From Acidobacteriota bacterium (GTDB lineage: Bacteria > Acidobacteriota > Blastocatellia > Pyrinomonadales > Pyrinomonadaceae), in NCBI GenBank assembly GCA_003222895.1, contig QHXI01000048.1, positions 1 to 64,000 of the forward strand: 64,000 nt of DNA. Reading direction: 5' to 3'. This document shows, piece after piece, positions 1 to 64,000 of this stretch (the first letter of the stretch is position 1; every line of letters starts with the position of its first letter). The notes under the pieces are model-generated. The model saw only the letters and a list, made by a program, of their open reading frames with translations, made no database searches and had not been told where the DNA came from. The translations under genes and the position numbers were made by a program.

Positions 1-986
1 CCGAACGCGAATGGAAAGTGCCTTTCAACATCAAACTCGATAGCAATGAGATTCCGATCGGTATAGGAGTCATCGCGGCGCTACTCTTCACAGTCGCCGG
101 GATCAATCTCGTTACTAAAGAAGTGGCCACGGTCAGCGGCATTGTCTTCACCATCGTTTTCTTCACGGTCTTCGTGGTCTCGGAAAAGATCAACGAACGC
201 CGGCGCGAAAATGAGATACATACAACCAGCGCCATGGATCAGTTCCGCCTGCAACCGCAGGATGCCGTTTCATACGAGAGTGTCGAAGTGCGGCCTGACA
301 ATTCTCTCTGCCTGGTGCGCGACTACAACACGCTCGGACACTTGCGCAAAGCGCTTGAACTAACGCATACGGGCAAGAAAGATCTCGTGGTCATGACCGT
401 ACATCTCCTGCGGGGCCCGGACACCGGCTATGAAGATTTTTCCGAAAGCCAACTGTTCACGAAATACGAACAGTATCTCTTCAGCAAAGTCGTGGCGTTG
501 GCGGAAAAGGCCGGTAAGACCGTGCATTTGCTTGAAGTGCCCTCGTCGGACATCTTTCAGGCAATCGTGCTCACAGCCGCTCAGTTAAATTCTGCTGAGA
601 TTATTGCCGGACGTTCCTCAGTAATGAGCCCGGACCAACAAGCCAAGATCCTAGGACAGGCGTGGGAGGCGATCGCCAACAAGCCAAGAGAGCAGATACG
701 CTTCCGCGTTATTGGAGGAAGCGATCAAATTAGAGATTTTTATCTTGGCGCTCATGCGCCGGACCTTACAGAGGAAGAAATCAACCTGATTCACGAATTA
801 TGGCGCACGGTAACGTGCGAGTCCGGTATGGAAGACATTCGGCACAAGGAAATCGTCGTCGTTGCGTTGCAACGCTTGGGAGAAGAACTGGCGGGAAAAT
901 CGCGAAAAGAAATACTCGCGCGGCTGCGTTCGTTGGATCATCGCGTCCGCGACGTTCAGGAAGAGGACGAAGAAAAGAGGAAGTGA
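1..986 (+). CDS. APC-type amino-acid permease, C-terminal part with UspA-like tail (5' truncated)
   Basis: The frame is open to the left edge, so the gene starts outside the window; about 327 residues are visible. They begin with the last two hydrophobic segments (about residues 15-60), followed by a charged linker and a soluble alpha/beta domain of about 150 residues resembling universal stress protein tails. APC-family permeases with a cytosolic Usp-like domain are common in Acidobacteriota and Actinobacteria; substrate cannot be read from this end. The stop at 984-986 faces the convergent amidohydrolase only a few bases away. An internal GTG at 18 is only where an ORF finder would start. 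The assignment to APC rests on architecture, not on the missing N-terminal motifs. Confidence 0.6.
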   Translation, partial: EREWKVPFNIKLDSNEIPIGIGVIAALLFTVAGINLVTKEVATVSGIVFTIVFFTVFVVSEKINERRRENEIHTTSAMDQFRLQPQDAVSYESVEVRPDNSLCLVRDYNTLGHLRKALELTHTGKKDLVVMTVHLLRGPDTGYEDFSESQLFTKYEQYLFSKVVALAEKAGKTVHLLEVPSSDIFQAIVLTAAQLNSAEIIAGRSSVMSPDQQAKILGQAWEAIANKPREQIRFRVIGGSDQIRDFYLGAHAPDLTEEEINLIHELWRTVTCESGMEDIRHKEIVVVALQRLGEELAGKSRKEILARLRSLDHRVRDVQEEDEEKRK

Positions 987-993
987 TAAAGGC

Positions 994-2418
994 TTAATCT
1001 TCCGGCACGGTCTTAATGCCCACGCTCTGAATGATCCGCTCGCGGTACTTGCGCGCGTCGGTTTTGATGGTTTCTTCGTTCAAGGTGAGTAAGCGGCGGT
1101 CCCGCATCACCACTCGCCCTTCGATGATCACGGTGCGCACGTCGCTGGCCTTCGTCGCATAAACCAAATCGGAATAGATGTTGTAGAAAGGCGTCTGGTT
1201 CAAGTCGTCAAGATCGACGATAACAATGTCGGCGCGCTTCCCTTGTTCCAGCGAGCCAATCTCGTTTTCCAGATGCAAGGCGCGCGCGCCACGAATCGTA
1301 GCCATCTCGAAGGCTTCCTGAGCGGAAACGACTTTAGGATCGTTACTAATTAATTTGTGCAGTTTCGCTGCCGTGTCCATCTCTTCCCAAAGATTCAGAT
1401 CGTTGTTCGACGCAGCGCCGTCAGTTCCCAGGCCTACCGGCAGATTTTCTTTCAGCATCTCGGGCACAGGGGCAACGCCCGAAGCGAGTTTCATGTTCGA
1501 TTGCGGGTTATGAACTATGCCGACGCCGAGTTTCTTCAGCAGGCCGAGCTCTTCGGCGCTTACCCAAACCATGTGCGCGGCAATTACCCGATCATTCAAA
1601 AAGCCGATGCGATTCAAATAATCTACGGGAGAAGCACCTTTCGCTTTGATGCTGTCATCAACCTCGCGCTTGGTTTCCGAGATGTGCGTCACGATGGGGG
1701 CGCCGGTGCGATCGGAAAATGCGCGAATTGCTTTCAAATGATCTTCCGAAACTGTGTAGGGCGCGTGCGGCGCTATCGCCGGGACGATCAAGGCATTGCC
1801 TTTCCAGTGGCGAACGAACTTTTCGACATACGCCATCGCTTCTGCATTCGTCTTGTTGTCGGCAACCGCAAAATCGATCACCGTCTCGCCCAGGACGCCG
1901 CGCATTCCGGCTTTGGACGTTTCATCAGCGATCGCGTCTTCGAAGTAATACATATCGCAGTAGGTAGTCGTGCCGCTGCGAATCATTTCCGCTAAGCCCA
2001 GCCGCGTTCCGACGCGCACGAAATCTTCAGTGACGTTCTTGGCTTCGGCGGGAAAAATGTATTTGGTGAGCCACTCTTGCAGATCCAGATCGTCGGCGAT
2101 GCCGCGGAAGAGCGTCATCGGCACATGCGTGTGTCCGTTAATGAGGCCGGGAATGACAACCTTGCCCTGCGCGTCAATTACCTGACGGGCACCGTAGTTG
2201 AGATCCATCAAGGCAGCCGTGTCGACCGCAACGATGCGGCCGTCTTTGATAGCAATGCCGCCGTTTTCGATCACGCGCCGCGAGCCGTCCATCGTGACGA
2301 CAGTACCGCCTCTGATTATAAGGTCCACAACGCTCTTCCTTCTCTGTGCGAACGCCAATGATGCGCCGCCCGAAATAAACAGAACCAACAATAGCGAAGC
2401 AACTGTCTTTGTCATCAT
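994..2418 (-). CDS. Exported amidohydrolase of the SAH/MTA deaminase (ATZ/TRZ) type
   Basis: A 474-residue metal-dependent amidohydrolase. The metal ligands are visible: HTH at 96-98 in GLINGHTHVPMTLFRG, H218 in APHAP, H245 in THISE and D333 in GTDGAASNND. Overall layout matches 5-methylthioadenosine/S-adenosylhomocysteine deaminases and related aminohydrolases. Unlike the usual cytoplasmic enzymes it has a clear signal peptide (about residues 1-24, ending ASLAFA), so it probably acts in the periplasm, perhaps on nucleoside-like substrates that feed the nucleoside uptake genes nearby. The ATG at 2416-2418 has an AGGAAAAG ribosome site. The substrate is not certain; guanine or hydroxy-triazine type deamination is possible. 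Confidence 0.8.
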   Translation of the reverse strand: MMTKTVASLLLVLFISGGASLAFAQRRKSVVDLIIRGGTVVTMDGSRRVIENGGIAIKDGRIVAVDTAALMDLNYGARQVIDAQGKVVIPGLINGHTHVPMTLFRGIADDLDLQEWLTKYIFPAEAKNVTEDFVRVGTRLGLAEMIRSGTTTYCDMYYFEDAIADETSKAGMRGVLGETVIDFAVADNKTNAEAMAYVEKFVRHWKGNALIVPAIAPHAPYTVSEDHLKAIRAFSDRTGAPIVTHISETKREVDDSIKAKGASPVDYLNRIGFLNDRVIAAHMVWVSAEELGLLKKLGVGIVHNPQSNMKLASGVAPVPEMLKENLPVGLGTDGAASNNDLNLWEEMDTAAKLHKLISNDPKVVSAQEAFEMATIRGARALHLENEIGSLEQGKRADIVIVDLDDLNQTPFYNIYSDLVYATKASDVRTVIIEGRVVMRDRRLLTLNEETIKTDARKYRERIIQSVGIKTVPED

Positions 2419-2509
2419 GATCTTTTCCTGATTTGCTCTCGTACGCTTGCAGTCGGCGAAGCCGACGCCATATCAATAGACTACAGCGCAAGCTGTGGGG
2501 GAAGGAACA

Positions 2510-2552
2510 GAATCCAATCTGAGCCCTAGCGGAGCGACATATATACGGATCA
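2510..2552. repeat. REP-like palindrome copy with ATATATAC tail
   Basis: A copy of the family with core CCCTAGCGGAGCGACATAT, resembling the units at 19832-19870 and 52085-52235 (core GTCCCGCAGGGACGAAATG with a TTTATAG tail). The open reading frames crossing 2420-2700 on both strands look like accidental readthrough of this repeat-rich spacer. Confidence 0.45.
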
Positions 2553-2704
2553 GTTCAAATCGTACCGACGGATTACGGCGATTAGCAACAACCTCCAATT
2601 CAACCGTCAAGCTAACGAACACGTTCCCGCTCTCCGGTGCAACGACGGTCCTGGACAGCGCCACAGAGAACTCGGTTGGGTTTGTATACCAAGTTGACGT
2701 TAAG

Positions 2705-3439
2705 TTAAGTGGTTAGCTGGGCTTTGGGGAGCTGATTTGACTCAATCCAGTTTCTTTGTATGGCAATCTCTATAGCCCTTCTATATCTTTCAAGAAGAGA
2801 GCCAGAGTGTGCAATCAATTTTTCATCAACGCGATGCCCAATAATATTACAAAACGTCGCTGGATGTTCAGTTGAGAATTCTCCCGTGAAAGTTCTGGGT
2901 ACTTTGTCGCTTCTTTCAAAAAAATACGTCGCATTGCCAATTATTTGGTGTTTACATTCTCTGACCCTCTCCGAAAAATCAACTGTGAAGTCAAAACCTA
3001 ACTGACCATTCTCACTTTGATACTGAGCTATACTTGAAAAAAAATGCCCATCGGGACTAGTTATGATGTTCCCGTCTGTTGTAATTAAAGCTCTGAACGT
3101 AGACCCATCCAAACGGATTTGATCTTTTACACGATCTATCTTAAGTAGAGCGAAATTATAGATTTCTCGCGTATCTGCATCCATTGCGTAATTTAGCCAC
3201 GCACCCTGAATATAATCCCGTTTATTAATAATCTTTTTGAACCAGTCAGACTCATCTAGCTTCTCAAAAACAACTTCGATGATTGACATTATGAATAGAC
3301 TTGTCAAAAAGAGGAAAAAGTATAGAAATAAATCGAGATGCTCAAAATGAGGTTCTAATTTTGACTTTATTGTTGTCAATACTACAATTAAGCAGGCTAT
3401 AAATAACGCCTTAATTATTTTTTGAGTATCCAGATGCAT
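2705..3439 (-). CDS. Two-TM protein with beta-rich C-terminal domain; Cap15-like shape, AT-rich
   Basis: A 244-residue protein not recognised from sequence alone. Two hydrophobic helices lie at about 9-24 and 36-57, followed by a cytosolic domain that starts with a G-W pair (IQGAWLNYA) and is rich in predicted short beta strands with alternating hydrophobic residues to about 200. Two N-terminal helices plus a beta barrel is the layout of Cap15, the membrane-disrupting effector of some CBASS systems, and of SMODS-associated 2TM effectors. No CD-NTase lies next to it, so this is a weak analogy. Base composition is visibly richer in A+T than all neighbours, suggesting transfer. Start ATG at 3437-3439 has GGAG seven bases upstream. 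Confidence 0.55.
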   Translation of the reverse strand: MHLDTQKIIKALFIACLIVVLTTIKSKLEPHFEHLDLFLYFFLFLTSLFIMSIIEVVFEKLDESDWFKKIINKRDYIQGAWLNYAMDADTREIYNFALLKIDRVKDQIRLDGSTFRALITTDGNIITSPDGHFFSSIAQYQSENGQLGFDFTVDFSERVRECKHQIIGNATYFFERSDKVPRTFTGEFSTEHPATFCNIIGHRVDEKLIAHSGSLLERYRRAIEIAIQRNWIESNQLPKAQLTT

Positions 3440-3532
3440 TTCTTATCTCCGATTTGTGAGGATTAGGTACTCGCTAAGACTGGGCAAAACATCTCACACT
3501 TCATTTGGCGTGTCAAAGAGTATGTTTAGTCC

Positions 3533-3721
3533 TCAATGGACTTTTAAGGAATTCAAAAGCAGCTCAGCGGTGTAGGTTGTACCGGGCGTCAGGCCTGTGA
3601 ACGAAATGCGCCGCGAGTCGCCTGAAAACACCAGTCGGCAGCCAATCACCGGTGGTGTAAACTTGTAGAGCGACGCAAGTTCGCCTTGTGGCTTTCTAGA
3701 CTTATAGCTCCCGGCAAAGCT
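3533..3721 (-). pseudogene. Remnant C-terminus of a fibronectin-type-III-like surface protein
   Basis: Reading the minus strand from the in-frame TAA at 3722-3724 to the TGA at 3533-3535 gives about 60 codons with no start codon, ending in the segment FTGLTPGTTYTAELLLNS, which looks like the last strands of an FnIII repeat. It is preceded by stops and has no upstream partner, so it is read as the tail of a lost extracellular protein. The rest of 3440-3850 holds nothing else that can be supported. Confidence 0.4.
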
Positions 3722-3850
3722 TTACTTGGAGGCTTTGTATACGGTCTGCACGGCTAACAAACTGTTTTGTCGCGGGCGGGGCACTAGTCCGATCGTCGGG
3801 GAGGGCTCATACAGAGCGCTCCGGGCACTGACTTGTTCTCGTCGACTCCT

Positions 3851-4261
3851 CTAACGACTCGCTTCTTTCAAGAATCTGGCATCGAACGCTTTCGGCAATA
3901 GATGCCCGATGTCCACTTCTTCCTTTTGACCGCGAAGATTCGCCAAAACGATCTTCGCATGTTTGGCGAACTCCCAAATGATCTGCCGGCAAGTGCCACA
4001 CGGTGGCGTCAGTTGTTCCGTGTCCGCGACGATTACCAAATCCGTAAAGTCGCGTTCGCCTTCGGACAGCGCTTTCCAGATCGCCACGCGTTCCGCGCAA
4101 ACCGTCAAACCATAACTCGCGCTCTCGACGTTGCAACCGGTGAACACTTTTCCATCTTTGGTTCGCAACGCGGCGCCTACCAGGAACTTTGAAAATGGCG
4201 CCACTGATCGCAAACGCGCGTCGGTTGCTGTCTTAATTAACTCGTTTTCCGATTCGCTCAA
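3851..4261 (-). CDS. cdd: Cytidine deaminase
   Basis: A 136-residue homotetrameric-type cytidine/deoxycytidine deaminase converting cytidine to uridine. Zinc and proton-shuttle motifs are complete: C55-A-E57 in GLTVCAERVA and C88/C91 in PPCGTCRQ. The start is a TTG at 4259-4261, chosen because a perfect GGAGG lies six bases upstream and no ATG fits. The gene follows udk by about 15 bases, so the ribosome site lies in the short gap, as expected in an operon. It is the last gene of the nucleoside uptake and salvage run and would feed uridine to the phosphorylase and kinase. Confidence 0.93.
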   Translation of the reverse strand: MSESENELIKTATDARLRSVAPFSKFLVGAALRTKDGKVFTGCNVESASYGLTVCAERVAIWKALSEGERDFTDLVIVADTEQLTPPCGTCRQIIWEFAKHAKIVLANLRGQKEEVDIGHLLPKAFDARFLKEASR

Positions 4262-4275
4262 CTCTGGCCTCCAAC

Positions 4276-4893
4276 TTAATCAAACGACCTGGCCAGTCTC
4301 TCGCGAATCTTTCCGCTGATCAAATCAATGCTCACAAGATTATGACCACCCTCAGGAATAATTACATCAGCAAAACGCTTAGATGATTCGACAAATTGAA
4401 TGTGCATCGGGCGCACGGTCGCCACGTATTGCTCGATTACCGAATCGAGCGTGCGACCACGTTCCGCGATATCGCGCCGCAAACGGCGAATGAAACGGAT
4501 ATCGTCCGGAGTGTCGACGAAAACTTTTATGTCCATCTGCTCCAGCAAACGCGGTTCAGTAAAAATCAGGATGCCTTCAACGATCACGATCGGCTTGGGA
4601 GATATCGGTGTCGTGTCCGGCAGACGCGAGTGCGTGCGAAAGTCATAAATGGGAAGTTCTACCGGCTCGCCGGCATTCAACTTTTTGAGATGATTAATCA
4701 GCAGCTCGTTATCGACGGCGTCGGGATGATCGAAGTTCGCCGCGTTGCGATAATCAAGCGGCATGTCTTTCAAATCGCGGTAATAAAGATCCTGTTGAAT
4801 AAAGACGACTTCGTCGGCATGTACGGATTCCAGGATCCGATTCGCTACTGTTGTCTTGCCTGAGCCGGTGCCACCGCAGATTCCTATTATCAT
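4276..4893 (-). CDS. udk: Uridine kinase
   Basis: About 205 residues, the usual size for bacterial uridine/cytidine kinase, which makes UMP or CMP from the nucleoside. The P-loop GGTGSGKTT is at the extreme N-terminus, followed by the QQDLYYRD segment and the NFDHPDA nucleoside-binding motif typical of the family. The ATG at 4891-4893 gives the standard MIIGICGG start; a TTG nine bases upstream (4902) is an alternative in frame, and neither has a strong ribosome site. It sits between purine nucleoside phosphorylase and cdd in the salvage block. Confidence 0.93.
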   Translation of the reverse strand: MIIGICGGTGSGKTTVANRILESVHADEVVFIQQDLYYRDLKDMPLDYRNAANFDHPDAVDNELLINHLKKLNAGEPVELPIYDFRTHSRLPDTTPISPKPIVIVEGILIFTEPRLLEQMDIKVFVDTPDDIRFIRRLRRDIAERGRTLDSVIEQYVATVRPMHIQFVESSKRFADVIIPEGGHNLVSIDLISGKIRERLARSFD

Positions 4894-4959
4894 GATCGTC
4901 AATTGTCAGGTGTCACTTACGCTCGCGCATCAAACCTGAACGTTAACCACAAAGACACT

Positions 4960-5013
4960 AAGGGCACAAAGAGCTTCCGAGATTAATTTTGTGACTTCGT
5001 ATCTTTGTGGTGA
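4960..5013. repeat. Small inverted repeat of the ACCACAAAGA type
   Basis: Left arm begins ACCACAAAGACACTAAGG, right arm ends ATCTTTGTGGTG; outer ten bases pair perfectly and the rest imperfectly. It fills the udk-PNP spacer. The short A/C-rich tandem-like units recall the ends of the elements at 8061-8520 and 10031-10466, but there is no gene inside. Confidence 0.55.
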
Positions 5014-5068
5014 AATCGCATCATCTCTACCGTTACACCAAACCATTGAAGAAAATGACAACTGACAG

Positions 5069-5911
5069 CTAAACAAGTTTCGCAATAACTCTTCTCAACA
5101 ATTCCGTAAACTGCTCACGCACGCGCTCGCCGGTTGAGATCACCTGGCTGTGATCGACCGGACGGTCAGAGACGCCAGCCGCCAAATTCGTGATGCACGA
5201 AATACCAATTACCTGCATGTCCATGTGGCGCGCGACGATTGCTTCGGGAACGGTGCTCATTCCGACTGCGTCGCCGCCCAATGTGCGCACCATATGAATC
5301 TCTGCGGGCGTTTCGTAACTTGGACCAGTCAGTGCAGCATAGACTCCGCGCCGCATGTCGAGGTCCATCGCCTTCGCTTCCTCGATCACCATGTTCTGCA
5401 ATTCGGGCGCATAGGTCGCAGTCAGATCGGGGAAGCGCGGGCCAAAGCGTTCGTCGTTTGGTCCGGTCAAAGGATTAGCGCCAAGCAAATTAATGTGATC
5501 GCTAATAATCATCAGCGAGCCCGGCGTGAATTCTGTGTTCAGCGATCCCGCCGCGTTAGTCAGAATCAAGGTCCGCACGCCCAAAAGCTTCAGCACACGA
5601 ATCGGAAAAGTAACTTCTTCCAGCGAATACCCTTCGTAAAAATGAAAGCGGCCTTGCATCGCGGCGATGGGAACCTCGCCCACTTTTCCGGCCACCAAAC
5701 GACCGGCGTGGCCCTCAACAGTCGCTTGCGCGAATCCCGGAATTTCCGAGTAAGAAATTGAGTTTGCTTCAGACAAATCGTCGGCAAATGCGCCGAGGCC
5801 GCTGCCCAAAACGATTGCCACCGAAGGCTCAAGTTTGATCCGCGATCGAATTATTTGCGCGGCATGATACGCGCGATCATACGGAGTCGAAGCGTTTGCT
5901 TTTGCTGACAT
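5069..5911 (-). CDS. punA: Purine nucleoside phosphorylase (inosine/guanosine type)
   Basis: A 280-residue PNP of the trimeric mammalian-like class, cleaving inosine, guanosine and deoxy forms with phosphate. Visible family blocks include VLGSGLGAFADDL near the N-terminus, VEGHAGRLVAG, MQGRFHFYEGY, TNAAGSLN and GDAVGMSTVPEAIVARH. It follows the permease pair in the minus-strand run, so imported purine nucleosides would be split directly. Start ATG at 5909-5911. The only doubt is whether it prefers inosine/guanosine or methylthioadenosine; the former is favoured by the overall layout. Confidence 0.92.
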   Translation of the reverse strand: MSAKANASTPYDRAYHAAQIIRSRIKLEPSVAIVLGSGLGAFADDLSEANSISYSEIPGFAQATVEGHAGRLVAGKVGEVPIAAMQGRFHFYEGYSLEEVTFPIRVLKLLGVRTLILTNAAGSLNTEFTPGSLMIISDHINLLGANPLTGPNDERFGPRFPDLTATYAPELQNMVIEEAKAMDLDMRRGVYAALTGPSYETPAEIHMVRTLGGDAVGMSTVPEAIVARHMDMQVIGISCITNLAAGVSDRPVDHSQVISTGERVREQFTELLRRVIAKLV

Positions 5912-6000
5912 TGATGTTTAAGTGAAAGACATTACAACAGTATTTGAGTTTAGAGTTCAAGCCCGGTTCACAGCGCAATCTACAAAATACGCCACCGTGT

Positions 6001-6945
6001 TCACTTTTCTTTTTGATAAGGAGTTCCCAGAGCTTTCGGCGCGCGCGATTGGCCGATGAAGCCGGCCAGCACGACGATGGTAACGACGTAGGGAATCATC
6101 TGAATGAACTGAACCGGGATGTCTTCTCCGGAAGGTAATTTCGCGACACCCTGCATTTGAATTGTGAGTGCGTCAGCGAAGCCGAATAGCAGACAGGCGA
6201 GCATGGTTTGCACTGGCCGCCACTTTCCAAAAATCAAAGCCGCCAACGCGATGAAGCCGCGGCCCGCGGCCATGTTGCGCGTAAACAAAGACGATTGGCC
6301 AATCGACAGATAGGCGCCGCCAATTCCCGCCAGCGCGCCCGAAAGGATTACGCCGACGTAGCGCATGCGGTTGACCGCAACGCCGGCGGCATCCGCGGCT
6401 TCCGGATTCTCGCCGACGGCGCGCAGACGCAAACCGAATGGCGTGCGATACAAAACGTATCGCGTGACGAAGACGATAACCAGCGCCAGCAATGAAATGA
6501 TCGAAACGTCGGTGAAGATTCGCCACGCCGGCATGAACGGCAAAAAATGCGAAAGCACCGGCAACAGATTTTCCCTCGGGATTTGCGGCGTTGAGCCGGA
6601 CGAGAGAAATAGCGCGCCGCTTAACACCGCCGGTAATCCGATGAATAGAATGTTGATGCCGGTACCCGTGACGACCTGATCGGCTTTGTAACGAATGCAG
6701 GCAACCGCGATGATCGCCGCGACCGCCGCGCCGGCGATGATCGCTGAGCCCAAGCCAACCCAGGGGCTGTGCGCGTAGTACGTCACCGATGCCGCAGTGA
6801 ACGCACCGGCGAGCAACAAGCCTTCCAGAGCAATGTTGATGACCCCGGAACGCTCCGAGTACAAGCCTCCCAACGCCGCCAGCACGAGCGGCGTCGACAA
6901 GCGAATCGTGGAAAACAAAAGTTGCAGAGTGAAAATTTGGCGCAC
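6001..6945 (-). CDS. nupQ: Nucleoside ABC transporter permease, NupQ-type
   Basis: A 314-residue integral membrane protein of the BPD_transp_2 class, with about eight to nine hydrophobic segments and the EAA-like cytosolic stretch RAVGENPEAADAAGVAV. It is the second permease of a BMP-dependent nucleoside importer. Start GTG at 6943-6945 overlaps the TAG of the upstream permease (TAGTG), indicating translational coupling. The companion ATPase, binding lipoprotein and first permease are all upstream on the same strand. Confidence 0.88.
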   Translation of the reverse strand: MRQIFTLQLLFSTIRLSTPLVLAALGGLYSERSGVINIALEGLLLAGAFTAASVTYYAHSPWVGLGSAIIAGAAVAAIIAVACIRYKADQVVTGTGINILFIGLPAVLSGALFLSSGSTPQIPRENLLPVLSHFLPFMPAWRIFTDVSIISLLALVIVFVTRYVLYRTPFGLRLRAVGENPEAADAAGVAVNRMRYVGVILSGALAGIGGAYLSIGQSSLFTRNMAAGRGFIALAALIFGKWRPVQTMLACLLFGFADALTIQMQGVAKLPSGEDIPVQFIQMIPYVVTIVVLAGFIGQSRAPKALGTPYQKEK

Positions 6946-8051
6946 TAAACTTTCGCCTTCTTCAGCAACCCAAACTGCTTTAATGGGCCACGGAATATCG
7001 CTTCGGCAGCGACGAAGACGATCACAATTCCCTGCAACATGTCGACGATGTCTTTTGAAACATGCATCGTGAATGCGTCGACAAAAATTCCGCCGCGCAA
7101 AAGAATCGCGAACAGAATCGCCGCCAGAAAAACTCCGACCGGATGATTCCGTCCGAGCAACGCAACCGCGATTCCAACAAATCCATAATTCGCCGAAAAT
7201 CCGTCGTAATAACGATGACGATAGCCGAGCACTTCATTGATCCCGACCATGCCGGCCAGGCCGCCGGAGATCGCCATCGCCAAAATGATCTGCTTGCGAA
7301 TTGAAATGCCGCCGTATTCCGCGGCCGATGGATTAGCGCCGGTCGCCCGCATCTCGTAACCCCACTTTGTCTTCCAGAGAAAAATGTAAACGAGGATGCA
7401 TGCGACGATTGCGAGAATGAATGCCAGGTTCAAAGGAATTCGTGCTGGTAGTCCGGGAATGAATTTTCCCAGGTGCGCCAGGTTCGAGCTTGGACTCGTC
7501 GGCGCGGTCTGCATGATCGGATCGCCGGGAACTTTGTAATGATATTGCGTAAAGTAACTCAGCAAGGCGACGGCGATGAAGTTCAGCATGATCGTGTTGA
7601 TGACTTCATGCGATCCGAACTTCGCTTTCAGCAGGCCTGGAATGCCTCCCCAAATCGCGCCCGCGACGATTGCCGCGATGCAACATAAAGGAACGAGAAC
7701 GATCCCCGGCAAGTGAACGATCTGCGAGACGAAAGTGTTTCCCGGATCGGGCGCGCCGAATTTCATTCCCACCCAGGCGGCCGCGAATGCGGCCACATAG
7801 AGCTGACCTTCGGCGCCGATGTTCAGGAGTCCGCAGCGAAACGCCACCGCGACTGCCAGCCCCGTAAAAATGAGGGGTGTCGCATTGAACAGCGTGTATC
7901 CAATTCCGTCCGGCCAAGAGAACGCGCTGCCAAGCAACAGCTTGTAAGTTTGAATCGGACTGTCGCCGATGATCAGAATGACGATGCCGCCGACGATGAA
8001 CGCGGCGACGACCGCGATCAATGGAAACAAGATTTCTTTGAAGAGCTTCAT
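6945..8051 (-). CDS. nupP: Nucleoside ABC transporter permease, NupP-type
   Basis: A 368-residue permease with about ten hydrophobic segments and the cytosolic motif RATGANPSAAEYGGISI that contacts the ATPase. It pairs with the 314-residue permease downstream to form the membrane channel of the BMP-family importer. The ATG at 8049-8051 has no recognisable ribosome site; a repeat-flanked element lies immediately upstream (8061-8520), which probably separated this gene from nupO and its original leader. Confidence 0.88.
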   Translation of the reverse strand: MKLFKEILFPLIAVVAAFIVGGIVILIIGDSPIQTYKLLLGSAFSWPDGIGYTLFNATPLIFTGLAVAVAFRCGLLNIGAEGQLYVAAFAAAWVGMKFGAPDPGNTFVSQIVHLPGIVLVPLCCIAAIVAGAIWGGIPGLLKAKFGSHEVINTIMLNFIAVALLSYFTQYHYKVPGDPIMQTAPTSPSSNLAHLGKFIPGLPARIPLNLAFILAIVACILVYIFLWKTKWGYEMRATGANPSAAEYGGISIRKQIILAMAISGGLAGMVGINEVLGYRHRYYDGFSANYGFVGIAVALLGRNHPVGVFLAAILFAILLRGGIFVDAFTMHVSKDIVDMLQGIVIVFVAAEAIFRGPLKQFGLLKKAKV

Positions 8052-8060
8052 GTTACAAAA

Positions 8061-8520
8061 TGTACTTTGTGCTTAGTACTTTGTCCTTCGTTCTCTATTT
8101 CGAGGAGATCCGGCTGTCAACAGATCGTAAAAACGCGTTAAGTTTTGGCGCCAGTTCTTCCACAAGCAACCGTAACTTTTTGACTTCGGACTGCGACAAG
8201 AGCTTCCTCAGATAACAACGCCGCAACCAATGAATCGTTTCATACAAAGAGCCGCGGGCAATCCTGACAAAACGTCGGTTATCTTGGATACTGAAATGTT
8301 AGCGCCTATGCTGTCAGCCGAACGCACAATCTGTTTTCCGACGGTATCTTTAGCGAACGAGTCCCAGGCGATAACAATATTCCACACATTATCGGCAAGT
8401 TTTTCCGAGAGTTGATAAACCTGCAGCTTCTCGAAATTTGTTCGTTCCATGGGAGCCTCCAATGCTCTTCTAGCAACTTCACCAGACATCAAAGAACAAA
8501 GTACAAAGCACTAAGCACTT
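8061..8520. mobile_element. Small inverted-repeat element carrying a broken four-helix-bundle gene
   Basis: The ends are imperfect inverted repeats of about 30 bases (8068-8097 and 8491-8520, about 24 of 30 pairing) built from repeated units such as CTTTGTRCTTAGT. Inside lies a four-helix-bundle pseudogene. The right end contains the TAG stop of nupO (8511-8513) and the left end stops ten bases before nupP, so the element fills one whole gene junction. The same arrangement is seen at 10031-10466 with different repeat units. Mobility is inferred from the repeated layout; no transposase is encoded. Confidence 0.5.
8095..8450 (-). pseudogene. Four-helix-bundle protein (23S rRNA IVS-protein family), internally deleted and frameshifted
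   Basis: Starts at ATG 8448-8450 with GGAGG five bases upstream, and reads MERTNFEKLQVYQLSEK as in TIGR02436-type proteins up to SADSIGANIS. The family normally continues AEG-x-GRG; here that stretch is missing and the frame shifts. The original frame then ends at 8208, while the other frame carries the rest of the family: NRRFVRIARGSLYETIHWL to VDSRISSK, with stop TAG at 8095-8097. It is therefore a recently broken gene. The biochemical role of the family is not established. Confidence 0.75.
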
Positions 8521-10022
8521 CCTCCCGTCATCATCAATCCAATCTCTTCATTGCTTGCGACTGTCGGATCGACCTCGCCAACGACCCTGCCGTTGTGAAT
8601 TACCAGCAAACGATCCGACAGCGCGGTTACTTCTTCCAATTCGGCCGACACGAGCAGGACCGCGCAACCTTCATCACGCAGCGCGACAATCTTTCGGTGA
8701 ATGAATTCAATTGCGCCGATATCGACCCCGCGCGTTGGCTGCGACACGAGCAAAAGTTTTGGCGGCAACTCAAATTCGCGTCCGATGATCAGCTTCTGTT
8801 GATTGCCGCCTGACAAAGCGCGCGCGGGCAGCGCCGCATTCGGCGGGCGCACATCAAAGTCGCGGATCACTTGCTCAGTTCGTCTTTGGATGCCTTTTTG
8901 ATCGAGCAGAATCCCGTCAGCGGATACCGCGGGCTTACGATAATGAACACCGAGAATTGTGTTTTCAGCGAGACTAAAATCCAGCAGCAGCCCGCGACGA
9001 TGACGATCCTCGGGCACGTGTGCGATACCGAGTTCCTTTCGCTTTCGCGCATCAAGTTGCGTGATATCGCAACCCTCGAAACTTATTGATCCAGTCACAT
9101 ACGATCCGGGAATCAATCCCGCGAGCGTTTCGATCAATTCAGTCTGTCCGTTCCCCTCGACGCCGGCGATGCCGACGATTTCCCCGGCGCGCACTTCGAA
9201 CGAGATGCTGTCGACGCGTTTCGATCCATCGCGACCCAGAATCGAAAGATCGCGCAAAGCTAACACTGCGTCACCCGGTTTGGCCGCGGGCTTTTCAACT
9301 CGCAGCAGGACCTCGCGGCCAACCATCAAGCGCGCCAAATCCGCTGCGTTGGTTTCGCTCGTTTTCAAATCGCCGACGACCTTGCCGTCGCGCATCACGG
9401 TGACATTGTCGGAAATCGCCAGCACCTCAGAAAGTTTGTGCGTGATGATGACGATGGTTTTTCCCTGCTCGCGCATGCCGCGCAGAATCGCGAAAAACTC
9501 TTCGACTTCCTGTGGGGTGAGCACCGCCGTCGGCTCGTCGAGAATTAACAACTGCGCGCGACGATAAAGCGCTTTCAGCAATTCAACTCGTTGCTGTTGT
9601 CCAACTGAAAGAGTTTCGATCGTCGCCTTGGGATTAACGGAGAGTTTGAATTCGTCTGACAGCTTGCGAATTTCCTCGGCGGCTTTTCGTAGATCAAGTG
9701 AAGCCGCGCTGCCCGGCTCGGCGCCGAGCACGATATTCTCGGCCACCGTCATCGGCTCAACCAGCATGAAATGCTGATGCACCATGCCGATGCCGAACGC
9801 GATTGCGTCGTGCGGCGTGCGAATCTCCCGGACTTGGCCATTGATCAAAATCTCGCCGCTGTCCGCCGTATAGAATCCATAGGCGATGCGCATCGCGGTC
9901 GATTTGCCCGCACCGTTCTCGCCGACAATGGCGTGAATCGTTCCCGGCTCAACTTTGATCGATACGCGATCGTTCGCGAGGACCGCGCCGAATCGTTTGG
10001 TGATGTTGCGGAGTTCAATCAT
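8511..10022 (-). CDS. nupO: Nucleoside ABC transporter ATP-binding protein, NupO-type
   Basis: A 503-residue tandem ABC ATPase as used by BMP and sugar importers. The first domain has Walker [10 protein letters not shown] (about 35-43), signature [15 protein letters not shown] and Walker [12 protein letters not shown]. The second has the family's degenerate Walker [10 protein letters not shown] and signature [13 protein letters not shown]. It energises the two permeases downstream. Its ATG (10020-10022) lacks a ribosome site, and its TAG is inside the end repeat of the downstream element, so it is bracketed by inserted elements on both sides. Confidence 0.92.
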
Positions 10023-10030
10023 CGCAAGAA

Positions 10031-10466
10031 GAGAGGTCAGAGACTAGAGGTCAGAGGTTAGCGACCGCAGCAGCCCATTAATGATTCTACCAACCTCCAC
10101 CACGTCCTTATTGATCCTTTGATATTGACTGTTCGTTAAGTAATTCAAACGAAGCGCCAGTTCTAGATGAGTATCAAGTTCTAGTACGGAACCTCGCGCG
10201 TTCCCTAGAAACTGCCTGAACTCGGGCTTGGATCTTCTTCCCTGCCCTTCAGCGATGTTTGCCGGAATAGATGCCGCCGCGCGTCTTATCTGGCTCGTCA
10301 ATCCGTAAAGTTCATGCTTGGGAAATGCGGCAGTGGCTTCGTAAATCAAGACAGTCAAATCCATCGATTTGCGCCACGCAATTAAATCACGATGGCTCTT
10401 GATTGGAGCTTCAGCTACTGCCGGCATTCTGATCTCTAACCTCTAATCTCTTAACTCTAACCTCTC
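10031..10466. mobile_element. Small inverted-repeat element carrying an intact four-helix-bundle gene
   Basis: The ends (10031-10060 and 10437-10466) are inverted repeats of 30 bases with 24 matches, each made of degenerate heptamers of the type CTCTAAC. The element fills the bmpA-nupO junction: the right end stops two bases before the bmpA stop codon (10469) and the left end begins nine bases before nupO. The single gene inside reads with the operon, and its last codons come from the left repeat. There is no transposase. Confidence 0.55.
10044..10427 (-). CDS. Four-helix-bundle protein (23S rRNA IVS-protein family)
   Basis: A 127-residue all-helical protein of the TIGR02436 family. Diagnostic segments are present: HRDLIAWRKSMDLTVLIYE, LYGLTSQIRRAAASIPANIAEG and the closing FLGNARGSVLELDTHLELA. 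Relatives are found inside 23S rRNA intervening sequences and, as the related Avd protein, in diversity-generating retroelements; their function is poorly known. The final residues SLTSDL are encoded by the flanking repeat. ATG at 10425-10427 has only a weak GAGA leader. It sits inside a nucleoside importer operon with no evident functional link. Confidence 0.85.
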   Translation of the reverse strand: MPAVAEAPIKSHRDLIAWRKSMDLTVLIYEATAAFPKHELYGLTSQIRRAAASIPANIAEGQGRRSKPEFRQFLGNARGSVLELDTHLELALRLNYLTNSQYQRINKDVVEVGRIINGLLRSLTSDL

Positions 10467-10468
10467 AA

Positions 10469-11566
10469 TTACTGCGTCATTCGGTCAACGACCTTAATCT
10501 GTCCGGCGACGATTTTTTTCTTTGCGCCTTCAGCCGCTTGAAGGGCTTGCGGTGTGACAAGACTCTGGTTATTGCTGTCCATAACATAACCAACCCCGTC
10601 GCTGTCCAGGCCGAACACGTGAAAGCCCCCCTTGAACTGATGATTCACGACATCCTTGACGATGTCATAAACCGCGTTGTCGACGCGCTTGACCATGCTC
10701 GTCAAAACGAAGCCGGGCTTGACCATGTTTTGATTTGAATCGACGCCGATCACGAAATGCGTCGCGCGGCCGCTCGAATCTTTGCCGGCCTGTTCGACTG
10801 CGTCGAAAGCGCCAAGTCCGGAATTTCCCGCGGCGGTGAAGATCACATCAGCGCCTTTGCTGATTTGCGCCAGCGCGATCTCTTTCCCTTTGCCCGGATT
10901 GTTCCAGGCAGCATCGGTGACGCCGACATAGTTTTGAATCACCTGGATGTTTGGGTTCGCAGCTTTTGCGCCTTGCTCGAATCCACCTTCGAAACGGTGA
11001 ATCAAGCCAATGTCCATGCCGCCGATGAAACCGATCGTATTCGTCTTGGAAGTCATTCCGGCGATCAATCCAACGAGATACGAGCCTTCATGCTCTTTGA
11101 AAACCAGCGAAGCAACGTTTGATTTTGGAGTCTTGCCATCGTCTTCGAAGATCACTCCGTCGATGATTGCGAAGTGAATGTTCGGATAATCTTTGGCGAC
11201 CGCTTGCATGATTGGCCCTTGCGCAAAGCCGACGCCGATGACGAGGTCGTAGCCGCGCTCAGCGAACGCTCGCATCGCCGGCTCGATCGAAACCGGATTG
11301 CCCGGCTCGACGTCGCGAACGATCACGTTCAATGGGGGCTTGCCGCAGCTTGTCTTGCCGTCGGGCAGCGTTCCCGTCTCAGCGCATTTCACTCCGTTCC
11401 AAGCCGCAGCATTGAACGAACGATCGTCTTTTCCGCCGATGTCAAAGACGATGCCGACGCGAATCTTGCTTGGATCATCAGCACCGTAAGTCGTGCGGTT
11501 ACAGGCCTGGCCGGCAAAAACCAGGGCCGACAGTAAAATCACCGCGATGAAAACTTTCAACTTCAT
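10469..11566 (-). CDS. BMP-family nucleoside-binding lipoprotein
   Basis: A 365-residue basic membrane protein family member, the substrate-binding subunit of the nucleoside importer (NupN/BmpA/PnrA relatives). The N-terminus has a hydrophobic signal ending VFAGQAC, a likely lipobox with Cys22. The body shows family blocks such as IRVGIVFDIGGKDDRSFN, DLVIGVGFAQGP, GFIGGMD and GADVIFTAAGNSG. The ATG overlaps the stop of the phosphorylase upstream (TAATG), with an AAGGAAG ribosome site inside that gene, so the two are translationally coupled. Confidence 0.93.
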   Translation of the reverse strand: MKLKVFIAVILLSALVFAGQACNRTTYGADDPSKIRVGIVFDIGGKDDRSFNAAAWNGVKCAETGTLPDGKTSCGKPPLNVIVRDVEPGNPVSIEPAMRAFAERGYDLVIGVGFAQGPIMQAVAKDYPNIHFAIIDGVIFEDDGKTPKSNVASLVFKEHEGSYLVGLIAGMTSKTNTIGFIGGMDIGLIHRFEGGFEQGAKAANPNIQVIQNYVGVTDAAWNNPGKGKEIALAQISKGADVIFTAAGNSGLGAFDAVEQAGKDSSGRATHFVIGVDSNQNMVKPGFVLTSMVKRVDNAVYDIVKDVVNHQFKGGFHVFGLDSDGVGYVMDSNNQSLVTPQALQAAEGAKKKIVAGQIKVVDRMTQ

Positions 11567-12882
11567 TACTCGACAACTTCCTTAATTAAATCGAGTGATT
11601 CCGGGGGTTCTTCACCCAGATGATAAGCCGCCTGGATGCGTTCCGCGGCTCGAGTTCCCTGCTCGTGGTCTGAACAAAATACCCGTCCGATCGAATCACC
11701 TGCACGAACTTGGTCACCAATTTTCACCTCGCCGATAAATCCGACCCGCGGATCGATTTTGTCTTCGACGCGAACGCGTCCACCGCCCGCTTCGGCAAGC
11801 GCGTGACCGATTTCTTGCGTGTCGACTTTGACGACAAAACCAGAGCGCGGGGATTCTACCTTAAACGAATTCTCTGTCAACGGCAGAATTTTTCGCGGCT
11901 CGTCGCAGACGCGCGGGTCGCCGCCCTGCGCCTCGACGTTCTGACGAAACGTTTCCAGCGCCGCGCCGGATTCGTGAACGTGTTTGATGCGATCGCGGGC
12001 CGCGTCGATAGATGATTCGAGTTTCGCCAGAACCAACATTCGCGCCGCCAGCTCGATCGAGAGATCGAGGACCGGTTTGGCGCCGTCACTAACTTCGCCG
12101 CGCAAGAGCTCGATGCATTCAAGAACTTCAATCGAGTTACCGACGGCTTGGCCCAGCGGCTGATTCATATCTGTGATCAGGGCCTGCGAGTTTACGCCCA
12201 ACGACTTGCCCGTCTTGACCAGGGCGCGCGCTAATTCCCTCGCCCGATCGTGCTCGCGCATGAATGCACCCGATCCGGTCTTGACGTCGATGACCATTGC
12301 GTCAAGCCCAGCCGCACATTTCTTTGAGATGATCGAGGCGACGATCAAGGGAATCGCTTCGATGGTCGAGGTTGCGTCGCGCAACGCGTAAAGCTTTCGA
12401 TCCGCCGGAGCAATCTCAGCCGTCTGCCCGTTCATCGCGAAGCCGCATCGATCGAGGACGACGCGAAATTCGTCCAAAGAAAGATTCACCCGGTATCCAG
12501 GAATCGATTCGAGTTTGTCGAGTGTGCCGCCTGTGTGGCCCAACCCGCGCCCGGAAATCATCGGCTCGCATGCGCCTGCGGCAGCGGCAAACGGCGCAAT
12601 CAGCAGAGATGTCTTGTCGCCCACGCCACCGGTTGAATGCTTATCGACTGTTGGTTTGGGAATATCTGAGAAGTCGAGAATCTTACCTGAACGCAGCATG
12701 GCATCGGTCAACGCTGACTGCTCGGCGTCGGTCATGCCGTTGAGAAAAATCGCCATCAGCAAAGCCGCGCTCTGATAATCCGCGACTTCGCCGCTGGTCA
12801 CGCCGCGAACAAAAAACTCGATCTCTACTTGAGAGAGTTCTGCGCCGTCGCGCTTTTTGCGAATGATGTCCTGCGGTCTCAT
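11566..12882 (-). CDS. pdp: Pyrimidine-nucleoside (thymidine) phosphorylase
   Basis: About 438 residues of the thymidine/pyrimidine-nucleoside phosphorylase family, splitting thymidine, uridine or deoxyuridine with phosphate. The phosphate-binding motif KHSTGGVGDKTSLL is intact, followed by SGRGLGHTGGTLDKLESIPG. The ATG at 12880-12882 gives the normal MRPQDII start; the frame extends upstream to a TTG at 12921, which is less likely. It is the first gene of the salvage run and is coupled to the binding protein downstream. Confidence 0.93.
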   Translation of the reverse strand: MRPQDIIRKKRDGAELSQVEIEFFVRGVTSGEVADYQSAALLMAIFLNGMTDAEQSALTDAMLRSGKILDFSDIPKPTVDKHSTGGVGDKTSLLIAPFAAAAGACEPMISGRGLGHTGGTLDKLESIPGYRVNLSLDEFRVVLDRCGFAMNGQTAEIAPADRKLYALRDATSTIEAIPLIVASIISKKCAAGLDAMVIDVKTGSGAFMREHDRARELARALVKTGKSLGVNSQALITDMNQPLGQAVGNSIEVLECIELLRGEVSDGAKPVLDLSIELAARMLVLAKLESSIDAARDRIKHVHESGAALETFRQNVEAQGGDPRVCDEPRKILPLTENSFKVESPRSGFVVKVDTQEIGHALAEAGGGRVRVEDKIDPRVGFIGEVKIGDQVRAGDSIGRVFCSDHEQGTRAAERIQAAYHLGEEPPESLDLIKEVVE

Positions 12883-12945
12883 TAAGTAGTGCGAGATGTC
12901 ATCCTGCGGGTTCGTTGTCAATCAGTCTCAAGTTAGCAACTTGGG

Positions 12946-13428
12946 CTACGTCTTGTTCGCAGCGAGCAGAACGATTGCTTGCGCACTAACGGCTTCGCTT
13001 CGGCCAACCGCATCTAGTCCTTCTCCGGTTTTGGCTTTGACGCTAACACAAGCCACATCGACATCGAGGGTTCGAGCCAGATTATCGCGCATCGCGTCAA
13101 TATGGTCGCGTAGCTTAGGCCGCTCGAGCATGATAGTCGCGTCCACGTTACCGACTTGAAAGCCACGCTCGTGCGCGAGCCAAACGACCCGTGCAAGCAA
13201 TTGCAAGCTGTCAGCATCTTTCCACTGCTCGTCAGAGTCGGGAAAGTGCGCGCCCAGATCCGCTTCGCACAATGCGCCCAGCAGGGCATCAGCAAGGGCA
13301 TGCGTCAGCGCGTCGCCATCCGAATGGCCTTCCGCGCCGTGATCGGACTCTATCAACACGCCGCCGAGAATCAGTGGCCGATCTGCCACTAGTCGATGCG
13401 TGTCGCTACCGATGCCAATTCGAAACAT
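12946..13428 (-). CDS. ispF: 2-C-methyl-D-erythritol 2,4-cyclodiphosphate synthase
   Basis: A 160-residue trimeric MEP-pathway enzyme producing MEcPP from CDP-ME 2-phosphate. The metal site DTHRL (D9, H11) is at the N-terminus, with the LGGVLIESDHGAEGHSDGD block following. It lies just downstream of ispD, as in many bacteria, separated by a REP-like palindrome cluster of about 85 bases. Confidence 0.95.
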   Translation of the reverse strand: MFRIGIGSDTHRLVADRPLILGGVLIESDHGAEGHSDGDALTHALADALLGALCEADLGAHFPDSDEQWKDADSLQLLARVVWLAHERGFQVGNVDATIMLERPKLRDHIDAMRDNLARTLDVDVACVSVKAKTGEGLDAVGRSEAVSAQAIVLLAANKT

Positions 13429-13435
13429 AAACGGA

Positions 13436-13512
13436 GCGCCGACGTCCTTGTCGGCGGGTCGCGGGCATCCTGCCCGCGTCTTCAGGAAATTGCGCCGGCA
13501 CAGATGCCGGCG
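13436..13512. repeat. REP-like double palindrome between ispD and ispF
   Basis: Holds several short hairpins, among them GCGGGCATCCTGCCCGC and GCCGGCACAGATGCCGGC, bounded by GGAGCGCCG and CGGCGCTCC. Related palindromes occur inside the Lhr gene near 35250. It may stabilise mRNA or attenuate transcription between the two genes. Confidence 0.6.
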
Positions 13513-13517
13513 CTCCC

Positions 13518-14195
13518 TTACTTAAGGAGCGCTGCTGCAAACGCCAGATCTTCCTGATTCGTGATCTTAATATTTCGCGCGCTGCCTGCTAGCGCGACGA
13601 TTTCAACGCCAAGCCGCTCAACCAGGAAGCTGTCATCTGTTACTTCATTTCCTGACGATTCGATTTCCGACAGGCGCTCGTACGCGCGCTTCAGAACTGC
13701 GAAACGAAAGCATTGCGGCGTCAAAGCGCGTCGTAGATTCAGGCGCGGCACGGTTCGCAGCACCCGATCCTGCTCGATCTGTTTTAGTGTGTCGCCGACC
13801 GGTGCCACAAGAATCGCTGCACCCTTATCGTTGGCGACGCGCACAACTTGATCGATCTCATCGGGAGTAACCAGGGGCCGCACGCCATCGTGCACCGCGA
13901 CAATGTCTGCTTCATCAATCGTCTCTAATCCGTTTCGCACAGATTGCGATCGAGTTTCGCCGCCGGCGACGACGCGCGAAACCTTTTTCAAATCGAATTT
14001 CTGAATCAGAGACTGAAATCCCGCCGTTTGAGCGGCGGGCAAGACAACAACGACGTTTTGAATTTCGCCGGCGCGCTCAAACTGTCTTAACGTTTGGACA
14101 ATGACAGGAGCGCCGTTCAGTTCCAGAAACTGTTTGGGCCGGTTGCCGCCAAACCGAGTGCCTCTGCCACCGGCCACAACGATTGCGACGTTCAT
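13518..14195 (-). CDS. ispD: 2-C-methyl-D-erythritol 4-phosphate cytidylyltransferase
   Basis: A 225-residue nucleotidyltransferase making CDP-ME from MEP and CTP in isoprenoid synthesis. The CTP-binding GGRGTRFGGNRPKQFLEL loop is at residues 9-26 and VAVHDGVRPLV follows in the middle. ATG at 14193-14195 starts one base after the stop of the PIN-TRAM gene, so the two are very likely co-transcribed, an arrangement also seen in Firmicutes. Confidence 0.95.
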   Translation of the reverse strand: MNVAIVVAGGRGTRFGGNRPKQFLELNGAPVIVQTLRQFERAGEIQNVVVVLPAAQTAGFQSLIQKFDLKKVSRVVAGGETRSQSVRNGLETIDEADIVAVHDGVRPLVTPDEIDQVVRVANDKGAAILVAPVGDTLKQIEQDRVLRTVPRLNLRRALTPQCFRFAVLKRAYERLSEIESSGNEVTDDSFLVERLGVEIVALAGSARNIKITNQEDLAFAAALLK

Positions 14196-14196
14196 C

Positions 14197-15306
<1,110 letters not shown>

Positions 15307-15406
15307 CCATCGGGGGCGTCACCGATTTAATCGGACAGTTTTGGGCTTTTCCGAATCTGGCCTATGATGCTGTCCAACGGCATTGTCCGGTGAAAACGGA
15401 GGATTG

Positions 15407-15832
15407 ATGAGCGACCGCAAATATCGTCAGCGAGGCTACATGGATAGCGGTGGGGAACGGGAGCAGCGTCCGAAGTCGCAAGCGAAGCCGCAATCGAAGC
15501 CAATCGATCGCGAAGGCCCACGTTCGCCGCGCATGATGGCTTTCGAACAAAAGGTTAAGTGCTCAGCCTGCGGAGCCGTCGTTGAGACGAGCATTGGCCC
15601 GGAAAGTTCCTGCCCCAAATGTAACGCCGATCTGCACACGTGCCGGCAATGCACTTATTTCGATCCGGGTTCGCGCTTCGAGTGCCGCAAACCAATCACG
15701 GCGCGCATCCTTAATAAGGGCGGACGAAACACGTGCGAACTGTTCGCGGCACGAACCGTCGTCGAACGTGAAACATCTTCAGGCAAACCGACTGACGCCA
15801 AACAGGCCTTCGCGAATCTATTTAAGAAGTGA
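15407..15832 (+). CDS. Small zinc-ribbon protein of unknown function
   Basis: About 141 residues. The first 50 are basic and disordered; then CSACGAVV, CPKCNADLHTCRQC and later single cysteines form a double zinc-ribbon-like region. The tail ends DAKQAFANLFKK. The ATG at 15407 is preferred over an upstream in-frame start because GGAGG precedes it. It starts a short plus-strand run ahead of a toxin-antitoxin pair. I do not recognise a function; nucleic-acid or protein binding is only a guess. Confidence 0.7.
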   Translation: MSDRKYRQRGYMDSGGEREQRPKSQAKPQSKPIDREGPRSPRMMAFEQKVKCSACGAVVETSIGPESSCPKCNADLHTCRQCTYFDPGSRFECRKPITARILNKGGRNTCELFAARTVVERETSSGKPTDAKQAFANLFKK

Positions 15833-15863
15833 GCAACTTTCATCTCGCTATGCGTTTGATATA

Positions 15864-16094
15864 ATGCCCACCATGCAAAGCGACTTAACCGAGCAGGCGA
15901 AGAAACTCAGCATTCCTGACCGAATCCTCCTGGTCGAAGAAATCTGGGACACCATCGCCGAAGAGAACGAAGCCTTTGAGTTAACCGAAGCTCAGAAACA
16001 AGAACTCGATCGGCGGTTGGAGTCGGCGCGAACCAATCCCACACAAGGTCGAACCTGGGAAGAGATCAAAGCTGAATTCATAAACTCTCGCTGA
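15864..16094 (+). CDS. Addiction-module component (antitoxin)
   Basis: About 76 residues of the 'putative addiction module component' family (TIGR02574/PF09720): LSIPDRILLVEEIWDTIA followed by LTEAQKQELDRRLE and a C-terminal tail with TWEEIK. Such proteins pair with RelE/ParE-type toxins, and one begins six bases downstream. Start could be ATG 15864 or ATG 15873; neither has a strong ribosome site. Confidence 0.88.
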   Translation: MPTMQSDLTEQAKKLSIPDRILLVEEIWDTIAEENEAFELTEAQKQELDRRLESARTNPTQGRTWEEIKAEFINSR

Positions 16095-16100
16095 CCTGCC

Positions 16101-16394
16101 ATGAACATTCGGTTCACCCTCGAAGCCGATGCCGAACTTGCTGAAGCCCGCCAATGGTACGCACACCAGCGAGCAGATTTGGACATCGAGTTTATGGAAA
16201 GGATCGACGACGCATTGTCGCGCATCGTTAGAAATCCACATCTCTATCCTATTGTTTACAGAACTTTGAGACGCGCAGTTGTTCGGCGTTTCCCTTTCGC
16301 CGTCTTTTATGAAACCACAGCCGATGAGATTCAGATCATCGCAGTCTTCCATTCGCGGCGCGATCCTAAAAAATGGAAGTCACGCGTGGAATAA
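16101..16394 (+). CDS. RelE/ParE-superfamily toxin
   Basis: A 97-residue toxin: ARQWYAHQRADLDIEFMERI, then NPHLYPIVYRTLRRAVVRRF and the closing strand IQIIAVFHSRRDPKKW. This is the ParE/RelE fold that acts on gyrase or ribosome-bound mRNA; which target applies cannot be told. Directly follows its antitoxin gene, and the pair is bounded by the convergent VPS10-type gene. Confidence 0.88.
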   Translation: MNIRFTLEADAELAEARQWYAHQRADLDIEFMERIDDALSRIVRNPHLYPIVYRTLRRAVVRRFPFAVFYETTADEIQIIAVFHSRRDPKKWKSRVE

Positions 16395-16403
16395 CAATCA
16401 GCT

Positions 16404-19400
16404 TCAAGGACTCGGCGGCTTTACCACGATCGCCGGAATGTTCTGATCCTTCACCAGCTGATTGAATGCCGGTACGTCGGTCTTCATGATTGTTGCGAGC
16501 TTAGAATACTGCGCGTTGATTTGCCCAGTTAACTCGTCGTACACCGCTAACGATTGTTCGTTCGGCGGCGTTTCCGATCGTGAAACAACACCCAGCAACG
16601 CAGCCAATTTGTTGTTAAGGCGGATCGGAAAGTTCAAAGGATCCTGGCTGCTCTGATTCTTCGTCTGGTACAAAGCCTCTTCGACTTCAGTCAGCTTCTT
16701 ATTTAGAGCATTGCCGGCGTCAGCGATCGGTTTCGATTGCGGGCCGACTCGCTTAACGAGATCGTCAATCTGCTTCTTCACATCGCGAATCTGAATGATC
16801 GCGTTATGCGTTTCAGTCAGCTTGTCGCGAATCTTCAAAGACAGGTCGAGCTGCTTTGCGTAATCCGCGGCCGTCGTGGTCAGGCGCGGATCGGGTTTGA
16901 CCTCGAAGTCTTCCGTCAGCGTCTGGCCGTCAACCGTCAGCTTGACTTGATAGTTGCCCGGAACAACGCGCGGTCCGTTCGTCTGGCCTGCCCAAAGGAT
17001 CATTCCTGGAAATCGCGTCGCGTCCGCGTAGCGCATGTCCCAAACGAATCGATTCAAACCAACATCAGTCGTCGCGCGCGCTGGCGCACCAGCGAAGAAA
17101 CTTTCTTCTTCAGTTGCCGGTGGTTGCTGTTCCGAGGGCACGGTTAACTGTGCCGCGCCTGGCTGAGGACTCGGCTGAGGTCGCGGTGCGCGCGCAGTGA
17201 ACTTGCGAATCGACTTGCCGCTGGAATCGAGAAATTCTAAGACGACGTCGGTCGTTGGTTTTGCTTTTAGCGAGTAATAAACCACGACGCCGTTGGCGGG
17301 ATTTTTTCCAACCGTCGCAGTTGGCGGCAGATTGAATCCGCCCCCGCCGGCCATGCGGTAAGCTTCCTTGGGTTTGAAAAGATGAGTGTCGCCGATAGCT
17401 TTGAATCCGCCTGCGTCCATCATCTGATGCAGGGCGGGCAGATCATCGAAGATCCAGAACGCGCGCCCCTGCGTCGCTGCCACCAACTCCTTCTCGCGTT
17501 TATGAATCGCGAGATCGGTAATCGGAGTTACGGGCAGATTGAATTGCATCGACTGCCAATTCGCACCATCATCGAACGAAATGTAAATGCCGGTTTCAGT
17601 TCCCGCATAGAGCAATCCGCGCTTATTCGGGTCTTCGCGAACGACACGTGTGAAGGCGCCATCGGGAATTCCATTCGTGATCTTCTTCCACGTTTTGCCG
17701 TAATCAGTTGTCTTATAGAGATATGGTTTGTAGTCGTCGTACTTGTACATCGTCGCCGCGACATACGCCGTGCCGGGATCAAACGGAGAAGCCTCGAGCG
17801 AATTGATCTGAATCCACTCGGGCATCATGTCTTTCGGCGGCGTCACATTCGTCCAGTTCTTGCCGCTATCGCGCGTGATATAAACCAAGCCGTCGTCTGA
17901 ACCGGTCCAGATCGTTCCGGCCTGCACCGCCGATTCCATCACCGTGAAGATCGTGTCGTAGTACTCGATACTGGTATTGTCTTTGGTGATTGGGCCACCC
18001 GATGCGCCCTGCTTCGATTTGTCGTTGCGCGTGAGATCGGGACTGATGATTTCCCAGCTCTGTCCTTCGTTCGTTGATTTGAAAAGAACCTGCGCCGCCG
18101 AGTACAGCGTCTCTCTGTCATTCGGCGAGAAGACGAGCGGGAAATTCCATTGGAAGCGATATTTGATGTCCGCCGCTCCCCAGCCCATCGGATTGTTTGG
18201 ATAAGGATTGATGTCGCGCAACTGGCCCGTTCGATGATCGTAACGCGTGATCAAGCCGTCGTACGATCCAGCGAAAACAATTTCCGAATCTTTTGGCAAA
18301 GGAGCGATCCAGCCCGATTCACCACCGCCCACATCGTACCAATCGCTGAATCCGATTGCGCCTTCATTCGTACGGCTGGCGATTCGCACCGTCGAGTTGT
18401 CCTGCTGCGCGCCGTAGACGTGATAAGGAAAATCGTTGTCGAGCGCGACGCGATAGAACTGCGCCGTCGGCTGATCTTGTTCGCTCCAACTCTTGCCGCC
18501 ATTGAATGAAATATTTGCGCCGCCGTCGTTACTTTCGATCATGCGATTCGGATCCTCCGGCGCGATCCAAAGATCGTGATTGTCTCCGTGCGGCACGCCG
18601 ATGCCGCTGAAGGTCCGCCCACCGTCATTCGATCGATAGAAGCCGGTATTCAAAACATAAACCGTGTCTGCGTTTTTCGGATCTGCGTAGATACGCGAGT
18701 AATACCACGCGCGCTGTCGCAAGTTTCGTTGTTCGTTAGTCTTCGTCCAGGTCTTGCCGCCGTTGTCTGAGCGAAACACGCCGCCATCTTCCGCTTCTAC
18801 GATCGCCCAAAGACGGTCCGGGTTCGCCGGGGAGACAGTGACGCCGACAATCCCGAGAGTACCCTTCGGCAAACCGGGATTCCGCGTGATCTCAGTCCAC
18901 GTGTCGCCACCATCAGTCGATTTGAAAATACCGCTGCCCGGACCACCGCTCTCGAGCGTCCACGGCTTGCGATAGACTTCCCAAAATCCTGCATAGATTA
19001 CATTCGGATTCGTAGGATCGATGATCAGATCGCATGCGCCCGCTTTGTCGCTGCGAAACAAAACCTTCTGCCAGGTCTTGCCGCCGTCTTTCGATCTAAA
19101 GACACCGCGGTCTGCGTTCGGCGCCCAGACGTGCCCCTGCGCCGCGACGAAAACGATGTCCGCATTTTTCGGATTGACACGAATGCGCGAAATCTGCCGC
19201 GTGTCTTCGAGCCCGATGTGCTTCCAGGTTTTGCCGCCGTCAGTCGATTTGTAAACGCCATCGCCATGCGAGACGTTCCCGCGTATCGGCGACTCGCCCA
19301 TGCCGACATAAATCGTGTTCGGATCGGAATCCGATAGACCGATCGCGCCGACCGAAGCCGTGCCGAAAACTGATCCATCTGTAATCGGTTCCCAATTGAT

Positions 19401-19679
19401 TCCGCCGTCGCTCGTCTTCCAGACGCCGCCGCCCACGCCGCCGAAATAAAAAACCATCGGTTGCGAAGCGACGCCGGCGACTGCTGTCGATCGTCCGCCG
19501 CGGAACGGACCAATCTGTCGCCACTGAAGAACTTTCAGCGCATCGGTTTGGTTGGAAGATGAGGCGGTCGTTTGCCGGCGCTGGCCATTGATCGAGATCG
19601 TCGAAATGAAAACCAGCAGAAAGAGAACAGGCGACAAGAATGAGCGGAGACTTTTCAACATTCTTTTGGGGCTCCTCAA
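16404..19679 (-). CDS. Large secreted VPS10/BNR-repeat beta-propeller protein
   Basis: A 1091-residue exported protein; signal peptide at about 1-33. Residues 45-750 contain many Asp-box (BNR) repeats such as [32 protein letters not shown] and [11 protein letters not shown], forming sortilin-like propellers. The last 330 residues form a distinct region with [19 protein letters not shown] and a coiled stretch, found in the 'glycosyl hydrolase' annotated proteins of Acidobacteriota and Bacteroidota. There is no evidence of glycosidase catalytic residues; ligand or peptide binding at the cell surface, or an exported peptidase-like role, is equally likely. Confidence 0.82.
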
Positions 19680-19831
19680 AATTGGAATTGGAAAACGCGA
19701 TAGACTATTGTGCCGACTAGAAAGCCGCGTAGCCGCGAAATATTTGTAGCACCAGAGTCGATATTATCTCTACGCCTGAGCAAAATGCTTCACGGATTTT
19801 GCTCAAGCCGCCAAATCAAAAACGGTGCTTC

Positions 19832-19870
19832 AACTATAAATATCTCGTGCCTACGGCACTCAAAAGATTC
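19832..19870. repeat. REP-like palindrome (ACTATAAATAT tail)
   Basis: AACTATAAATATCTCGTGCC followed by the palindrome GTGCCTACGGCAC. The same tail-palindrome order occurs near 52205 (AACTATAAATATTCCGCTCC). It lies in the 226-base spacer upstream of the VPS10-type gene, in which nothing else is recognised. Confidence 0.6.
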
Positions 19871-19905
19871 TTTCGCAGGCGCGGATAATGAGTTCACCCT
19901 TTTCC

Positions 19906-21273
<1,368 letters not shown>

Positions 21274-21374
21274 TTGGAGTGCGGTGGCAAGCGAAGCGCG
21301 ACACCGCTTTGGATCGCATTGACTATATGGATTGAAAGCGCCGTCGCCGCTTCGCTCTGCCGGCGCACTCCAAA
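21274..21374. repeat. Inverted-repeat element with TTTGGAGTGCG ends
   Basis: The spacer between radA and the ArsC-like gene starts TTGGAGTGCGGTGG and ends GCGCACTCCAAA, so the outer 10-11 bases pair, with internal GAAGCG/CGCTTC hairpins. It occupies the entire gap. Confidence 0.6.
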
Positions 21375-21722
21375 TTACAACAACGCTTTCACGTTTTCAG
21401 TCGGTCGTCCCAACACCGCGCGATCGCCACGCTCAACAATCGGTCGTTGCATCAGGTCGGGATGCTTCACCATCAGCGAAATGATCTCATCGTCGCTGAA
21501 ATCTTGCTTACCGAATTCGCGATAGATCGATTCGCCCGTACGCAGAAGTTCGCGCGGCTTGATTCGCATCTTCTCGATCAATTCGCGCAGCTTCTTTTCG
21601 CTCAGCGGCTCGAGATAATAATTCACTTTCGAAAAGTCGACTCCGCTCTCGCGCAGAAATCGATCCATCTCGCGGCACTTGGTGCAGGTTGGTTTTTCGT
21701 AAACGGTGATTTGATCTGACAT
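21375..21722 (-). CDS. ArsC/Spx-family thioredoxin-fold protein (arsenate reductase-like)
   Basis: About 115 residues: ITVYEKPTCTKCREMDRFL with an active-site CxxC, the YLEPLSEKKLRELIEKM region and the closing MVKHPDLMQRPIV, giving the ArsC/Spx fold. It may be an arsenate reductase or a YffB-like redox protein; neighbours do not decide. The start is placed at ATG 21720-21722 (MSDQITVYE); the frame runs on 21 codons further, but that stretch is the translated REP repeat upstream. Confidence 0.85.
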   Translation of the reverse strand: MSDQITVYEKPTCTKCREMDRFLRESGVDFSKVNYYLEPLSEKKLRELIEKMRIKPRELLRTGESIYREFGKQDFSDDEIISLMVKHPDLMQRPIVERGDRAVLGRPTENVKALL

Positions 21723-21726
21723 AAAG

Positions 21727-21957
21727 TAGCCTGCGGAGCAGGCGGAAGCGTAAAGCCTGGGGCGCAAGCCCCAGGGACGAGTCAAGAAAAATATTCTAAG
21801 CCCGCGACACGGGCGACAGCGATTCGGGCCGTGGACCTCATTAACTCACCTGAAAACATCACATCGCCCGCTTCGCGGGCTGATGACCTATTGTGATCCT
21901 AACCTGGAGTTCCGCTTCGCTTCACCAGGCTTTATGCTTCTGCCTGCTCCGCAGGCT
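21727..21957. repeat. Cluster of REP palindromes with a 33-base inverted repeat
   Basis: The arms 21728-21760 and 21925-21957 are near-perfect inverted copies (core AGCCTGCGGAGCAGGC). Between them are further small palindromes such as GGGGCGCAAGCCCC and GCCCGCTTCGCGGGC. The cluster fills the spacer between the dehydrogenase and ArsC-like genes. Confidence 0.75.
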
Positions 21958-21963
21958 CTCGCG

Positions 21964-23232
21964 TTACGGAAATATTCCTCGCACTCTCGTCGCTTCCGCC
22001 ACGCGATCGATCGCCAGAATGTAGGCGCCGGTGCGCATGTCTGTGCCGTAACGGCTTGCTGTCTGATGCACCTTTTGAAAAGCGTCGGTCATCGTGTCTT
22101 CGAGCGTTTGGTTGATCCTTTTCTCGCTCCAGAAAAACGAGTACTGATCCTGCACCCATTCGTAATAACTCACGGTCACGCCTCCGGCGTTCGCAAGGAT
22201 GTCGGGAATGAGCATGATCCCTTGATCTTCAAGAACGCGATCAGCAACCGGAGTTGTTGGGCCGTTAGCAAGTTCGGCAATGATCTTAGTTTTCACTTTG
22301 CCAACATTGGCCCCGGTGATGCTGTTTTCGAGCGCTGAAGGACAGAGAACATCGCATTCAACTTCCAGCACTTCGTCGGGCTCAATCTCTTTCACTCCTT
22401 TTATGCCTTGCAGCGTGCCGGTGGCCTCTTTATGTTTGAGCACCGCTTGAATGTCCAGACCGTTCTCGGCGTAAACGCCGCATTTCGAATCGCAAGCCGC
22501 GACGACGCGAGCGCCATCCTCGGCTACCAAGCGCGCGATGATCGAACCAGCATTGCCAAAACCCTGCACGGCAACGCGCGCATCTTTCAACTTTATTCCC
22601 TTTACCGCGCAGGCCGAGCGCAAAGCATAGAGCGCACCGCGTGCGGTTGCTTCATGACGACCCTGCGAGCCGCCGAGCGAAAGCGGTTTGCCGGTCACCA
22701 CGCCCAACTCAGTGTGACCGTGGACCATGGAAATCGTATCCATGATCCAAGCCATTGTTTGCGAATCGGTATAAACATCGGGCGCCGGAATATCGCGATC
22801 GGGACCAATGATCGGAGCAATCTCGAAAGCATAGCGCCGCGTCAATCGCTCGAGTTCATTCTTTGACATGCTCTTCGGATCGCAGATCACTCCGCCTTTC
22901 CCGCCGCCATAAGGAATCCCCACCGTCGCGCACTTCCAGGTCATCCATGACGCCAGCGCTTTTACTTCATCCAGAGTGACATTCGGGTGGTAACGAATGC
23001 CGCCTTTAGCCGGGCCACGCGCGATGTTGTGCTGCACGCGGTAGCCTTCGAAGACTTTCGTCTCGCCACCGTCCATTCGCACCGGAATCGAAACGATCAG
23101 TTGTCGCTTGGCGTTGCGCAGAACGTTGCGCAGCGATTGATCCAGCTCGAGATAGTCCGCCGCACGATCGAATTGCTGCTTGGCAATCTCAAATGGATTG
23201 AGTTCCTCTTTGGGCGCAGTAGCTGTAGCCAT
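21964..23232 (-). CDS. gdhA: Glu/Leu/Phe/Val dehydrogenase (glutamate dehydrogenase)
   Basis: A 422-residue hexameric-type glutamate dehydrogenase interconverting glutamate and 2-oxoglutarate plus ammonia. Family blocks: GPAKGGIRYHPNV, the lysine motif PYGGGKGGV, PAPDVYTDSQTMAW and the NAD-binding GFGNAGS. ATG at 23230-23232 has a strong GGAGG six bases upstream. Size and order match the NAD-preferring GudB/RocG class, but cofactor preference is not proven. Confidence 0.93.
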   Translation of the reverse strand: MATATAPKEELNPFEIAKQQFDRAADYLELDQSLRNVLRNAKRQLIVSIPVRMDGGETKVFEGYRVQHNIARGPAKGGIRYHPNVTLDEVKALASWMTWKCATVGIPYGGGKGGVICDPKSMSKNELERLTRRYAFEIAPIIGPDRDIPAPDVYTDSQTMAWIMDTISMVHGHTELGVVTGKPLSLGGSQGRHEATARGALYALRSACAVKGIKLKDARVAVQGFGNAGSIIARLVAEDGARVVAACDSKCGVYAENGLDIQAVLKHKEATGTLQGIKGVKEIEPDEVLEVECDVLCPSALENSITGANVGKVKTKIIAELANGPTTPVADRVLEDQGIMLIPDILANAGGVTVSYYEWVQDQYSFFWSEKRINQTLEDTMTDAFQKVHQTASRYGTDMRTGAYILAIDRVAEATRVRGIFP

Positions 23233-23325
23233 GATTCCTCCTGGTTCGATGTAGGGTAGGAAAGCGGCGATATCCTAATGGAAAGTCGCGAAAGTCTCAA
23301 AGGCGGAGGGGAAAAGATTATCTAC

Positions 23326-23500
23326 CATTTGAGATTTGTCATTTTTTGATTTGCTTGAGAAGTCCGCGCGTAAGCAAGGGCTTCGCTCAAGGAGTTCATG
23401 ATGAAGGGATCGCGACGTTGCCCTCCCAAACGGTCGGGCTTCTGACACTCGCTAGCGGACCCAATAAACAAATGAAAGATGTCCAATGACAAATGGCAAT
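23326..23500. repeat. Degenerate ATTTG/CAAAT inverted-repeat stretch plus REP fragment
   Basis: The left part CATTTGAGATTTGTCATTTT and right part CCAATGACAAATGGCAAT form an imperfect inverted pair of short tandem units, recalling the ends of the elements at 8061 and 10031, with only about 120 bases inside. The inside holds CGGTCGGGCTTCTGACACTC, which also occurs near 58850. No gene is seen in 23233-23598. Confidence 0.4.
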
Positions 23501-23598
23501 TAATCCTTTTTAGCCCTCAGGAACAATATCTCGTCTTCTTTGTCTAACGGCATAGCTTCTCGACCCGAATGGCACCGGCAAAACAGAGAGGAGCTAAG

Positions 23599-24405
23599 AT
23601 GTTTACCAACTTAATCGAATCTCAGTCGCATGCGCGAGAGTTCAAGCGTCGCAGTTCGTTCTTTCTAATCACCGTCGCAGCTTACGCGGTGATTCTGTTC
23701 GCCGCCGGCATCGTCAGCGTTTACGCCTACGATGCGCAATTGGAAGCGCAGACGAATGACTTGGAATTGCTGAATTGGGTTCCGCCCATTACGCGCGAAG
23801 CGCCGAAGCCGATTCGCGAAAATCATCCGCAACCGCTCCATCGAGCACCTCCGAGCGCGCCGGTTGACCGGCGTATCGACGTTCCAATCAGGACGGAAGC
23901 TGTTGCTTCAACGAACGATCCGACAAAAGTCCCAGCCATCGTTGGCACTGCGGGCTTGCCTATTCCTCCCGTAACCGGACCATTTCGATTGGGTGATCGA
24001 AATGTGGATCCGCCGGCGCTGCCAAATAGCTCGGACGCATGCGTCACCTGTAACACAGAGCCGCCGCGCGTAAAAGTTGAAGACAAACCGCCTGAACCGG
24101 TCCCGGCAAAACCGCCGACTACACAGAGAGTCCCTTCGAGTGTGTTGATTTCTAAAGTGATCAGTTTGCCACAGCCGACCTATCCGGTGATGGCTAAACA
24201 AACAGGGACACACGGCTCGGTAACTGTACAGATTCTGGTGGATGAACAAGGGAAAGTGATTTCGGCACAGACTGTATCGGGGCATCCGTTTCTTAGCGTG
24301 GCTGCCAAGGAAGCCGCGCTGCGGGCACGCTTTACGCCGACGATTCTGAATGGAGTACCAGTTAAGATTCAGGGAGTGATTACTTACAATTTTGTGATGC
24401 AGTGA
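23599..24405 (+). CDS. TonB-family energy transducer
   Basis: About 268 residues: one N-terminal membrane helix (about 20-40, SSFFLITVAAYAVILFAAGI), a long proline-rich periplasmic stretch (70-180) and a C-terminal TonB domain (VISLPQPTYPVMAKQTGTHG onward, ending VITYNFVMQ). It would couple inner-membrane energy to outer-membrane receptors. No ExbB/ExbD is nearby. The ATG at 23599 is preceded by GAGAGGAG; an upstream ATG at 23569 is possible but unsupported. Confidence 0.85.
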   Translation: MFTNLIESQSHAREFKRRSSFFLITVAAYAVILFAAGIVSVYAYDAQLEAQTNDLELLNWVPPITREAPKPIRENHPQPLHRAPPSAPVDRRIDVPIRTEAVASTNDPTKVPAIVGTAGLPIPPVTGPFRLGDRNVDPPALPNSSDACVTCNTEPPRVKVEDKPPEPVPAKPPTTQRVPSSVLISKVISLPQPTYPVMAKQTGTHGSVTVQILVDEQGKVISAQTVSGHPFLSVAAKEAALRARFTPTILNGVPVKIQGVITYNFVMQ

Positions 24406-24434
24406 GAAAGTTAATGTGACAAGCGACGCCAGTC

Positions 24435-25565
24435 CTATTCTAGTCTTCTGTGATCGATGCGCGCTGAGGACTGTCGTCGCCGCCAGAATACTGCGTCAGC
24501 CCAGTTCTGCGGGACGCCGTATATTCGCAACCGTTGTTCTAGATAATCATTAAATCGCGCAGTGGCCTGTTGCATCCAAACCGGAATTGTCCGGAAGTCA
24601 GGTTGTCCGCCAATCAGCCATTGCGCAATCTCGACTCCCGAATTTAGAGCGGCGACCACCCCGCGTCCACAAAGCGGATCAAGGGCCATTAACGCGTCCC
24701 CTGCGGCAACGCAGCCTTGAGAGATAGCGATCTTTCGAATACTCGATCTGGCGTCGAATGTTTTCCAGCAATGCATATTCAACTGATCTTCAAGAAATGG
24801 ACAGCGTTCCCGCGTTTGGTAACTCATGTACAACTGAGTCTTGAGGAAAGCGGCGATATTTGATCTTCCCGGTGGCAATAGATCGGCGTCGGTAAAGAAA
24901 ATCGCCAGGCCCTTATCGCCTGGAAGAAAGACTGAGTACCACCAGCCGTGCTGTGCCGACTCTACCAGCGCCGAACTGCTGGGCCGAAACGATGAAGTAT
25001 CGTCGCAGAGAATAGCCAGCCCCACCAATCGGTCCAGCCAAAGTCTTGAGCCGTGCGTTGAGAATTGCGACTTTGAAGTTCTGCCGGTAGCCTCTACTAC
25101 GATCGGCGCGGTCGCCGGCAAGGCGGCCTGACCAGAGACAATCGAGAAATGCCAACGTCCGGCTCGACGATCAACTCCCCTTAACCGCGAGTTTCGAAAC
25201 AAAGAGACTCCTGCTGCACCCGCATTTTCAAAGAGCGCTCGATCGAAAGCCCGACGGTCGACGCACCAACCTCGACCATGGGGATTGAGGATGCTGGGAC
25301 GACTTTGGATCGTCGAGTCTTTCCAAACCGAGGCTACGCCATCAGATTGAAGGCCCCAGTCAGCGACTCCGTTCAGGGAGATTCCCAAACACGCCAACAC
25401 TGAACTGATGGAGGCTTCAAGGGTCTCTCCGATTCGGAACCTGGCGAAATTACTAGCCTCGACGATCGCCGCGCGGGCACCGGATCGAGCAAGCAAAGTT
25501 GCACAGGCGCTGCCCGCAGGTCCACCACCAACTATCAAGACGTCGAAATCAGTTCCCCGTTGCAT
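24435..25565 (-). CDS. lodB: LodB-like FAD-dependent oxidoreductase (CTQ maturation)
   Basis: A 376-residue flavoprotein with the dinucleotide motif VLIVGGGPAGSACATLLARSG at the N-terminus and the FRIGETL segment typical of halogenase/geranylgeranyl reductase-like monooxygenases; GDALMALDPLCGRG is the second FAD motif. It begins three bases after the stop of a LodA-like gene. In Marinomonas the flavoprotein LodB is required to form the cysteine tryptophylquinone of LodA, so the same role is inferred here. Confidence 0.82.
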   Translation of the reverse strand: MQRGTDFDVLIVGGGPAGSACATLLARSGARAAIVEASNFARFRIGETLEASISSVLACLGISLNGVADWGLQSDGVASVWKDSTIQSRPSILNPHGRGWCVDRRAFDRALFENAGAAGVSLFRNSRLRGVDRRAGRWHFSIVSGQAALPATAPIVVEATGRTSKSQFSTHGSRLWLDRLVGLAILCDDTSSFRPSSSALVESAQHGWWYSVFLPGDKGLAIFFTDADLLPPGRSNIAAFLKTQLYMSYQTRERCPFLEDQLNMHCWKTFDARSSIRKIAISQGCVAAGDALMALDPLCGRGVVAALNSGVEIAQWLIGGQPDFRTIPVWMQQATARFNDYLEQRLRIYGVPQNWADAVFWRRRQSSARIDHRRLE

Positions 25566-25568
25566 GCT

Positions 25569-27014
25569 TCATACAAATTGGATGGTCGGGGCGCGCTGAT
25601 CCTCGGCAAAGACAATGTTTCCCTGGGCATCCCGTTGGGCTGTGATGAAGCCCAATCTCGAAAAATTATTGATCATGCCGATATGGCTGCTGACTCCACG
25701 TTCCCAGCGAACTGTTGTCGTCGCATTTGGATTGGCACGAACGTCGTCGGGGCGTTGTGACGGCCACCAGCCGCGGAGGCAATCGTTGAAGTCGGCCTGC
25801 CAAGGCACCGCCATGAGGGACGTCAGATCTCCTGGCTGGGCTTGGCCGTGATCCAGACGGAAATCGAATGGGGTGCTGTAAAGAGTAGGATCCTTTGCGA
25901 GGATGCCCCCTTCGATTCCAGGGAAAAAACCCTGGCCGACAGTCGAATCAAGCGCAGCACGAGTTAGTCCATCAGCGGTCACGTTATTTCCGGGTTGCGG
26001 GACGCCAGTCCAATCGGAAAGAAAGTTTCCCGCCTCCCACTTGTCCAAGTAGGACTTCTGCAGGCTCGTCAGCGAGTAGTCCGAAAGCACTGATTCAATA
26101 TTCCGTACCGCGTCCGCACTATTAGTGCGCAGTTGGCTTGCCGCCCCAGAGGTGTCAGCCAACACAGGCCAATTGTCACTAACATCGCTCCAGGTTGGCT
26201 TGTTATTTACCCAACGAAGCTGGCGAGTGCGCTGCAAGACTGGAAAGACGTGATTGGTGAAAGAAACATGCGCCGGCGGCTGAACCCCGAAATTATCGAC
26301 CGCAACTTGCAGGATGATGTCATACAGCGTAACCACGCCTTGGATTGCCGGCGCGAAATCCGGTGGCGCCACGATCACCCAAGCAGGTGCGATGTTGGCG
26401 ATCGTGGTCCCATCTGATAAGCGAATACGCGCCGTGATTGGACCGTCTGAAACGTCATCATGCCAACCCGGGTTTGTATAAAAATCCGGAAGTGGCGCGG
26501 TGTTTGGTGATGAAGAAAAGCCGAATCCCCCCAAGACCAACAAGTTTTGCTGCTGGTCTGTACGGATTTCGCCGAGAGGCACGCGGCGATTTAGGAATTC
26601 ACCTGTGTCGAATTTCACCGCAGCGGCATTGGCGCCGGCGATTGTTTGCGCTTTCGGATCGATCAGCCGATCCGCCGAGTTAGGAACCGGTTGTGGGCGG
26701 GTAGGCTGCGCGGGAGGCACAGATCCCCTTATGACCGCGCCTTTCTTATTGACGAGATGAACGGTCCACTCCACGGTTGCGCCTGCCGGCAGATTTATAG
26801 GGCGCGGAGCGGTGTTGGCATCCGGAATTTCAAAAATGCGGAACCGGGCGGCTTGCCGCTTAATCTGATCTTCATCAACCTTGTATTCTTGAACTGGCGT
26901 CTGCCCGTCAGATTCGAACCCCGGATGTCCAGGGATCTCCGGCCCTATGTAAAATTGGTTCAAATCATTTCCAATTCGTGCAATGCCAATTGGGGGATAA
27001 ATCTGATATTGCAT
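25569..27014 (-). CDS. LodA/GoxA-like cysteine-tryptophylquinone oxidase
   Basis: About 481 residues, well short of the roughly 700-800 of characterised LodA and GoxA. The N-terminus YPPIGIARIGND and the C-terminal MAVPWQADFNDC / WWPSQRPDD blocks are hallmarks of the family. C412 is the expected cofactor cysteine; candidate partner tryptophans are W416/W417 and W437. ATG at 27012-27014 is chosen because AGGAG precedes it; the frame extends 54 codons upstream through the previous gene's end. Known members oxidise the epsilon amine of lysine or glycine; the substrate here is unknown. Confidence 0.85.
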   Translation of the reverse strand: MQYQIYPPIGIARIGNDLNQFYIGPEIPGHPGFESDGQTPVQEYKVDEDQIKRQAARFRIFEIPDANTAPRPINLPAGATVEWTVHLVNKKGAVIRGSVPPAQPTRPQPVPNSADRLIDPKAQTIAGANAAAVKFDTGEFLNRRVPLGEIRTDQQQNLLVLGGFGFSSSPNTAPLPDFYTNPGWHDDVSDGPITARIRLSDGTTIANIAPAWVIVAPPDFAPAIQGVVTLYDIILQVAVDNFGVQPPAHVSFTNHVFPVLQRTRQLRWVNNKPTWSDVSDNWPVLADTSGAASQLRTNSADAVRNIESVLSDYSLTSLQKSYLDKWEAGNFLSDWTGVPQPGNNVTADGLTRAALDSTVGQGFFPGIEGGILAKDPTLYSTPFDFRLDHGQAQPGDLTSLMAVPWQADFNDCLRGWWPSQRPDDVRANPNATTTVRWERGVSSHIGMINNFSRLGFITAQRDAQGNIVFAEDQRAPTIQFV

Positions 27015-27058
27015 TTCGTGCTCCTTTCGAATCGTGTAATCGTTAAGCTGATTGACCC

Positions 27059-28636
27059 TCACGGTTGTAATTGCGCCAATAGATCCAAAAACTCTTTGAG
27101 GTTTCCAGTGGGTACTCCTGTCCCATGAGTTTGATCGATTTCCAGACCAGGAAAAATTCGATCTTGCGGCATCCACTTCTCCGATTGACTGATGTTCACA
27201 ACTCGGCCGGGAATCTGTCCCCGATATCCTGATACAGCTTCCCGATCAAAGACGTTGTAGACCACCGAACTATGGCAGCGGTAACAGTACCGATTGAGGT
27301 AATAAAGAATCTTGCGATGCGACTGGTCACCAGGCTCCCACAATTGATTTCCAAACCCTCGCTGATAGGGCGGCACATGCGCGGTCCCGGAGTTTCCAGG
27401 GCTGTGCAGGTTAAGCCACTTGTTAACTGCATTGAGCTGAAAATTATCAGGATCACTTATTCGTTGGTTCTGGTCTCGAATATCCTCGTTGAGGAGCCTA
27501 ATAACATCGAAGGCTTTCTGGAATTTTCCAGGATCCCTTGCTCCATCGAAGATTACGTCATAGGGCGCACTCGCCAGCGCCGTGAAATCTTCCTCCTTAA
27601 ACTTCGGGTCGCTTAGGCCGTAATCCGGCGTTACGCGATCAATCCAGTGATCGGTATCGAGATAGTTTGCCTTTCCGCGGCTCTTGTCTGCCCCGTGGCA
27701 CTGAAGGCACGAATCCGGTACGAAATAATCCTTCGGCGCCAGGTTCGTTTCTGGATCTCGTCCATCGAATGTGGCCTGTAAACTGAATGAGATTTTTCCG
27801 TCGTCCGCAAAATTGCCGTTGGCATCCTTGATGGGCTGGCCGGTATTCTTGTCGATCTTAATCAATTCGCTATAGGCAAAGAAGTACGCGGCTCGTTTTG
27901 CGGGGCTGAATTCTCCTTCCTTTCGGGTCACAATTACCTGATTGAATCTCGAGACGTTCCGATCAATGTCAAATGGATTTCCGGCAACCGTTTTTTCAAA
28001 AATATTTTGCAGAAACAGTAGCAGGTCCATTCCATTCTTCGCCGCCAGCGAACCGGCTTTGGCTTTTAACCGAACCAACTTTCGCCAGCCGAAACCACTC
28101 GCTGGAATGAGTGTTGGTTCCGTCGCTACCGCAGTGATTTTCGGCGCGAAAAATCGCGTGGCCAGAATGTCGCCTGGGGGGGAGAGTTTCATGATCTCAT
28201 CTGAGGACAGGCGATGCAGATCTTTTGGTGTGACGCCGGGATAACCAAAATACTCAAGCAAATCCTTGATTGACGAGCCCAGGATCGTGTCAGGCGTGAG
28301 AAATCCAATTTGCGGCGAGACCGTTTGCCGATAATAGTTTTTGGCCCCGTCTTCATTTCCCTCCACAACTTGAAACCTTACTAACTGGAAAGCGGATCCG
28401 TTAATGCTCCGCCGGACATGGGCCAGTGGTAGTTCTGCCGGATTCAAGCCCGCCTTCATGGGAGTAGGTGAAGGCTGACCACCGGAACCTCGAGTTGAGC
28501 GATCTCGACGAAGGCACCAAAACAGAAGGATGATTACGACCAGCAACAAAGTGCAGGCAAGAATCAGAAGGAGGCGATCTTTCGGACCGAAAGGTTTGTA
28601 GCCACGTTCGGGTTCGGGCTTATCGTTGTAAGTCAT
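27059..28636 (-). CDS. Membrane-anchored diheme cytochrome c-like protein
   Basis: A 525-residue protein with one N-terminal membrane helix (about 24-42) after a short basic cytosolic tail, then a large periplasmic part. Two heme-attachment motifs are visible: CLQCH (about residue 310) and CYRCH (about 450). No close named family is recognised. Its stop is 45 bases before the LodA-like start, so the genes are probably co-transcribed. It may accept electrons from the CTQ enzyme, or act in its maturation as MauG-type diheme proteins do for tryptophan tryptophylquinone. Confidence 0.78.
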   Translation of the reverse strand: MTYNDKPEPERGYKPFGPKDRLLLILACTLLLVVIILLFWCLRRDRSTRGSGGQPSPTPMKAGLNPAELPLAHVRRSINGSAFQLVRFQVVEGNEDGAKNYYRQTVSPQIGFLTPDTILGSSIKDLLEYFGYPGVTPKDLHRLSSDEIMKLSPPGDILATRFFAPKITAVATEPTLIPASGFGWRKLVRLKAKAGSLAAKNGMDLLLFLQNIFEKTVAGNPFDIDRNVSRFNQVIVTRKEGEFSPAKRAAYFFAYSELIKIDKNTGQPIKDANGNFADDGKISFSLQATFDGRDPETNLAPKDYFVPDSCLQCHGADKSRGKANYLDTDHWIDRVTPDYGLSDPKFKEEDFTALASAPYDVIFDGARDPGKFQKAFDVIRLLNEDIRDQNQRISDPDNFQLNAVNKWLNLHSPGNSGTAHVPPYQRGFGNQLWEPGDQSHRKILYYLNRYCYRCHSSVVYNVFDREAVSGYRGQIPGRVVNISQSEKWMPQDRIFPGLEIDQTHGTGVPTGNLKEFLDLLAQLQP

Positions 28637-28677
28637 AATCGCTGCTTCCTTTCAATCCGAACTCAGGCGAGAGGATC

Positions 28678-29397
28678 TCAAGTGACGATTTGAGCGTCAA
28701 AACGATCCAAGATCGGCCGTAGCGGACTAACGAACGTGCGAGGTCCCGCACCTCCGATTATTAATCCGATCGGACTACTGCTTAACGCATCAACTACCAG
28801 AGCGCCAGAGTCTCCGCCTACCGAGAAGTCGCCTTCTCCGCATCCGGTAATCTGAACCACGTTCTGGAACAGGTACTCCTCGCCATCAAACGTGAAAGTA
28901 GTTTCTGCCGCTACATCAGTAACGACGCCCAGCGTGTGCCCGGTGCCCGCACCGTATTTTCTTACGCTTTGAAAAAGTACCGGCTCCATCACCGCGGAGC
29001 GCACTTGTCCAATTACCGGCAACACCGGCTCGATGTCGGCCTTGCGGTTAACCCGCGCAATGGCCGCATCAAAACGATTCGGCACGCCATCAGGCTTGAG
29101 AGGTTCGAAGTCCGTGAGTGTCGCGATCGGGGTTGCCGAGCCGTCTGGTGCAGCGGGTTCCACGATCTGGTCCCCTGGCGTCGCGACGCCATTCGGCGAG
29201 AGAACATGTGACGCCGACAAAATGAACCATGCTTCATCCGCAGAACGTGAGACGATACAACCCAGCGATCCGGCTTTGCCGCTGACATGACTGATGGAAG
29301 CTGCCAAAGCCACCGGCCGGGCCTGAAGCCTCAATCCGCCAATCGGAATCAAGATCGCCAGTGAAAGCTTGCTTAGTCTCTTTGGCACCGAATCCAA
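28678..29397 (-). CDS. Trypsin-like serine peptidase domain (likely frameshifted gene)
   Basis: The catalytic triad of an S1-like peptidase is visible: His in LSASHVLSP, Asp in FDAAIARV and Ser in VGGDSGALVV. The first codons of this frame (MDSVPKRLSKL) are an out-of-frame reading of NVIGIGFGAKETK in the upstream frame, so the annotated ATG is not a natural start; the true N-terminus is in 29340-29575. Proteins of this type usually carry about 50 more residues between the two parts. The gene heads the LodA-like cluster. Confidence 0.65.
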   Translation of the reverse strand: MDSVPKRLSKLSLAILIPIGGLRLQARPVALAASISHVSGKAGSLGCIVSRSADEAWFILSASHVLSPNGVATPGDQIVEPAAPDGSATPIATLTDFEPLKPDGVPNRFDAAIARVNRKADIEPVLPVIGQVRSAVMEPVLFQSVRKYGAGTGHTLGVVTDVAAETTFTFDGEEYLFQNVVQITGCGEGDFSVGGDSGALVVDALSSSPIGLIIGGAGPRTFVSPLRPILDRFDAQIVT

Positions 29398-29575
29398 TGC
29401 CGATCACGTTTGCTGCTCGGAGGAGTTGACGGGCGGACTGAAATGCCGCTGACAACCGCAAAGGCCGTTGCGAGACATTCGTTTGTGCCAGCAGCTGCGT
29501 CAGGACTTCTCTATTATGATGCCTCACCCCACATAGCGAGTCGGGCGAGACCTTTAAGCTTTTGAAGTTCACCAT
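29340..29575 (-). pseudogene. N-terminal fragment of the trypsin-like peptidase, separated by a frameshift
   Basis: Starts at ATG 29573-29575 (MVNFKSLKVSPD). It carries RQLLRAANVIGIGFGAKETK and TGDL, the short N-terminal domain that precedes trypsin-like domains in a family with sequences like NVVGVGxGxK. The family would continue 'TGxLAIxI'; here the LAILI part is in the other frame, showing an indel near 29355-29365, probably with loss of some codons. A sequencing or assembly error could also explain it. Confidence 0.55.
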
Positions 29576-29893
29576 CGTCGCGTGGTTAGTTCCTTCCGAA
29601 CCAAAGCTCGCGCTGCCAGCGAGATTGAAAGTCGTTCTCGCAAACTCTCACACTGTCCCTCTTTCGCCTTCCGCCATCGTTATCCCTAACTAATTATTAA
29701 CGCCCCGAGCGACGCCAGGAACTATCAACTTTGGGCCATTCTCGAATGACACTCTGATGAATCAAACGGGATCGCACCATACCCGCTGAACAGCTTGAGA
29801 GTGCAGGCGCAAAATCCACGCTTTGAAACTATTGCGGATGCTTGTGAATCGGAATTTTGGTTGGGACAAAAGGCGACGTCGACAATCGTTACT
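29576..29893. other. Spacer of about 320 bases with no supported gene
   Basis: Open frames here overlap the ligase end and have no family features. It should hold the promoter of the LodA-like cluster (reading minus) and the end of the ligase transcript; no clear -35/-10 pair or terminator is seen. Confidence 0.4.
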
Positions 29894-30889
29894 CTAAACC
29901 TGATCGAAAGTACACTGCACTGGTTTCTTGTCCGGACGCCAGCGCAGGAACTTTGTTCCATGACGAAAGCGGCCGCCGGTGAAATGATCGTATTGAACTT
30001 CGATGACGAGTTTCGGCGCGAGCGGTTGCCACTCGGCTGATCGTTCGGTGGCCCAGCGGCTGGGCCCACCGGGCGCGTTGCCCGTGAAACCCGGCGGCTT
30101 GATTAATTTTTCCAACTTCTTTGTCAGCGCAGCCTTTTCGTCAGACTTGAAGCTCGATGTAAATCCCACGTGATTAAGTAGACCGTTGTCGTCATAAAGT
30201 CCGAGCAGCATCGATCCGATGACTTTCCCTTCCGACGAGTAACGAAATCCGCCGACTACACAGTCGGCAGTTCGTAGTCGTTTCACTTTCACCATGCCAT
30301 GGCGATTGCCACTTTGATAAGACATGTCGGCGCGCTTCGCAATCACGCCGTCGAGATCGACGCCCGCGCCGGCCAGCCAGTGTTTCGCAATCTTCAAATC
30401 AGTCGTGGCGGGCGACAGCTCGATCGATTTGTTTTTCGCGAAAAACTTTTTCGCAAAGGCGTCCAGCTTCTTTCGCCTCAAGGATAACGGTGCATCAACC
30501 AGCGACTTTCCGCGATCGTCAACCAGCAGATCGAAGACGATCATCTTCGCGGGAGTTTCATTCGCCAGCTTTTTGATTCGACTCTCTGCCGGATGAATTC
30601 GCATCAGCAAATCATCAAACGAAAACTTTCCCTTCACCGGCACAACGATCTCGCTATCGATCACAAATTGTTTTGGTTTCAGCTTGAGCAAGGCATCAAC
30701 CAATTCGGGAAAGTAACGGGCTAGCGGCTGGCCGCTCTTTGATTGCAGATCGACGCGCTCGCCATCGCGAAATGCGAGACAGCGAAAGCCATCCCACTTC
30801 GGTTCGTATTGCCAGTTGTCGCCAACAGGAAGTTTCTCGACGGACTTCGCCTCCATCGGCAGGTATGGTTGTTTGAGAGGTAGAGTCAT
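29894..30889 (-). CDS. ATP-dependent DNA ligase (LigD ligase-domain type)
   Basis: A 331-residue stand-alone ligase. Motif I is EPKWDGFRCLAF with the adenylated lysine; later motifs include FVIDSEIVV, DLDGVIAKR and MVKVKRLRTADCVV. A C-terminal OB domain follows. It lies seven bases after the polymerase-domain gene, so the two halves of LigD are separate proteins here. Roles in end joining are expected, although no Ku gene is in the window. Confidence 0.9.
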   Translation of the reverse strand: MTLPLKQPYLPMEAKSVEKLPVGDNWQYEPKWDGFRCLAFRDGERVDLQSKSGQPLARYFPELVDALLKLKPKQFVIDSEIVVPVKGKFSFDDLLMRIHPAESRIKKLANETPAKMIVFDLLVDDRGKSLVDAPLSLRRKKLDAFAKKFFAKNKSIELSPATTDLKIAKHWLAGAGVDLDGVIAKRADMSYQSGNRHGMVKVKRLRTADCVVGGFRYSSEGKVIGSMLLGLYDDNGLLNHVGFTSSFKSDEKAALTKKLEKLIKPPGFTGNAPGGPSRWATERSAEWQPLAPKLVIEVQYDHFTGGRFRHGTKFLRWRPDKKPVQCTFDQV

Positions 30890-30896
30890 AAGAAAA

Positions 30897-31907
30897 CTAA
30901 TCCACAGATTTCACATACGGCTTCAAATCAAATCGCTTTCGCTGATCAAGCAAAGGTTTCCAAAGATCGCCGAGCTTTTCAATTCTCTTACGCACGTTGT
31001 CGATGCGAAAGTCTTCGATCTTGATTCCTTTCTCGATTTCTTTCCATGTCACCGGCGTCGAGACGCACGCGCGCGCCGTCGGCCGGACTGAATAAATCGA
31101 CGCCAGCGTGCGTCCCCAGGCGTTCTGATTGTAATCCACCAGCACGCGTCCTTTCGGCCGCTTCGCCACTTTGTAGATCGCCGTAATGAGTTGCTGATGC
31201 GCCGATGCCAGCACGTGCGCGATCTCTTTCGCGATCGTCCAAACCTGCTTCTGCGTCGACCCGCGCACGATCGGAACGTAGATGTGAATTCCTTTCGAAC
31301 CGGTCGTCTTTGGATACGAAGGCATACCTAACGAATCCAGAGCTTCGCGCACCGCCAAAGCCGTTTCTAAAACCTGTTCAAACTTTGCGCCCGGAACCGG
31401 ATCGAGATCGAAATGAAGATAGTCCGGCCGGTCGACATCGTCGCAGCGCGCATACCATTGATTCAGATCGATGCAACCGAGATTGATCACCCAAAGCAAC
31501 GCCGCAACATCCTGAATGATTGGAAAATCTATGACGTTGCCGGAGCCATGATGAATCGAACACAGCTCAATCCATGGCGGGCGCGGCGAAGGTGCGCGCT
31601 TCATGAAAAAGAATTCACCCGCGGCCCCGTTGGGATAACGCTTCATCACCATCGCGCGGTCCTGAAGATGAGGCAGAAGCACGTGCGCGAGGTCCGCGTA
31701 GTACTGAATCAAATCTAGCTTGGTGATTTTCAGCTCAGGCCAGAAAAGCTTTTTCAGATTGGTAAGCTTTACTTCGCGGCCGCCAAGTTTTAGTTCGACC
31801 TGTTCGACATTCTTCGGAATCTCGACGCGACGACGCACGGTCTTGGCGCGAGGCGCAGCAGTATGTTGGGCCGGATGATAGTCGCGGTGGGCTTTGGTCT
31901 GAGTCAC
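30897..31907 (-). CDS. LigD-type primase-polymerase domain protein
   Basis: Stand-alone polymerase domain of LigD (archaeo-eukaryotic primase fold). Visible motifs: LTNLKKLFWPE at the start of the domain, catalytic DLD in YLHFDLDPVPGA and the TTGSKGIHIYVP block. The start is uncertain: the frame runs to an ATG at 31979, but those first 24 codons translate a repeat (FLICVYLCKSVA) found at 31912-31995, so GTG 31905-31907 is preferred. It belongs with the ligase gene in a two-gene end-joining operon. Confidence 0.85.
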   Translation of the reverse strand: MTQTKAHRDYHPAQHTAAPRAKTVRRRVEIPKNVEQVELKLGGREVKLTNLKKLFWPELKITKLDLIQYYADLAHVLLPHLQDRAMVMKRYPNGAAGEFFFMKRAPSPRPPWIELCSIHHGSGNVIDFPIIQDVAALLWVINLGCIDLNQWYARCDDVDRPDYLHFDLDPVPGAKFEQVLETALAVREALDSLGMPSYPKTTGSKGIHIYVPIVRGSTQKQVWTIAKEIAHVLASAHQQLITAIYKVAKRPKGRVLVDYNQNAWGRTLASIYSVRPTARACVSTPVTWKEIEKGIKIEDFRIDNVRKRIEKLGDLWKPLLDQRKRFDLKPYVKSVD

Positions 31908-31911
31908 GTTA

Positions 31912-31995
31912 GCCACAGATTTACACAGATAGACGCAGATAAGAAATCCAAATTGGCCTTCTTTTCCAACCGGCGTCAATCATTGTAATCTGTGG
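31912..31995. repeat. Inverted repeat of CCACAGATT type upstream of the LigD polymerase gene
   Basis: CCACAGATTTACACAGAT at the left and GTAATCTGTGGGC at the right form an imperfect inverted pair. The left part translates as ICVYLCKSV in the ligD-pol frame, so gene callers will extend the protein into it. Confidence 0.6.
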
Positions 31996-32055
31996 GCCTC
32001 TCTCTATTTTCTGACTTAACACGTTGTTTCATTCGTGGTACACTGGCCGCCCTTT

Positions 32056-35000
32056 ATGAAAGCGCTTGAATCTTTTCATCCGGCCGTCCGCGATTGGTTC
32101 TTGAAGCACTTCGCTGCTCCGACTGAGCCGCAGGAGCAGGCCTGGCCCGCGATCAAACAGGGACGCCACACGCTGATCGCCGCGCCTACGGGATCCGGAA
32201 AAACTCTCGCGGCCTTCTTATCAGCCATCGATGATTTGGTTTGGAAAGCGGCGGCGGGAGATCTGAGCGACGAAACGCATGTCGTTTATGTCTCGCCGCT
32301 GAAGGCGCTCAGCAATGACATCAAGATCAATTTGGAAGAACCGCTGAAAGGTATTCAGCAGAATTTAGAAGCCGCCGGCATAACTGGTGTCGAGATTCGC
32401 ACGTTCGTGCGCACAGGTGACACACCGGCGAAGGATCGCGCGGCAATGACCAGGAAGCCGCCGCACATCGTGGTCACTACTCCTGAATCCTTTTACATTC
32501 TTCTGACTAGTGAAGGCGGACGAAGGATGCTCAGCACGACGCGCGCGCTGATCGTCGACGAGATTCACGCGATGGTCGACGACAAGCGCGGATCGCATCT
32601 GTCGTTGTCGGTTGAAAGACTCGAAGCGCTGGTCAAGGAACCTTTGGTGCGCATCGGCTTATCAGCGACCCAGAAACCGATCGAAGAAGTTGCGTGCTTT
32701 CTGGTCGGGACTTCTAACGTCGATCCGAATGGAACACCTCGGTGCACGATCATCGACACCGGTCACACGCGCAAACTCGATCTGGCGATCGAAGTTCCCA
32801 GCTCGCCGCTCGAATCCTTGATGTCCAACGAAGTCTGGGAAGAAATCTACGATCGCATCACAAATCTGATTCGCGAACATAAAACAACGCTTGTATTCGT
32901 CAACACGCGGCGCATGGCTGAGCGCGTCGCGCGGCATCTTGGCGAGCGGCTCGGCGATGAAAACGTGACCGCGCATCATGGCAGCCTCGCACGCGAACTG
33001 AGATTATCCGCGGAGCAACGCTTGAAATCAGGCGAATTAAGCGCGTTGGTTGCCACTGCGTCGCTCGAACTCGGAATCGACATCGGCGCAGTCGATCTGG
33101 TGGTGCAGATTGGATCGACGCGGGCGATCTCGACTCTGCTGCAACGCATTGGTCGATCGAATCACACGGTCAGCGGCTTTCCGAAAGGCCGCATTTTTCC
33201 GCTGTCGCGCGATGAACTGGTTGAATGCGCCGCATTGGTTGACGCGGTGCGACGCGGCGAACTCGATCATCTCGAAATTCCTGAACAGCCGCTGGACATT
33301 CTGGCGCAGCAGATCGTTGCGGCAGTCGCGCCGGAAGAATGGACAGAAGAAGCGCTGTTTGAAATGGTTCGCCGCGCTTACCCGTTCAGAAATCTCAAGC
33401 GCGAAAAATTCGACGAAGTCATTCGCATGTTGTCCGAAGGCTTCACGACGCGGCGCGGTCGCCGCGGAACCTATCTCCATCACGACGCCGTCAATCATCG
33501 CTTGCGCGGCCGCAAAGGCGCGCGCCTGTCAGCTATCACAAATGGCGGCGCAATCCCTGACACGGGTGATTATCGAGTGATACTCGAACCGTCAGAGATT
33601 CTCGTCGGAACGTTGAATGAAGATTTCGCGATCGAGAGTCTCGCCGGCGACATCTTTCAGCTTGGCAACAGCTCGTACGAAATCAAGCGCGTGGGGACCG
33701 GCGAGGTCCGCGTCCTCGACGCGCATGGTCAGCCGCCTTCGATTCCGTTTTGGCTCGGCGAAGCGCCGGGAAGATCTCAAGAGCTGTCCGCATCGGTTTC
33801 TCGTTTGCGAAAAGAGATCGCGCAAAAGATCGACGATCAAAGGACTGACGCCGACGATGTGGTGAGCGGATCCAGTCTTGAATGGCTCACGAATGAAGTT
33901 GGGCTCACTCACGCGGCCGCCTCGCAAATCCTCGAGTACCTCGCACTCACGAAACTGGCATTGGGAGTGATGCCGACGCAGGAAGATATCGTCGTCGAAC
34001 GCTTCTTTGATGAGAACGGCAGCACGCACGTGGTGATTCATGCGCCGTTTGGCAGCCGGCTGAATCGCGCGTGGGGTCTGGCGCTGCGCAAGCGTTTCTG
34101 CCGTACTTTTAACTTCGAGTTGCAAGCCGCCGCAACTGAGGACTCCATCGTTCTGTCACTTGGGCCAACTCATAGTTTTCCGCTCGAGACGATCTTCAAC
34201 TATCTCAGTTCCAAATCCGTCTGCGATGTGCTGACTCAGGCGCTGCTCGACGCGCCGATGTTCAATATTCGTTGGCGTTGGAACGCGACCCGCGCGCTGG
34301 CGATTCCACGTTGGCGCAGCGGCGGCAAGGTCGCGCCGCAACTGCAACGCATGGCCGCGGAAGATTTGCTCGCGCTGGTGTTTCCTGATCAACTTGCGTG
34401 CGCCGAAAACCTGGCTGGCCCAATCGAAGTTCCCGCTCATCCATTGGTCGAGCAAACCGTGCGCGACTGTCTGGAAGAAGCGATGGATATTCGCGGATTG
34501 GAAGAGCTGCTGCGATCGATCGAGCGGGGCGAACGACGCCTCATTGCTCGCGAAATGACTGAGCCGTCGCCGCTCGCGCAGGAAATCCTCACTGCGAAAC
34601 CGTACGCATTTTTGGACGATGCGCCCGCTGAAGAGCGACGCACGCTCGCCGTGATGAACCGGCGGTTTCTTGATGCCGAGACCGCGGCTGATCTTGGGAA
34701 GCTCGATCAAGCCGCAATCGATCGTGTTCGCGAGGAAGCGTGGCCGTCAGCCGAGAATGCTGATGAATTGCACGATGCGTTGATGCAGCTTGGATTTCTT
34801 ACGAGTGACGAAGCACGGAAGAATGCTTGGGAACAGTTCTTTGCGCAGTTGATAAATGATCGCCGCGCGACAGTGCTCGTGTCAGCACCGGAAGCGGTAG
34901 CGACCGGATCAAGATTACTCGTTAACGAATCAATTGATCCGGTCGCTACCGCTCCCGGTACCGATACAATGTGGGTTGCGGCAGAGCGGTTGAATCAGCT

Positions 35001-36600
35001 TCGCGCGATTCATCCCGATTCGTTTTTGAATCCGCAAATCGAGCCTCCCGCGAGTTATGCGAGCGAGAGTTGGGATTCTGAAAATGCCGTGGTTGAAGTC
35101 TTACGTGGACGTTTGGAAGGCCTTGGGCCGGTGACGGTGGCGCAGCTTGCTGAATCGTTTTCGCTGCCACCGGCTCGAATCGAGATTGGATTGGCGAAGC
35201 TTGAGAGTGAAGGCTTTGCGATGCAGGGGCAGTTCACGCCCGCAGAGAGCACCGGCAGGGATGCCGGTGAACCACAGCCAGGGATACCTGCGCTCCCAGA
35301 GTGGTGTTCGCGCCGGCTACTCGCGCGCATTCACAGTTACACGCTCAATCGTCTGCGCAAAGAGATCGAACCGGTGTCGCCGGCGGATTTCATGCGCTTC
35401 CTTTTCGTCTGGCAGAAGGTAGCGCCCGATCACAAAGTCGAAGGAGCGCAAAGCGTCGCGCACATTCTCGATCAACTGGAAGGATTCGAAGCGCCGGCTG
35501 GTTCGTGGGAGTCAGAAATCCTTCCGGCGCGCGTTGCTGATTACGATCCGGCGTGGCTCGACAATTTGTGCGTTTCCGGAAAGCTCACCTGGCTGCGACT
35601 CTCTCCGCCAAAGTTACAAGCCGAAAAATCGAGCAGCTCCTCGCCCGTACGCAGCACGCCGATCGTGCTCTTGAATCGCAAGCACGTTCAGACTTGGAAT
35701 AGGGTCTTCCCCTCTCCCACTGATCCGAACGGCTCGCTGTCGACCAACACGCAAACTGTTTATGACTTCCTGAAAGAACATGGCGCGTCGTTCTTTGTCG
35801 ACATTGTTTCCGGCACTGAGCTATTGCCGAGCATGGTCGAAGAAGCGTTAGGCGAACTGGTGTTTCGCGGATTGGTTAGCGCAGATAGCTTTACCGGATT
35901 GCGCGCGCTACTGACACCGCTCAGTAAGGCTACGCATCGAGAAGTTGAGAAGAGACGACGCCGGCGCAAGTCGGTCTATAGCATGGACGATGCAGGACGT
36001 TGGGTGCGTCTGGGTACGCGCGCCTCAGGCGCGCAGCATGGCGCAGGCCTGTGTACCGAACCCGACCGCGAAACGATCGAAGCGGTCGCGCAAAAACTTC
36101 TGCAGCGGTACGGTGTCGTGTTTCGCAAGCTACTCGATCGCGAATCGATCGCGGTGCCGTGGCGAGATCTTCTGCGCACATTGCGTCGAATGGAAGCCCG
36201 CGGCGAGATTCGTGGCGGCCGCTTTGTTGGCGGCTTCTCTGGCGAGCAATTCGCGACCGCGGAAGCAGTTCAACTTTTGAGATCGATACGTCGCACGCAG
36301 CCTGAAGGATTGATGATTTCGATTAGTGCCGCCGATCCATTGAATCTTCTCGGCGTGGTCACGCCAGGCGGACGGTTATCTCCCGCGGCTTCGAACCGAG
36401 TTCTTTATCGTGATGGCGTTCCCATCGCAATCCTCGAAGCAAAAGAGTTGCGGTACCTCGTCGAAATGGCTGCTGCTGATCAATGGCAAGCGCGCAATGC
36501 CCTCTTGCGAAGACACGTGCCGCCGAAGGTTCGCGCCTACCTCAGTCAGAATCGCCTGACTGTTTCGCCTACCCAAGCGGGCGGTAACCTCGTGCACTGA
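32056..36600 (+). CDS. lhr: Lhr-type large DEAD/DEAH helicase with in-frame palindromic insertions
   Basis: About 1514 residues, as expected for Lhr-type superfamily 2 helicases used in DNA repair. Walker [15 protein letters not shown], Walker B VDEIHAM, motif [10 protein letters not shown], then the winged-helix and Lhr-core regions and the long C-terminal extension. ATG 32056 (MKALESFHP) is favoured over GTG 32035. Three repeat-derived stretches interrupt conserved blocks without breaking the frame: about 34886-34962, about 35248-35300 and 36013-36057. The last is exactly 45 bases with GGTAC...GTACC ends. Confidence 0.93.
34886..34962. repeat. 77-base palindromic element inside lhr
   Basis: Arms 34886-34912 and 34934-34962 pair with about 25 of 27 matches (core GCGGTAGCGACCGGATCAA), loop about 21 bases. 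Single arms of the same family occur in frame at about 48935-48955, 50967-50995 and 52616-52638. Confidence 0.8.
36013..36057. repeat. 45-base in-frame palindromic insertion inside lhr
   Basis: Begins GGTACGCGCGCCTCAGGCGC and ends CAGGCCTGTGTACC: mirrored GGTAC/GTACC termini with an inner hairpin. Exactly 15 codons, encoding a Gly/Ala-rich stretch between RWVRL and [10 protein letters not shown]. Confidence 0.65.
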
Positions 36601-36843
36601 CGTACGTGGATCTCTTCTCAGGAAAAACCGTTTGGCGTTTCTCGAGGCTTTAGATCGTACTGGACAAAAACTAAAGCAGGATACGCATCCTCCCCTGAGT
36701 GGACACGCACCCTGCTTTTTCCCTTGCTGTCGGGATCGTATAGAGCTCGACTCTATTTCGATTCGTATGAGTGGTCTGTACTGTTCCGCACTTACAGCTG
36801 TCCGACAAACAATCTCAACCTCTTGAACACTGGATGGACAAAC
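36601..36843. other. Spacer downstream of lhr with a weak terminator-like hairpin
   Basis: AAAGCAGG near 36673 can pair with CCTGCTTTTT near 36711, giving a stem with a long loop and a T run between the convergent lhr and response-regulator genes. No gene is seen. Confidence 0.3.
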
Positions 36844-37425
36844 TCATGATAGTGGCGACTCTACTTTGAGCGGAACATAGTAGTCCAAGATTCTGGCGAG
36901 CCGATCAAAGTCAATCGGCTTCACCATATAATCATCACACCCCGCGGCCACTGCGGTATCGAAATGCTTGTCGTAGCCGGTGATGATTACCAAAGGAATT
37001 GTTGTTAAGTGCATCTCGTTGCGAAGCTGTCTAATCACGTTAAGCCCATTCATCTTCGGAAGCTGAAGATCAAGCAAAACCAAACCCGGCTCTTCATTGG
37101 ATGTGAGCCTGACCGCCTCTTCTCCGTCAGCGGCTTCAAGAACGCGATAGCCTTTGCCGGTCAAAAGCATGTGAAGCATCTGACGCGTGTCGTCGTTATC
37201 GTCGGCCACTAGCACTGTCGGACCCTTGCGCAGGGGTGCATCGGCGCGAACGTTCGTCGAAAGGGATTGGGACTCGGGTTGGGCGAGAAAAGTTCTAAAC
37301 GAACAATCGAAACTGCTGATTGACATCGGAATTATTGAAGGTGATCGCGTAAGACCGCGACTGCCTCGTACTCCTTCCATCCGTTTTCGCCGAGGGGATG
37401 TCGGGATCCTACTAAGCTGACACAT
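36844..37425 (-). CDS. Single-domain response regulator (CheY-like receiver)
   Basis: A 193-residue protein: about 70 residues without recognised features, then a receiver domain with acidic VADDNDD, the phospho-acceptor Asp in VLLDLQLPKMNG, and the lysine in YMVKPID. No output domain. ATG 37423-37425 is supported by AGGA just upstream. No histidine kinase is adjacent, so the partner is unknown. Confidence 0.9.
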   Translation of the reverse strand: MCQLSRIPTSPRRKRMEGVRGSRGLTRSPSIIPMSISSFDCSFRTFLAQPESQSLSTNVRADAPLRKGPTVLVADDNDDTRQMLHMLLTGKGYRVLEAADGEEAVRLTSNEEPGLVLLDLQLPKMNGLNVIRQLRNEMHLTTIPLVIITGYDKHFDTAVAAGCDDYMVKPIDFDRLARILDYYVPLKVESPLS

Positions 37426-37678
37426 CTTTTTCCTGAAACATGTACGCAGTCTGTACGCAAACGAACAAAGTTGTGAAAATTTCGCACTCCGTCAGAATCA
37501 GGTTAACTAAATCGAACAGCAGCATCGGTCCCTCACGTACGAAAATAATTCGACAACTTGGCATTGAGTACAAAACTTTGGCGCTTCATGCCACTAAGCT
37601 ATTCGATTTGCAGTGTTACGACCCGCATCCGGCGATCGAGGAATTGGCATAGCATTCGCGGAAGAAACGAACGGACCA

Positions 37679-38599
37679 ATGACGGCGCTGCGCGAAAAAA
37701 TAAAAACTGCACTCGACGAAAGCCGAATGTTGGTCCTCGGCGCGCAAATCTTTCTTGGGTTTCACTTTCGAGCTGTATTTGAACCAGGATTCGAGCGACT
37801 CTCTAAATCCGCGCAATACTTGAAAATGGCCGCGCTCATGCTGCTGCTGATCGGTGTCGCGCTCATACTTTCGCCGGGCTCCTACCATCGAATCGTGCGG
37901 TCAGGGAGCGACGCGGAAGACGTGCATACATTCGCCACGACAGTGATGGACTTCGCGCTAATTCCCTTCATGTTGGCTTTTTCATTTGATTTGTACCTGG
38001 CTTCTGCACGCGTGCTCAACGCCATGAGCGCTATCGGCATCGGCTTAGTCACTGGAATAACGGCGGCTTGTTTTTGGTATGTGTTTGGATTTATTTCGAA
38101 GTCGCCACAGAGGTCGTCGAAGAAAAACTCTCGCGAAATGCCTCGCGCCCATGCAACTAAACTGGAAGACAAAATCGATCAGGCGTTGACTGAAGCGCGC
38201 GTCGTCTTGCCCGGAGCCCAGGCGCTGTTGGGTTTTCAGTTGGTCACGATGTTCATGGACGGGTTCGACAAGCTTCCGCAGTCCTCAAAATATGTGCACA
38301 TCGCGAGCTTGAGTTTGATCGCTTTGACTATGATTTTGTTAATGACTCCGGCGGCCTACCACCGCATCGCGGTCGCAGGCGAAGACACGCCGCAAGTTCA
38401 CAGGGTAGCCAGTGCCTTTCTTTTGGCAGCAATGATTCCTTTGCCCCTGGGAATTTGTGGAGACGTCTATGTTGTTTTTCGCAAAGTTACTGACTCAATC
38501 GCGCTGTCAGTTTCGTTGGCTGGCGCTGAGCTGATTATCTTTTATGGACTTTGGTTTGGGTTCACGTCGTATCGGCGCCTAAAACTTTCAGCGAGTTAA
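37679..38599 (+). CDS. Tandem DUF6328 membrane protein
   Basis: About 306 residues made of two copies of the same membrane domain: LDESRMLVLGAQIFLGFHFR (first) and LTEARVVLPGAQALLGFQLV (second), each followed by about four hydrophobic segments and the motif SxAYHRI (SPGSYHRI, TPAAYHRI). Members of DUF6328 are normally single-domain. The ATG at 37679 gives MTALREKIKTALDE; an earlier GTG at 37613 is possible. Function is unknown. It opens a run of small stress-associated membrane and exported proteins. Confidence 0.78.
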   Translation: MTALREKIKTALDESRMLVLGAQIFLGFHFRAVFEPGFERLSKSAQYLKMAALMLLLIGVALILSPGSYHRIVRSGSDAEDVHTFATTVMDFALIPFMLAFSFDLYLASARVLNAMSAIGIGLVTGITAACFWYVFGFISKSPQRSSKKNSREMPRAHATKLEDKIDQALTEARVVLPGAQALLGFQLVTMFMDGFDKLPQSSKYVHIASLSLIALTMILLMTPAAYHRIAVAGEDTPQVHRVASAFLLAAMIPLPLGICGDVYVVFRKVTDSIALSVSLAGAELIIFYGLWFGFTSYRRLKLSAS

Positions 38600-38635
38600 T
38601 TGTCTCGACGAGTTGATTAATAAGGAGAACCAAAA

Positions 38636-38866
38636 ATGCCAAGAGGTGACAAAGACAAATACACAGACAAAGAAAAACGGCAGGCCAGACATATCGAGAA
38701 GAGTTACGAAGAGCGAGGCGTGTAGGAAGAAGAAGCCGAGCGCCGCGCTTGGGCCAGCGTAAATGCCGTGCATCACGGCGGCGAGAAACCCGGCGGTGGC
38801 GGATACGGTAAGCCGGAAAATCACGAGCCGATGAGAAAAGGCGGAAGCAAGAGCGGTCGTCGTTAA
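38636..38866 (+). pseudogene. Small 'plasmid stabilization' family protein with in-frame amber codon
   Basis: ATG 38636 (ribosome site AAGGAGA) opens MPRGDKDKYTDKEKRQARHI, the start of a conserved family of about 75-85 residues often labelled plasmid stabilization protein. After ERGV a TAG (38723-38725) interrupts the frame; the rest continues in frame as EEEAERRAWASVNAVHHGGE to the TAA at 38864-38866. Everything else is intact, so this is either a recent nonsense mutation, a sequencing error, or readthrough. Confidence 0.75.
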
Positions 38867-39089
38867 TTTGTCTTCAGACCCGTCGCGGTAGGAGAACGCT
38901 GATTTATGCTTCGCTATCGCACCGTCCTGGAGCGGCATTGTCATTGCTTATTAATTCTCGCTCCTCTTGCTCATCGTATTGGCCCCTGCGCGACGTTCGA
39001 ATAGACAACAGATGCTTCGCAATCAGTACCGAAGCGGAACAGTGCCTTTTGCCATCAACGATTAATTACGAACTGGAGGACAACGATTA

Positions 39090-39602
39090 ATGTGGAAAAG
39101 AGTAATTGGTTTCTTCGCACCAATCTGCATAGTTGCGCCGCTGCTGATCCTTGCTTGTTCAGACGCCAGGGACAGCACCAAGTTCGCCGGCAATGCTGCA
39201 CAAGGCGGACTGGCAGAAGTTGAGATGGGCCGGCTGGCGACCCAGCGAGCGGGCGACGCCTCAGTGCGAGAGTTTGGCGCGCGGATGGTGTCGGATCACT
39301 CGGCAGCGAACACTGAGCTGAAAGGAATTGCTAGTAAGAAAGGAATGCAGCTTCCGAGTGACGTGAACTCAAGTCAGAAATCTGAGATAGACACGCTGTC
39401 TAAAATGTCCGGAGCTGAGTTCGACAAAGAATACATGTCCGCGATGGTCAAGGATCATCAGGAAGACGTGAAAGAGTTTGAGACGCAATCGAAAGACGGC
39501 AACGACGCGGACATAAAAGCCTTCGCGGCGAAGACGCTGCCGACGCTTCGGGAGCATTTGCGCATGGCCCAGGCAGCCGCGCAAAAAGTCGGCGCGAAGT
39601 GA
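39090..39602 (+). CDS. DUF4142 lipoprotein
   Basis: A 170-residue exported protein. The signal peptide ends LLILACSD, a good lipobox with Cys23 (approximately). The mature part is a ferritin-like helical DUF4142 domain: GRLATQRAGDASVREFGARM, VSDHSAAN and MVKDHQEDVKEFE. Such proteins are common in stress-related clusters of soil bacteria; no activity is proven. Its SD is GGAGGAC a few bases upstream. Confidence 0.85.
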   Translation: MWKRVIGFFAPICIVAPLLILACSDARDSTKFAGNAAQGGLAEVEMGRLATQRAGDASVREFGARMVSDHSAANTELKGIASKKGMQLPSDVNSSQKSEIDTLSKMSGAEFDKEYMSAMVKDHQEDVKEFETQSKDGNDADIKAFAAKTLPTLREHLRMAQAAAQKVGAK

Positions 39603-39644
39603 AACTCCATTCATACTGTTTAGTTTCTCGAAAGGAGAAACATC

Positions 39645-40130
39645 ATGCCGCCACTTCATCCTGCGCTCGTGCATTTTCCCATCGCCCTGGTCGTGTTTTC
39701 TTTCATCGCCGATCTGCTCGGACGATTGTTCACTAAAGTATCCTTGAGAGCTGCGGGATTCTGGTCGTTGATCGGCGCACTCGTGTTCGGGGCAATTACG
39801 GCGGCCACCGGTTACTACGATATGACCAGAACTCGCGGCGTGCTGGGCGACACTTTCAAATACGTGGATTTCCACATGGACGTTGGTTGGATTCTGGTGG
39901 GCTGCGTCGTAGTACTTACACTGTGGCGATGGCTGGCTTACGCGCGTCGCGATCGCTTTCCGGGATTTTCATACCTGATCGCAGCGGTGTTAGTCATGGG
40001 TTTGGTTTTGTTCCAGGGTTGGTATGGCGGCGAGATGGTTTACTCGCAGGGCGCCGGTGTGGCCGCAGCCGGCAAAGGAACCGAGCCCCCGCAAAATGGC
40101 AAGCAACAATTAGAAAGAGTTACGAAGTAA
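39645..40130 (+). CDS. DUF2231 membrane protein
   Basis: A 161-residue membrane protein with four hydrophobic segments and the family opening LHPALVHFPIALVVF, including the histidines typical of DUF2231. A second conserved histidine is in VDFHMDVGW. A possible heme or quinone-related function is sometimes suggested from those histidines, but is not established. It has AAAGGAG before its ATG and is followed 12 bases later by a DoxX-like gene. Confidence 0.85.
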   Translation: MPPLHPALVHFPIALVVFSFIADLLGRLFTKVSLRAAGFWSLIGALVFGAITAATGYYDMTRTRGVLGDTFKYVDFHMDVGWILVGCVVVLTLWRWLAYARRDRFPGFSYLIAAVLVMGLVLFQGWYGGEMVYSQGAGVAAAGKGTEPPQNGKQQLERVTK

Positions 40131-40142
40131 GGCGATTGAACG

Positions 40143-40553
40143 ATGCGCGAACTGAAAATCTATTTGATTGATTCAGCGCCTTACGTGTTGAGCGTGCTGC
40201 GGATCGTCGCGGGCTTCTTGTTTCTTCAGCACGGGACGCAGAAGCTTTTCGGTTATCCAATGCGCCCGCCGGGCGGGAAGCCTGCGCTCGGATCCTTGTT
40301 TGGAGTCGCGGGCCTGTTGGAATTCATCGGCGGTATTCTGATCATGATTGGTCTGTTCACGCGTCCGGTCGCATTCATTCTGTCTGGAGAAATGGCAGTT
40401 GCTTATCTGATGATTCATGCGCCGCAAGGCTTTTGGCCGACGAAGAACCAGGGAGAAACCGCCGTGTTCTATTGCTTTCTGTTTTTGTTTTTCGTTTTCT
40501 CGGGACCAGGACCGTGGAGCGTCGATGCTTTGCTTGGAATTAGATCAATCTAA
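40143..40553 (+). CDS. DoxX-family membrane protein
   Basis: A 136-residue DoxX/SURF4-like protein with four hydrophobic segments; family landmarks are LRIVAGFLFLQHGTQKLFGY near the start, LEFIGGILIMIGLFTRPVAF in the middle and GPGPWSVDALL at the end. Commonly linked to thiol stress or respiratory side pathways. Closely follows the DUF2231 gene, so probably one transcript. Confidence 0.9.
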   Translation: MRELKIYLIDSAPYVLSVLRIVAGFLFLQHGTQKLFGYPMRPPGGKPALGSLFGVAGLLEFIGGILIMIGLFTRPVAFILSGEMAVAYLMIHAPQGFWPTKNQGETAVFYCFLFLFFVFSGPGPWSVDALLGIRSI

Positions 40554-40567
40554 GGGAGAAAAACATA

Positions 40568-40762
40568 ATGAGCGAACAACAATCACATAAACGCGGACTC
40601 AAATCAGAAGCGCAGAAAGAAGACGAAGCACGCGATGCTTACGCGCCCATTGCTTCGACCAGCCCAGCCGGAGGCGCATTCGCAAATCAGAAAGAACGAA
40701 AGCAAACCGATCAGGACTTAGCTCTATCGCAGGAGAAAGAACCCCATACAAAGAAGCGCTAA
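40568..40762 (+). CDS. Small hydrophilic protein
   Basis: A 64-residue highly charged protein (MSEQQSHKRGLKSEAQKEDE to KEPHTKKR) with no cysteines or hydrophobic segments, likely disordered. ATG has GGGAG upstream (AAGGGAGAAAAACATA). It follows the DoxX gene by 14 bases and is probably the last gene of the run. The spacer 40763-41001 holds no supported gene. Confidence 0.6.
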   Translation: MSEQQSHKRGLKSEAQKEDEARDAYAPIASTSPAGGAFANQKERKQTDQDLALSQEKEPHTKKR

Positions 40763-41001
40763 CCTCAAGCCCGAGCGCCTTATCTCACTACAACTTTCAG
40801 CGATCACTTGCGGCGGCAGCTTGATCGTTGACTCGATTTCTCGCGCGCAATCCTACGGTGAAACTCGAATCGAGAAGCACGTGCCTACCAAGGTTGTGAC
40901 CTACAGGACAATCAAAAACCTCGCCGCTGCCACCCTTATGACACGCTCGTGATATTCTAGCGAAAACTTTTCTTGATCTATTCCCCCATTGATTGGTAGC
41001 G

Positions 41002-44000
41002 ATGCCTTCACTGTTTTCAGCGTTGGTCGGGAGATTTCGGCACATAACCGAAGAGGTGCCGATTCGCGAGGAGCTTTATAGCATCGAGCGCCTGGAGCAG
41101 TACGCCGCGTTCCTCGCGGTCGAACACAAAATTGACCAAAAGCCTCGTCACGTAAATCTGCTGCTGCCGCGGCTGGAAGAAAACAGTCGCAAGCTGATTG
41201 AAGCGTATAAGGCGCTGGCCGAATCGATTCGCAGCGAACACGTGATCTCTCCCGCGGCCGAATGGCTGGTCGATAATTTTCACATTGTCGAAGAGCAGGT
41301 CCGCGAAATTCGCGAAGACTTGCCGCGTGGTTATTATCGCGAGCTGCCCAAGCTCGCGAATGGCCCGTTCAAGAATTACCCGCGCATCTACGCGTTCTCA
41401 ATCGAGCTAATCGCGCACACGGATAGTCACCTTGATACCGACACGCTACGGCGTTTCATCAATGCCTATCAAAAAGTTTCATCGCTCTCGATCGGTGAAC
41501 TCTGGGCCGTGCCGATCAGTTTGCGGCTCGCGCTGGTCGAGAATCTGCGGCGTTTGACGACGCGCATAGCTTCATCACGGAACGAACGAGATGAAGCCGA
41601 TCGACTGGCCGATCGCATACTCGAAGCAGCTCGGCGCCAGCCGCAGGACGTGGTTTCGTTGCTGCCGCGGACACGCAAAAAGTTGGGGCGGGCGTTCGTG
41701 GTCCAACTTATCCAGCGGTTGCGCGATCAGGATCCGGCGGTGATGCCAGTGTTGGAATGGCTCGATCAGCAACTGACAAAACAGGGGTTATCGCTCGAGA
41801 AGATCGTCCACGAGGAACATCATCGTCAAGCAGCCGCGCAAGTCACGGTGGGCAACATCATCACCAGCATGCGGCTGCTATCGACGCTCGATTGGAAAGA
41901 CTTTTTTGAGAAAATAAGTCTGATCGATCCGGAGCTGGCAAAAGATCCGGCGGCAGTTTATGCGCGCATGGATTTCGCGACGCGCGATCGCTACCGGCAC
42001 GTCATCGAGCGCATCAGCAAGCGCGCAAAAAAGAGCGAGCTGGAAATTGCGCGGGCCGCGTTGCAAATGGCCGAAGCTGCTCGCACCGCGAATGAAGATT
42101 CTTCTCACGCGCATGTCGGCTACTTTCTGGTAGATAAGGGCCTGGCCCAGTTGGAAGCGCAAGTCGGCTATCGCGCGCGCCTAGGCGAACGCGCGCTACA
42201 AGCGATCGAACGACACGCGGCGATCGCCTATCTTGGGAGTCTCGCGCTGTCGACCGCGCTGATTGTTTCGGTACTTGTTTTTGCAATGCTTCGGCTTAAC
42301 GCCGGCGTCGTAGTCACGATTATTGGTGCGCTGCTCGCTGTGGTTCCCGCCAGCGATCTGGCCCTTAGCGTGCTCAGCTGGGACATAACTCATTTTCTTC
42401 TTCCGAAGCTACTGCCCAAGATTGATTTGTCGAAAGGACTCCCGCCCGAAGCGTCCACGATGGTGGTCGTGCCCGTGATCTTTCCCGATAAGGCAACTGT
42501 CGAGACACTGATCGACAAGCTTGAAATTTCATACCTCGCAAACCAGGACGAGCATCTGCACTTTGCGTTGCTGGGAGATTTTGCCGACGCGCCAAGCGAG
42601 CACATGCCCGACGACGAGAGTTTTGCAGAGGCTGCGCGGTTGGGGATTGAAGAACTTAATCGGCGGTACAGTTCGGGCGAGCCGATTAGATTTCATTTGT
42701 TTCACCGGCGCCGTCAATGGTGCGAGACCGAAGGCAAATGGATCGGATGGGAAAGAAAACGCGGCAAGCTGCGCGAGTTCAATCGCCTGCTGCGCGGCGC
42801 GCGCGATACCAGTTTCGTTGTGAACACGGCGGCGAATGATCTGCTCACGCAGGTTCGCTATGTAATCACGCTGGATTCCGACACCCAGTTACCTCGCGAC
42901 GCGGCGAGACGCTTGATCGGCGCGGCGCTGCATCCGCTCAATCACCCGCGGTTTGATCCTGAAACTCAACGTGTTGTCGCCGGTTACGGAATTTTGCAAC
43001 CGCGCGTAAGTATCTCGCTCGAAAGCGCGTCGCGTTCACTCTTCGCGCGAATCTTTTCCGGGAACACTGGAATCGATCCGTACACAACGGCGGCTTCTGA
43101 CGTGTATCAGGATCTGTTTGGTGAAGGCATTTACACCGGGAAAGGTCTCTACGTCGTCGAAGCTTTCGAACAGGCGCTTAACGATCGCGTGCCGGAACAG
43201 ACTCTATTGAGCCACGATTTATTTGAGTCGATCTTTGCGCGCGCCGCGCTGGTCAGCGATATCGAATTTCTCGACGACTATCCGGCTTACTACGACACCT
43301 ACGCCAAGCGACAGCATCGCTGGACGCGCGGCGACTGGCAAATTGCGCGATGGCTGGCCAGCAGCGTTCATGATGCGCATGCGAACAAGCGGCCGAACCG
43401 CATAACCGCAATTTCGCGTTGGAAGATTCTCGACAATCTACGACGCAGTTTGCTGGCTCCGGCGATCGTGCTCTTGCTGATCGCAGGTTGGACGATTCTT
43501 CCCGGCAATCCATTTTGGTGGACACTGTTTGCGCTGCTGGTGCTGGCCTTTCCCGTATACGCACATGCGACGACCGGCCTGTTAATTCATCCGCGCGGCG
43601 TTCCGTGGACCAGTCACTTTTGGAGCGTCTGGGGCGACCTGCGCACGAACACCGCGCAGTTGGCGCTGGAGATCGTTTTTCTGGCGCACCAGGCTTATCT
43701 AATGACGGACGCGATCGTTCGCGTCGGACATCGCAAGCTGGTTTCGAAAAAGCATTTGCTCGAGTGGATGACTGCCGCCAGGGCCGAAAGGTCGAGCAAT
43801 CACGACCTGCGCTCGTTTTTCGAATTCATGTGGCCGGCCGGCGCGCTTGCTTTGGTGGCAACGCTGCTGATCGCTTTTGCCGACGCGCGCGCTTTACCGG
43901 TTGCTGCACTGTTTTTATTGGCGTGGCTCTTGTCGCCGCTATTGGCTTTTTATGTCAGCCGCCACCGCGTTGAGAAAGTACAAGAGATTCCCGCCAGAGA

Positions 44001-47000
44001 CGAGCGCGCCGGACGCATCGTAGCCCGGCGCACCTGGCGTTTCTTTCAAACCTTTGTCGGCGACGAAGATCATTGGCTCCCGGCGGACAACGTCCAGGAA
44101 GAGCCGCAGGTCATCGCTCATCGCACCTCGCCGACCAATATCGGATTGTTGTTGCTCTCGACTCTCTCAGCTTACGACTTTGGTTACATCGGTTTGGTTG
44201 AGTTGCTCGAGCGTCTCGAGTTTACGTTTGGCAGTTTGGAGAAACTGCAAAAGTTTCGCGGTCACTATTTCAATTGGCATGACACGCGAACGCTTCAGCC
44301 AATGTGGCCGCAGTATGTTTCGACTGTCGACAGCGGTAATCTCGCCGGAAATCTAATTGCGCTCAAGCAAGCCTGCCTCGAACTTCCGGATGACCAACTT
44401 CTGGACGCCAAAGTCATCCGCGGCCTGCAAGACACGATGGACGCTCTGCGGGCGGAGTCTTCACAACTGCCCCAGGCTATTCAGCGCACGGACGCGATCA
44501 CTATCAAGCAACTGCACGGAGAAGTTCAGGCGGGCGCGAGTCTGTTGGCAGGTCCGGCTCCGGCATCACTTCCCCAGTGGACTGAACTAATCGAATTGCT
44601 GAATGAACACGCCGCCGTCATCGACGACATCGTGGCGGCATTGGCGCATGAACATGGCAAAGAAGAGTTTGCCGAGTTGCGTTGGTGGACAAGTTCGTTA
44701 CTGCATCAAGCTCGCGCTTGTCGTCGCGACCTTCATCTGCTCGCGCCGTGGAGCATATTAGGTTCGTTGAGTTCAATCTCGAAGAGCGCCGGACAAATCG
44801 CCGCACGGCGTTGGCGAGTTATCGCAGAAAGGTTGACCGCCGTCCCGTCGCTCGCGCACGTTTCAGAAACATGCGACACCGTCTTAATCGAACTGGCCGC
44901 ATTGCGCGCGCAGTTTGAACAGACTCCACCGGATTACGCGCGCGACGCGGCGCTCACCGAGATTGGTCAACTCACCAGTGCCGTTGAACAGGCTGCTGAA
45001 GCTGCCAAAACCTTGACCTCGCGGCTCGGTAATATAGCTCAACAGTCATCGCTGATCTTTGATGAGATGGATTTCAAGTTCCTGCTAGATCAGGAACGCA
45101 AGGTTTTTTCGATTGGCTACAACGTCAGCGAGGGACGCCACGACAATTCTTTTTACGATCTGCTCGCGTCAGAGGCGCGCGTCGCGAGCTTTATCGCAAT
45201 CGCGAAGGGCGACGTGCCACAGGAACACTGGTTTCGCATGGGCCGTCAGTTGACTGCGGTTGATGGCGGGCGCGCGCTGATTTCGTGGACGGGTACGATG
45301 TTCGAATACCTGATGCCGCTTTTGATAATGCGCGACTACCGCAAGACGCTGCTGGGAGAAACGTATGAAGCCGTCGTCAAGCGTCAGATCGAATATGGCT
45401 ATGAACGCGGCGTGCCCTGGGGAATTTCCGAGTCAGCTTACGCAGCGCGTGATCTGCACTTGAATTATCAATATGGGCCGTTTGGCGTTCCCGGTTTGGG
45501 ACTGAAGCGCGGCCTGATAGAAGACCTGGTTGTGTCTCCTTACTCGACAATCCTGGCTTCGAATGTTTTGCCGAACGAGGCAATGCAGAATCTGAGGCGA
45601 CTCGAGCGTGAAGGCGCGCTTTCGAGTTACGGATTTTATGAAGCCCTTGATTTCACGCCTGAGAGAGTCAAGAAGGGCGAACGCTGCACGTTGGTGCGCT
45701 GTTACATGGCCCATCACCAGGGAATGAGTTTGATTGCGCTCGACAACCTGCTGAACCGTGGCGCGATGCAGAATCGGTTTCACGGCGATCCGATCGTGCG
45801 AGCGACTGAGCTGCTTCTCCAGGAGCGCATTCCGCGCGGAGTCCAGGCGGTACATCCTCGCGCTGAAGAAGTTCTGACTGGCCGCGTGGTCCGCACGCTC
45901 ACGGGCTTGGTCACACGCGCGTATGACACGCCCGACCTGCCCACGCCACGCACTCAACTATTATCCAACGGGAACTACAGCGTGATGATAACGACCGCGG
46001 GCGCAGGCTATTCGATGAGCGGACCACTGGCCGTCACGCGCTGGCGAGCGGACACCACGCGCGATAACTGGGGCAGTTTCATTTACGTGCGCGACGTGCG
46101 CAGCGGCGCGGTGTGGTCGGGCGGCTACCAACCCGTCTGCACCAAGCCAAACAGTTATGAAGTGGCATTTTCCGAAGACAAGGCGGATTTCTGGCGACGC
46201 GATGGTGGCATCGTCACCCATCTCGAAGTAATCGTTTCCGGCGAAGATAACAGCGAGCTGCGCCGGATTTCGGTTGCGAACTATTCGAACCGGCCACGCG
46301 AGATCGAGTTGACCTCTTATGCAGAAGTGGTGATCGCGCCGTTGGCCAGCGACCAGGCTCATTCGGCCTTCAGCAATCTGTTCGTGGAAACTGAATTTTA
46401 TTCGGCGCATCAGGCGTTGTTGGCGCGACGCCGGCCTCGATCGTCTGAGGACGAAGCAGTCTGGGGAGTTCATGTGATGGCCGCCTCGACGCAGACCATT
46501 GGCGGCATTCAGTACGAGACTGACCGATCGCGATTTCTGGGTCGCGGTCGCACAACTGCGGAACCTGTGGCCGTCATGGAAGATCGACCGCTGTCGAATA
46601 CCGTCGGCGCGGTGCTTGATCCGATTTTCAGTTTGCGTTCCCGAGTGCGCTTGCAACCAAATCAAACCGCCCAAATTGTTTTCACGACCGGAGTCGCTGA
46701 GTCGCGCGAGAAAGCCATCATGCTGTCAGAGAAATATCGCGACCCGGGGATCTTCGAGCGCGAATCCCGTTTGGCCTGGACGCGCGCGCAGGTCGAGATG
46801 AACCATCTGCATATCGATCCTGACGAAGCTCACCTCTTTCAAAGACTCGCCGGCCGCATTTTGTATCCGGATTCTTCGCTGCGCCCGCGCCCACACGTAT
46901 TGGCGCTCAACAAGTTGACGCAATCCGGTTTGTGGCCGCACGGAATCAGCGGCGACTTGCCGATCGTCATCCTTCGGCTCGAGCGCGAAGAAGACGTTCC

Positions 47001-49884
47001 CATGTCGCGGCAGCTTCTGCGCGCGCATCAATACCTACGCTCGAAAGGTCTGCAATTCGATCTAGTGATTCTGAACGATCATCCGACGGGATACGCGCAA
47101 TCGCTTCAGGATTCTTTGCAGCTGGCGGCGCGAACTTCGGGCGGGCAGGCGTTGCTCGACAAACCCGGCGGCATCTTCATTCGCCGCTCAGACATGATGG
47201 CTGAAGATGAACGCATCCTGCTGCACGCCGTTGCGCGCGTGGTGATCGTGAGTGAAAGAGGCTCGCTGGAAGATCAACTTACGCGCCGGCCGATCGAAGA
47301 AGATTTGCCCGCACCATTCCAGCCACGCACGGCGGCGCAGACCTATCCAGAACCCGTGCTCTCGCCTCCTAAGGTTTCCTTCTTCAACGGTATCGGTGGC
47401 TTCGCCCATGGCGGGCGCGAATATGTAGCGAGCCTCGGCGAAGGCCAATGGCCGCCGGCGCCCTGGTCCAACGTCATCGCGAACTCAGAAGACTTCGGAT
47501 TTCTCATTACTGAGACGGGCGGCGGGTTCACCTGGTCAATCAATAGTCACGAGAATCGTTTGACGCCCTGGTCCAACGATGCCGTGAGTGACCCGCCGTC
47601 CGAAGCAATTTACCTTCGCGATGAAGATTCCGGCGTCACCTGGACCCCCACCCCGCTGCCGATTCGGGAAGCCGGGGCCTATCTGGTGCGGCATGGTCAG
47701 GGCTATACAGTTTTCGAGCATGCGAGCCATGGTATTTCGCAGGAGTTGTTGCTGTTCGCGCCGCTGGATGCGCCGGTGAGAATTTCTCTGCTGCGTTTGC
47801 GGAACCGGACGGATCGGCTACGCCGGCTTTCGCTGACCAGTTACAACGAACTCGTGCTCGGCGGCAGTCGCGAAGCTTCGGCCATGCATGTGGTGACTGA
47901 TCTCGAAGAAGGCGAGCGCGCCATCTTCGCGCGCAATTCTTATAACAACGAGTTTGCGGATCGGGTGACTTTCGTGGGCACGAGCGAGGATCGATTTACG
48001 ATGACTTGCGATCGAAACGAGTTTCTCGGCCGTAACGGCAACCTGGCGAAACCTGCGGCTATGCGGCGGGTGGGACTCAGTGGACGCGATGGCGCCGGAC
48101 TGGATCCATGTGCCGCGATTCAAACGACCATTGAACTTGCGCCGGGCGAGGCTCGCGAAGTGATCTTTCTTTTGGGCCAGACGGAGTCAATTGAAAAGGC
48201 TCGAGCCATCAACGAGCGCTTTCGCAGTCCGCATGAAGTGAACGAAGCGTTCGAACGCGTGCTCGGCTTTTGGGATCAAGCACTGGGCGCGATCGAAATT
48301 AAGACCCCCGATGCCTCGATGGACACGCTGGTCAATCGTTGGTTGTTGTATCAGACGCTGGCTTGTCGTGTCCGCGGGCGATCTGCGTTCTATCAATCAA
48401 GCGGGGCCTTCGGCTTCCGCGATCAGTTGCAAGATGTCACGGCCCTGGTCTATTCGCAGCCGCAGGTCGCGCGCGAACAAATCTTGCGCGCCGCTGGGCA
48501 CCAGTTTAAGGAAGGGGACGTGCTGCACTGGTGGCATGAACCATCCGGGCGCGGCGTGCGCACGCGCTTCTCGGACGATTTACTTTGGTTGCCTTACGTA
48601 ACTTCGTTCTACGTGAATGCGACCGGGGACTATTCACTTTTGGAAGAATCGGTTCCGTTTATCGAAGGTGATTTGCTTCAACCTGATCAGGTCGAAAGTT
48701 ATCTGCAACCCACTATCTCTGCAGAGAGCGCAACCATCATCGAGCATTGCGCGCGGGCCATCGATCGCAGTCTGGGCTTGGGATCGCATGGCTTGCCTTT
48801 AATGGGGTCGGGTGATTGGAACGACGGCATGAATCGTGTCGGTGTTGGCGGGAAAGGCGAAAGCGTCTGGGTCGGATGGTTTCTCTCCACGGTGCTGACC
48901 AGCTTTACGCCGTTATTAGCAAGGATGTCAGAATCGGGAGCGTTAGCGACCGGGCAGGGAAATTTATTTGAGAAGCGAGGCGCTCGTTACGTCAAGCATC
49001 TGGAGAAACTCCGTAAAGGTTTGGAGCAAGCCTGGGACGGAGACTGGTATCGGCGCGCTTATTTTGATGACGGTACGCCGCTTGGATCGGCGCAGAACGA
49101 CGAATGCCGGATTGATTCGATCGCGCAAACATGGGCCGTAATCTCCGGCGCCGCCGATCCATATAAAGCCGGTCGCGCAATGGCTTCGGTTGACGAGTAT
49201 CTGGTGCAACGCGGTGAGGGACTGATCATTCTGTTCACGCCTCCGTTCGACAAGACAAAATTGGATCCGGGATACGTGAAGGGCTATGTTCCGGGCGTAC
49301 GGGAAAACGGCGGGCAATACACGCACGCCGCGCTATGGACAGTGATCGCGTTTGCGATGCTCGGCGATGGCGACCGTGCCGGCGAGTTATTCTCGCTGCT
49401 AAATCCCATCAATCATTCTTCGACGCGCGCCGGACTGCACAAATATAAAGTTGAGCCTTACGTGGCGATGGGAGATGTCTACGCGGTGCCGCCACACACC
49501 GGCCGCGGTGGTTGGACCTGGTACACCGGCTCGGCCGGTTGGATGTATCGCGCCGCACTGGAATACATCTTAGGATTCAAGCTGAATGGCGATCGTCTGG
49601 TCGTCGATCCATGTATTCCACGTGGGTGGCGCGAGTTCGAAATTATTTATCGCCGTGGAAACACGGTCTATCGTATCAAAGTTGAAAATCCACATTCGCT
49701 TTATCGCGGCGTGGCCAGCGTTAACTTGGATGGGGTCGAGCAGCGAGACGGCGCGATTCTCTTAAGTAATGACGGACTGAATCATGAAGTTCGCATCTTA
49801 ATCGGCGAGAAACCAACGGCTACAGAATCCCCGCAAGCCGGCATCGCGACCGAAACCTACTCTCATTCGCAAAACGAAAGCTGA
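41002..49884 (+). CDS. ndvB: Cyclic beta-1,2-glucan synthase-like GT84/GH94 protein
   Basis: About 2960 residues, the size of NdvB/Cgs. Order: cytosolic N-terminus, two membrane helices (about 405-460), a GT84 glycosyltransferase with DSDTQLP (about 624) and QHRWTRGDW (about 770), further membrane helices (about 810-990), a glucoamylase-like region with YNVSEGRHDNSFYD (about 1372), and two GH94-like units, the second with the catalytic SGDWNDGMNRVG (about 2602). It would make and size cyclic beta-1,2-glucan in the envelope. ATG 41002 is chosen; a TTG lies nine bases upstream. Near 48935-48955 a repeat-derived stretch (SGALATGQG) interrupts the protein. Confidence 0.9.
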   Translation: MPSLFSALVGRFRHITEEVPIREELYSIERLEQYAAFLAVEHKIDQKPRHVNLLLPRLEENSRKLIEAYKALAESIRSEHVISPAAEWLVDNFHIVEEQVREIREDLPRGYYRELPKLANGPFKNYPRIYAFSIELIAHTDSHLDTDTLRRFINAYQKVSSLSIGELWAVPISLRLALVENLRRLTTRIASSRNERDEADRLADRILEAARRQPQDVVSLLPRTRKKLGRAFVVQLIQRLRDQDPAVMPVLEWLDQQLTKQGLSLEKIVHEEHHRQAAAQVTVGNIITSMRLLSTLDWKDFFEKISLIDPELAKDPAAVYARMDFATRDRYRHVIERISKRAKKSELEIARAALQMAEAARTANEDSSHAHVGYFLVDKGLAQLEAQVGYRARLGERALQAIERHAAIAYLGSLALSTALIVSVLVFAMLRLNAGVVVTIIGALLAVVPASDLALSVLSWDITHFLLPKLLPKIDLSKGLPPEASTMVVVPVIFPDKATVETLIDKLEISYLANQDEHLHFALLGDFADAPSEHMPDDESFAEAARLGIEELNRRYSSGEPIRFHLFHRRRQWCETEGKWIGWERKRGKLREFNRLLRGARDTSFVVNTAANDLLTQVRYVITLDSDTQLPRDAARRLIGAALHPLNHPRFDPETQRVVAGYGILQPRVSISLESASRSLFARIFSGNTGIDPYTTAASDVYQDLFGEGIYTGKGLYVVEAFEQALNDRVPEQTLLSHDLFESIFARAALVSDIEFLDDYPAYYDTYAKRQHRWTRGDWQIARWLASSVHDAHANKRPNRITAISRWKILDNLRRSLLAPAIVLLLIAGWTILPGNPFWWTLFALLVLAFPVYAHATTGLLIHPRGVPWTSHFWSVWGDLRTNTAQLALEIVFLAHQAYLMTDAIVRVGHRKLVSKKHLLEWMTAARAERSSNHDLRSFFEFMWPAGALALVATLLIAFADARALPVAALFLLAWLLSPLLAFYVSRHRVEKVQEIPARDERAGRIVARRTWRFFQTFVGDEDHWLPADNVQEEPQVIAHRTSPTNIGLLLLSTLSAYDFGYIGLVELLERLEFTFGSLEKLQKFRGHYFNWHDTRTLQPMWPQYVSTVDSGNLAGNLIALKQACLELPDDQLLDAKVIRGLQDTMDALRAESSQLPQAIQRTDAITIKQLHGEVQAGASLLAGPAPASLPQWTELIELLNEHAAVIDDIVAALAHEHGKEEFAELRWWTSSLLHQARACRRDLHLLAPWSILGSLSSISKSAGQIAARRWRVIAERLTAVPSLAHVSETCDTVLIELAALRAQFEQTPPDYARDAALTEIGQLTSAVEQAAEAAKTLTSRLGNIAQQSSLIFDEMDFKFLLDQERKVFSIGYNVSEGRHDNSFYDLLASEARVASFIAIAKGDVPQEHWFRMGRQLTAVDGGRALISWTGTMFEYLMPLLIMRDYRKTLLGETYEAVVKRQIEYGYERGVPWGISESAYAARDLHLNYQYGPFGVPGLGLKRGLIEDLVVSPYSTILASNVLPNEAMQNLRRLEREGALSSYGFYEALDFTPERVKKGERCTLVRCYMAHHQGMSLIALDNLLNRGAMQNRFHGDPIVRATELLLQERIPRGVQAVHPRAEEVLTGRVVRTLTGLVTRAYDTPDLPTPRTQLLSNGNYSVMITTAGAGYSMSGPLAVTRWRADTTRDNWGSFIYVRDVRSGAVWSGGYQPVCTKPNSYEVAFSEDKADFWRRDGGIVTHLEVIVSGEDNSELRRISVANYSNRPREIELTSYAEVVIAPLASDQAHSAFSNLFVETEFYSAHQALLARRRPRSSEDEAVWGVHVMAASTQTIGGIQYETDRSRFLGRGRTTAEPVAVMEDRPLSNTVGAVLDPIFSLRSRVRLQPNQTAQIVFTTGVAESREKAIMLSEKYRDPGIFERESRLAWTRAQVEMNHLHIDPDEAHLFQRLAGRILYPDSSLRPRPHVLALNKLTQSGLWPHGISGDLPIVILRLEREEDVPMSRQLLRAHQYLRSKGLQFDLVILNDHPTGYAQSLQDSLQLAARTSGGQALLDKPGGIFIRRSDMMAEDERILLHAVARVVIVSERGSLEDQLTRRPIEEDLPAPFQPRTAAQTYPEPVLSPPKVSFFNGIGGFAHGGREYVASLGEGQWPPAPWSNVIANSEDFGFLITETGGGFTWSINSHENRLTPWSNDAVSDPPSEAIYLRDEDSGVTWTPTPLPIREAGAYLVRHGQGYTVFEHASHGISQELLLFAPLDAPVRISLLRLRNRTDRLRRLSLTSYNELVLGGSREASAMHVVTDLEEGERAIFARNSYNNEFADRVTFVGTSEDRFTMTCDRNEFLGRNGNLAKPAAMRRVGLSGRDGAGLDPCAAIQTTIELAPGEAREVIFLLGQTESIEKARAINERFRSPHEVNEAFERVLGFWDQALGAIEIKTPDASMDTLVNRWLLYQTLACRVRGRSAFYQSSGAFGFRDQLQDVTALVYSQPQVAREQILRAAGHQFKEGDVLHWWHEPSGRGVRTRFSDDLLWLPYVTSFYVNATGDYSLLEESVPFIEGDLLQPDQVESYLQPTISAESATIIEHCARAIDRSLGLGSHGLPLMGSGDWNDGMNRVGVGGKGESVWVGWFLSTVLTSFTPLLARMSESGALATGQGNLFEKRGARYVKHLEKLRKGLEQAWDGDWYRRAYFDDGTPLGSAQNDECRIDSIAQTWAVISGAADPYKAGRAMASVDEYLVQRGEGLIILFTPPFDKTKLDPGYVKGYVPGVRENGGQYTHAALWTVIAFAMLGDGDRAGELFSLLNPINHSSTRAGLHKYKVEPYVAMGDVYAVPPHTGRGGWTWYTGSAGWMYRAALEYILGFKLNGDRLVVDPCIPRGWREFEIIYRRGNTVYRIKVENPHSLYRGVASVNLDGVEQRDGAILLSNDGLNHEVRILIGEKPTATESPQAGIATETYSHSQNES

Positions 49885-49924
49885 ACAATAGCGCCGACTC
49901 TTCGATCGTCGTTATAATGAATTC

Positions 49925-51199
49925 ATGAAACGATCCGGAGTCGCCGATCTTCCTCTTCATGGCGGACGCGTGCCTGAATGGCTGGCGCAGCGCATGACTA
50001 GATTGGGCGCCGCCGTCACCGAAGCGATCGTTTCGGACTACGGCACTTCGGCGTTTCTTTCGCGCCTCAGCGATCCATTTTGGTTTCAAGCTCTCGGCGC
50101 GGTGATGGGAATGGACTGGCATTCTTCAGGCATCACGACGTCTGTAATGGGTGCGTTGAAACGGGGCCTCGCGCCAAAAGCCGATGAGCTTGGCCTTTAT
50201 CTCTGTGGCGGACGCGGAAGATTTTCGCGGAACACTCCGAACGAATTAAGAACCATCGGGTATCGTCGGGGGTTTGACGGCGAGTCACTGGTACGTACGA
50301 GCCGATTGACTGCGCGCATCGATAACAACGCGATTGCGGACGGCTTTCAGATTTACCTGCACACGTTCCTCGTCGATGAGAAGGGCGAGTGGGTGGTCGT
50401 GCAGCAAGGGCTGAACGATCAGACGGGAATGGCGCGTCGCTATCATTGGCATTCCGCCGCCATAAAGGATTTTATCGAAGAGCCGCACACCGGAATCGTC
50501 GGCGAGCCGCAAGGCACGATCATGAATCTGGTCGATGCGCACGCGAGGCCCGCGCAAAACGCGATGCTCGATCTGACGCGCATGCGGCCAGAGAAGAGCC
50601 TGCGCGAAGCCGCGGCGGCCAGCTTGGATATTTCTCGCGTGCCGTATCTTCAGCTGCCCACGCATCATGGCGTGCGGCCGAACGACGTCGATCTAAAACG
50701 GCTGGGCGCAGTATTGGCAGTTGCTTACGATCGTGATTTACACGATTTCGCCGAACTGCTGTTGCTGGAGAAGCTCGGGCCACGGACTTTGCAGTCGCTC
50801 GCGCTGGTTGCGGAAGTGATTCATGGCACGCCGAGCCGCTTCAACGATCCTGCGCGCTTCTCATTCGCGCATGGCGGCAAAGATGGTCATCCGTTTGCGG
50901 TGCCAACTAAAACTTACGATGAGTCGTTGAATTTTCTCAGGAGCGCGCTCGATCACGCGAAACCTGTCAGTACCGGGAGGGGTAACGATCGAGTCGAGTT
51001 CGGGCGAGAAAAACTCGAAGCGCTGAAACGTCTGAATCGATTCGCACACTCAGTCGAAACTCATCTCAAACCTGAAGCGAATTTCGATGAGCTAATTACC
51101 CACGAGCAATCGATCTCGGTATCTGTTGGCGGACGAACAGTCTTCGATGACAAGCGGCGGGTACGGACAGTCTCACCCAGACAGCGATCTCTTTTCTAA
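49925..51199 (+). CDS. DUF763 protein
   Basis: A 424-residue soluble protein beginning MKRSGVADLPLHGGRVPEWL, the signature start of DUF763, with DYGTSAFLSRLSDPFWFQAL, the GVMxMDWHSSGITTSV region and THHGVRPNDVDLKRLG following. The family is widespread in archaea and some bacteria, with no proven activity; a nuclease-like or nucleotide-related role has been guessed. Residues near PVSTGRGNDRVEFG resemble the translated palindrome family seen in lhr. It ends convergently with thyA. Confidence 0.88.
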   Translation: MKRSGVADLPLHGGRVPEWLAQRMTRLGAAVTEAIVSDYGTSAFLSRLSDPFWFQALGAVMGMDWHSSGITTSVMGALKRGLAPKADELGLYLCGGRGRFSRNTPNELRTIGYRRGFDGESLVRTSRLTARIDNNAIADGFQIYLHTFLVDEKGEWVVVQQGLNDQTGMARRYHWHSAAIKDFIEEPHTGIVGEPQGTIMNLVDAHARPAQNAMLDLTRMRPEKSLREAAAASLDISRVPYLQLPTHHGVRPNDVDLKRLGAVLAVAYDRDLHDFAELLLLEKLGPRTLQSLALVAEVIHGTPSRFNDPARFSFAHGGKDGHPFAVPTKTYDESLNFLRSALDHAKPVSTGRGNDRVEFGREKLEALKRLNRFAHSVETHLKPEANFDELITHEQSISVSVGGRTVFDDKRRVRTVSPRQRSLF

Positions 51200-51221
51200 T
51201 TCACTTCCCTTTTTGATCGAA

Positions 51222-52079
51222 TCAAACCGCGACGGGCGCCGCGATCTTGGCGTGTGATTCGTAACCGATCAGCTGAAGATTCTCATAGCGGAAATTCAGC
51301 AAGCCTTCCAAGCCGCGCAACTTCTTCTCGTCATCGAAGATTTCCAGACGCGGCAGCGGCAAAGGCTCGCGCTGGAGCAATTCCCTCACCTGGTCGAGAT
51401 GATTCTGATAAATGTGATAATCGCCGAGTGTGTAGATGAATTCGCCAACCGCGAGATCGCAAACGTGCGCGACCATGTGCGTCAACAGTGCGTACGAGCT
51501 GATGTTGAAAGGCACCCCGAGAAATGCATCAGCGGATCGCTGATAAAGCTGGCAATGCAGCAGTGAGACATCGGGACGTTGTTCGACCTTGAATTGAAAC
51601 AGCGTGTGGCACGGGGGCAGATCGACGTGGTCGCATTCGCGCGGATCCCAACCGCTGACGATCAAGCGCCGCGAATTGGGATTCGTTTCAATCTCCTTGA
51701 TTAGCCGCGCAATCTGATCGACGCCATCGCGTTTCGGATAATTTCCGCCGAATGAGCGCCACAAATATCCATACACCGGCCCAAGATCACCCGGCTCGCG
51801 ACCAAACCGACGTGTATGTTCAGCGTCCGCCCATTCTTTCCAGATGTCGATGCCCTTAGCGCGCAGATTCGCTTCGTTCGTATCGCCAGATAGAAACCAA
51901 AACAACTCTTCAGCGATCCAACGAAACGGAACTTTCTTTGTAGTTACGATCGGAAATCCCGCGTTCAAATCGAACCGGGTCTGATATCCAAAATGTGAAA
52001 TGGCGCCGACACCGGTGCGATCGTGATGCGTCGTGCCGTTATCAAGGATTGATCGGAGGATGTCGTGGTACTGCTTCAT
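51222..52079 (-). CDS. thyA: Thymidylate synthase
   Basis: A 285-residue ThyA converting dUMP to dTMP with methylene-tetrahydrofolate. The catalytic Cys is in [30 protein letters not shown] and [15 protein letters not shown] are standard. Slightly longer than E. coli ThyA but within range. ATG at 52077-52079. Confidence 0.96.
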
Positions 52080-52084
52080 CTTTG

Positions 52085-52235
52085 AAAGTCCCGCAGGGAC
52101 GAAATGTTTATAGAACCTGGCCAGACAAATTTCAAAGCTCCGAAGGAGTGAAATGATTGGATGAGATCATTTCGCTCCTTCGGAGCTAATCGGCAAGGAA
52201 TGCTCTCGAACTATAAATATTCCGCTCCTGCGGAG
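52085..52235. repeat. REP cluster with a 22-base near-perfect hairpin
   Basis: Contains GTCCCGCAGGGAC with a TTTATAG tail, a large hairpin with arms 52136-52157 and 52166-52187 (21 of 22 pairing, loop 8; core CTCCGAAGGAG), and the unit AACTATAAATATTCCGCTCC. It fills the thyA/desulfurase spacer and could act as a transcription or mRNA-decay boundary. Confidence 0.8.
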
Positions 52236-52242
52236 TTCAAAA

Positions 52243-53526
52243 TCACTTGGCGATTTCTGTAATAGCTTCGATCAAGCTTTCAATTTCTTCATCGCTCGTG
52301 TAGCACGCACAGCCGACGCGCACCAGGCCTTCGGGTTGCAGACCTAATCGATCGACGACGGTTTGCGCATAGAAATCTCCGTGCGACACGAACAGGCCGC
52401 GCTCGGCCAAACGTCGCGCAACCTCAGTCGAAGCAACCTTCTTGATGACGAAAGAGATAGTTGGCGTGCGGATCTCGTCCGGCGGCGGACCATACAAACG
52501 AACACCATCGATCCCTGAGAGCGATTCCCACAGGCGCTTTACTTGAGGCGAGCTGTGCGCACGGAGGCCGGCGAACGAAGTCTGCAGCAGCTCGCGACGA
52601 CTTACAGTTGAATCATTGATCCGGTCGCTATCGCTCCCCGCACTAACGCGCAGCGACGCATAAAACTCAACGGCTGTAGCGGCGCCGGCGATGCCTTCAT
52701 GATTTTGCGTACCCATCTCGATGCGCTCAGGCGCATTGTCGGGCGCGGGTTGCAGTTTCGGAAAGTCGATCGATTCGAGCAAATTTCTCTTTCCATAAAA
52801 CACACTGACGTGCGGCCCATAAAATTTGTAAGCCGAACACGTCAGGAAATCACAGTCCGATTCTTTGACGTCGCATAGAAAATACGGCGCGTAATGGACC
52901 GCATCGACCAGCGCCAGCGCACCGACGGAATGCGCCAGATCGACTGCGCGACGAAAATCACTTACCGTTCCCAGCGCATTACAACCCGCGCCGAACGAAA
53001 CCATCTTTGTTTTCTTAGTAACGAGCCGCTCAAAATCATTCCAATCAAGTTGTCCCGTTTCGGGATCCATCTGCGCCACGTTCAGCGTCGCGCCGCGCTC
53101 GACAACTAACGCCTGCCACGGCGCAACGTTCGCGTGATGTTCGAGTTCGGTAATCACGATCTCGTCGCCCGGACCGAGTGATCGACCGAGCGCGCGCGAC
53201 AGGTGATAAATCATCGTCGTCGTGTTTGGGCCAAACACGATTTCATTTGCCGAAGCGTTCAGAAAATCGGCGAACGTGTGCCGAGCCGATTCGATAATCG
53301 CGTCGGTTTCGTGGCTGGTCGGATACTCCCAATGCGTGTTCGCGTTGTGATTCAGGAGGTAATCAGAAACTGCGTCGACTACGCGCTGGGGCGTCTGAGT
53401 TCCGCCCGGCGCGTCAAAGTATGCGACCGGGAATCCGTTGTGCTCGCGCGCCAACGAGGGAAACTGGGCGCGTATGTCTTCAGTTGAAATGGCCGTGGCG
53501 AGTTGCTGACGTGATGCAGTGCTCAT
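52243..53526 (-). CDS. Cysteine desulfurase-like aminotransferase (class V)
   Basis: A 427-residue PLP enzyme of the TIGR01976-type cysteine-desulfurase-like group. The PLP lysine is in CSAYKFYGPHVSVFYGK; ITELEHHANVAPW and VDAVHYAPY are family blocks. A stretch AGSDSDRINDSTV in the middle matches the palindrome family found in lhr and appears to be an in-frame insertion. Substrate is uncertain; it stands alone, without suf or isc genes. Confidence 0.87.
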   Translation of the reverse strand: MSTASRQQLATAISTEDIRAQFPSLAREHNGFPVAYFDAPGGTQTPQRVVDAVSDYLLNHNANTHWEYPTSHETDAIIESARHTFADFLNASANEIVFGPNTTTMIYHLSRALGRSLGPGDEIVITELEHHANVAPWQALVVERGATLNVAQMDPETGQLDWNDFERLVTKKTKMVSFGAGCNALGTVSDFRRAVDLAHSVGALALVDAVHYAPYFLCDVKESDCDFLTCSAYKFYGPHVSVFYGKRNLLESIDFPKLQPAPDNAPERIEMGTQNHEGIAGAATAVEFYASLRVSAGSDSDRINDSTVSRRELLQTSFAGLRAHSSPQVKRLWESLSGIDGVRLYGPPPDEIRTPTISFVIKKVASTEVARRLAERGLFVSHGDFYAQTVVDRLGLQPEGLVRVGCACYTSDEEIESLIEAITEIAK

Positions 53527-53816
53527 CTGGAACTCTGAAAGCGGTTAACTGGTACGAACGCTCAGATGCTAGCAGAAATGGCTTTGAAATTCTTGGTCGC
53601 GCCGCGGTTTTTTCTCGCCCCATCGGCATTCTAGTTGCAAAACTCAAGCGCGAAGACAAAAGCATTCGGAAAAGTTGTGGTTAGTACGTGCAAACTGAAC
53701 GCTTATGGGATTCAGTGTACGCGAAGCCAACACGTATTGGCGGGAAGACCTGATTAGAGGATTCATTCGCTGCGTTTGGCCGAATGGAACGCAGCTCTTA
53801 ATTTTGGAGGTAAGCG

Positions 53817-54404
53817 ATGGCAAAACGAAAGAATGGTGGGACGACAACAAAGAAAACCGGCAATCAATCCACCGGGTTACAGAAGCGCGACCGTGAGGAT
53901 TTGGGCGAGCGCCTGGCGGCGACTCCGTTTACGTTTATGCGGCGATTCGGCGAAGAAATGGATCGGATGTTCGGCGATTTTGATCTTGGCCGTGACTGGC
54001 TGTCGCCGGTGCTCGACCGCGCAAAGCTGCCGCCAGGTCTTTGGTCGCCGCAGGTTGAAATGTTTGAGCGCGACAATCAACTCGTGCTGCGGGCAGACTT
54101 ACCCGGCTTGACGAAAGACGATGTGGACGTCGAGTTCTCTGAAGACGGAATCACGATCGAAGGCGAGCGCAAGAACGAACACGACGAAAAGGGCGAAGGC
54201 TACTTTCGCAGCGAGCGCAGCTACGGAAAATTCTTCCGCCGCGTTCCAGTACCGGAAGGCGTTGACATCGAGAAAGCTAAGGCGACCTTTGACAACGGCG
54301 TGCTGGAGATAACAATGCCGGCGCCAAAACGGGAAGAGCGCAAACCCAGACGTTTGGAGATTGGCGGCAACGGACACCAGCAAGCCAGGGGCAAAGCAGC
54401 CTGA
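53817..54404 (+). CDS. Hsp20/alpha-crystallin family chaperone
   Basis: A 195-residue small heat-shock protein. The alpha-crystallin domain runs about 80-180, from WSPQVEMFERDNQLVLRADL through EGERKNEHDEK to the conserved FDNGVLEITMPAP. The N-terminal arm has FMRRFGEEMDRMFGDFD. ATG has GGAGG upstream (TTTTGGAGGTAAGCG). The 290-base spacer before it should hold the heat-responsive promoter, not recognised here. Confidence 0.93.
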   Translation: MAKRKNGGTTTKKTGNQSTGLQKRDREDLGERLAATPFTFMRRFGEEMDRMFGDFDLGRDWLSPVLDRAKLPPGLWSPQVEMFERDNQLVLRADLPGLTKDDVDVEFSEDGITIEGERKNEHDEKGEGYFRSERSYGKFFRRVPVPEGVDIEKAKATFDNGVLEITMPAPKREERKPRRLEIGGNGHQQARGKAA

Positions 54405-54640
54405 TTAGGCAGTTCGCGACCGATAGATAAAGGCACGGACAATTCTGGCGAGCCTGCAAACAAACGCATCGACTCTCAGCATATGAAAGCTTGTGAGTTT
54501 CGTTCGCTCGAGTCGATCCCCTCGGCGATTACAACTTGTTGAGGAGCCGGTTTCGTGTGCGTCAGCAGCCCGAATCCAGGGAGTGCTCAAATTACGGCAG
54601 CTCTTGATGACGCACGCGCTTCTGGCACTTTCCGATCGAT

Positions 54641-55066
54641 ATGGAAATTCTTCGACGAATCAATCTCAGCGCGGCCATTATCGTGATCGTCTGTTTCTTT
54701 CTACCGTGGGAACAGATTAGTTGCGGTGGCGCAAAGGATACTCTGAGCGGATTAGATCTGGCTCGTCATGATCATATTTCGCTTTGGTTGGTTCCGTTGC
54801 TAATGCTGGGGGTGGTGCTAATCGGAATTCTGCGGAGACGCGGCGAACGTCCCTTGTTGTTTTCCATCGTGAGCATCGTCGCGGGTTCGGTTGCGATGTA
54901 CCTGATGAATGATGAACGACAGCGAGTACAAGATGAGGGTGGCGTCATCTCTGCGCATTTGACCGGGTGGTTTTGGCTCAGCTTGTTCGCGTCAATCGCC
55001 GTTTTAGTCTTGGGCGTCGTCCGACTGTTGAGCCGCAGTCGGGCTCCCGCTCAATTGGCTAAGTAG
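54641..55066 (+). CDS. Small four-TM membrane protein of unknown function
   Basis: A 141-residue protein with about four hydrophobic segments (10-25, 40-60, 65-85, 110-130) joined by short loops, including one after LPWEQISCGG. It ends 17 bases before the UbiB-like kinase gene on the same strand, and may form an operon with it. I do not recognise the family. No clear ribosome site. Confidence 0.6.
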   Translation: MEILRRINLSAAIIVIVCFFLPWEQISCGGAKDTLSGLDLARHDHISLWLVPLLMLGVVLIGILRRRGERPLLFSIVSIVAGSVAMYLMNDERQRVQDEGGVISAHLTGWFWLSLFASIAVLVLGVVRLLSRSRAPAQLAK

Positions 55067-55083
55067 TTTCCGTTGAATTAACG

Positions 55084-56757
55084 ATGGTCTTATCACTCAA
55101 AACCGAAAGGCTGAAACGTTACGCGGAAATCGTGGGCTTGCTGGTGAAGTATGGCCGCTCGGATCTCGTTAAGCAGTCCGATCTTGGATTGATTGGTAAT
55201 ACGGCTATCGAGAAAACCGGCCAGCCTAAAGCTGAAGAGTTGGCCAGCGATCTCGAAGGTCTCGGGCCGACCTTCATCAAGCTCGGTCAGTTGCTTTCCA
55301 CACGCGGAGATTTGTTGCCGCAACCGTACCTGGACGCGTTGTCGCGTTTGCAGGATCAAATCGCGCCATTTTCTTATGAAGAAGTCGAGCGCATCGTTTC
55401 ATCAGAACTGGGCGGACGGATCTCGAAACTGTTTCTCGAGTTCGACAATGAACCAACGGCGGCTGCGTCGCTGGCCCAAGTGCACCGTGCGACCATGCGC
55501 GACGGCCGCGAAGTCGTGGTGAAAGTTCAGCGCCCGCACATTCGCGGGCAGATCGTCGAGGACCTGGAAGCATTGGAACAGATCGCTGAATTCATCGACG
55601 CGCACACGGAAACGGGCAAGCGTTACGAATTCACGAACATGCTCGCGGATCTGCGTCAAAGTCTGCTGCACGAATTGGACTTTCAGCGCGAGGCGAGCAA
55701 CTTGCTACGGCTGCGCAGGAGCCTGCGCGAATTCGAAAACATCGTTATCCCTGAGCCGGTTGAGGATTACACCACCTCGCGCGTCCTGACGATGGATTAC
55801 ATTCCCGGCAAAAAGATTACCGACGTAAGTCCACTGCGCTTGATGGAATTGGACACGAGCAAATTAGCGGAGGAAGTCTTTCGGGCTTATCTCAAGCAAA
55901 TGTTGGTGGACGGTTTCTTTCACGCCGACCCGCATCCCGGAAATGTCTTCATTACTGAAGACGGTTGCATCGCGTTGCTCGACCTGGGAATGGTCGCGCA
56001 CATCGCCGAGAACTTCCGGGAGAACCAGTTGCGTTTGTTGCTGGCGATTAGCGAAGCACGCGGTGACGAAGCTGCTGAAGTCTCAAAAAAGATGGGCGAG
56101 CCTAAGCCCAATTTTGACAAGCAAGATTTCGAACATCGGGTTGCCAATCTGGTGGCGCAACATGCGGACGTCGAACTTGAGCGGATTTATGCGGGCAAGA
56201 TCGTGCTGGAGATTCAGCGAATTGCCGCAGACTGCTGGTTCCGTTTGCCCCCGGAATTCACGATGATTGCCAAGGCGATGATGAACCTCGATCGCGTAGT
56301 CTACGTGCTCGATCCAACCTTCAATCCCAATGAGATTATCCGCCACGAAGCCATGAACATCATGACCCGGCAAGTGTTCCAGAGCCTTGAGCCGGGCTCG
56401 CTCCTCTCCCGGGCCATCGATGTGAAGGAGTTTGTCGAACGACTGCCGACGCGCGTCAACAAGATTCTCGACGCCGTTGGCAACAATGAACTGAAGATTG
56501 GTGTCGACGCAATCGACGAGAAAGTCGTGCTTGACGGACTTCAGAAGGTCGCCAACCGAATTACGCTGGGCTTGATCCTGGCGGCGTTGATTGTGGGTGC
56601 AGCATTGATGATGCGGGTTGAGACGTCATTTCGGATCCTTGGCTACCCCGGCTTCCCGGCGATCTTCTTTCTGCTCGCCGCCGTGGCCGCATTAGTTCTC
56701 ATCGTGAATATCGTCTTTTATGACGAAAAGCCTAAGAAAAAGAGTGACGATGAGTGA
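55084..56757 (+). CDS. UbiB/ABC1-family atypical kinase
   Basis: A 557-residue protein of the ABC1/UbiB family used in quinone biogenesis. The family's Ala-rich loop AAASLAQVHRA (A rather than G), VVVKVQRPHI lysine, HADPHPGNVFI and LLDLGMV motifs are all visible. Two C-terminal helices (about 500-545) anchor it in the membrane. The true role is likely ATP-dependent support of quinone enzymes. Confidence 0.93.
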   Translation: MVLSLKTERLKRYAEIVGLLVKYGRSDLVKQSDLGLIGNTAIEKTGQPKAEELASDLEGLGPTFIKLGQLLSTRGDLLPQPYLDALSRLQDQIAPFSYEEVERIVSSELGGRISKLFLEFDNEPTAAASLAQVHRATMRDGREVVVKVQRPHIRGQIVEDLEALEQIAEFIDAHTETGKRYEFTNMLADLRQSLLHELDFQREASNLLRLRRSLREFENIVIPEPVEDYTTSRVLTMDYIPGKKITDVSPLRLMELDTSKLAEEVFRAYLKQMLVDGFFHADPHPGNVFITEDGCIALLDLGMVAHIAENFRENQLRLLLAISEARGDEAAEVSKKMGEPKPNFDKQDFEHRVANLVAQHADVELERIYAGKIVLEIQRIAADCWFRLPPEFTMIAKAMMNLDRVVYVLDPTFNPNEIIRHEAMNIMTRQVFQSLEPGSLLSRAIDVKEFVERLPTRVNKILDAVGNNELKIGVDAIDEKVVLDGLQKVANRITLGLILAALIVGAALMMRVETSFRILGYPGFPAIFFLLAAVAALVLIVNIVFYDEKPKKKSDDE

Positions 56758-57052
<295 letters not shown>

Positions 57053-57442
57053 ATGTCAACGAAACTTTATGTTGGAAACCTCGCTTTCCAAACCACCAGT
57101 CAGGAGCTGCAGGAATTGTTCGCTCAAGCAGGCACGGTTGAATCAGCGAGTGTCGTGGAAGACCGCGACACCGGACGTTCGAGAGGCTTCGCCTTCGTCG
57201 AAATGTCCACTAAGGAAGAGGCCACCGCAGCCATTGATCAGTTCAATGGTAAAGAAGTCGGCGGCCGCGCATTGAAAGTCAACGAAGCCAAACCGCGCGA
57301 AAATCGTGGCGGCGGCGGCGGTCGTGGCTTTGGCGGCGGCGGCGGTGGTCGCGGCGGTTACGGTGGTAATCGCGGCGGCGGCGGCGGCGGTCGTAACGGC
57401 GGCGGCTATGGCGGCGGCGGCAATCGTGAACCGCGCTGGTAA
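57053..57442 (+). CDS. RRM-type RNA-binding protein with Gly-rich tail
   Basis: A 129-residue protein. RNP2 KLYVGNLAF (3-11) and RNP1 [10 protein letters not shown] (about 42-51) are canonical; residues about 85-125 are almost pure Gly with Arg/Asn/Tyr, as in cyanobacterial and plant cold-induced glycine-rich proteins. Likely an RNA chaperone. The downstream DEAD-box helicase gene suggests a cold-adaptation pair. Confidence 0.94.
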
Positions 57443-57588
57443 TAACCAGTTAGCGGTAGGCAGTGAGCAGATCTTTTGTGTCTCCCGCGGTATTCCGCGT
57501 GAGCGTTAATCATGGCGGACACGAGAGACTGCCCTGCTACGCAACATCAATCGCGGCGAATCACTCGCCGCCAAATCAAAAGGAGTTT

Positions 57589-58812
57589 ATGGATTTTTCT
57601 CAACTGGGACTCGCGCCCGCGCAACTGAGCGCCTGCGAGTCTCTCGGATACAACGAACCGACACCAATTCAGCGACAGGCGATTCCTGTCATCCTTAGCG
57701 GCCGAGACGTAATCGGCTGTGCCGAAACCGGCACCGGCAAGACGGCCGCATTTCTACTTCCCATCATTCAAAAGACAAGCGAACGCTCGAGACCGGGCCT
57801 TCGCGTGTTAGTGCTGGCGCCGACGCGTGAGTTAGCGCTGCAGATTCAAAAGAATTATGGCGAGCTTAATCGCGTCAAGTCGAATCGCAGCGTGATTGCG
57901 ATCGGCGGCGCAAACATCCGCACCCAAATCAGCGAGCTACGAAAGGGCGCGACTGTTTTGATCGCAACGCCGGGACGCCTGCTCGATCTAACTGAACGCG
58001 GCGCCGTCAACCTTTCAACAATCGAAGTCCTGGTTTTGGACGAAGCCGATCGCATGCTGGACATGGGATTTCTGCCGGCGATTCGTCGCGTGCTGGCGAT
58101 GCTGCCGACTAAGCGACAGACGCTTTTGTTTTCCGCGACAATGTCGCCGAATATCGAACAACTGGCTCGCTCGACAATGAAAGAGCCGCATTTGATTGAA
58201 GTAAGTCAGCGCGGACGCGCGGCCACAATGGTTGAGCAGACTGCTTATCATGTTGAGCAGCATTCGAAGACGGCGCTTTTGCTTGAGCTGCTTGAGAGGG
58301 AAGGCGATGAATTCGCGCGCGTGCTCGTCTTTACGCGCACGCGACGCGGTGCCGAGCGTCTTTCGCACATTTTGAAGGCCCGCGATCACAGCGTGAATCG
58401 AATTCACGCTGACCGCACGCAACCCCAGCGCGAGGCCGCACTGCGCGAGTTCAGCGATGGACGCGCGCGCGTGCTGGTCGCGACTGACATCGCGGCGCGC
58501 GGCATCGACGTCGATTCAGTTTCGCACGTCATTAACTATGACGTGCCGGCTGCACCCGAAGATTACGTGCACCGCGTTGGCCGCACGGGGCGAGCCGGAA
58601 ACCAGGGCAAAGCGATTACAATCGTCGCGCCGGTCGATGAATTGTCGATGCGAGCAATCGAGCGGCTCACGGGTCAAGCTGTGAGACGAGTCGTGCCCGC
58701 AGGTTTCGGTGCACCGCAACCGATCGCCGCTTCGCCAGTTAAGCCTTTAACGGGCGGTGCGCGCATGCGTAGCAGTTCGGTGCGTTCGTTTCGTCCGCGA
58801 CGCGGGCGGTAG
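57589..58812 (+). CDS. DEAD-box RNA helicase (RhlE type)
   Basis: About 407 residues: Q motif GYNEPTPIQRQAIP, Walker A AETGTGKTAAF, PTRELALQIQ, VLDEADRMLDMGF, SAT, ATDIAARGIDVD and HRVGRTGRAG, with a short basic tail. ATG 57589 is preceded by AAAGGAG and gives MDFSQLGL; the frame is open further upstream but that part is leader. Expected in ribosome assembly or mRNA decay. Confidence 0.95.
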   Translation: MDFSQLGLAPAQLSACESLGYNEPTPIQRQAIPVILSGRDVIGCAETGTGKTAAFLLPIIQKTSERSRPGLRVLVLAPTRELALQIQKNYGELNRVKSNRSVIAIGGANIRTQISELRKGATVLIATPGRLLDLTERGAVNLSTIEVLVLDEADRMLDMGFLPAIRRVLAMLPTKRQTLLFSATMSPNIEQLARSTMKEPHLIEVSQRGRAATMVEQTAYHVEQHSKTALLLELLEREGDEFARVLVFTRTRRGAERLSHILKARDHSVNRIHADRTQPQREAALREFSDGRARVLVATDIAARGIDVDSVSHVINYDVPAAPEDYVHRVGRTGRAGNQGKAITIVAPVDELSMRAIERLTGQAVRRVVPAGFGAPQPIAASPVKPLTGGARMRSSSVRSFRPRRGR

Positions 58813-58819
58813 CGGTTGT

Positions 58820-58885
58820 GTCTGAAGCCCGCGCATAAGCCAACCCACTAATCGTCGGGCTTCTGACATGCTTTAGCGAGACAAG
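58820..58885. repeat. REP-like unit with GAAGCCCG/CGGGCTTC arms
   Basis: GAAGCCCGCGCATAAGCC pairs with TCGTCGGGCTTCTGACA; the same CGGGCTTCTGACA unit occurs near 23440. Confidence 0.6.
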
Positions 58886-58910
58886 GTTTTACAAGAAGAT
58901 GAGGAGCAAT

Positions 58911-59252
58911 ATGGACGACAAACAGACTTTCGCAATCGGAGATCGAGTCGAGCAAATGTGTGTGACTTGCGGCGAGGAGCGCGGTCACATCGTCGCTTCA
59001 ATGACCAAGGGTGGAAAGATTACGCGCGTCAGTTGCCCGATTTGTGGCTCGCGTGTTCCTTACAAGAGTGGCACAACGCGTCGAGCCTCAACCAAGGTAG
59101 GCGCGCCTTACGATCGCGCGCGCACGTATCGACGTGGTCAGGTGATCATGCATCCGACCTTCGGTGAAGGCGAGGTCACGGCGATTATCGAGTCAGGCAA
59201 GATGGATGTGCTGTTCGCAGATCGAATGCGGCGGCTGATCCATTCCGTTTAG
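58911..59252 (+). CDS. Small zinc-finger protein with C-terminal HPTFGEG domain
   Basis: About 113 residues: CVTCGEERGH and CPICGSRV form a zinc site in the N-terminal half; then YRRGQVIMHPTFGEGEVTAI, a small barrel seen at the end of various bacterial DNA/RNA-associated proteins (CarD-like or Tudor-like in appearance). ATG 58911 is favoured since GAGGAG precedes it; an ATG at 58899 lies four codons upstream. Function unknown; nucleic-acid or polymerase binding is a reasonable guess. Confidence 0.75.
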   Translation: MDDKQTFAIGDRVEQMCVTCGEERGHIVASMTKGGKITRVSCPICGSRVPYKSGTTRRASTKVGAPYDRARTYRRGQVIMHPTFGEGEVTAIIESGKMDVLFADRMRRLIHSV

Positions 59253-59394
59253 AAGACAAATAACGGTTGCCTTGCACACGAGACGTGGCATCAATGCCAA
59301 CGTGTCCAGATGCGCTCTAAACGCTGAAGAAGTGGCATTGGTTGGAATGCGATAATAGGGAATAGTTATATCGCAACTCTTGTTGGAGGTTTCA

Positions 59395-59835
59395 ATGGCC
59401 CAAGAGGATAAACTAATTGACTACCTTTCAAAGGAAATAGAAACTCAAACTAATAACCTGATGACGTTTCGTGCGCGGATCAACTTAGCGGTTTTTGTTG
59501 GACCGTTCGTTTTGATGGCCTCGCTCGTTTTTCGCAACGATATCCCACGTGGCATCCACCTGTGGAGCATAAAGACCCTAATACCCGCGACTGTTCTAGG
59601 TCTTATTTATCTAACTCTTGGATGGGTGTGCTGTTCAATCGAGACTCAGATCTGGAAGAAGTGTAACGAGTGGCGGCAGTTGATTGCGGACCTAAGTAGC
59701 GGGGAGACCACGAGCATCGCACCGGCTCAACTCGAATTCAAACATAAACTCCGACTGGCATATATGATTGTTTACAGCGCAATGATTGTGGCGTTCGTGT
59801 GTGTAGGTATTCTTATTTCCCAGGTACAGAAGTGA
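59395..59835 (+). CDS. Small three-TM protein of unknown function
   Basis: About 146 residues, with hydrophobic segments near 25-45, 62-85 and 122-143 and a charged loop in between. It is more A+T-rich than its neighbours. ATG 59395 has GGAGG six bases upstream. The family is not recognised and no partner gene is evident. Confidence 0.6.
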   Translation: MAQEDKLIDYLSKEIETQTNNLMTFRARINLAVFVGPFVLMASLVFRNDIPRGIHLWSIKTLIPATVLGLIYLTLGWVCCSIETQIWKKCNEWRQLIADLSSGETTSIAPAQLEFKHKLRLAYMIVYSAMIVAFVCVGILISQVQK

Positions 59836-60011
59836 GGGTTGTGTCTTGACTAGCAAGGAAGAGTCCGCTTCGTATTGAGAATTGTTGTCACACGAGACTG
59901 ACCAAAAATGTTGGTTCGAACGAATTTTAAAGACACATCTTGCCCACACCTTTTGGACTTGATCGAAGAATGTGGGAGCGATATGACGGAAAGTAGATAT
60001 TGGAGAAGCAA

Positions 60012-60914
60012 ATGCGCGAGATGCAGACGGACAGGATAGCCCCCGAACACGAAAATAGCGTCAACTGGCCCACCGTAGCTTTCTTGATCCTTTTTCATGT
60101 GGCTTCGGTGGCGGCTCTTTTTTTCTGGAGTTGGCCTGCGGTTATCACCGCCGCGATTCTCTTCTGGGTCGGCGGCAGTCTCGGTATCGGCATGGGTTAC
60201 CATCGTTTGTTGACGCATCGCGGCTATTGGGTGCCGAAAGTTATCGAATACTTTCTGATCTTCTGTGGCGCTCTGGCCCTCGAAGGTGGGCCAATACAAT
60301 GGGCCACGACACATCGTATTCATCACGCCCATACCGATGAAAAAGGAGATCCGCATACGCCTCGAGATGGACGATGGTGGTCACACGTCGGTTGGATTCT
60401 AGTCCCTCCCGCGGAGCTGCTTGATCAGACCCGGCTCGAGCGGTATGCCCCTGATTTGATAAGCCAAAGATTCTACCGTTTGCTGAATCGGTTTTATTAT
60501 GTGCCTCTTATTATGCTCGCAGTAGGACTGTTGGCATTCGGTGGTTGGAGAGTCATGCTCTGGGGAACCTTCCTGCGGGTCACGCTTGGCCTTCATGCTA
60601 CTTGGCTGGTTAACTCGGCAACTCACATGTGGGGCAAGCGCCGATTCTCAACACGCGATGATTCAAGAAACAACTGGTGGGTCGCTCTGCTGACCTTTGG
60701 CGAGGGCTGGCACAACAACCATCACGCCCATCCTACGTCGGCTCGCCACGGCCTGAGATGGTACGAGATTGATTTCAACTGGTGGGGCATTCGCTTATTG
60801 CAGTTCATGGGACTGGCTCGAAGGATCAAACGAGTGCGCTTCAATCGCGCCTCAACTGCGTGGCAGCTTGTTACTGGTCGAGTAAAGTCTCGGAGATCTT
60901 ACGAAGGAGCTTAG
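60012..60914 (+). CDS. Acyl-CoA/acyl-lipid delta-9-type desaturase
   Basis: About 300 residues with the three histidine boxes of stearoyl-CoA desaturase-like enzymes: HRLLTHRGY, HRIHHAHTDEKGDPH and HNNHHAHPTSARHG, interleaved with four membrane helices. It introduces double bonds into fatty-acid chains. ATG 60012 is preceded by TTGGAG; an upstream TTG (60000) is possible. A shortened copy of the same gene is at 63678-63899. Confidence 0.94.
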   Translation: MREMQTDRIAPEHENSVNWPTVAFLILFHVASVAALFFWSWPAVITAAILFWVGGSLGIGMGYHRLLTHRGYWVPKVIEYFLIFCGALALEGGPIQWATTHRIHHAHTDEKGDPHTPRDGRWWSHVGWILVPPAELLDQTRLERYAPDLISQRFYRLLNRFYYVPLIMLAVGLLAFGGWRVMLWGTFLRVTLGLHATWLVNSATHMWGKRRFSTRDDSRNNWWVALLTFGEGWHNNHHAHPTSARHGLRWYEIDFNWWGIRLLQFMGLARRIKRVRFNRASTAWQLVTGRVKSRRSYEGA

Positions 60915-60942
60915 CTACGATCCCGTCAGTTACCCGGCTGAC

Positions 60943-62427
60943 TCAGCTTTCGCTATAGGCGTCGCTTAGTTTGCGAAAGTGGTAGCCGACTGCGGCCAGG
61001 CGCAGCGAGTCGGCGAACTTGTTCCGGTGTTTCACGATCGCCCGGCTGAAGAAACGCCAGAATTCCCAGCGCGCCGAATCAACCACGCCAAGCTTGAACA
61101 GAATGCGGGTGAGGGTCATAAAACCTCTCACCAGGCCGTAATGTTGCGGCTCAGAAAACTGCTGGGCAGTCCGGCGCATCGAGTCCAGAACTCGCTGATA
61201 ATATTCACGAGGGCTGTAGATCGTGCGCATGATTGATTGGTAACCCTGCACCAGGAAGGCCGGATCCATTCGCGTTTTGAAATTGAAGGTACAGACGGTG
61301 TTGTTGCCTGAAGCTTCTCCGAGTAACCGGCCCTCGCGTTCCAGTCTCTTCCAAAGTTGCGTATCCGGCAGGGCGTTGAGTAGACCAACCATCGCAAGTG
61401 GAATCGCGCTCTTGCGAATGAAATCGATCTGCCGCTCAAAAATATCGACCGGATCGTTATCAAAACCAACGATGAAGCCGGCCATGACTTCCATTCCGTA
61501 ACTCTGAATCTTCTTGACAGAACCAAGCAGGTCTCCGCGGTTCTGCGACTTTTGCGCTTCCTGCAAACTCTCTTCGACGGGCGTTTCGATGCCAATGAAA
61601 ACGCGGCGGAAACCGGCCTCGCGCATGCTTGCCAGCAATGGTTCATCGTCGGCAAGATTCAAACTCGATTCAGTAAGCAACGAAAATGGATAACCGTGGG
61701 CCTTCTGCCATGCCGCAATTTCGGGTAACAGTAGCCGCACGTTTTTCTTGTTGCCGATGAAATTGTCGTCGACGATGAAGACCGTCCCACGCCAATTGAG
61801 GTCGTAAAGCACATCGAGTTCCGCGAGCATCTGCTGGTTACTCTTCGTTCGCGGCACGCGGCCGTAGATTTCGATGATGTCGCAAAACTCGCACGAGAAA
61901 GGACAGCCGCGCGAGTACTGAATCGACATCGCGCTGTAGCGCTTCATGTTCGCGAGATGAAAGTGGGCCATCGGCGTGGCGGACAATGGCGGACGTTCGG
62001 CGGCCTGGTATGTTCGTTTCGCCTCGCCGCGCGCAAGATCCTCGATGAATTGTGGCAGGGTTGTCTCAGCTTCGCCAAGAAAGACATGATCCGCTTCCGG
62101 TAACTCTTCGATCGTAGTGGTGACGTAAGGTCCGCCCAGCACGACGCGTTTACCGCGGGCTTTGCATCGCCGCACCACGTCGCGCAACGATTCTTTCTGC
62201 ACCAGCATCGCGGTCGCGAAAACCATGTCGGCCCACTCGATGTCCGTGGACTTCAGCGATTCCACATTCAAGTCGATCAGCCTTCGCTCCCAGGATTCTG
62301 GCAGCAGCGCCGACACCGTCAACAATCCCAATGGAGGAAACGCGCAACGCTTGCCCTCGAACGGCAGTGCGTGCCGAAAACTCCAATATGTATCGGGAAA
62401 TTCAGGGTTGATTAATAAAACTTTCAT
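60943..62427 (-). CDS. B12-binding radical SAM protein (DUF4070 type)
   Basis: About 494 residues. N-terminal cobalamin-binding Rossmann-type domain ([26 protein letters not shown]), then the radical SAM core with [18 protein letters not shown] (CxxxCxxC) and a C-terminal region as in DUF4070 proteins. ATG 62425-62427 is preferred over ATG 62457. The reaction is unknown; lipid or hopanoid methylation-like chemistry is plausible given the adjacent desaturase. Confidence 0.9.
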
Positions 62428-62527
62428 GGATATTTTCCGTCTGTCGGTTTTCAGCAAACACGTCGGGTGGACTAATTCTCGCAGTGATCGAGGTAAGATC
62501 GCAACTTACCGCCGAAGCGTTTCCAGC

Positions 62528-62752
62528 TCACCCGCGCGGCTTAGTCGGCTTGTCGCGCCCCATCTTAAGCACGTCGCCCGGCTTACACTTCAGGGTTCGG
62601 CAGATCAACTCGAGGGTATTAAACGTAATGCCCTGGGCCCTGTCTTTCTTAAGTCGCCACAACGTCGTATGGCTCATGCCGGTTTCCTTAGCGAGCCAAT
62701 AAAAAGATCGCCCGCGAGCTTTTAGTAAGTGATCGATTTGAACTCTGATCAT
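62528..62752 (-). CDS. XRE-family (Cro/C1-type) transcriptional regulator
   Basis: About 74 residues, a single helix-turn-helix domain: RGRSFYWLAKETGMSHTTLW followed by RTLKCKPGDVLKM. ATG 62750-62752 has AAGGTG a few bases upstream; the longer frame from 62797 is less likely. It sits upstream of the radical SAM gene on the same strand, and may regulate it or itself. Confidence 0.88.
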   Translation of the reverse strand: MIRVQIDHLLKARGRSFYWLAKETGMSHTTLWRLKKDRAQGITFNTLELICRTLKCKPGDVLKMGRDKPTKPRG

Positions 62753-62834
62753 TGCACCTTTTCTATCGAGCGCTTGCAGCATACACGCCCGGGACACTTC
62801 TGTCTAATGTTAATTGACGAAATATATTTCATGT

Positions 62835-62863
62835 TTGACATATAGTAGGTATCCCTGTAGTGT
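62835..62863 (+). promoter_or_regulatory. Possible sigma-70-like promoter for the STAS gene
   Basis: TTGACA at 62835-62840, 17 bases, then TAGTGT at 62858-62863, about 110 bases upstream of the STAS gene start in an AT-rich stretch. The -10 is a weak match. Confidence 0.25.
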
Positions 62864-62971
62864 TGTTGTAGATTGGGTTAAGCTAGCTCCGTCCTCAGTT
62901 CTTCTGGAATTCGCCAGATCATCTGAAGCCAACAGCTAATCATTCCAACGCGCATTTCCGATGGAATTTGC

Positions 62972-63421
62972 GTGCGCGATCGTGACAACTTGAACGAGCT
63001 TGGCTTCAAAGAACGACGCAGCGGAGCGGTCACCATCCTTGATACTGATGAATTGTTGAGAATCAAGCTGCGATTCGGTGGAAGCAGCGTAACGCTCACC
63101 AACGCGGCTTCATCGCTTCTAGCCGACGGTCAAAAACATATCCTTTTGAATCTGGAACAAGTGAAGTCAATCAGCGCCAGAGGGTTGGGCGAACTGGTTT
63201 CAACTCTGGTGATAGTCAGAGACAACGGCGGCGAGTTGAAGCTATTCAATTTGTCGCGGACCGTGCGGCAACTGATGGGGGCGACTAATTTATTCACGGT
63301 GTTCGGCCTTTACGATAGCGAAGCCCATGCGGTCCACAGCTTTCTCGCCAGCACGACGCCGACTCGCGAAAAAAGGTCAGCCGAATTAGCCAGGGGTAAA
63401 GTGACAAATGATCGTATGTGA
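62972..63421 (+). CDS. STAS-domain protein lacking the phosphorylatable serine
   Basis: A 149-residue anti-sigma-factor-antagonist-like protein. The STAS fold is clear: LRIKLRFGGSSVTLTNAASS, HILLNLEQVKSISARGLGEL, then VRDNGGELKLFNLSRTVRQL. Where SpoIIAA-type proteins have D-S-[ST]-G-LG, this has S-A-R-GLG, so the usual phospho-acceptor Ser is missing. It probably is not switched by an RsbW-like kinase. The start is GTG at 62972; the gene overlaps the next by 14 bases. Confidence 0.85.
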   Translation: MRDRDNLNELGFKERRSGAVTILDTDELLRIKLRFGGSSVTLTNAASSLLADGQKHILLNLEQVKSISARGLGELVSTLVIVRDNGGELKLFNLSRTVRQLMGATNLFTVFGLYDSEAHAVHSFLASTTPTREKRSAELARGKVTNDRM

Positions 63422-63659
63422 ATTCTGTTTGCATTACACGCAGGGCGGCGAATGCAAACTCGGTCTGAATATTCCCAAGGGAATGTCCTGTCGAGAGTTC
63501 GCACCCGGCATCGAGAAGTTCTGTGCCGATCGAGCGGACTTCGTAAATGAAAATCAGATCGTTCAAATGGCGACCTTCTTTGGTTTCCAGAGGACGGAAC
63601 TGAAAAAGATTAAGATCATGGCGGCCAGCGAAGCGAAACTGTCGCTAGCGGCATCGTGA
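63408..63659 (+). CDS. Small cysteine-containing protein overlapping the STAS gene
   Basis: An 83-residue protein: CEFCLHYTQGGECKLGLNIP with spaced cysteines (C4, C7, C16, C28) like a small zinc or iron-sulphur site, followed by a helical tail. Overlap with the preceding gene implies coupled translation. Not recognised as a named family. Confidence 0.7.
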   Translation: MIVCEFCLHYTQGGECKLGLNIPKGMSCREFAPGIEKFCADRADFVNENQIVQMATFFGFQRTELKKIKIMAASEAKLSLAAS

Positions 63660-63677
63660 AACTGCATTAATTGGAAG

Positions 63678-63899
63678 ATGAAAACATTTACAGATATCGA
63701 GGCAAAGCCTAAAACGAAGGGTCTGAATTGGGGCACCGCGGTTTTCTTGATCGTGGCCCACTTGGGCATTCGGGTGCTGCAACTGCTCGGTCTCGCGCGC
63801 GGAATTAAGCGTGCCCGTTTTGATTCAACCAAAGCCGCGTGGCGCCTGGTCAGTGGCAAGCGCAAACGGAAACGGCTGCTTGGCGGCGCTCAAGCCTAA
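63678..63899 (+). pseudogene. Internally deleted copy of the acyl desaturase
   Basis: A 73-codon frame: the first 30 residues (KGLNWGTAVFLIVAHLG) match the start of the desaturase at 60012, and the remainder (IRVLQLLGLARGIKRARF) matches its last 45 residues. About 220-230 residues including all histidine boxes are missing, in frame. The junction bases TTGGGCATTCG suggest a microhomology deletion. It cannot be catalytic, but the frame is still open. Confidence 0.8.
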
Positions 63900-64000
63900 T
63901 CGCGTTCATCAATGCCAAAGGTCATCTGGTCATGCTCGCACTGTGGAACCGTCTTGCCACTATGGCGGGTCCGATGCACTAACTGCCGCCGGCTCGCCGT

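Follow-up and report, generated by a model that had tools for sequence, protein, structure and literature searches.

To our knowledge, the LodA-like enzymes that have been characterised are oxidases that reduce O2 and make peroxide. The type example is LodA/LodB, the L-lysine epsilon-oxidase of Marinomonas mediterranea (3weu, 2ymw), in which LodA is a protein of 726 aa. A second is GoxA/GoxB, a glycine oxidase (structure 6byw, from Pseudoalteromonas luteoviolacea), in which GoxA is a protein of 816 aa. Quinohemoprotein amine dehydrogenase (QhpA/B/C, with QhpD and QhpG) is alike in having CTQ together with two c-type hemes, and in needing a flavoprotein for its CTQ. Here, CTQ can reduce a diheme cytochrome.

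Published LodA loci include ferritin-like genes, tyrosinases, and catalase-like fusions, and a short LodA protein of 481 aa, from Amycolatopsis balhimycina, was already listed in 2015 (PMC4417212). A further paper (PMC12605379) was set aside, since its glycine oxidase is an FAD enzyme.

The locus described here lies in an Acidobacteriota genome, on the minus strand of a window of 64,000 nucleotides, this being the whole stretch of DNA that was analysed. Read 5' to 3', the strand carries a four-gene cassette whose products are a trypsin-like protein, a protein that is anchored in the membrane and bears two CXXCH sites (called DHC below), a LodA-like protein, and a flavoprotein of the LodB kind. 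The original prediction placed these four genes on one strand with small gaps, and there they are, with 41 bases between the trypsin-like and DHC genes, 44 between the DHC gene and lodA, and 3 between lodA and lodB. These gaps fit a single transcript, and a stop codon closes each of the four frames. A search for promoters and terminators at the cassette gave signals no better than those in shuffled sequence, and base composition gave no signal of foreign origin (GC 0.537 vs 0.543). Beyond lodB, on the plus strand, a TonB-like gene (23569-24405) converges on the cluster; upstream of the cluster, at 30-32 kb, are genes that, by eye, are DNA-ligase-like.

The LodA-like protein (25569..27014, minus strand; 481 aa) is shown by sequence and fold to belong to the LodA/GoxA superfamily, as its predicted identity implied. 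Its start is the ATG at 27014, with GAAAGGAG upstream; a longer open reading frame, to 27176, runs into the DHC gene. Both Pfam models are passed, LodA_N with 188.8 bits (cut-off 26.3) and LodA_C with 86.8 bits (cut-off 25). The AlphaFold model has a pLDDT of 90.3, and Foldseek returns LodA (3wev) as its best match, then GoxA. The "equivalog" models of NCBIfam are not reached, with 180.6 bits for LodA against a cut-off of 600, and 197.1 bits for GoxA against 750. With scores so far below both cut-offs, the substrate cannot be inferred.

Alignment to LodA and GoxA, made with phmmer and with a profile of 29 sequences, places C412 on LodA C516, and W416-W417 on LodA W580-W581. Thus, the predicted CTQ pair is C412-W417. 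C412 had been picked out beforehand, with nearby tryptophans as candidate partners; the cysteine holds, and the tryptophan is narrowed to W417. C412, W416, W417, and D408 are invariant in 29 short LodA sequences, and D408 corresponds to an Asp that has been considered in tryptophylquinone enzymes (PMC7876137). The window protein therefore has in common with LodA the LodA_N and LodA_C domains, the Cys/Trp pair, the Asp, and the fold; with GoxA it has in common the superfamily and the fold.

The differences lie in size and in the surroundings of the cofactor. Cys and Trp are separated by 5 residues here, by 65 in LodA, and by 15 in GoxA (Cys682-Trp697), the insertion between them being reduced in the window protein. 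This spacing is, of course, not peculiar to the window, being common among short LodA relatives. The A. balhimycina protein and those of loci L029 and L043-L053 are of the same size class, and the latter have the same compact cofactor motif. The residue aligned with what we take to be Cys448 of LodA, and with His583 of GoxA, is Phe364, and the cofactor surroundings are therefore unlike those of both characterised oxidases. Another Phe, F178, falls near the position of GoxA F316 (the numbering of H583 and F316 is that of the PDB titles). No export signal was found on the LodA-like protein, whose highest 19-residue hydropathy is 1.52, whereas Marinomonas GoxA has a Tat signal.

The LodB/GoxB-like FAD protein (24435..25565, minus strand; 376 aa) is the putative CTQ maturase, adjoining lodA as had been predicted. 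The NCBIfam LodB and GoxB profiles span the entire protein, with 187 bits for maturase_LodB (whole model), 170 for GoxB, and 134 for QhpG, all below the equivalog cut-offs. An adjacent lodB-like gene is common to this locus and to that of LodA; unlike the latter, the cassette adds the genes for DHC and the trypsin-like protein.

The trypsin-like serine peptidase (28678..29397, minus strand; 239 aa, with an uncertain TTG start) matches Nal1_C weakly and the phrog_20754 protease profile at 3.4e-26. Its likely triad, assigned by motif, is H64/D110/S197. The trypsin-like part is what it has in common with rice NARROW LEAF 1, for which the match is weak, and with the phrog_20754 proteases, although the N-terminal third of their profile is here missing or out of frame. 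Upstream, in a second frame, a 113-aa open reading frame (29234..29575, minus strand) holds NVIGIGFGAKETKQAFTGDL and resembles, by eye, the N-terminal domain of the trypsin-like gene. It is perhaps the frame-shifted N-terminal part of that gene; searches gave it no convincing family match. Such a frameshift would lie near 29350 and could be either genuine or introduced by the assembly. The trypsin-like gene of the original prediction is present, but its frame is open only from ~29397, and the part from there to 29575 belongs to another frame.

DHC (27059..28636, minus strand; 525 aa) has the anatomy that was predicted for it. It begins with one strong hydrophobic segment, a presumed helix (mean Kyte-Doolittle 3.24 at residue 22), followed by ~260 residues of unknown domain, and then by CXXCH sites at C310-H314 and C451-H455, ~140 residues apart. 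Homologues were found in L042, L066, L131, and L028. Across five DHC homologues the CXXCH pair is kept, together with NYLDTDxW, FFAPKI, GWRKL, and MPQxR motifs. Their N-termini, as read from the sequences, are a signal, a lipoprotein-like signal, or an anchor, and the heme part should therefore face the periplasm. Two CXXCH sites in an apparently exported protein, as DHC and its homologues have them, are the mark of a putative c-type diheme cytochrome. AlphaFold, with three sequences, gave a pLDDT of 38, too low for a fold search. As this leaves no usable structure, heme binding by DHC is inferred from CXXCH.

No Pfam model is over its cut-off for DHC, and no PDB chain matches its profile. DHC is like MauG and the bacterial diheme cytochrome c peroxidases in having two CXXCH sites, but the CCP_MauG profile found no match up to E 5 in five DHC members. 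The same five gave no Pfam or PDB match to the diheme alpha subunit of quinohemoprotein amine dehydrogenase, an enzyme to whose known families DHC has no detectable homology; the model for QhpC, the gamma subunit, reached 11.4 bits against a cut-off of 25. Assignments of DHC as MauG/CCP, as the alpha subunit just named, or as Tll0287-like were rejected for want of a supported match, and cytochrome P460 was rejected at an hhalign probability of 11 to 20%. DHC is, as its motifs read, a rare and undescribed family with two putative c-heme sites.

A LodA-alignment scan of genome contigs gave 79 loci. In one of these, L042, the trypsin-like, DHC, LodA, and LodB genes stand in an order identical to that of the window. 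The LodA proteins are 65% identical, the trypsin-like proteins 55-56% (with the triad conserved), the DHC proteins 54%, and the LodB proteins 42%. The flanks are unrelated, 0/17 of the window's flanking open reading frames being matched in L042. In the LodA tree, the two are sisters with support of 99. Since they come from different phyla, we infer that the cassette moved between phyla as a unit. Recurrence of a four-gene order in another phylum is not chance, and therefore DHC probably works together with the LodA-like enzyme. L042 is from an environmental MAG labelled Asaia bogorensis (Pseudomonadota); the species name is doubtful.

Conserved linkage of DHC with lodA in relatives, which the original prediction proposed to look for, is thus found in the same order in L042 and more loosely in L066. 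The latter is a MAG of Pyrinomonadaceae, the family of the window genome, where a DHC 34% identical to that of the window lies 2.5 kb upstream of lodA, and a ferritin-like gene stands immediately before lodA. This makes three linked cases in total, one of them loose.

DHC is rare elsewhere. Of 40 LodA-bearing genomes that were searched in full, 2 have it (those of L042 and L066) and 38 lack it. It is found in 1/396 sampled genomes of the window genome's phylum (its own), in 3/119 genomes of its order, and, among 385 genomes of L042's class, only in that of L042, apart from one marginal partial match. Searches run without a positive control found it in 0/239 genomes from a Xanthobacter's order and in 0/219 from a Polyangium's phylum; none was found in viral contigs. 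Comparing 2/79 LodA loci with 0/779 sampled genomes gives a Fisher p of 0.008, a rough figure, as its units are mixed. DHC is also found without LodA: near a tyrosinase in L131, from a genome of the window genome's order (90% complete) that shows no LodA, and on pSymA of S. meliloti, a plasmid without LodA. Therefore DHC is not exclusive to LodA, and in those two places must function without it. DHC is thus an uncommon redox module, sometimes linked to LodA but not one of its fixed subunits.

What stands beside lodA in close relatives is also informative. Short LodA proteins mostly have a ferritin-like gene as neighbour, whereas the window has DHC. In the 17-row LodA clade that holds the window, a ferritin-like gene is by lodA in 14 rows (called as PF12902 in L066, and elsewhere as homologues of the L066 gene), and L043 has a tyrosinase instead. 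The window and L042 have neither, with DHC and the trypsin-like gene in their stead. As these alternate beside lodA, the partner position seems to be occupied by alternative metal or heme proteins.

The preferred reading, to which we give a probability of about 0.5, is that the locus is a mobile CTQ amine or amino-acid oxidase cassette, matured by LodB, in which DHC is an accessory redox partner and not a maturase. Here, a horizontally mobile set of four genes would encode a compact oxidase of the LodA/GoxA superfamily. Its own LodB flavoprotein would, by homology, mature it; C412 and W417 would be joined to CTQ, with D408 nearby; and the amine substrate would be deaminated via a Schiff base on CTQ, as in LodA and GoxA. 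DHC would act on the turnover side, most likely accepting electrons from the quinoprotein step or handling its peroxide, in a place that close relatives give either to a ferritin-like protein or to a tyrosinase, the swap of genes itself being observed. The trypsin-like peptidase would be a co-inherited part of the cassette.

These two roles for DHC can be stated more narrowly, as specific forms of the same accessory-partner explanation. A cytochrome-linked dehydrogenase, one of the two suggestions of the original prediction, would pass electrons directly from reduced CTQ to the DHC hemes and from there into the respiratory chain, with O2 serving poorly as acceptor. Quinohemoprotein amine dehydrogenase is the precedent, tight lodA-DHC adjacency is conserved in two phyla, and Phe364 replaces the Cys or His of the known oxidases. 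However, Phe or Tyr is found at position 364 in 29/29 short LodA sequences, nearly all without DHC, and the occurrence of DHC without LodA speaks against an obligate pair. Further, the attachment of c-type hemes takes place outside the cytoplasm, and contact between a LodA-like protein without an export signal and a DHC with presumably periplasmic hemes cannot be taken for granted; direct electron transfer would require the former to be exported or released. Marinomonas LodA occurs extracellularly without a classical signal, so the missing signal here is not fatal. The dehydrogenase is possible, if doubtful, and is offered as a fair hypothesis, not a result; that quinohemoprotein amine dehydrogenases arose a second time, independently, as a LodB-matured LodA-fold enzyme passing electrons to DHC, is unlikely. 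The pattern of swapped partners would be explained equally well by electron transfer and by a DHC that handles peroxide. In the latter case DHC would remove or use the H2O2 of the oxidase in the manner of a peroxidase, replacing the ferritin-like gene that adjoins other lodA genes, or the catalase-like domain fused to other LodA proteins (PMC4417212). That DHC matches no bacterial CCP/MauG model weighs against this, and it too is an improbable outcome.

Two further explanations take DHC away from turnover altogether. It might oxidise a LodA precursor to CTQ, since TTQ is matured by a diheme protein, MauG (PMC7876137), and heme-based maturation was one suggestion of the original prediction. It is rejected here, because LodB is present (LodB and GoxB do the CTQ maturation in LodA and GoxA; PMC7876137) and because LodA relatives mostly lack DHC, in 38/40 genomes; with no MauG/CCP homology in DHC, it is very improbable indeed. 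Alternatively, DHC and the trypsin-like gene might hitch-hike with lodA-lodB and act in another process. DHC does, of course, occur without LodA in two places, and tight recurrence of the cassette is seen once only. Nevertheless, the order is kept across phyla at 42 to 65% protein identity between unrelated flanks, and hitch-hiking seems an unlikely account.

The cassette is, then, a genuine variation on LodA, rare yet conserved, whose diheme-type partner is undescribed. The conserved, transferable pairing makes a respiratory-dehydrogenase role of the LodA fold directly testable, and likewise the alternative that the fold has been given a heme partner as a guard against its own peroxide. With its compact Cys-Trp motif, the protein also offers a small LodA core in which cofactor biogenesis can be studied.

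Some neighbouring observations may be recorded. L131:9183-14614 is a possible operon of a tyrosinase, a 106-aa protein, an unannotated 609-aa protein (by eye, outer-membrane-barrel-like), DHC, and a 107-aa protein; L066:1698-5543 has a similar set, with a 587-aa protein, DHC, and a small protein. The 107-aa protein also has homologues close to lodA, at L046:7867 (Pseudonocardia) and L052:8295, the latter in a MAG labelled Rhodococcus that its tree label places with Cyanobacteriota. The window genome has a second LodA-like gene (G000:C10:13216-15051; L037:7971-10052), encoding 694 aa with a Cys-Trp distance of 34, and accompanied by a LodB and an upstream 694-aa tyrosinase. The N-terminal part of this tyrosinase resembles the 107-aa protein beside DHC in L131 and L066.
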